A stretch of 33,241 nt of DNA from Marinilabiliaceae bacterium (lineage in GTDB: Bacteria > Bacteroidota > Bacteroidia > Bacteroidales > Marinilabiliaceae): the NCBI GenBank assembly GCA_029933425.1, contig JAOZOF010000012.1, positions 1 to 33,241 of the forward strand, written 5' to 3'. Below are positions 1-33,241 of the stretch, piece by piece (the stretch's first letter is position 1; the number at the start of each line of letters is the position of its first letter). A program made the position numbers and the translations under genes. Below the pieces are notes generated by a model, which saw only the letters and a program-made list of their open reading frames with translations, ran no database searches and was not told where the DNA came from.

Positions 1-2
1 AT

Positions 3-80
3 GGCGAATGCTGGGGTTATGAGGGGTTTTTAGTTGATAATTACTGGGGGCTTTTGGCAGTGGCTGAGGAGTATAAATAA
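3..80 (+). CDS. C-terminal end of a CDS truncated by the window start (product unknown)
   Basis: Frame 3 reads GECWGYEGFLVDNYWGLLAVAEEYK* with no internal stop up to TAA at 78-80. Too short to assign a family. Confidence 0.45.
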   Translation, partial: GECWGYEGFLVDNYWGLLAVAEEYK

Positions 81-161
81 TAAAATAAGAGGTCGTTATT
101 TTATTTATAGTTAGTATTTTATGTGTTGTAAATTGCGTATTCACTACAAATCGATAATAGG

Positions 162-1017
162 ATGAGAAAATTGAATTTTAATATGATTAACCTGACAGGA
201 CGGAAATTTATGAAAACTTTATATTTAGTTGTTTTTGCACTTGTTATGTTTTCATGTGTATTAAACTCAAATAAATCTTCCCATAAACAAGAATTTACAT
301 TTGTTCAAATTTGCGATACACAATTAGGGTTTGGTGGTTACGAACATGATGTTGAGTCGTTTAAACAGACAGTAAAACAGGTTAATGCATTGAACCCTGA
401 TTTGGTGCTTATTTGTGGAGATTTGGTAAATACTGTCACTGAAAAATCGATTGAAGATTTTAATAAAATCAAGCAGGGATTTAATATGCCATGTTACTGT
501 GCGCCGGGGAATCATGATGTTGGAAATGATCCAACTCTTTTGTCATTACAAAATTACCGGAAGGTTATGGGCAAAGATTACTACTCGTTTGTTCACAAAG
601 GAAATACGTTTGTTATTGTAAACACACAATTATGGAAAACTCCGGTGAAAGATGAAACAGAGAAGCAGGACGCATGGCTTGAAACAACTCTGAAAAATGC
701 TGCGAATCAGGAATCTCCGGTTTTTATTGTCGGACACCATCCTCTATTTCTTGAGAAACATGATGAGGAAGATGGATATTATAATTTGCCCATTATAAAA
801 CGAAAACAACTTCTTACTCTTTTTGAGAAATATGGCGTAGTTGCTGTGCTGGGTGGGCACACGCATACATTGTACATTAATGAATACAAAAATATTCAGT
901 TGGTTAATGGTGAAACCACAAGTAAGAATTTCGACAATCGCCCTTTCGGATTTCGCCTTTGGCATATTAATTCTTCAAGGCCGTTTAAACATAGTTTTAT
1001 TGCTTTATCAGGTTTTC
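162..1017 (+). repeat. Long direct repeat, copy 1 (metallophosphoesterase gene plus 5' extension)
   Basis: Colinear nucleotide similarity to 7828-8682, beginning upstream of the likely ATG at 210 (ATGAGAAAATTGAATTTTAATATGATTAACCTGACAGGACGG vs ATGAGAAGATTTAGTTTAATTATAATAAATCGCACGGGATGG). Confidence 0.75.
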
Positions 1018-1025
1018 AAGAATGA
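210..1025 (+). CDS. Calcineurin-like metallophosphoesterase lipoprotein (CPPED1-like), copy 1
   Basis: Motifs CDTQLG, CGDLVN, GNHD, GHHPLF and GGHTHT. Lipobox-like LVMFSC. The ORF opens at 162, but ATG 210 (MKTLYLVVFALVMFSC) places the signal peptide best. Confidence 0.88.
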   Translation: MKTLYLVVFALVMFSCVLNSNKSSHKQEFTFVQICDTQLGFGGYEHDVESFKQTVKQVNALNPDLVLICGDLVNTVTEKSIEDFNKIKQGFNMPCYCAPGNHDVGNDPTLLSLQNYRKVMGKDYYSFVHKGNTFVIVNTQLWKTPVKDETEKQDAWLETTLKNAANQESPVFIVGHHPLFLEKHDEEDGYYNLPIIKRKQLLTLFEKYGVVAVLGGHTHTLYINEYKNIQLVNGETTSKNFDNRPFGFRLWHINSSRPFKHSFIALSGFQE

Positions 1026-1142
1026 ACAAAAATATAATAAAATGAAGGTGATAAATTGATATGAAGGTAGACATTCTGTAGGGCAGAATAAGTATAAGGA
1101 GTTTAAGTTAAGCGGAATAAAAAAGAATCACATCAAAAAAAT

Positions 1143-4100
1143 ATGAATAATTATTACCATACTATTATTGTAGGAATCGCAAGTACATTGTTGCTGTTTA
1201 ACTCATGTAGTAACAAACCCAGGCTTTCAGAAGAAGAATTTAATACTATAGTTGCAGATTTTCAAACCCCTGCCGACAATAACACAGTTTGGTGTTATTG
1301 GTATTGGATTGGTGACGATGTATCTAAAGAAGGGATAACTAAAGACCTGGAAGCCATGAAAGAGGCTGGGATTGGTACTGCTTTCATAGGTAATATTAAT
1401 CCTGACGAAGTTGATGGCAAGGTTCCAATGCTTAGCGAAGAGTGGTGGGACTGTATGGTGCACGCTGTTAACGAAGGCAAACGCATAGGTGTCGATATTG
1501 GCTCTTTTAATTGTCCCGGATGGAGTCAGTCTGGTGGTCCATGGATAAAACCGGATATGGCTATGCGATATATTGATTATACTGAAACTAAAGTTACCGG
1601 TCCGAAAAAAGTAAGTCTTAATTTAGTAAAACCAAGAGATGAATTTCAGGATTTATATGTTCTGGCTTTCCCTGCTATAAAGGCTGAAAAAAATAAACTT
1701 ACAGCATTGAATTCAAAAATAACAATTAGTCCAAAAGTTAAGAATGCTAAATATTTGTTGGATGATAACCTTTCAACTGCTGTGGAGTTCAATAAAGAAG
1801 AAACGTCCTATTCAGTAGATATAAAAACTGATAAAGCAATAGAAGCCAGGAGTATAATTATCTTTCCTGGAAAAGAAAGTATTAAGATGGAGTGCGAACT
1901 ATTCGCTTTTACTGAGGGAGAATACGTGCCTGTAAAAACATTTACTTTCGACAGAAGTAATAACAGTGTCAGTGTTGGTCCTGAAAGGTTTGCTCCTCTT
2001 GCTATATCTATTCCTGTAACAAATTCGAAGGAATTTAAACTGAAATTCTCAAAACTTACAAGCCTCCGTTCAAAATTTGGAATCTCAGAAATTTCTATTT
2101 CAGAAGCGGTAGTCCTTGAAAAATATGTAGAAAAACACTTGGGAAAAATGCATCCAACACCTTTGCCTAAATGGGACACTTATTCGTGGAAACCGCAAAC
2201 AGAAATTGAAAACAGTAAACTTAAATTAACAAGCGAAAATATTATTGATATATCTTCTTTAATGGACTTAAATGGCAAACTTATATGGGAAGTTCCTGAA
2301 GGGGAGTGGATCATTCAAAGATATGGGATGTCTCCGACGGGCACCAAAAATTCTCCATCAGCACCACAAGGGAAAGGATATGAAGTTGATAAAGCAAATC
2401 GTGAGCTGGCTCGCTTCCACTTCAAACAATATATTGGAGAGTTCTTAAAACGGATACCTGAAAAAAGCAAAAGCGCCTTTAAGTATGTAATTGCTGACAG
2501 CTACGAAACAGGTTCGCAAAACTGGACAGATGGGTTTGAAGAAAAATTTGAAATGAAATATGGTTACAACCCAAAAAAATATTTACCTGTTTTTTCGGGC
2601 AGAATTGTTGGCAGTGTTGATGAATCTGAACGATTTTTATGGGATTTGAGGCGTTGGATAGCAGATGCAGTAGCTTATGAATACGTTGGCGGGCTGAGAG
2701 AAATCAGCAACGAAAACAATTTAAAACTGTGGCTCGAAAATTATGGACATTGGGGATATCCTTCGGAGTTTTTAATGTATGGAGGTCAAACCGATTTGGT
2801 AAGTGGTGAGTTTTGGAACGAAGGTGCTCTTGGGAATATAGAATGCAAATCAGCATCATCTGCGGCACATATTTATGGTAAACCTATAATTTCTGCCGAA
2901 GCTTTTACAGCGAGTGCCAGAACTTTTGTTAGGCATCCAGCAATGCTTAAAAAACGAGGCGATTGGTCATTTACAGAAGGTATAAATCACTTCGTACTTC
3001 ATTTATACATCCATCAGCCCGACGATGATAGGGTACCGGGAGTAAATGCATGGTTCAGTACAGAGTTTAACCGCCATAATGTTTGGTTTGAAAAATCAAA
3101 AGAGTATTTTAATTATATAAGAAGATGCCAGCACCTTTTACAACAAGGGAAATATGTAGCAGATGTATGTTATTTTATTGGCGAGGATACACCCATAATG
3201 ACAGGTGTCAGGAACCCAGAACTACCCGAAGGTTATTCTTACGACTATATTAATGCCGAGGTGATAATGGACAGACTATCAGTAAAAAATGGGAAATTTG
3301 TATTGCCAGACGGAATGTCATACACCTTAATGGTGCTGCCTCCTTTTAATACCATGCGTCCTGAATTACTGGCGAAGATTGAAGCCCTTGTAAAACAAGG
3401 TGGTAAAATTTACGGGCAGTCACCTGAAAAATCACCCAGTCTGCATGATTATCCGGCTTCAGACAAACAGATACAGGAAATAGCCGGTAGAATGTGGGCA
3501 GGAAGCGATAAAATAAAAAGCTATGGAAATGGTTTTATTGTTGATGGTTTGGGGCTAAAAGAAACATTAGATGAACTGGGGATAATAAAAGATGTTGATA
3601 TAAATGATGAATATCCTGTGCTTTGGACACACCGTACCATGCCAGGTATGGAGATATATTTCCTGACAAACCAAAGTGATCAGGATGTGAGTTTCTCTCC
3701 ATCGTTTAGGGTAAGCGGAATGAAACCTCAATTGTGGGATGCAGTAACTGGTAAAATCAGAGCATTGAATGATTATACAGAAAAATACGGGCGCATAACA
3801 GTTCCAATAAAAATGAAAGCTGAACAAAGTTGGTTTGTCGTATTCTCTAATTCAGGAATTGATGAAATTGATAATGGATATTCTCTTAACTTTCCGGAAC
3901 AAGAGTTGGTGCAAACACTTGACAAACCATGGACTGTAGATTTTATAAACAAAGAAATTGGCCCTGCTGCAACAATCAAATTTCCAACACTTACCGATTG
4001 GAGTCTAAATCCGGAAGAAAAAATAAAGTACTATTCCGGAACAGCGGTTTACAAGTCAACATTCGATTATAAAAAGAAAGGCAAAGCAAAAAATATCTTT

Positions 4101-4391
4101 ATCAATCTTGGCAAAGTTGGAGTAATGGCATCGGTAAAAATTAACGGAAAAGAAGTAGGTACAACCTGGATGGCACCCTATCAGTTAGATATAACAGAAG
4201 TTGTGCAAGAGGGAGAAAACAGTATTGAGGTGGAAGTAGTAAATGTATGGCGCAACCGTATTACCGGCGATAAAATCTTGCCTAAAAAAAGACGAACAAC
4301 CTGGCTAATAATAGATCAGGTAACTAAAGAAGAAGAAATGATACCTTCCGGGTTGCTAGGTCCGGTTACAATTAAGAAAATAAAATATTAA
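1143..4391 (+). CDS. Glycoside hydrolase family 106-like (alpha-L-rhamnosidase family) lipoprotein
   Basis: 1082 aa. N-terminal lipobox (LLFNSC), WYWIGDDVSKEGITKDLEAMKEAGIG and GSFNCPGWSQSGGPW segments, C-terminal NVWRNRITGDK...SGLLGPV. All typical of GH106-type proteins. Confidence 0.85.
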   Translation: MNNYYHTIIVGIASTLLLFNSCSNKPRLSEEEFNTIVADFQTPADNNTVWCYWYWIGDDVSKEGITKDLEAMKEAGIGTAFIGNINPDEVDGKVPMLSEEWWDCMVHAVNEGKRIGVDIGSFNCPGWSQSGGPWIKPDMAMRYIDYTETKVTGPKKVSLNLVKPRDEFQDLYVLAFPAIKAEKNKLTALNSKITISPKVKNAKYLLDDNLSTAVEFNKEETSYSVDIKTDKAIEARSIIIFPGKESIKMECELFAFTEGEYVPVKTFTFDRSNNSVSVGPERFAPLAISIPVTNSKEFKLKFSKLTSLRSKFGISEISISEAVVLEKYVEKHLGKMHPTPLPKWDTYSWKPQTEIENSKLKLTSENIIDISSLMDLNGKLIWEVPEGEWIIQRYGMSPTGTKNSPSAPQGKGYEVDKANRELARFHFKQYIGEFLKRIPEKSKSAFKYVIADSYETGSQNWTDGFEEKFEMKYGYNPKKYLPVFSGRIVGSVDESERFLWDLRRWIADAVAYEYVGGLREISNENNLKLWLENYGHWGYPSEFLMYGGQTDLVSGEFWNEGALGNIECKSASSAAHIYGKPIISAEAFTASARTFVRHPAMLKKRGDWSFTEGINHFVLHLYIHQPDDDRVPGVNAWFSTEFNRHNVWFEKSKEYFNYIRRCQHLLQQGKYVADVCYFIGEDTPIMTGVRNPELPEGYSYDYINAEVIMDRLSVKNGKFVLPDGMSYTLMVLPPFNTMRPELLAKIEALVKQGGKIYGQSPEKSPSLHDYPASDKQIQEIAGRMWAGSDKIKSYGNGFIVDGLGLKETLDELGIIKDVDINDEYPVLWTHRTMPGMEIYFLTNQSDQDVSFSPSFRVSGMKPQLWDAVTGKIRALNDYTEKYGRITVPIKMKAEQSWFVVFSNSGIDEIDNGYSLNFPEQELVQTLDKPWTVDFINKEIGPAATIKFPTLTDWSLNPEEKIKYYSGTAVYKSTFDYKKKGKAKNIFINLGKVGVMASVKINGKEVGTTWMAPYQLDITEVVQEGENSIEVEVVNVWRNRITGDKILPKKRRTTWLIIDQVTKEEEMIPSGLLGPVTIKKIKY

Positions 4392-4491
4392 TAGAGAATT
4401 TATAATTAGATAGTCCTTGTTCATATGTGGGGTGAAATTATGTTAAAAAATCAAATACTTTAATTGTTTTTAAACTTAAACGACAAAATAG

Positions 4492-5526
4492 ATGAAACCT
4501 GTAGTTTTTATTTTAGTAGTATTATTTCCCACTATTCTTTTTGCTGAAGGGAATGAAAAAACGGAAATAAATCCCATTACAATTACTCCTTTGTTTTTTG
4601 GGCCGCCAACACACGAGTATCCTTTTGATGGTGAAATGACAGAGGGAGAGTTAAAAACCATTTTTGACAACATGAAAAAGGATGGGATTAAAATGGTCCT
4701 TTTAATTGGTGGCTGGGGCGAAAAAATTTATTATCCATCTAAAATCCTTAAAGAGCCAACTAAAACAGATTGGTACAGAATTGCATTTGAAATGGCATTG
4801 GAACGTAATATACAAGTTGTAATGTCCGGAGTTTATTATACTTATAACGACCAATTTACCGGAAAAGGTTCTTGGAATCCTCAGAAAGATCTGGAAATAA
4901 ATAAAAAGGTTTACACCGAGTTGAATGAAAGATATGGACATTATTCAAGCTTCTGGGGATGGTACATCCCTCACGAAACCGGCGACAGAACACACCGTGG
5001 CGACATAATGGTAATATTAGAAAACTTACCAGGTTTTTTAAAAGAACTCACACCAAATAAAAAAGTTGCATTTTCACCTTGGTTTCCGTCAAGAATAACA
5101 CTTGGTGAAGAGGGTTTAACTCCACAGGAGACAGCAAATGAGTGGGATACTATTTTAAATATGATTGATGGTATTGATATATGTTTTTTTCAAGACTCCA
5201 CAGCCCCTCTTGACGAATTAGAAAAATATTTTGCAGCAATTAAACCGGTGTTTGATAAACATGAAGTTGAACTTTCTGCAACTATAGAATTGTTTTTCAG
5301 GTTTCAGGATCGTCCCGGTATAGAATTATTTAAAAGTATCTCGCCAGAGCTTTTATTCTATAAAATGAAAACTATTAGTCAGTTTACAGAAAGGTTTGCT
5401 TGTTGGGAATATCAAACCCATTTATATCCAAACTCAAAAGCATCAGGGGCAAAAGAGTTAAATATGGCTTATAGAAATTGGTTAAATACAGGGAGTGTTA
5501 CCGGATTGAATATAAAACGAAAATAA
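4492..5526 (+). CDS. DUF4434-like putative TIM-barrel glycosidase, secreted
   Basis: Signal peptide (MKPVVFILVVLFPTILFAEG). ITPLFFGPPTHEYPFDGEMTEGELKTIFDNMKKDGIKMVLL and WGWYIPHETGD resemble DUF4434 proteins. Confidence 0.65.
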   Translation: MKPVVFILVVLFPTILFAEGNEKTEINPITITPLFFGPPTHEYPFDGEMTEGELKTIFDNMKKDGIKMVLLIGGWGEKIYYPSKILKEPTKTDWYRIAFEMALERNIQVVMSGVYYTYNDQFTGKGSWNPQKDLEINKKVYTELNERYGHYSSFWGWYIPHETGDRTHRGDIMVILENLPGFLKELTPNKKVAFSPWFPSRITLGEEGLTPQETANEWDTILNMIDGIDICFFQDSTAPLDELEKYFAAIKPVFDKHEVELSATIELFFRFQDRPGIELFKSISPELLFYKMKTISQFTERFACWEYQTHLYPNSKASGAKELNMAYRNWLNTGSVTGLNIKRK

Positions 5527-5647
5527 TTGAGACAGAAAGTCGGTGGAGTTTTTTTAATTCTGACAAGCTGAAAAAGCACTGTTATTATTATAAAAATAAA
5601 GTACTGGTAAACAAGGAAGAATGCAAAAACAAATAATAAAAAATATT

Positions 5648-6781
5648 ATGAATTCAAGAGAGAGAGTATTAAGCGCTTTTAGTGGAAAAGGATATGATCG
5701 TATCCCTGTCAAACATGAGGGAACACCAGAAATTAACCAAATGATGATGGATTATTTTGGTCTTGATAATATGGAACAATTATTACTTGTTGTAGGAGAT
5801 GATTTTCGGTATGTCGAGCCTGTTTACATTGGTCCTGAATTGCGTAAATTTGATGATGGCAGTGTGGAGGGTTACTGGGGGGAAAGATATATATATGTTG
5901 AATTTGAAGGTGGAAAATACTTGGAATCAACATATTTGCCGTTTGCAAATGTTAATTCACTAGATGATCTGGATCGATCTCACTTTCCTACTGCTGACTG
6001 GTTTGACTACTCAACAATAAAAGCACAATGCGAAAAAACTAGAGAACGGGAATTTGCAGTGTGTTTTGGAACTGCCGGTGATATGGATTTTATCAACAGT
6101 ATTGCGCGTGCCAGAGGAACTGAACAGGTGTTGATTGATTTAATAACAGATGATCCGGTTTATTTGGAAATAATGGATGCCCGTTTTCAATTTTATTATG
6201 ATATGCACGAAAAAGTACTGCAAGCTGCAGACGGATTAATAGATTTTACACATATCGGAGAAGATCTTGGAACTCAGACCTCACAAGTAATTGATTTAGA
6301 TATTTTTGAAAGACATTTTGCCCCAAAGTTTAAAAAGTATTTTGATATGGCACATAGTTATGGAGCAAAAACTATGATGCATATGTGTGGTTGTGTAGGT
6401 GCTTTTTTACCTCGTCTTATCGAATTGGGACTCGATGTTTACGATGTAGTGCAACCAACAACACCCGAAATGGATATAGCTGTTCTTAAAAAGAATTTTG
6501 GCGAAACCCTGACCTTTTGCGGAAGTGTATGTGTTCAAACTACATTAGCTTATGGTACAGTAGAGGATGTTATTAATGAGGTAAACAGAAGAAAGAAATT
6601 ATTCGCTAAAGGAGGTCAGTTTTTAGGCCCGTCACATGCTATACAGGTTGGTACACCAATAGAAAATATTATCGCTTTGTACAAAACAGCCGGAAGCCTT
6701 GTTGAAAATATTGACGATTCCATTCTCTCGGTAAAGGGAGGAAAGGATGCCGGAGAAATAAACATGTCAAAACTATTTTAA
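5648..6781 (+). CDS. Uroporphyrinogen decarboxylase (URO-D)/MtaA-like superfamily protein, putative methyltransferase
   Basis: MNSRERVLSAFSGKGYDRIPV start is typical of the family. HMCGC...FCGSVC resembles the HxC...C zinc site of MtaA/MtbA/CmuA-type methyltransferases. The ORF opens at 5621; ATG 5648 is the more family-like start. Confidence 0.82.
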   Translation: MNSRERVLSAFSGKGYDRIPVKHEGTPEINQMMMDYFGLDNMEQLLLVVGDDFRYVEPVYIGPELRKFDDGSVEGYWGERYIYVEFEGGKYLESTYLPFANVNSLDDLDRSHFPTADWFDYSTIKAQCEKTREREFAVCFGTAGDMDFINSIARARGTEQVLIDLITDDPVYLEIMDARFQFYYDMHEKVLQAADGLIDFTHIGEDLGTQTSQVIDLDIFERHFAPKFKKYFDMAHSYGAKTMMHMCGCVGAFLPRLIELGLDVYDVVQPTTPEMDIAVLKKNFGETLTFCGSVCVQTTLAYGTVEDVINEVNRRKKLFAKGGQFLGPSHAIQVGTPIENIIALYKTAGSLVENIDDSILSVKGGKDAGEINMSKLF

Positions 6782-6798
6782 TTAAATAATTCATAGAT

Positions 6799-7818
6799 AT
6801 GATAACAGGACTGGTTGCATCTGCATTTTCAGGAATACTTAACGGTAGTTTTGCCTTACAAATGAAAAAGATAACAAATTGGGAATGGGAAAATACCTGG
6901 TTTGTTTATGCCTTGGTCGCAATGTTGATTTTACCAATACTTACTGCTTTTGTTTCTGTCCCCGGGCTTGTGGATATTTACATGCAAGTTGATAGTTTGG
7001 TATTATTTAAAACCTTGTTTACAGGAATTTTGTTTGGTATTGGGTCGGTAACTTTCGGACTTGGATTACATTTAGCAGGGCTTTCTTTGGGAAACTCTAT
7101 AATGGTTGGTATTATTTCGGTAACAGGTTCGCTTGTACCCATGATAATGATAAGTCCAAAGAGTATTTTTACAATTGGAGGTAGTATTCTTTTGCTAGCC
7201 ATGCTTATTTCTATAATAGGTGTTATTTTTCTCAGTATTGCCGGCAAATTACAAAACGAAGCAAAAGAATCGGTATCCAATTCGAATAATAAAACTGTTT
7301 CTTTTAAAGTAGCTTTGTTTGTATGTGTTATTTCCGGGATATTTAGCTCGATGCTTAATATTTCGTTGGTATTAGGCTTGCCAATTGCCGAGTTGGCACA
7401 GGCTAATTTGCCAGATTCAGTTAGTTCATACAGGACATACAATGCAGTTTGGGCAGTTACACTTAACGGGACATTTATTGCATATCTTTTGTATTGTGTA
7501 TTCTTGTTTGTTAAAAACAAATCGTTGGTTAAGTATAAGAATAATGCTCCCAACTTTTTGAAGGCTGTTTTAATGGGGGGCTTGTGGTTTTCTTGTATCT
7601 CCCTTTATGGAGCAGGGGTTGCAAATTTGGGTAAATTAGGCGCAACGATCGGGTGGCTGATATTAATGTCGTTTACTGTAATAGTTGGTAATTTGTGGGG
7701 AATCTTTACCGGAGAATGGAAAGATGCACCTCAAAAAGCCAAACGCAAAATGATAACTGGATTAATTATTCTTTTTTCATCAGTTGTGTTGGTTGCTGTA
7801 AGTAAGTTTTTTTTGTAA
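6799..7818 (+). CDS. rhaT: L-rhamnose-proton symporter (RhaT) family transporter
   Basis: 339 aa polytopic membrane protein. MITGLVASAFSGILNGSFALQMKKITNWEWENTW resembles the RhaT N-terminus. Located directly downstream of the URO-D gene (17-nt gap). Confidence 0.82.
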   Translation: MITGLVASAFSGILNGSFALQMKKITNWEWENTWFVYALVAMLILPILTAFVSVPGLVDIYMQVDSLVLFKTLFTGILFGIGSVTFGLGLHLAGLSLGNSIMVGIISVTGSLVPMIMISPKSIFTIGGSILLLAMLISIIGVIFLSIAGKLQNEAKESVSNSNNKTVSFKVALFVCVISGIFSSMLNISLVLGLPIAELAQANLPDSVSSYRTYNAVWAVTLNGTFIAYLLYCVFLFVKNKSLVKYKNNAPNFLKAVLMGGLWFSCISLYGAGVANLGKLGATIGWLILMSFTVIVGNLWGIFTGEWKDAPQKAKRKMITGLIILFSSVVLVAVSKFFL

Positions 7819-7827
7819 TAATTGATT

Positions 7828-8682
7828 ATGAGAAGATTTAGTTTAATTATAATAAATCGCACGGGATGGAATTTTTTTATAATTCTATATTTGGTTGTTT
7901 TGGCACTTGTTATGTTTTCATGTGCATTAAACTCAAACAAATCTCCCCATAATGAAGAGTTTAAATTTGTTCAAATTTGTGATACCCAATTAGGCTTCGG
8001 GGGTTACGAACATGATATAGAATCGTTCAGGCAGACTGTTAAACAGGTTAATGCAATAAATCCTGACTTAGTATTTATTTGTGGTGATATGGTCAATACC
8101 GTTACTGAAAAATCAATTTCAGATTTCAATATAATTAAGCAGAGTTTTAATATGCCATGTTACTGTGCTCCTGGGAATCATGATGTTGGAAATAATCCAA
8201 CTCTGTTAACAATGAAAAATTATCGTAAGGTTATGGGAGATGATTACTTCTCATTTGTTCATAAAGGGAATACATTTATTATTGTAAATACACAATTATG
8301 GAAAACTCCATTAAAAAATGAAACGGAAAAGCAGGACGCGTGGCTTGAAGCAACAATGAAAAGTGCTGCGAGCATTGGATCCCGAATTTTTATTGTTGGG
8401 CATCATCCTTTATTTCTTCAGAATCTGGAAGAGGACAATGGATATTATAATCTGCCATATGTTAAACGAAAACAACTTATTACCCTTTTTGAAAAATATG
8501 GTGTGGTCGCTGTTTTGGGTGGGCATACGCATACATTGTATATTAACGAATACAACGGTATGCAGTTAGTTAATGCGGAAACAACAAGTAAGAATTTTGA
8601 CAATCGCCCTTTGGGATTTCGTATTTGGCATGTTAAGTCTTTAAGACCTTTTAAACATGAATTTGTTGCTCTATCTGATTTA
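7828..8682 (+). repeat. Long direct repeat, copy 2
   Basis: See copy 1 (162-1017); same orientation, separated by about 6.8 kb. Confidence 0.75.
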
Positions 8683-8685
8683 TAA
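7828..8685 (+). CDS. Calcineurin-like metallophosphoesterase lipoprotein (CPPED1-like), copy 2
   Basis: Near-colinear with the 210..1025 product (CDTQLGFGGYEHD, CGDMVNTVTEKS, GNHDVGNNPTLL, GGHTHTLYINEY). The track start at 7822 is TTG; ATG 7828 is more likely. Confidence 0.87.
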   Translation: MRRFSLIIINRTGWNFFIILYLVVLALVMFSCALNSNKSPHNEEFKFVQICDTQLGFGGYEHDIESFRQTVKQVNAINPDLVFICGDMVNTVTEKSISDFNIIKQSFNMPCYCAPGNHDVGNNPTLLTMKNYRKVMGDDYFSFVHKGNTFIIVNTQLWKTPLKNETEKQDAWLEATMKSAASIGSRIFIVGHHPLFLQNLEEDNGYYNLPYVKRKQLITLFEKYGVVAVLGGHTHTLYINEYNGMQLVNAETTSKNFDNRPLGFRIWHVKSLRPFKHEFVALSDL

Positions 8686-8706
8686 TATTGTATCTAAATT
8701 GTTTAT

Positions 8707-9327
8707 ATGATGAGAAATATTTTAACACTATTATTGGCAATTCTATTTTTAACAGCTTGCCATAACGAGAAAAATAGTAATTCTGAATCTGCCCAAATTG
8801 AGCCGGGAGAAAAGTATAAACCGGTAATTTCAGGCGATTGGAAGTTACTTTTTAAACCCGATTCAACCATTGGAGCGTATATTAACGACCATACTTTGTA
8901 CAGGCACGAATCTACAGGTAAGTGGCATTTTATTGGGATTACATCGAAAGTAGTACCTGCAAATGCTGAAACAGAGGTCTATTTTGCCCAAGGGATTGGC
9001 GATTCTATAATTGTGAAAGGTGGTTACACTGATACTATACAAAAACTTTTTGATTCTGAAGAAAAAGCATGGGCACCTTATGCCTTCAACTATCAGGGTA
9101 AAGCTCATATATTTTTTGGCCCACAAAAAATAGCAACAAGTACTTCTAACGATGGGATGAACTGAACTCCTGAAAGAGTTTTAAAAAGAATTCCTGAAAT
9201 ATGGAAAACTGATGGCACAGTAAATCCTCCACATCGTGACGGGATGATTATTAAAAAAAGAGAAGATGGCAGAGATAAATGGCTTATGTATGCAACGGCC
9301 TTAGTAACTACTGATAGAGATACTATA
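8707..9327 (+). pseudogene. Truncated GH43-like/beta-propeller glycosidase lipoprotein, interrupted by in-frame TGA then cut off
   Basis: ORF 8707..9165 ends SNDGMN-TGA. The same frame continues as TPERVLKRIPEIWKTDGTVNPPHRDGMIIKKREDGRDKWLMYATALVTTDRDTI, so TGA sits where Trp is expected (DGxNW). Homology then stops where hsd-like antisense DNA begins. Confidence 0.78.
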
Positions 9328-9407
9328 TAACCACCTGCATCATTACCGGTGAGATAATTGAATATGTGGGTTTCAAAATCTATTTCTTTTATTCCTTGTG
9401 CCGTCAT
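9328..9407 (-). pseudogene. 5' fragment of a type I restriction endonuclease R subunit (hsdR-like)
   Basis: Minus strand from ATG at 9407-9405 reads MTAQGIKEIDFETHIFNYLTGNDAGGY, matching the usual HsdR N-terminus pattern (I.E..FE..I...L...GGY). It then runs into antisense of the GH43-like pseudogene. Confidence 0.72.
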
Positions 9408-9420
9408 GCTGTAATTTTTT

Positions 9421-9618
9421 TTAAACTGGCGGTTTCCAATCTCTAACATCTATTTTGCCTGTAACTGCTTCTGAAATTAGAGACTGTTTGTATTGTTTTA
9501 GTTTTTCTGTTTGTGTTGAAATTAGGGATTTTATCTTGTCTATATGAATAATCTTATCATTAATGAAAGATAAGATACGTTCTATTTCTTTTTTAGGTGG
9601 AATAACTATCTGAAAAAA
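9421..9618 (-). pseudogene. 3' fragment of a type I restriction specificity subunit (hsdS-like)
   Basis: Minus strand reads FFQIVIPPKKEIERILSFINDKIIHIDKIKSLISTQTEKLKQYKQSLISEAVTGKIDVRDWKPPV*, a characteristic HsdS C-terminus (coiled coil plus LISEAVTGKIDVR). An in-frame TAG lies upstream (9621-9619) and there is no start. Confidence 0.85.
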
Positions 9619-9630
9619 CTATGAAAAACA

Positions 9631-12600
9631 TCATGTTTGCTTTTTAATAAAGACAGAGGGAGATACATCGAAAACTTTTTTGAATGATTTACTAAAATAT
9701 GCATAATCTGTGTAGCCGACTTTATCTGCAACCTCTGCAATAGTAAAACTGTGTGTCTTTAATAATTTCTTAGCTTCATTTAGCCTGACATTGCGTATAA
9801 ATTCAGATGTACTTAAGCCTGTAATTTTCTTTAATTTTCGATGTAAATGTGGACGACTAATGAATGCTTTATCACACAGTTCGTTAATATGAAAGTTTGT
9901 GTCGTCGATATTTTCAAGGATAATACCGGTTAATTTACTAATGAATTGTGCTTCATGATTCTGCAATGTTTTGATAGATTCGTCTAATGTGTCGAACTTT
10001 GCAAATCGTTTTTTATTATCATCTATTGATTTAAGAATATTTCTGACTTTTAAATCAAGCTCTTCTAAGTTAAATGGTTTATTTATGTAATCTTCGGCAC
10101 CTCTTGATAAACCTTCAATTTTTGACTCATCACCTGTTTTAGCAGTAAGCAGGATGATAGGTATATGGCTTGTCTCAATATTTTCTTTTAGGATTGTGCA
10201 TAACTGGTTACCATCAATTTTAGGCATCATTACATCACTTATTATTATGTCAGGCTGCGACCTTTCAATTTGTTTAAGGGCTTCTTCTCCGTTTGTTGCA
10301 ACTTTCGTTTTATAATGTTTAGAGAAATGCTTTTTTAAAAATGATGATAAATCTTTATTGTCTTCAACAATCAGTAATTCGTGTTTACTGTCTTTATGGC
10401 CATCAGTATTATTCTCAGTTATAATATATTTTTCCAAATCGTTAATTATCAGATTAATGTTCTTGTCAGAGACTTTGTCGATAAAAACGCTGTTATGATC
10501 TTCATCATCATAGATATTAAACAAGGGTATTGTGATGATAAATTCAGTTCCCGTTCCAACTTTACTTATAACTTTTATAGTGCCGTCTAATAGTTTTATA
10601 AGGCTGTTTACCATTGCTAGCCCGATGCCACTATCGAAATTGTTATTATTGCTTGTGTAAAAGGGATCGAAAAGTTTTTTTAACTTTTCCTCCGAAATTC
10701 CCGGCCCATTATCAGAAATTCGGATTTTAATGTTCGAACCTGATTTGTATTTATTATTCAATGTATTTATCTTATTTTCTTTTATAATATCCAGGGTTAC
10801 TGTTATAAGTCCTTCTTCTTCAAAGGCTTTTATGGAATTGCTTAATATGTTCGAGATTATCTTTTCTATTTTATCAGCATCAAAATAACATTCTAATAAA
10901 TCAATTTCAGATTTAAACCTGATGTCTATTGATTTCTTTTTTAATAAAGGTTCGAAATAATTTATTATGCTTGATATATATTTTATTATATCTCCTCTGT
11001 TAATATTAATTGAGGCATGATCTGTTTCAATTTTTCTGAACTCCATCAGTTGATTTATTAAGAATAACAGCCTGTATGCGTTCTTTTTTATAATATGTCC
11101 ATATTTCGTTACTGTTTTTGAGCTTTTATTCTCACTGAGCATTTCGTCAATTGTTGCAATTACAATTGATAAGGGTGTTTTAAATTCGTGACTGATGTAA
11201 GTGAAGAAATTTATTCGACTGGCAATAAGCTCCTCATTTTTTTGCTTATCCAGTTCAATTAAACGCAGGTTAAGTTTTTCCCGGTTACGTTTTTGAAGAA
11301 AACGTATATAGGAAATTACGATTATTACGATTACAATAATATATGTTAAGTATCCCCAAATAGATAACCAGAACGGGGGAGTTACAGTTATTTTTAAAGT
11401 CCTGATATTTTCAGACCAGTTTTCAGCTCCATTGGTTGCCTTTACTTTGAAAACATAAGTTCCGGGATAGAGGTTGGTATATGTTGCTGAAATTTGGGAG
11501 TTTACATAATTCCAGTTATTCTCAAACCCCTCAAGAAAATACGAATATTGTACTTTTTTTGGGGCATAATAGTTTATATTGATATAGCCTATTGAAAAAA
11601 TATTATCGGCATAATCTAAGGTTATTTCTTTAACATCATCTATGTGACTGGACAGGATTCCATTCTTCTTTATTTCTACTGATTTATTGAACAATTTAAA
11701 ATCAGTAAAATGAATATCAACATCCGGCTTTGGGAAGATAATGTTTTTTGGGTTAAAATATGTCAAACCGTTTACTGCTCCAAAATATAATGTACCATCT
11801 TTGGATTTCAGGCATGATGCATAATTAAACTGGTTTCCCACCAGACCATCATATTCATTATAATTTTCAAACTGATTGGTGCTTAAATTTAGTTTGGATA
11901 ACCCTTTGGTAGTAGAACACCAAATGTTATTATAATCATCTTCAATTATGGCATATACAGTATTATTTGGCAGTCCGTTTTTGATTGTATAAACAACAAA
12001 GTCCTGTCCGGAATAGTCATATTTTATTAGTCCGCCTCCCTGAGTTCCAAACCATATATTCCTTTCAGAATCTTCATACGAATATAGGAACATATTGTTA
12101 ATAATGCCAGGGGTGTTGTCTTTATTAAAATTGGAGATATTACCATTTTTATCAATCTTGTATACCCCAAAGAAATAAGAACAAATCCAGATGTTACCAT
12201 TGCTGTCTTCATTAATGTGACGCAGGAACTTATTATCAAATGTCTCTTTATATACTTCAACAAAAGAGTCATTGTCCTTTCTAAAAAGGCCGTTAAGTGT
12301 TGCTGCCCATATTCTGTTTTGTGAATCTTTTTCCAATGAAAATACATTGGATAGTTTTTCGCCCCCTGTAACTTTTTCCATTTTGTTAGTCACAGGGTTA
12401 TATTTATTAATGCCCCCTAAAAATGTACCTATCCATATAATACCTTTTTCATCTTCCAACAGGGCGTGTACATTATTTGAGAGCAGGGTGTTTTTCTCTT
12501 TTTTATTATGTTTTATATACTTAAATGACCTGTTTTTTCTGTCATATACGGATATTCCACCATCCTCAGTTCCAATCCAAATCCTGCCGTCTGTAGTCTC

Positions 12601-13683
12601 GATTATTGAACTTAACGCTTTGCCGGACAACATTCTGAAACCTCCGTCTGCATATATTTTATTGAACCCTTTAACTGACGGGTCAGTATAATTTACACCA
12701 CCAAAATAAGTTCCAATCCACATAATCCCATCCCTGTCCTTGAAAATAGAATATATTGCTTTATCGCTTAAGCCAATACCTGTTCTGTCAAAGTCCTGCC
12801 CAAAGAAGTTGAACTTCTGGCTAATAATGTCATAAATATATAACCCTGATTCAGTACCGATCCACAGGCGTCCGTTTTTATCCTCACTTATTGCACGTAT
12901 GAAGTTATCTTCGATATCATTAATTCCGTCTTTTAACCTGATATTGTAAAATTTATCGGACATTGCATCATAATATGCAAGTCCGTTTTTACTTGTTCCA
13001 ATCCAAACAGTGCCTCTCTTATCTTTAAAAATAGTAACTAAATTATCAGCCGAAAAGTTAATGTTACAATCATGAGTTGATTCGTTAAAAGTATTAACAA
13101 GTTTCCCGTTATGGTCAAGTACCTGAATCTCATTATTTGTAACTGCCCATATAAAATTTTCATCATATTCTGTTAAGCTGTGGAAATTCCCATCTTTTAT
13201 TTTTGTAATAACATTATTATGGTATTTATACAGGCCGTTTACTGTAGATATGATAATGTTTTTATCCGACAACTCAATTATGTCATTTATCCATGGAAGA
13301 TTTTGGTTTTCATATAAAATGTCAATAAAACTATTTTTATTTTTATTATATATACTCAAGCCCTTTGTTGTACCTACAAACATTTTCCCATTAGAGCTTA
13401 CGAGAAGTTTTAATATAATATTTGAAAAACTTTTGGCATTTGTAGGGTTATTATAATATGAAACAATATTAATTCCGTCGAATTTGTTCAATCCTTCAAT
13501 CGTTGCAATCCAAATATAGCCATCACTATCCTGTACTATGTCATGAACGGTATTGTTGGACAGGCCTTCGACAGAAGTGATGTGAGTGAATGACAGTGTT
13601 TTCTGTGCTTTTATATTTAGTGTGTACAAAAACAGCACAATTAAGAATAGGTATAAGTAACTTTTAAAATTAGTAATAGCCAT
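9631..13683 (-). CDS. Hybrid two-component system (HTCS) regulator: beta-propeller/Y_Y_Y sensor, histidine kinase, receiver and AraC-type HTH
   Basis: 1350 aa. Repeated IWIGT/ENGIW-type Reg_prop motifs, one central TM segment, SHEFKTPLSIV (HisKA), DNGPGISEEKLKKLFDPFYT (HATPase), IIISDVMMPKIDG (receiver), C-terminal AraC HTH. Confidence 0.96.
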   Translation of the reverse strand: MAITNFKSYLYLFLIVLFLYTLNIKAQKTLSFTHITSVEGLSNNTVHDIVQDSDGYIWIATIEGLNKFDGINIVSYYNNPTNAKSFSNIILKLLVSSNGKMFVGTTKGLSIYNKNKNSFIDILYENQNLPWINDIIELSDKNIIISTVNGLYKYHNNVITKIKDGNFHSLTEYDENFIWAVTNNEIQVLDHNGKLVNTFNESTHDCNINFSADNLVTIFKDKRGTVWIGTSKNGLAYYDAMSDKFYNIRLKDGINDIEDNFIRAISEDKNGRLWIGTESGLYIYDIISQKFNFFGQDFDRTGIGLSDKAIYSIFKDRDGIMWIGTYFGGVNYTDPSVKGFNKIYADGGFRMLSGKALSSIIETTDGRIWIGTEDGGISVYDRKNRSFKYIKHNKKEKNTLLSNNVHALLEDEKGIIWIGTFLGGINKYNPVTNKMEKVTGGEKLSNVFSLEKDSQNRIWAATLNGLFRKDNDSFVEVYKETFDNKFLRHINEDSNGNIWICSYFFGVYKIDKNGNISNFNKDNTPGIINNMFLYSYEDSERNIWFGTQGGGLIKYDYSGQDFVVYTIKNGLPNNTVYAIIEDDYNNIWCSTTKGLSKLNLSTNQFENYNEYDGLVGNQFNYASCLKSKDGTLYFGAVNGLTYFNPKNIIFPKPDVDIHFTDFKLFNKSVEIKKNGILSSHIDDVKEITLDYADNIFSIGYININYYAPKKVQYSYFLEGFENNWNYVNSQISATYTNLYPGTYVFKVKATNGAENWSENIRTLKITVTPPFWLSIWGYLTYIIVIVIIVISYIRFLQKRNREKLNLRLIELDKQKNEELIASRINFFTYISHEFKTPLSIVIATIDEMLSENKSSKTVTKYGHIIKKNAYRLLFLINQLMEFRKIETDHASININRGDIIKYISSIINYFEPLLKKKSIDIRFKSEIDLLECYFDADKIEKIISNILSNSIKAFEEEGLITVTLDIIKENKINTLNNKYKSGSNIKIRISDNGPGISEEKLKKLFDPFYTSNNNNFDSGIGLAMVNSLIKLLDGTIKVISKVGTGTEFIITIPLFNIYDDEDHNSVFIDKVSDKNINLIINDLEKYIITENNTDGHKDSKHELLIVEDNKDLSSFLKKHFSKHYKTKVATNGEEALKQIERSQPDIIISDVMMPKIDGNQLCTILKENIETSHIPIILLTAKTGDESKIEGLSRGAEDYINKPFNLEELDLKVRNILKSIDDNKKRFAKFDTLDESIKTLQNHEAQFISKLTGIILENIDDTNFHINELCDKAFISRPHLHRKLKKITGLSTSEFIRNVRLNEAKKLLKTHSFTIAEVADKVGYTDYAYFSKSFKKVFDVSPSVFIKKQT

Positions 13684-13832
13684 TTATAATAATGTTATTC
13701 ATTAAAAAAAAGATTATTATCTTTTACATGTGACTAATTTATGTTTTTTGAGTGTAAAATATGTAGAACAGATGTAATTTATCATTAATAAAATACAGAC
13801 TATTTGCTTTATGAAACAATATTGCAAGAATT

Positions 13833-13863
13833 TGATACATATAAACAAAAAGTGTCTGTTGTA
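13833..13863 (+). promoter_or_regulatory. Candidate regulatory element TGATACATA-N15-TGTTGTA upstream of the large GH172 gene
   Basis: The same two-part motif with a 16-nt spacer occurs at 16612-16643 upstream of the second GH172 gene. Confidence 0.4.
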
Positions 13864-13907
13864 TATTAGGTAGGTTTACGGTTATAAAACCGAATACATA
13901 TTATTTC

Positions 13908-16526
13908 ATGTTATACAAAAATTTAGTAATCATTTTATTTTTTGTTGTTTTGCCCTGTGTGTATTCTCAGGAGACAGGGTTAAATCAGATCAATAACTTT
14001 GATGAACTTCCGATATTACGCAATGATATTTTAAATCTACAGCAAAGCAGTCATGACCCAACCGGAGGAAACGATGATGGTTTTTCAAAAGGAAACTTCC
14101 CCGGAACCATAAATGGTGAAAACATAATGTTGCATGCAAAAGGCAAGGGTATTATTAACAGGATCTGGCTTACCGGGTATGATTATGATGATAAAATAAA
14201 GATTTATTTCGACGGAGAGATGTCGGCTTCTGTTGACGAAACTGTCAATACTTTTTTTAGCGGGACTAATACTCCTTTTTTATTTCCGTTGGTAGTTGAT
14301 GAAGATTCAACAAGCGGCGGCTTTTTGAGTTATATGCCTTTCCCTTTTGAGCAGGAAGTTTTAATAACCACCACAGGTGATCGTTTTTATAATATTAATT
14401 ATCAGATATACGATAATAAGGAAGATATAAACACATGGACAGGAGACGAAGACCTTTCCGTTACTTATGATATTTTCAACAATAGAGGTAAAGATCCACG
14501 GGGAGATCAGGATTATACATCCTTGTCGTCTGTTTTTAACCTGCCAGCCGGTGAAACAAAAACAGCTGTTGTAATAAATAAATATAATCAAAGTGTATCA
14601 AATCTTTTCATTACTATCCCGTCAGTTGAATTTAAAGACTTATCAAGCCGTATAATAACCGATGATGGCAATGCCACTGTTGGATATTCTCAATTTGATT
14701 TGACAATTGACCCGGACGCATCAAATGTGAGACTGATAAGACGGTTAGATTACTGGGTGAAAGATCAAAAAGCTGATGTATATGTTGATGGTGTTTACGC
14801 GGGTGAGTGGTTTACAGAAGGAGGAGACGGAGTGTATCGATGGAGGGATGCTGAATTTGAGATACCTGTGGCTCTTACAAAAGGCAAAAGTAAAATATCG
14901 GTAAAGGTTCAGTTTATAAGTTCAATGATAGATTGGAATGAGTTTTATTATTGGGTTTTTTGTGATGATATTTTAACCGATGAACTTGATGTTGCAAATA
15001 CGTTAAGTGAAACAGAGCATAATTATTATATAGAACCTAAAAACTGGACAGGTGTTTTGAGTACCGAATATCCTGAAGAACCTGACAATTCAGGGCCAAC
15101 ATTGCTTAGTAAAATTAATATTCAGATATTTTATGACGGAGAGAGTATTCCCTCTGTTGATGTTCCGTTGAGTATGTTTTTTGGAGGTGGCTCCATTGAA
15201 AATAACAGGTTTCAGTCACTGCCTGTCGGAGTCTTGAATAGGTCAAATACTATGTATTCATATTTTCCTATGCCTTTTAAAAATTCTTTTGAGTTGAAAC
15301 TTATAAATAAAAGTGATGTGTTTATTGATAGTATTCAGGTTGATGTAAATTATAAAGATTTCAATTTTGATCCTGAATCAACCGGCTATTTTAAAGCACA
15401 GTATAATCAGGAGGATCCGCCTGTATCTGGAAAAGATTTTATAATTCTTAATGCTACAGGCAGGGGTAAATATATAGGAATGGTATTGGAAGCAAGAAAT
15501 ACCGAAGGCAGTCTTTGGTTAGAGGGAGATGAAAGGTTTTATATAGATGGTTGCAGGACCCCGGTTTCATACGGGACGGGAACAGAGGATTATTTCAATG
15601 GGGCATGGTATTTTAACCGGGGGCCATTCGATTTAGCAACACATGGCCTTACTGCTGTTCAAGGTTCCGATCGTAGTATGTATCGATTTCACCTTAGCGA
15701 CCCGGTATATTTTAATAATGAAGCGGTTTTTGGAATAGAGCACGGCCCTGTTAATGATATTTTTGCAGATTTTAGAGCTGTTGCGTTCTATTATTTAAAT
15801 AACAATAGTGGTTTTACATTAGTTGATGAGATCGATATCTCTGATCCCCAGTCTGAAAATGAACACAATTATACGGTTACGGGTGAAAATACAAGTGCAG
15901 TAGATTGTTCATATCAGTTTGAGGGTGATGATGATAATGTAACAATTGTTGAGTCCGGCAGATATATAGACGGAATGTCGCAGTTTACAGTAAAGGTTGA
16001 ACCGGGCAAGGTGCTGAAAATAAAAAGGATGTTTGATTATTATTGGGCAGATCAATGTGCTAAGGTTTATGTAGATAATCAGTTTGTAGGAAGGTGGTTT
16101 ACAAATGGGTCAAATGAAATAAAACGATGGCGTGAAGAATTTTTCATAATTCCATCTCGATATACTTTAGGAAAAGATAGTGTCACATTAAAATTTGAAA
16201 CAGATTTTGCATTTGAAGGTTATAAATGGTCTGAGTTTCATTATTGGGTCTATGCATTTAAAGATACGAACCTTGGTATCAAAAGAAAGGGTTATAATCA
16301 ATTTAATGTTTTTCCAAATCCTGCAAAAGAAGTCTTAAATTTCAATTACGAAGGTTTGGATGTGAAAATGATTTCTGTCGTTGATATGAAAGGCAGGGTT
16401 GTGATGAATATAAATAAAAATGCCAGGTCTGTGGATGTGTCCAGTCTAAAAGCAGGGGTTTATCTCCTAAACATTATTACAAAAAACAGAGTATTGAGTT
16501 CACGTTTTATAAAAAAGAACTTGTAA
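13908..16526 (+). CDS. Large GH172 (DUF2961) protein with duplicated accessory modules and a T9SS type A sorting domain
   Basis: GSLWLEGDERFYIDG...YGTGTEDYFNGAW resembles the DUF2961/GH172 active-site region. C-terminal FNVFPNPAKEVLNF...LKAGVYLLNIITKNRVLSSRFIKK is a T9SS sorting domain. N-terminal signal peptide. Confidence 0.87.
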   Translation: MLYKNLVIILFFVVLPCVYSQETGLNQINNFDELPILRNDILNLQQSSHDPTGGNDDGFSKGNFPGTINGENIMLHAKGKGIINRIWLTGYDYDDKIKIYFDGEMSASVDETVNTFFSGTNTPFLFPLVVDEDSTSGGFLSYMPFPFEQEVLITTTGDRFYNINYQIYDNKEDINTWTGDEDLSVTYDIFNNRGKDPRGDQDYTSLSSVFNLPAGETKTAVVINKYNQSVSNLFITIPSVEFKDLSSRIITDDGNATVGYSQFDLTIDPDASNVRLIRRLDYWVKDQKADVYVDGVYAGEWFTEGGDGVYRWRDAEFEIPVALTKGKSKISVKVQFISSMIDWNEFYYWVFCDDILTDELDVANTLSETEHNYYIEPKNWTGVLSTEYPEEPDNSGPTLLSKINIQIFYDGESIPSVDVPLSMFFGGGSIENNRFQSLPVGVLNRSNTMYSYFPMPFKNSFELKLINKSDVFIDSIQVDVNYKDFNFDPESTGYFKAQYNQEDPPVSGKDFIILNATGRGKYIGMVLEARNTEGSLWLEGDERFYIDGCRTPVSYGTGTEDYFNGAWYFNRGPFDLATHGLTAVQGSDRSMYRFHLSDPVYFNNEAVFGIEHGPVNDIFADFRAVAFYYLNNNSGFTLVDEIDISDPQSENEHNYTVTGENTSAVDCSYQFEGDDDNVTIVESGRYIDGMSQFTVKVEPGKVLKIKRMFDYYWADQCAKVYVDNQFVGRWFTNGSNEIKRWREEFFIIPSRYTLGKDSVTLKFETDFAFEGYKWSEFHYWVYAFKDTNLGIKRKGYNQFNVFPNPAKEVLNFNYEGLDVKMISVVDMKGRVVMNINKNARSVDVSSLKAGVYLLNIITKNRVLSSRFIKKNL

Positions 16527-16611
16527 TAACCATATTCTCAATTGTACTATTCTTACTAATTATATCTCAATTCAGACATATTTACACAAAAGCAACAATA
16601 AAACATGTTTG

Positions 16612-16643
16612 TGATACATAATTACAGCACAGATATTGTTGTA
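16612..16643 (+). promoter_or_regulatory. Candidate regulatory element TGATACATA-N16-TGTTGTA upstream of the GH172-SusCD operon
   Basis: Matches the element at 13833-13863. Confidence 0.4.
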
Positions 16644-16747
16644 GTTAGTAAAATTGTGTTAACAAAAATCAAAATATTCTTAGTTTCATTGAGGATTTGT
16701 TAAGGATGATTATTTTTTTTGTCGATTAAATAATTAAGTAATGTATT

Positions 16748-17944
16748 ATGAATAGAATAAGTTTATTCCTGTTTTTTATCGTATTAAGTACGAATTTGGT
16801 TACCAGCCAAAATTCAAATTTATTTGAAAAACCCAGAGATATAAAAACACGCTGGGCCAGTTTTGAGAACCTTAATGCCGAGAAAGGGGAAGGAGGGAAA
16901 GTTGCTAACGGAGCTAAAGGTTATCCTTACCATGTTTTGCAGCCGGGAGAATCCGTAACAATTTTAGATATTAAAGGTTGTGGAATTATTCACAGGATAT
17001 GGATGACACTGGATGATCTTTACCATATTCCGGAAGAACATCGCTCATTGAAAATAGAGATGTATTGGGATGACAGTGATAAACCTGCCGTATCTGCTCC
17101 TTTGGAAGATTTTTTTAATGTTGTTTTCGGGAACATAGTCGTTTTCGATAATGCATTATTCTCTTCACCCGAGGGACGATCTTTTATGAGTTATGTGCAG
17201 ATGCCATTTCGTACAGCAGCAAAGATTGTAATAACTAATGAATCGGATGAAAGATCACACAGGTTGTTTTACGATATTAACTTTTCAGAAATGGAGAAGT
17301 TGGACAACGATGTAATGTATTTTCATGCATATTGGCGCAGGGATAAAAAAACGGAACTTGGAGAAGATTTTGAGATTGTGCCGGAAATAAAAGCTGATGG
17401 ACGTTTTCTCGGATGTAATATAGGAATAATCAATTTTCATAAATACACGGGTTGGTGGGGAGAAGGCGAAGTAAAAATTTATTTAGACGGGGATGTCAGT
17501 AATCCTTCATTGATAGGGACAGGAACAGAAGATTATGTTGGTACCGGTTGGGGACAGGGAGTTTTTCATACAAAATATATGGGAAGTTCTGTTATTGATG
17601 ATGAAAAAGGAGAATATGCTTTTTACCGTTTTCATATAATTGATCCCGTATATTTTCAAGAGAACATAAAAGTTACTATTCAACAAATGGGGGGTACAAA
17701 TAAAGGATCCGTTAAAAAGTTTATAGATGATGGAAAACCTGTCATACCGGTTTGTCATATAATCGACGATAAAACCCAGTTAAATTTTGCATGTGGAGAT
17801 GCAAGCTTTGATGATGATAAATATGATGACGATACATGGACTAATTATTATCGTCAGGATGATGTGTGTGCAACAAGCTATTTTTATTTGACAACCCCTC
17901 AGGGTGTTGCATCAAGGGTTGTTCCGTTTGAAAAAAGAAAATAA
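16748..17944 (+). CDS. GH172 (DUF2961) family protein, secreted
   Basis: 398 aa. GCGIIHRIWMT, GEGEVKIYLDGD and IGTGTEDYVGTGWGQG are typical DUF2961/GH172 segments. Signal peptide ending LVTSQ. Confidence 0.9.
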   Translation: MNRISLFLFFIVLSTNLVTSQNSNLFEKPRDIKTRWASFENLNAEKGEGGKVANGAKGYPYHVLQPGESVTILDIKGCGIIHRIWMTLDDLYHIPEEHRSLKIEMYWDDSDKPAVSAPLEDFFNVVFGNIVVFDNALFSSPEGRSFMSYVQMPFRTAAKIVITNESDERSHRLFYDINFSEMEKLDNDVMYFHAYWRRDKKTELGEDFEIVPEIKADGRFLGCNIGIINFHKYTGWWGEGEVKIYLDGDVSNPSLIGTGTEDYVGTGWGQGVFHTKYMGSSVIDDEKGEYAFYRFHIIDPVYFQENIKVTIQQMGGTNKGSVKKFIDDGKPVIPVCHIIDDKTQLNFACGDASFDDDKYDDDTWTNYYRQDDVCATSYFYLTTPQGVASRVVPFEKRK

Positions 17945-18052
17945 CAAGATTCATAAAAAAAGAAAATCTATGAAATTCTGTGGGATAATGATTTTTCTAA
18001 TTAAACTTTATAATCCATGTGAATATTTAGTAAGAATAAAAACAAGAGAATT

Positions 18053-21000
18053 ATGAAAGAAAAAAATATTCTTAATAAAATGTTATTGCTGATAATGGCA
18101 ACTATTATATATAGTTCCGGCTTATATTCTCAGCAAAACAAGATCGAAGTTAGCGGTATTGTTAAAGATGCCAAAACAGGAGAGCCTTTACCCGGAGTTT
18201 CGGTTTTTGTAAAAGGTACTATAATTGGAACCAGTACTGATATTGACGGAAAGTATAACATCGTTTTTACCGATCCTGCGTCAACAATAGCATATTCGTA
18301 TATAGGATATAAAAAGGTAGAAATAAATTATAGCGGAACAAATGTTATAAATGTTAATCTTGTTCCAGATACAGAGGTGTTGGATGAAGCAGTTGTTGTC
18401 GGTTTTAGCAAACAAAAGAAGATTTCAGTTACAGGATCAGTCAGTACGATAAAACCTGCCGAGTTGCAGACCTCTTCCTCAGAACTGACCAACTCATTTG
18501 CAGGACGTATTGCCGGTATTACCGCAGTACAGCGTAGTGGAGAACCCGGGTCTAACGGGTCAGAGTTTTGGATTAGGGGTATTTCAACTTTTGGGGCAAA
18601 TAATTCTCCGCTTGTATTTTTAGACGGAGTTGAAATACATCCTGGAGGAGACTTAAATTCCATTGATCCTTCAACAATAGAAAATTTCACAGTATTAAAG
18701 GATGCCTCAGCTACTGCCCTTTATGGAGCCAGAGGGGCCAACGGGGTTATTCTGATAACTACCAAAAATGGTATTGTATCGAAAAAACCAGTGGTCAACT
18801 TTCAGATCAGGAGTAAAGTGAATGCCCCTACTATGTTACCTGAGTTTACAGATGCTGTAACTTATATGAGAATGGCCAATGAAGCGGTACATAATAGTAA
18901 CCCTACAGCACCAAAAAAATATAGTGACTGGCAGATTGATGGTACTGAAAGAGGTTTAGATCCATATCTATTTCCAAATGTGAATTGGATGGATGAACTT
19001 TTCCGCCAATATTCACAGGAACAATATGCAAATGTAAGTTTACGGGGAGGCGGTCCGGCTGTACAGTATTACACTTCTGTTTCTTATACACACTCAAACG
19101 GATTATTGAAAGAGCCTGTTGGCAATAATAACAATATTAATTTTAACAGGTTAAATATCCGAAATAACCTTACCTCAAACCTAAGCAAAACTACGGTTTT
19201 ACAGGTTAACATAAGTACCAATTTTGAGAATAAAAGTGGGCCTAGAATAGCAGCAAACGACTTGTTTAGAAGTGTAATGTATGCAAATCCTGTGCAGTTC
19301 CCTCTTTATTTCCCCCCGCAGGAGGGAGATAATCATATAAGATTTGGTTCTAAATCAGGTGGGTATTTTGGTGTGTTTCCTAATCCTTACGCACAGTTGC
19401 AAAGTGGTAATTCAGAGGGCAAGACAATGACTTTAATGGCATTGGCAAAAATATCACAGGATATCCCCTGGATTAAGGGATTGAGTGCTGATGTAATGTT
19501 TTCAGTAAAACAATGGACTCTTGCAGGCCGTAATCAAGGATATGATCCTTTTTTCTATAAAGTAGATCCGGCATCAATAATCCCTGTCGGTCCTGATGAA
19601 TATGAGTATGATGTAGTATTGGTTGGGGAAGGTGGTAATACAGCATTGTCATTTGGTAACTGGGATGATGGAAATACAACAATATTTTTGCAGCCGCAAA
19701 TAAATTATAATCGTGTTTTTGGCAAGCATGATATACAATCACTTTTCGTGTATAGCCAGAAAAGTTATACTATAAATGATGCCGGTTATCCCCAAATCTT
19801 ACCATTCCGGAACCAGGGGCTATCTGCAAGAATATCATATATGTATGATAATAAATATATGATAGAAACCAATATGGGATATACAGGAAGTGAAAATTTC
19901 GCCCCGGAGCACAGATTTGGTTTCTTCCCGTCAGTCTCTGTAGGATATGCTATCTCGAATGAAGATTTTTTTAAGAATGCTTTTGATAATGTAATCCGTT
20001 TATTGAAGTTTAGGGCATCTTATGGATTAACAGGGAACGATCAAATAGGATCACGTCGCTTCCCTTTCTATTCCGATGTGAATCTTTATGAACATTCGTT
20101 GGGTTATCCAATGGGGTATGATTTTAATAATTACCGCCCGGGAGTTCTAATTCGTGAATATGAAAATAAAGATGTAACATGGGAAACAGGTGAGAAAATT
20201 AATGCTGGTGTAGATATTGAATTGGTTTTGGGTTTGAATGTGACTGCGGATTATTTTAAGGAGAAAAGAAGCGGTATCCTGATGAAACGTTCAGTTATAC
20301 CATCTCATTTAGGAATAGGCGAAGCTGACCCGTTTGGGAATCTTGGTGTGGTTGAAAATTCGGGAGTTGATATTGCAGTAAATTATAATAAAGCTGTTTC
20401 GTCCGATCTCATTATAAAATTTATGGGCACATTCACTTTTGCCAGGAATAAAATCTTAGAATTTGATGAGCCGCCGGGATTTGCCGAGAAATATCCAAAT
20501 CTGACCAGGGTAGGCAGACCGGTAAATCAAATTTACGGATTAAGAGCTGCGAATATTTTTAATTCACAGGAAGATGTTGATGTAAGCCCTCTGCAAACCT
20601 TTGGTTCTTATACAGTGGGAGATTTAAGATACATGAACATTAATGATGATTACATTGTTGATGCGAACGATTTTGTTCCTATGGGGTATCCCTGGATCCC
20701 TGAAATCAATTATGGTTTTGGATCATCTGTACAATATAAAAAATTTGATGTGTCCTTCTTTTTCCAGGGAGTTGCCAGGACATCTTTCATGCTGGGTGAC
20801 ATTTATCCTTTCACTACAGAATTTGAGCGTAATGCTTTAAAATTTATTGCTGATGATTACTGGAGTGAAGATAATCGCAACCCTTATGCAACATATCCCA
20901 GAATAACTGAAATAATTAATGATAATAACAACATGCCCTCTTCATGGTGGTTAAGGAATGGTGCTTTTTTGAGGCTGAAAGACTTAGAGTTTGGCTATAA

Positions 21001-21151
21001 AATAAATAAGTTGATACGTGTCTATGCGATGGCACAGAATATTCTGACCTTCTCTGAATTCAAACTATGGGACCCTGAGATTTCAAGCAATAATGGCTTA
21101 AGGTATCCTACTCAGAAGAGTGTTGCATTAGGATTACAATTTAACTTATAA
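18053..21151 (+). CDS. SusC/RagA-family TonB-dependent outer membrane transporter
   Basis: Carboxypeptidase-D-like N-terminal domain (VSGIVKDAKTGEPLPGVSVFVKGT), plug domain (SIDPSTIENFTVLKDASATALYGARGANGVILITTK), C-terminal beta barrel. Confidence 0.97.
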   Translation: MKEKNILNKMLLLIMATIIYSSGLYSQQNKIEVSGIVKDAKTGEPLPGVSVFVKGTIIGTSTDIDGKYNIVFTDPASTIAYSYIGYKKVEINYSGTNVINVNLVPDTEVLDEAVVVGFSKQKKISVTGSVSTIKPAELQTSSSELTNSFAGRIAGITAVQRSGEPGSNGSEFWIRGISTFGANNSPLVFLDGVEIHPGGDLNSIDPSTIENFTVLKDASATALYGARGANGVILITTKNGIVSKKPVVNFQIRSKVNAPTMLPEFTDAVTYMRMANEAVHNSNPTAPKKYSDWQIDGTERGLDPYLFPNVNWMDELFRQYSQEQYANVSLRGGGPAVQYYTSVSYTHSNGLLKEPVGNNNNINFNRLNIRNNLTSNLSKTTVLQVNISTNFENKSGPRIAANDLFRSVMYANPVQFPLYFPPQEGDNHIRFGSKSGGYFGVFPNPYAQLQSGNSEGKTMTLMALAKISQDIPWIKGLSADVMFSVKQWTLAGRNQGYDPFFYKVDPASIIPVGPDEYEYDVVLVGEGGNTALSFGNWDDGNTTIFLQPQINYNRVFGKHDIQSLFVYSQKSYTINDAGYPQILPFRNQGLSARISYMYDNKYMIETNMGYTGSENFAPEHRFGFFPSVSVGYAISNEDFFKNAFDNVIRLLKFRASYGLTGNDQIGSRRFPFYSDVNLYEHSLGYPMGYDFNNYRPGVLIREYENKDVTWETGEKINAGVDIELVLGLNVTADYFKEKRSGILMKRSVIPSHLGIGEADPFGNLGVVENSGVDIAVNYNKAVSSDLIIKFMGTFTFARNKILEFDEPPGFAEKYPNLTRVGRPVNQIYGLRAANIFNSQEDVDVSPLQTFGSYTVGDLRYMNINDDYIVDANDFVPMGYPWIPEINYGFGSSVQYKKFDVSFFFQGVARTSFMLGDIYPFTTEFERNALKFIADDYWSEDNRNPYATYPRITEIINDNNNMPSSWWLRNGAFLRLKDLEFGYKINKLIRVYAMAQNILTFSEFKLWDPEISSNNGLRYPTQKSVALGLQFNL

Positions 21152-21165
21152 AAAACATTAATGTT

Positions 21166-22989
21166 ATGATTAAGAATATTAGTAAAGTAGTAGCACTAAT
21201 TGCTATTCTGGTAAGTTTTGAATCGTGTGATTTTCTCGATATTGTACCTGAAAATGTAGCTACAATTGATGATGCTTTTACACGCCCTACCGAGGCAAAT
21301 AACTTTTTGTACTCACTTTATGCTTTTTTACCTAAAGTAAATGACCACTTAACATATCCCCAGCAATGGGGTAATGACGAGGTCGTTATTCCATGGACCT
21401 GGTATGATGCCTACAAACTGGTTACTCAGCCCAATAATGTGACATCACCGTTTTTTGATTACTGGGGCAACCCGTCAGGACATGCTTATAACTATTTTGA
21501 AGGAATACGTCAGGCATATATCTTTCTTGATAATATAGAGGGCACTCCGGGTTTTACAGAAGATCAAATGAAGACAATGATTGGAGAAGCTAAATTCATA
21601 ATTGGATATTTGCATTTTTTGTTAATGAGACAATATGGTCCTACAATTTTAATCGATCATGCCATAGAGTTGGATGCTGATGCTGTGTATTACTTTCCTC
21701 ACAGAGCATCTCTTGATGAGGTTGTTTATTTTTGTTCTTCAAAGTTTGATGAGGCTTATGAATTAGTTCCCGACAGCAGGGCAAAAATTGATATGGGACG
21801 AATTACCAAATCAATTGTTTCATCCATAAAAGCCCGAATGCTTTTGTATGCTGCAAGCCCTCTGTTTAATGGAAATCCTGACTATAGTAATTTTGTTGAT
21901 AATGAGGGTAAACATCTAATGCCGACAAGTTATGATAATGAAAAATGGAAAAAAGCCATTGAAGCTTTGGAAACAGCCTTAGAGGATGCTGAGGCCGCAG
22001 GCATTACATTGTATAGGGGGAAAAATGATGTTGTCGAGAATTACCGTTATGCCTTGGTAGAACCCTGGAATAGTGAACTTATATGGGGACACCGTCAGGA
22101 GTATTACTGGGGATGGCAGCGACATTCTGCACCGAGAGTAATTGAAGGAGGTGCAGTAACAGCAGCAGGAGGGAATGGCCCTACTTTACAAGAGGTTGAA
22201 CTATACTACACAAAGAACGGGTTACCCATTGACGAGGACCCCGATTATGATTACTCAGGGCGGTTTAATATTGCAACAGGTGACAGCACGATTATTTTAC
22301 ATCGTAATCGTGAACCAAGGTTTTATTCCAATATTGCTTTTGATAGAGGAATATATGAGATAAATGACAATGAGCAGGTTATGCATTTCAGATATCAGGA
22401 AAAGGACGGATATGACGGAGTAGACAGGTCAAATTATACCAGGAGCGGTTATCTTGTTAAAAAACTTGTTCATCCGCAAACAACCTTTACAGCCACAGAG
22501 AATACGTATGTTGATTACCCCTGGCCGAAAGTCCGTTTGGCAGAATTATACCTTAATATGGCAGAGGCTTTAAATGAGTATGCCTATGGAACAACAGACA
22601 AATTTGGGCATGATGCTGTGTATTATCTTAATCTAATTAGAGACAGGGCAGGCATCCCCGATGTTATGACTTCGTGGAGTGTCTCAAAATCACCTGACAA
22701 ACCAACTAACCAGGATGGAATGCGTGAAATTATACAAATGGAAAGAAGCATTGAATTGGCATTCGAAGGGCATAGAATGTGGGATATCAGAAGGTGGAAA
22801 CGAGGGGCAGAATTTGCGAAGCCGGCTTATGGGTTAAATATTGAAGCTGTCAACCCCACATCTTTCTATCGAAAAACTAAAATTGAGGATAGATATTTTG
22901 ATGAAAGTAAAAGTTACTTATGGCCGATTAGTTTAATTGAATTACAAAAAAATCCAAATTTAGTTCAAAACCCTGGCTATTCGCATTAA
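21166..22989 (+). CDS. SusD/RagB-family surface glycan-binding lipoprotein
   Basis: Lipobox VSFESCDFLDIVPE. C-terminal IELAFEGHRMWDIRRWKRG...LWPISLIELQKNPNLVQNPGY. Starts 14 nt after the SusC-like gene. Confidence 0.97.
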   Translation: MIKNISKVVALIAILVSFESCDFLDIVPENVATIDDAFTRPTEANNFLYSLYAFLPKVNDHLTYPQQWGNDEVVIPWTWYDAYKLVTQPNNVTSPFFDYWGNPSGHAYNYFEGIRQAYIFLDNIEGTPGFTEDQMKTMIGEAKFIIGYLHFLLMRQYGPTILIDHAIELDADAVYYFPHRASLDEVVYFCSSKFDEAYELVPDSRAKIDMGRITKSIVSSIKARMLLYAASPLFNGNPDYSNFVDNEGKHLMPTSYDNEKWKKAIEALETALEDAEAAGITLYRGKNDVVENYRYALVEPWNSELIWGHRQEYYWGWQRHSAPRVIEGGAVTAAGGNGPTLQEVELYYTKNGLPIDEDPDYDYSGRFNIATGDSTIILHRNREPRFYSNIAFDRGIYEINDNEQVMHFRYQEKDGYDGVDRSNYTRSGYLVKKLVHPQTTFTATENTYVDYPWPKVRLAELYLNMAEALNEYAYGTTDKFGHDAVYYLNLIRDRAGIPDVMTSWSVSKSPDKPTNQDGMREIIQMERSIELAFEGHRMWDIRRWKRGAEFAKPAYGLNIEAVNPTSFYRKTKIEDRYFDESKSYLWPISLIELQKNPNLVQNPGYSH

Positions 22990-23046
22990 AATTAAGATAA
23001 TTAATGATTACAAGTTTTTTAATGTATCAAACATTTCTATTACGTG

Positions 23047-24231
23047 ATGAAAAAAATTGAGCTTATGAAATATAAAAATATAATATTTAGTATGTTGGCA
23101 ATTATGATAATTGTTTCTTCATGTGAGAAGCCCGATGAAAATGAATTTCCGGAGGTAATCTCGCCATTGGCAAAACTATTATCATTTAACATCAAAGGTG
23201 AATATATTGAACCTGGTGATTCATTAATTTTTGAAGCTGATGTAGATACTGCAAACAGGATTGTTTCAGGTATTATCCCGCCTATTTATAATATTAATAA
23301 AATTATACCGGAGATTATGGCCTCAAGGGGTGCTACTGTTAACCCGGAAAGCGGGATGCCGCAGGATTTTACCAATCCTCCTTCATATAAGATTACCAGT
23401 AGAAATGGACAAGTAACGGAAATATACAATGTAAACATGTATATGGCCGGAATGGTATCTTTCTCTATTGGTGGCACAGAGTTGGATATTGATTATAATG
23501 ATAACACAATTATAAAGGTATTTAATCCTGATGAAAGCCCGATAGATGATATCGCTAATGTTGTGCCTGATATAGTTATTACCGAAGGATCTTCTTTGCA
23601 GCCTGCTATTGGAGATACAATAGATTTAAGAAGCCCGGTTATTTACAGCCTTATAACAGACAGGGGTGATACGATAAATTATTTTGTTAGCATAAAGGTT
23701 GATGCAAGCTTTGACGATTTTAGCAATTTTGAAAATGATTGGGAACGAATAGGAAATATTACTTGGGACTATTCGGGAACACCATTGAAACTTCAAAACG
23801 ATTGGGGATGGTGTAATTACAATGGTGCAATTAAAAAGGATGTTGACCTGCAAGGTGACTTTATGGTCGAGCTAAAGGCCAGAATAACTAATGCAGAAGA
23901 TGTATGGCCGGCTACAGGTTTCTTTGTTGGCGGAAACCTGGATGGCACTAATCCTGCCTATGTTTTTGCAATAAAAGGAGAATTTGGAGCCACAAATCTA
24001 GTTGGCTTCCATGGTCGCGACGGATGGATAGATGCAGCTATTGAAGTAGATGGCCTTAATAACCGAGAATGGACTATTATGCGAATGGAGAAGAGAGGCA
24101 ATGAGATAAAATCGTATGTAAACGATGTTCTTGTATCGACTTATACCATTGAAGGAGTTGAAGGTACTTTAGGTTTATTTGGAGAGAGAGTGTCAGCAGA
24201 GTTTGAGTATATAAAGTTTCAACAATTATAA
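23047..24231 (+). CDS. SusE-position surface lipoprotein: DUF5018-like N-terminus plus C-terminal LamG/DUF1080-like domain
   Basis: Lipobox IIVSSCEKPDENEF. The C-terminal ~170 aa (FDDFSNFENDWERIG...LGLFGERVSAEFEYIKF) is homologous to the repeats in the next gene. The track start at 23044 is GTG. Confidence 0.75.
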   Translation: MKKIELMKYKNIIFSMLAIMIIVSSCEKPDENEFPEVISPLAKLLSFNIKGEYIEPGDSLIFEADVDTANRIVSGIIPPIYNINKIIPEIMASRGATVNPESGMPQDFTNPPSYKITSRNGQVTEIYNVNMYMAGMVSFSIGGTELDIDYNDNTIIKVFNPDESPIDDIANVVPDIVITEGSSLQPAIGDTIDLRSPVIYSLITDRGDTINYFVSIKVDASFDDFSNFENDWERIGNITWDYSGTPLKLQNDWGWCNYNGAIKKDVDLQGDFMVELKARITNAEDVWPATGFFVGGNLDGTNPAYVFAIKGEFGATNLVGFHGRDGWIDAAIEVDGLNNREWTIMRMEKRGNEIKSYVNDVLVSTYTIEGVEGTLGLFGERVSAEFEYIKFQQL

Positions 24232-24240
24232 CGTGTTAAA

Positions 24241-24275
24241 AGGCCTGCCTCGGGCAAATGCTTTGAGGCAGGCTA
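24241..24275 (+). terminator. Intergenic hairpin (GCCTGCCTC-N13-GAGGCAGGC)
   Basis: Perfect 9-bp arms at 24243-24251 and 24265-24273. No clean T-tract follows, so it may be an attenuator or RNA-stability hairpin rather than a full terminator. Confidence 0.55.
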
Positions 24276-24347
24276 AAATTATTATGAAAAAGAATACTCA
24301 ATTATAAATATTAACAAAAACGAATTTATTAACTAAAGCTTAACATT

Positions 24348-26273
24348 ATGAGAACTAAGAATTTTACTTTTTTGATTTCAATGCTTTTTACGGCAGTTTT
24401 ATCGGCTCAAACAGTCGATGATTTTTCAAACTTTGATACCGATTGGACAAAAGTCGATGACAACAGTAGTGTCATTTGGGGAAGATCTGATGATGGAAAT
24501 CTGACTATGCAAAATGACTGGGGATTTGCCCATGTTGATGGAGCTACTAAAAACGGAGTTGATCTTCAGGGTGATTTCTATGTTGAATTGAAGGTTAAAG
24601 TTAGTGCAGCAGAGGACGAATGGCCTGCTTCGGGTTTCTTTGTAGGGGGAAACATAGATGGTGTAATGCCCAAATATTTATTTGCGTTAAAGCGGGATCA
24701 TCAGGCTGTTGACCTGGAAGGTGTACATGCCGATGTTTCAGATGACGGCACTTTTAATCCCGGGTGGATAGATTCATATGCAGTTCCAGTGTTAGATAAT
24801 ACAACATGGACAATTCTAAGGATGGAGAAAGTTGGTGATAATATAAAGTCTTATGTTAATGGAAGGTTAGTCTCGGACCAGATAATAGCCGGGGTAACAG
24901 GGAAATTAGGAATAATGACAGAAAGAGCAACTACCGAATTTGCGTATATAGAATTTGGAAGTTTTACACCGGGTACTCCAGCAACAGGAGATTTTGCAAA
25001 TTTTGCCACAGAATGGACTACTGTTGGTTTGGATAATGCAGCAGTAGATGCAAATGGTGTTTTACAAATAAGTAATATAGGTTGGGTTAATACAGATCGT
25101 ACAACAAAGAATGGACTTACTATTGATGGCTCAAGAGATTATGACATAAACGTAAAAGCCAGGTTTGTAAGAGCTATAGGCTGTTGCCCTACTATAGGTG
25201 TTTTTATTGACGACAATGGTGATGGTAACCCGCAGTATCTGTTAGGACTAAAAGGGGAGAATGGCAATCAGGTAGGGATTCATGATATTAACGGGTGGTA
25301 TAATTATGATATAAGGGTAGATAATTTGTTGAACAGGGAATGGTCAGATATCAGAATTATTAAACGGGGCGATATTATAACTACATGTGTAAATGGAAAG
25401 TTGGTTAATACCGGAGGGATCTACATCCCCAATTTAGGCGGTAATTTATGTCTGATGGCAGATGGTGCTGTAGGTGAATTTGCGTCTGTAACTGTGACAT
25501 ATAAGGACGACACATCTACAGGTTCTTTTGCTGACTTTGCAACAGAATGGACTGTGACAGGTGATGCCGTAACAACTGTTACTGCTAATGATATGTTATT
25601 TTATAGTAATATTGGTTGGGCAAATACTGAAGGTACACTGAAAGATGGTGTAAATCTTTCAGGTGATTTTAAAGTGGATGTAGAAGTAAGACTTATGGGG
25701 CAAATAGGAGCTTTCCCTACAGCCGGATTCTTTATCGATGGTGATTTTACAGGAAACCCAAAATTTATATTGGCACTAAAAGGTGAAGGGAATAATATAG
25801 TAGGATATCACAATGATGTCAGTTGGCAAGAATGGTATAATGTTGATGGTCTTGATAATTATGAATGGACAAAATTAACAGTTACCTGCGTAGGTTCTGA
25901 ATTAAAGGCATATATTAATGACAACCTGGTTCTGACAAAAACTGTTTCAAATTTTGGTGGCACCTTAGGTTTGTTTACTGATGGTGCTGCAGCAGAATTC
26001 AAATCTGTTACGCATGGAGATGTGCCAACATCAGTACAAAAAAATATAGCTCAGTCAATAAAAATGTATCCTAACCCGGCTAATGACGTTGTAACAATAG
26101 ATGCTGATGAGTTTCAGACAATAGAGGTATTTAATTTAAATGGTCAAATGATTCTAAAACTTAATGGAGGAAAGAGGCTCACGATAAATACGTCTGAACT
26201 TAAAGAAGGAGTTTATCTCGTTAGGTTTTCAAATAATAATACATCTATTACCCAAAGGTTAATAGTTAAGTAA
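24348..26273 (+). CDS. Secreted protein with three tandem LamG/DUF1080-like domains and a T9SS type A sorting domain; candidate glycan-binding protein
   Basis: Three repeats starting at about 24414, 24987 and 25520 share F(S/A)(N/D)F.T(D/E)W...DG...G.F(F/I)(V/D)..DG.P.(Y/F)(L/I)(F/L).LK..N....G.H...W...GxLxLMxxxAxxEF. C-terminus KMYPNPANDVVTI...ELKEGVYLVRFSNNNTSITQRLIVK. Confidence 0.85.
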   Translation: MRTKNFTFLISMLFTAVLSAQTVDDFSNFDTDWTKVDDNSSVIWGRSDDGNLTMQNDWGFAHVDGATKNGVDLQGDFYVELKVKVSAAEDEWPASGFFVGGNIDGVMPKYLFALKRDHQAVDLEGVHADVSDDGTFNPGWIDSYAVPVLDNTTWTILRMEKVGDNIKSYVNGRLVSDQIIAGVTGKLGIMTERATTEFAYIEFGSFTPGTPATGDFANFATEWTTVGLDNAAVDANGVLQISNIGWVNTDRTTKNGLTIDGSRDYDINVKARFVRAIGCCPTIGVFIDDNGDGNPQYLLGLKGENGNQVGIHDINGWYNYDIRVDNLLNREWSDIRIIKRGDIITTCVNGKLVNTGGIYIPNLGGNLCLMADGAVGEFASVTVTYKDDTSTGSFADFATEWTVTGDAVTTVTANDMLFYSNIGWANTEGTLKDGVNLSGDFKVDVEVRLMGQIGAFPTAGFFIDGDFTGNPKFILALKGEGNNIVGYHNDVSWQEWYNVDGLDNYEWTKLTVTCVGSELKAYINDNLVLTKTVSNFGGTLGLFTDGAAAEFKSVTHGDVPTSVQKNIAQSIKMYPNPANDVVTIDADEFQTIEVFNLNGQMILKLNGGKRLTINTSELKEGVYLVRFSNNNTSITQRLIVK

Positions 26274-26290
26274 ACCGGTTAAAAAAGTTT

Positions 26291-26334
26291 TAGGTAGCAG
26301 ATGTTTAATAGTCTGCTACCTATTTTATATTTTT
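26291..26334 (+). terminator. Rho-independent terminator
   Basis: Perfect 11-bp inverted repeat TAGGTAGCAGA (26291-26301) / TCTGCTACCTA (26312-26322) with a 10-nt loop, followed by TTTTATATTTTT. Confidence 0.88.
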
Positions 26335-26508
26335 AGTTTAGGATAATCATAATTGCCATAAAATAGTAGATGCTCGTTTAGCTTTTATGTGTTTTTGTCA
26401 TGTTGTAATATTGTGGTCAATATCACGCATGCTGGAACTTTTTTTTAGTTAACGAATATTGTTTTATATAGATAGTTCTATGGTCGTTTGGGGTTTAAAA
26501 TTATAAAG

Positions 26509-28002
26509 ATGAACATAATAAAATATTTAATTGTAATTTCCGGTATAATGTTAATCTTTGTTTCGTGTAGAGATGAGAAAGACAATAGTGATCTGGAACC
26601 GGATGAAAAATACTATACAAATCCATTCTTTTTACCAAATCAGAGCAAGCATATAGGAGCAGGAGATCCGGCAACAATACGTTGGATGGGTAAATATTAT
26701 TTAACGGTAAGCAGAAACCCTTTGGATGCCGGTATTATGATGTGGGAGTCAGAGAATTTAGTTGACTGGGAGTATCTTGGTATAATATCGGATGCACCGG
26801 AAGTAAATGATGCATGGGCTCCTGAGGTTTTTTATTATGAGGGTGCTTTTTATATGTACACTTCAGGGCCTGATAATAATCACAGGGTCTTGAAATTTGA
26901 AACGTCAAAACAAGATAAACCATCACCTTTTGGAGAATATACCGTTGTTAGTACAAATATGTTTCCCGGAGCTGATCATGATATTGATGCTACACCTTTT
27001 AGGGATGATAATGGGGATTTGTATTTTTTATTTTCAGGCGGAGGCGGAATACAATATATAAAAACCAATTCTCCTGTTGATGGCGACAAGCCCGTACATA
27101 AGTTAAGAAGATGTTTTGTTAAGGTTCCTGAGGATGATAGAGGCTCTACATGGACAGAAGGCCCGTCTGTAATAAAAAAGAATGGGATTTATTATATGAC
27201 TTATTGCGGAAATGATGTAATAAGAGTCGATTATCAGGTACATGCAGCAAGCGGTTCAAGCATTGAAGCACTAACTCCGGTATCACATAATCCAATATTG
27301 AAACATACCGAAGGATTTTCTAATGGAACAGGTCATAGTCATAATGTATTAGGCCCGGATCTTAAAACATATTATACAACATACCATGTAAAAATATATG
27401 AAGGCAATCTGGCAGAAACAGGTTTGCCGTTGTATAGATATACAATGCTTAATAAAATCGAGTTTCATCCGGATGGAGATGTAACGTCTGAGGTTACTTT
27501 TGATGAACAACCTGTACCAAAAATGGCAGAATGGTCAGACGGTTTTAATAGGGATTTTATTGGTGATGAATGGGCAGTTACCGGAGATTGGAGCATGAAT
27601 AACAATTTTGCAGTTACCGGAACCGGTAATGGCAGTAGTTTGCTCTCTACAAAAAAGACTTCAGAGAACGAGTTCGTAGTTGAAGGCTATGTTAAAGTAA
27701 AGCCGGGGTCAACAGGAGGAATAGTTACAGATAATGGCGAATTAAAAGCGTTATTGGATTACGATAAAAAGCAGTTAATTATTATGCAGAAACAGGGTGT
27801 TTCAAATGTAGATATTCCGGATAGCAACTTTGATGTATGGCATCAGATAAAAATATCATTGAAGGATGGTAATGTTATTGTCTGGTTTGATAACATGAAA
27901 AAGTTTCAAGATAGTTATTCGGAAGCCGGGAAATCAAATGTTGGTTACTATGTTGAAAAAGGGAACGTAGATTTTGCGTGGATTGCTTTTTCTTCATATT
28001 AA
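26509..28002 (+). CDS. GH43-family glycosidase lipoprotein with C-terminal LamG-like domain
   Basis: Candidate catalytic triad in GDPATIRWMGKYYL, HDIDATPF and WTEGPSVIKKNGIYYMTY. Lipobox LIFVSC. The track start at 26488 is TTG; ATG 26509 is preferred. Confidence 0.88.
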   Translation: MNIIKYLIVISGIMLIFVSCRDEKDNSDLEPDEKYYTNPFFLPNQSKHIGAGDPATIRWMGKYYLTVSRNPLDAGIMMWESENLVDWEYLGIISDAPEVNDAWAPEVFYYEGAFYMYTSGPDNNHRVLKFETSKQDKPSPFGEYTVVSTNMFPGADHDIDATPFRDDNGDLYFLFSGGGGIQYIKTNSPVDGDKPVHKLRRCFVKVPEDDRGSTWTEGPSVIKKNGIYYMTYCGNDVIRVDYQVHAASGSSIEALTPVSHNPILKHTEGFSNGTGHSHNVLGPDLKTYYTTYHVKIYEGNLAETGLPLYRYTMLNKIEFHPDGDVTSEVTFDEQPVPKMAEWSDGFNRDFIGDEWAVTGDWSMNNNFAVTGTGNGSSLLSTKKTSENEFVVEGYVKVKPGSTGGIVTDNGELKALLDYDKKQLIIMQKQGVSNVDIPDSNFDVWHQIKISLKDGNVIVWFDNMKKFQDSYSEAGKSNVGYYVEKGNVDFAWIAFSSY

Positions 28003-28059
28003 GTTAGTTGTAATAAGCAGATAAAAAATAATAAGATATTAGAATTTAAAATAAGCAGT

Positions 28060-29235
28060 ATGAAAAAGATGATGAAAATTTTTCTTTCAGTGTTTTTACT
28101 TTCAGTCATGATAGCTTGCGGAGGTAATACTAAAAAGAAATCGGTAACAAAAAGTGATAAAGGAAACGAAATTGCAACACGTTGGAGTATAGAAAAAGCG
28201 CAGGCCTGGGGGGAAGAACAGCCATGGATAGTTGGAGCAAACTTTAACCCAAGCGATGCCTCTAACGAACTTGATATGTGGCAGGCTGATACCTGGAACC
28301 CTGAGCTTATTGATAAAGAACTTGGCTGGGCTGAGAATATAGGAATGAATGCTGTGCGGGTATATCTTCATTATTTTCCATACAGGGATGATAAAGATAA
28401 TTTTTTGAATAGAATTGATGAGTTTTTGAAGATATCGGCTAAACATCATATAAAGCCTATGTTTATTTTCTTTGATGATGTATGGAACCCAAATCCTGTA
28501 GCCGGCCCACAACCTGAACCAAGGCCTCATTTGCACAATGCAAACTGGTTACAATCCCCGGGTAAAGATATTCTTTGGAATCCGGAAAGGCATAAAGAAC
28601 TTAAACCCTATGTTCAGGATATTCTCAGAAAGTTTAAAGATGATGACAGAGTGTTGCTTTGGGATCTGTATAATGAACCTCAGAATACAAATGATAATGC
28701 TTATCACGAAAACGGGAAAGGGAAAGAGAAGTATTCAATGATGCTTTTGAAGGAGGTTTTCGAGTGGGCAAGAGAGGTAAATCCATCGCAGCCAATCACC
28801 TCCGGAGTGTGGGTTGGCGACTGGACTAATCCTGATTCATTATCTGAGTTTAATAAATTCATGTTAGATCATTCGGATATAATCACCTATCATAATTATA
28901 ATGATATAAATGATTTTATAAGGGTGTCAGAAGCATTGAAACGTTATAATCGCCCTATGATCTGTACAGAATACATGGCAAGAGGTAACAAGTCCTTATT
29001 TGAAACCCATCTGCCCTATATGGCCGAAAATAATATTGGTGCAATTAACTGGGGTTTTGTTGCCGGACGTTCTCAAACGATCTACCCGTGGGATTCCTGG
29101 AATAAAACCTATACTGCAGAACCGGAACTGTGGTTCCATGATATTTTTTATAAAGATGGAAAACCATATAGGCAGGCGGAAGTTGATTTAATCAGAAAAT
29201 TAGCATCATCTAAAAATAGTTCTACTGAAAAATAG
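28060..29235 (+). CDS. Clan GH-A glycoside hydrolase lipoprotein (GH5-like/cellulase-fold)
   Basis: Lipobox VMIACG. Acid/base motif LLWDLYNEPQN, nucleophile motif PMICTEYMARG, TIM-barrel pattern. Confidence 0.82.
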   Translation: MKKMMKIFLSVFLLSVMIACGGNTKKKSVTKSDKGNEIATRWSIEKAQAWGEEQPWIVGANFNPSDASNELDMWQADTWNPELIDKELGWAENIGMNAVRVYLHYFPYRDDKDNFLNRIDEFLKISAKHHIKPMFIFFDDVWNPNPVAGPQPEPRPHLHNANWLQSPGKDILWNPERHKELKPYVQDILRKFKDDDRVLLWDLYNEPQNTNDNAYHENGKGKEKYSMMLLKEVFEWAREVNPSQPITSGVWVGDWTNPDSLSEFNKFMLDHSDIITYHNYNDINDFIRVSEALKRYNRPMICTEYMARGNKSLFETHLPYMAENNIGAINWGFVAGRSQTIYPWDSWNKTYTAEPELWFHDIFYKDGKPYRQAEVDLIRKLASSKNSSTEK

Positions 29236-29272
29236 TAATTTACGTTTCCATTTTTAATATTGGGAAATAAAA

Positions 29273-30922
29273 ATGAATACCATGAATTCGCGTTATTTTG
29301 TAAACATAACGACAAAGAATATTGTAAAAAATTTTCTTTTTATATGGGTATTTGTTTTTCCTGCGTTGGGATGTTTGGATAACGAGGTTCCTGTTGAAGA
29401 AAAACCTAATGAAAAACCACCTGTGGCAGAAGGTCATTACCGTAATCCCATAACAGTGGAAAGAGAAATGGAAATTATTGGAGAAGGTGGGATTGCCGAT
29501 CCTTCGGTTTTTAGGTGGATGGGCAAATATTACCTTATGACAACCCAATTTTATAATTATAAGTTCATAGGCTTTAAAGTTTGGGAATCAACAGACCTGG
29601 TAAACTGGCAGTTTACCGGGGCTGTTCCTTTACAGGGTTTTATGTGGGATGTGTTATGGTCGCCCGAGATGTATTACTATCGTGGTGTTTTCTATATCTA
29701 TTTTTCAGGCCCGGGCGGCAAAATGGCAGCAATGAGATATGAACCTCCTGCCGGAAATGTAAACCCGGAACCATTTTCAGAGAATGCTAATTGGGAGGTT
29801 TTTACCCATGATTATCTGAAGTTGTCCGATCACTCCATTGACGGTTCTATACTGATCGAGCCCACAGGAGATAAGTATGCTTTTTTCTCTGGCTTAGGCG
29901 GGGTAAAGTATCGTAAAATAAATTCAATGGAGGACGGTAACGGCAGTAGTGTAGTTCAATTAATCCAATGTGCGGTAAATAACATTGATATTAATCCGGG
30001 AGAGATAGGAACAGTAGACTGGACAGAAGCCCCAACTGCATTTAAAAAAGATGGTGTATATTATATGACTTATACGGGCAACCATTTTTTACGTCCCGAT
30101 TACCAGATCCATTTGGCCACAGGTACAACACTTCAAAACCTGACCCCGATTTCAGATAACCCCTGGATATCCAGGACTTGGGGCGAATGGACGGCAACAG
30201 GGAACTGTTATCCAGTATTGGGGCCAACCCTTAAAGATTACTACTACACTTATCATGTAAAAGAGGGATATCGTATTTCCCCACCCGATCAGCAGGTACT
30301 TAGGAAACTGATGGTGGATAAGGTTGAGTTCAAAACAAATAATATTGAGACCAATGCCCCTACATTTGATGATGAACCTATTCCTGACAAAGCAGATTTT
30401 GAAGATGACTTTAGCAACGGACTGGCCAATTTTGATGTTGTTGGTAATGCAGTAAATTGGAGCCCATGGGAGAATTTTGCTGTCAGTGCTGAGGCATTAG
30501 GCGTAACATCACTCGATAATGCAATTTTAAGCAAAGAAAAAACAGGGGCAAATTTTGTAGCGGAATCATACCTCCGGATAAAAGAGTATCAGTCAACAGG
30601 TGTATCAGGTGTTGTATTTATCCAATCCGATAGTATATCTAAAATTAACATAGCTGCAGGCATTGGTTTTGTTGACGGTGTTTCAAAAGTAATTACCTAC
30701 GATGTGTTAAATGACTGGCAGTTTGTTGATCTGCCTGATGAATTTAGTTCTGTATGTTGGACAGATATAAGAGTAGAAAAGAAAGGTAGCAGGATAAAGC
30801 TGTTTGTAAACAACGTTGATGTAATGGCTTTTGATGTGGAGGATTTCGGAGGAGGAAAGGTCGGATATTTGTGTTACGATTGTAATGCAGATGTAGCCTG
30901 GACCGCATTTTCAAATTATTAA
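29273..30922 (+). CDS. GH43-family glycosidase with C-terminal LamG-like domain
   Basis: GIADPSVFRWMGKYYLM, HSIDGSILIEPTGDKYAFFSG and WTEAPTAFKKDGVYYMTYTGNH parallel the 26509..28002 product. Both end in AW(I/T)AFS(S/N)Y. Confidence 0.88.
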   Translation: MNTMNSRYFVNITTKNIVKNFLFIWVFVFPALGCLDNEVPVEEKPNEKPPVAEGHYRNPITVEREMEIIGEGGIADPSVFRWMGKYYLMTTQFYNYKFIGFKVWESTDLVNWQFTGAVPLQGFMWDVLWSPEMYYYRGVFYIYFSGPGGKMAAMRYEPPAGNVNPEPFSENANWEVFTHDYLKLSDHSIDGSILIEPTGDKYAFFSGLGGVKYRKINSMEDGNGSSVVQLIQCAVNNIDINPGEIGTVDWTEAPTAFKKDGVYYMTYTGNHFLRPDYQIHLATGTTLQNLTPISDNPWISRTWGEWTATGNCYPVLGPTLKDYYYTYHVKEGYRISPPDQQVLRKLMVDKVEFKTNNIETNAPTFDDEPIPDKADFEDDFSNGLANFDVVGNAVNWSPWENFAVSAEALGVTSLDNAILSKEKTGANFVAESYLRIKEYQSTGVSGVVFIQSDSISKINIAAGIGFVDGVSKVITYDVLNDWQFVDLPDEFSSVCWTDIRVEKKGSRIKLFVNNVDVMAFDVEDFGGGKVGYLCYDCNADVAWTAFSNY

Positions 30923-30935
30923 ATAATATGATATT

Positions 30936-32063
30936 ATGAATAAAATTTTATTACTACTAATTATTTTTTCTGTTGGATTCAACTCGTGCAACAATGCTAA
31001 AAAAAATAAAAAAAAGTCTGATACGGCAAATGCTGACTGGGAAATGGATTACAGGGGCCACAAGACCCAACTGTTCACCTTGAAAAACAGTAACGGGGTC
31101 ACAGTAACGATTACTAACTACGGAGGTAAGGTTGTCTCTCTTTTTGTGCCCGACAATAATGGAGAGCTCGCTGATATTGTTCTTGGTTATGATAACATAA
31201 AGGAAACAGTAAACGGCAACCCGTACTTTGGTGCAATTATAGGCCGGTATGCCAACCGCATTGCAAAAGGAAAGTTTTCAATCGACGGTAAAGAGTATGC
31301 ACTTGACACCAACAACGGCCCTAACGCATTACATGGAGGCATTGTAGGATACAACGATGTAGTTTTTGATGCAGAACAGGAAGCTAACAGACTTGTGCTT
31401 AAACACCATGACCCTGATATGCATGAAGGTTATCCGGGAAATGTTGATGTTACCGTTGTTTATGAATTAACAGATGATAACGAACTGAAGATAACCTATG
31501 ATGCCGTTACCGATAAGCCCACAATTATTAACCTTACTAATCATTCGTTTTTTAACTTACATGGAGAGGGTAGCGGAACTATTCTTGATCACCATCTTCT
31601 GATTAATGCAGATAGATATACCCCAATAGATTCTACATTAATTCCAACGGGAGAACTTGCCAGTGTTAAAGGTTCGTCTTTTGATTTTACACAACTCACC
31701 CCGATTGGAGAGCATATAAACGATGATAATGAACAGATCAGAAACGGGGGAGGCTTTGATCATAACTGGGTGCTGAACGGAGAAAACGGAACAATGAAAC
31801 TTGCAGCTAAAGTTGAAGAACCAAAGAGTGGAAGAGTGATGGAGGTATATACAACAGAGCCCGGATTGCAGTTTTATGCAGGTAATTTCCTTGATGGCAG
31901 TGATGTGGGGAAAGGGGGCAAAAGGTATGAATACCGTACTGCCTTCTGTCTCGAGACACAGCATTTCCCTGACTCCCCGAACCATCCGGACTTCCCGTCA
32001 ACAATACTGCGTCCGGGAGAAAAGTATCATTCCGAAACAGTCTATAAGTTTGGAGTAAATTAA
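30936..32063 (+). CDS. galM: Aldose 1-epimerase (mutarotase), lipoprotein
   Basis: NYGGKVVSLFVPD, FGAIIGRYANRIAKGKF, LTNHSFFNL and GLQFYAGNFLDG are hallmark galactose mutarotase motifs. N-terminal lipobox GFNSC. Confidence 0.94.
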   Translation: MNKILLLLIIFSVGFNSCNNAKKNKKKSDTANADWEMDYRGHKTQLFTLKNSNGVTVTITNYGGKVVSLFVPDNNGELADIVLGYDNIKETVNGNPYFGAIIGRYANRIAKGKFSIDGKEYALDTNNGPNALHGGIVGYNDVVFDAEQEANRLVLKHHDPDMHEGYPGNVDVTVVYELTDDNELKITYDAVTDKPTIINLTNHSFFNLHGEGSGTILDHHLLINADRYTPIDSTLIPTGELASVKGSSFDFTQLTPIGEHINDDNEQIRNGGGFDHNWVLNGENGTMKLAAKVEEPKSGRVMEVYTTEPGLQFYAGNFLDGSDVGKGGKRYEYRTAFCLETQHFPDSPNHPDFPSTILRPGEKYHSETVYKFGVN

Positions 32064-32073
32064 AATAAACGAT

Positions 32074-33096
32074 ATGTATAAACTATTTCAATATCTTTTA
32101 TTATTTGATTTAATAATTTCGTTAACTTCTGCAAATGCCCAGCAGCCCAATCCTGAAGGCACTGTGAAAGAAGGTGAAAAAGCTGTTTTCGAGGCTTATC
32201 TTTTTGCACATATGACCCACCGGGATTATGGCAGGCTTTACTACTCCGTGAGTATTGACGGCCTGCACTGGGAAAAACTGAATAACGGCAAAAGGGTATT
32301 TGATGGTTATAAAGGGCATCCTGATATTACCAAAGGGCACGATGGCAGGTATTACCTTGTAGGCAATAACGATGACGGAGACTTGCAGATAAATATCTGG
32401 GTCTCGGATGATTTGATTACATGGAAGGAGTACTCACACTATACTCCGGATTTGAACAAAACACCGGATTACAAGCCGCTTCAACGACTTGGTGCCCCAA
32501 AGGTGTACTATGACAAGCAAACAAAACAATACATCCTTTCATGGCATACACCCCACCTGAACGGTACAAAAGAAGACCCCGAACGTTACTGGCAAAGCCA
32601 GCGTACGTTGTATGTTTTATCGAAAGATTTAAAAACATTTAGTGATATTCCCCGAAAACTCTTCGAGTGGGATATGGGAACGATAGATGTTTTTATCCGG
32701 AATATTGACGAGGTATATTATGCCGTCATAAAAGACGAAAGATATCCCACCCTGGAATGGACAACAGGTAAAACGATAAGGATATGCAGTTCGGAGAACC
32801 TGACAGGGCCTTATTCTTACCCACAGGAGCCCATAAGTCCTAATTTCCGTGAAGCCCCAATGTTGATACCTTCACAGGATGGTAAACACTTGTACATGTA
32901 TTATGAACAATATCCGGGTGTAAGCTACGGATTATCAGTTGCACGTAATGTAAATGGGCCATGGTACCAGGTATCAGGTTATACCCATTTTGCCGACTGG
33001 GATAAATACTTAATGCCCGACTCGGTGCGTCATGGATGTATGATTCCAATCTCGAGGAAGGAGTATGATAAACTTGTAACATATTTTACAAAATAA
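32074..33096 (+). CDS. Putative beta-propeller glycoside hydrolase (GH43/GH32-like fold), secreted
   Basis: Signal peptide ending ANAQ. Repeated blades (YYSVSIDGLHWEKL, INIWVSDDLITWKEY, YVLSKDLKTFSD, GAPKVYYDKQTKQYILSWH). Family not resolvable by eye. Confidence 0.7.
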   Translation: MYKLFQYLLLFDLIISLTSANAQQPNPEGTVKEGEKAVFEAYLFAHMTHRDYGRLYYSVSIDGLHWEKLNNGKRVFDGYKGHPDITKGHDGRYYLVGNNDDGDLQINIWVSDDLITWKEYSHYTPDLNKTPDYKPLQRLGAPKVYYDKQTKQYILSWHTPHLNGTKEDPERYWQSQRTLYVLSKDLKTFSDIPRKLFEWDMGTIDVFIRNIDEVYYAVIKDERYPTLEWTTGKTIRICSSENLTGPYSYPQEPISPNFREAPMLIPSQDGKHLYMYYEQYPGVSYGLSVARNVNGPWYQVSGYTHFADWDKYLMPDSVRHGCMIPISRKEYDKLVTYFTK

Positions 33097-33241
33097 GGTC
33101 GCTGATTTTAGGACTTAATTCTAAAATAAATGATTGCAAGAATCCGGCAAGGAAGAACAATCATGGGCTAACCTTTTAGCAGGGAACTATTTAGTGCCTC
33201 TAAGAAAACACCTGTTTTTCGGTTTTTCTTTAAAAGGGACA

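What the first reader, a model, noticed from the sequence alone, without database searches (positions are those of the whole stretch)
9328..9618. Type I restriction hsdS 3'-end/hsdR 5'-end scar wedged inside a glycan-utilization region
On the minus strand this ~290 bp reads as the last ~65 codons of an HsdS (…KQYKQSLISEAVTGKIDVRDWKPPV*), a 13-nt gap, then the first ~27 codons of an HsdR (MTAQGIKEIDFETHIFNYLTGNDAGGY). The native hsdS-hsdR junction is kept but both genes are severed. One edge cuts the GH43-like gene and the other lies just past the HTCS stop codon. This looks like the joint where a PUL (HTCS onward) was joined to a rhamnose cassette via a restriction-modification locus. It would be missed by ORF callers because no complete gene is present.
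Basis: partly seen in the sequence, partly recalled or inferred. Interest (0 to 1): 0.72.

Follow-up and report, generated by a model that had tools for sequence, protein, structure and literature searches.

The report
Fossil scrap of a restriction-modification locus
A 290-base scrap of a bacterial DNA-defence operon (end of its hsdS gene, start of its hsdR gene) sits between two sugar-degradation gene clusters next to a broken enzyme gene; it is a real but ordinary genome-decay scar, or possibly an assembly seam.

Summary
On the minus strand, 9421-9618 encodes the last 65 codons of a type I HsdS (up to 56-58% identity to HsdS genes of other genomes). After a 13-nt gap, 9327-9407 encodes the first 27 codons of an HsdR, as in intact hsdS-hsdR operons. 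Both genes are cut. The left neighbour is also broken: a GH43-like gene that lacks its last ~120-130 residues and carries an in-frame TGA where all seven aligned relatives have Trp. The right edge lies 0-15 bp past the HTCS stop.

No close copy of the scrap was found in the same assembly, in 70 family members, in ~390 order members, or in plasmids by DNA. The missing hsdS, hsdR and GH43 parts were not found elsewhere in the assembly, which is only 86% complete. The best reading is a decayed remnant of an hsdMSR operon that lay between convergent genes and lost both flanks by illegitimate deletion or replacement. It is probably non-functional. The main rival, a chimeric join in a 504-contig assembly, cannot be excluded without reads. 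The claim that a PUL was joined to a rhamnose cassette here is plausible but only partly supported. Low interest.

The parts
9421..9618 (-). 3' end of a type I hsdS (last 65 codons plus stop)
   Evidence: translation; relatives; ORF context
9408..9420 (-). native-type hsdS-hsdR spacer, 13 nt
   Evidence: spacers of intact operons read
9327..9407 (-). 5' end of an hsdR (first 27 codons)
8707..9327 (+). 5' three-fifths of a GH43-like lipoprotein gene, with in-frame TGA at 9163-9165 at a conserved Trp and its 3' third missing
9307..9329 (.). left breakpoint interval (GH43-like alignment ends at about 9306; HsdR homology resumes at about 9329)
9616..9630 (.). right breakpoint interval (HsdS matches begin at residue 2-4; HTCS stop codon is 9631-9633)
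9631..13683 (-). intact HTCS hybrid two-component regulator of the neighbouring PUL

Best explanation
The segment is a non-functional remnant of a type I restriction-modification operon (hsdM-hsdS-hsdR, read on the minus strand). The operon once lay between the convergent GH43-like gene and the HTCS gene, or came in with one of the two blocks. Two illegitimate events trimmed it. One removed hsdM and most of hsdS up to just past the HTCS stop. The other removed nearly all of hsdR together with the last ~120-130 codons of the GH43-like gene. Only the ~290 bp hsdS-hsdR joint remains. Shown: identity of both fragments, native order and spacing, truncation of both hsd genes and of the GH43-like gene, nonsense codon in the latter. 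Inferred: former intact operon at this place, two deletion or replacement events, lack of function.
For: HsdS C-terminus and HsdR N-terminus in native order and spacing. Seven homologues of the GH43-like gene continue ~120-130 residues past the join, and all have Trp where this gene has TGA; a nonsense codon next to the join is expected if the truncation is real and the gene is decaying, not if only the assembly is wrong. No near-identical source in the same assembly: its only PF01420 HsdS gene (C483) is 40% identical in this part and intact, and its truncated HsdR (C470) belongs to another, EcoR124-like subfamily. The missing GH43 3' part gave no hit in the assembly. The right edge leaves the HTCS reading frame whole, as selection would.
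Against: The parent locus and intermediate states were not found in any relative. The two breakpoints could not be resolved to microhomology because parental sequences are unknown. Read coverage was not available. The hsd codons show no stops, so there is no independent sign of decay in the scrap itself. The negative is weak: the tool warns that an empty answer without a positive control shows little.
Confidence: 0.66

Rival explanations
1. Assembly chimera: a short-read metagenome assembler joined two carbohydrate contigs through a ~290 bp piece of a third sequence, so no such junction exists in any cell.
For: The window is a whole 33,241-bp contig of a 504-contig, 86%-complete assembly. The piece is about two short reads long and cut at both ends. 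No relative shows the arrangement. Chimeric contigs are a recognised problem in metagenome assemblies (PMC9661791, PMC10174551; abstracts only).
Against: The nonsense codon in the truncated GH43-like gene 160 bp before the join points to real decay. No loose ends of the same hsd or GH43 genes were found in the assembly. The two flanks do not differ clearly from each other in tetranucleotide usage (left versus PUL parts 0.55-0.64, HTCS 0.42), though this is weak.
Confidence: 0.27
2. Filler DNA: a single illegitimate join between the two carbohydrate blocks captured a short foreign hsdS-hsdR fragment; no hsd operon ever stood here.
For: One event would explain both sharp edges; no intact hsd locus was found at the site in relatives.
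Against: No source copy in the assembly. Capture of exactly a native gene joint is not required by the model, nor against it.
Confidence: 0.15
3. The segment is kept for a function (regulatory RNA, recombination target for hsdS exchange, or a small protein).
For: Both hsd reading frames are still free of stops over 92 codons.
Against: No promoter-like excess and no terminator at the segment, only short AT-rich repeats and no repeat marking the edges, no conservation in 71 family genomes or 394 order genomes beyond the hsdS coding motif. Short stop-free frames are also expected for a recent scrap.
Confidence: 0.02

Closest known systems
Type I restriction-modification operon hsdM-hsdS-hsdR of Bacteroidota (e.g. 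Cellulophaga L030, Flavobacteriaceae L026, family member G018 L091)
   Same: HsdS ending in KxYRQSLISEAVTGKIDVRDW, followed within a few nucleotides by an HsdR start of the xxGTKEIHFEDHIxNYLT type.
   Different: Here only the last 65 codons of hsdS and first 27 of hsdR exist; no hsdM, no target-recognition domains, no nuclease or motor domain.
Decayed defence-gene remnants / RM pseudogenes
   Same: Truncated, non-functional RM gene pieces next to other broken genes. A few hsdS hits in other genomes are also short and not at contig ends (L046, L067, L076).
   Different: Cut on both sides, keeping just the intergenic joint.

Membership tests
Type I RM system (functional) | HsdS with two target-recognition domains (PF01420) | tested here: not met
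   PF01420 search of the assembly hits only C483, not the window; only the last 65 codons of hsdS are present.
Type I RM system (functional) | HsdR with N-terminal nuclease (PF04313) and SWI2/SNF2 motor | tested here: not met
   No HSDR_N match in the window; hits lie on C470, C483 and C55.
Type I RM system (functional) | hsdM methyltransferase gene next to hsdS | tested here: not met
   The place upstream of the hsdS piece is taken by the HTCS gene.
Remnant of a type I RM operon | Sequence homologous to hsdS and hsdR in native order, strand and spacing | tested here: met
Remnant of a type I RM operon | Abrupt loss of homology at both ends with disruption of coding sequences | tested here: met
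   Left: GH43-like gene cut within 9307-9329. Right: HTCS stop 0-15 bp from the last HsdS homology.
Remnant of a type I RM operon | Intact operon at the same site in a relative | tested here: inconclusive
   No relative carries the site at all.
Assembly chimera | No reads span the joins | not testable with these tools
   No reads are available.

The most novel reading that the evidence does not exclude
The site is a recurrent recombination or insertion point where defence operons are swapped next to PULs, and the scrap marks one such turnover.
Probability: 0.05. Interest if true: 0.4.

Novelty: new member of a known kind. Interest (0 to 1): 0.12.

Why it matters
If real, it records that a restriction-modification locus once lay between two glycan-utilization blocks and was lost, a small example of defence-gene turnover at PUL borders. 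It also warns that gene callers may report a spurious 114-aa hybrid ORF here. It is not evidence of a new system.

Tried and rejected
Tested whether contig C470 (an HsdR cut at its N-terminus by the contig end) is the missing hsdR body. It is an EcoR124-type HsdR (PF12008 C-terminus), only 21-27% identical to HsdRs next to the relevant HsdS relatives, so rejected. Tested C483 as the donor: intact hsdM-hsdS-hsdR but 40% identical in this part of HsdS, rejected. C55 looks like a restriction-methyltransferase of another type, not the source. C187 hit to the HsdR N-terminus (E 1.45) lies in the start of an unrelated ~500-aa frame and looks like chance. Plasmid DNA search and phage protein search: no match; plasmid protein search: one Prevotella HsdS at 47%. 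Viral-contig scans failed twice with a server error. Looked for repeats marking the edges: none convincing. A tRNA as an integration site: none. Literature searches found no description of this locus.

Full report
Setting. The window is an entire contig (C462, 33,241 bp) of a 4.04-Mb, 504-contig, 86%-complete assembly. Left of the finding is a plus-strand rhamnose cassette: metallophosphoesterase, GH106, DUF4434, URO-D-like, RhaT, a second metallophosphoesterase, and a GH43-like gene. Right of it is a minus-strand HTCS regulator (9631-13683) and, divergent from it, a PUL with two DUF2961-type genes, SusC/SusD, GH43 and other genes (SusC/SusD named from sequence and by their matches in related PULs). 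The finding lies between two convergent genes.

Observation. The minus strand reads the last 65 codons of an HsdS with its stop (9618-9421), a 13-nt gap, and the first 27 codons of an HsdR (9407-9327). The HsdS piece has 396 relatives in one-per-species genomes, nearly all at the C-terminus of ~450-aa ORFs. In L026, L030, L019 and family member G018 (L091) HsdS is directly followed by HsdR with a start like xxGTKEIHFEDHIxNYLT. The order, strand and spacing are therefore the native ones; chance is not a reasonable explanation.

Edges. On the left, the GH43-like gene aligns with seven homologues of about 320-350 aa and stops about 120-130 residues short of their ends. It also has TGA at 9163-9165 at a Trp column kept in all seven. 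The fragment itself does not score in Pfam, but two full-length homologues hit GH43. On the right, HsdS homology starts 0-15 bp after the HTCS stop. Since hsdM and the 5' part of hsdS would lie where the HTCS gene is now, and the hsdR body where the GH43-like gene is now, two separate breaks are needed.

Source. The same assembly holds one intact hsdM-hsdS-hsdR set (C483), 40% identical in the relevant part of HsdS, and one EcoR124-like HsdR cut by a contig end (C470). Neither is the source. Of 71 family genomes and 394 order genomes, other matches are short (up to ~135 bp in the family, ~85 bp in the order; the best, at 71-82% identity, fall in the conserved end of hsdS). No plasmid DNA or phage protein match was found.

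Neighbouring blocks. HTCS orthologues are rare. The best, in G292 (46%), belongs to a related PUL whose GH43c is 67% and GH5 47% identical, and it is followed by respiratory-complex genes instead.

Interpretation. The simplest reading is a decayed remnant of an RM operon, trimmed from both sides. The nonsense codon in the truncated neighbour favours a real event. An assembly chimera stays possible (27%); the piece is about as long as a short-read pair and no reads can be checked. A single join with captured filler DNA is a further option. A function is unlikely.

Verdict. Real homology, correct coordinates, ordinary biology or artefact; low interest.

Noticed in passing
window 162-1025 and 7822-8685: Two paralogous metallophosphoesterase genes (82% DNA identity over 934-1015 versus the second copy) flank the GH106-DUF4434-URO-D-RhaT rhamnose cassette; possible tandem duplication.
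   Followed up: no
window 9105-9449, minus strand: Spurious 114-aa hybrid ORF that contains the HsdR start and runs antisense into the GH43-like gene; a gene caller may report it.
   Followed up: yes
G000:C470 (L121, 2,822 bp): EcoR124-type hsdR cut at its 5' end by the contig end; a second type I system in this assembly is incomplete.
   Followed up: partly
L005 (C483) 5947-6777: An extra ORF of 276 aa sits between hsdS and hsdR of the intact type I operon; it resembles DUF3800-type proteins from memory, not tested.
   Followed up: no
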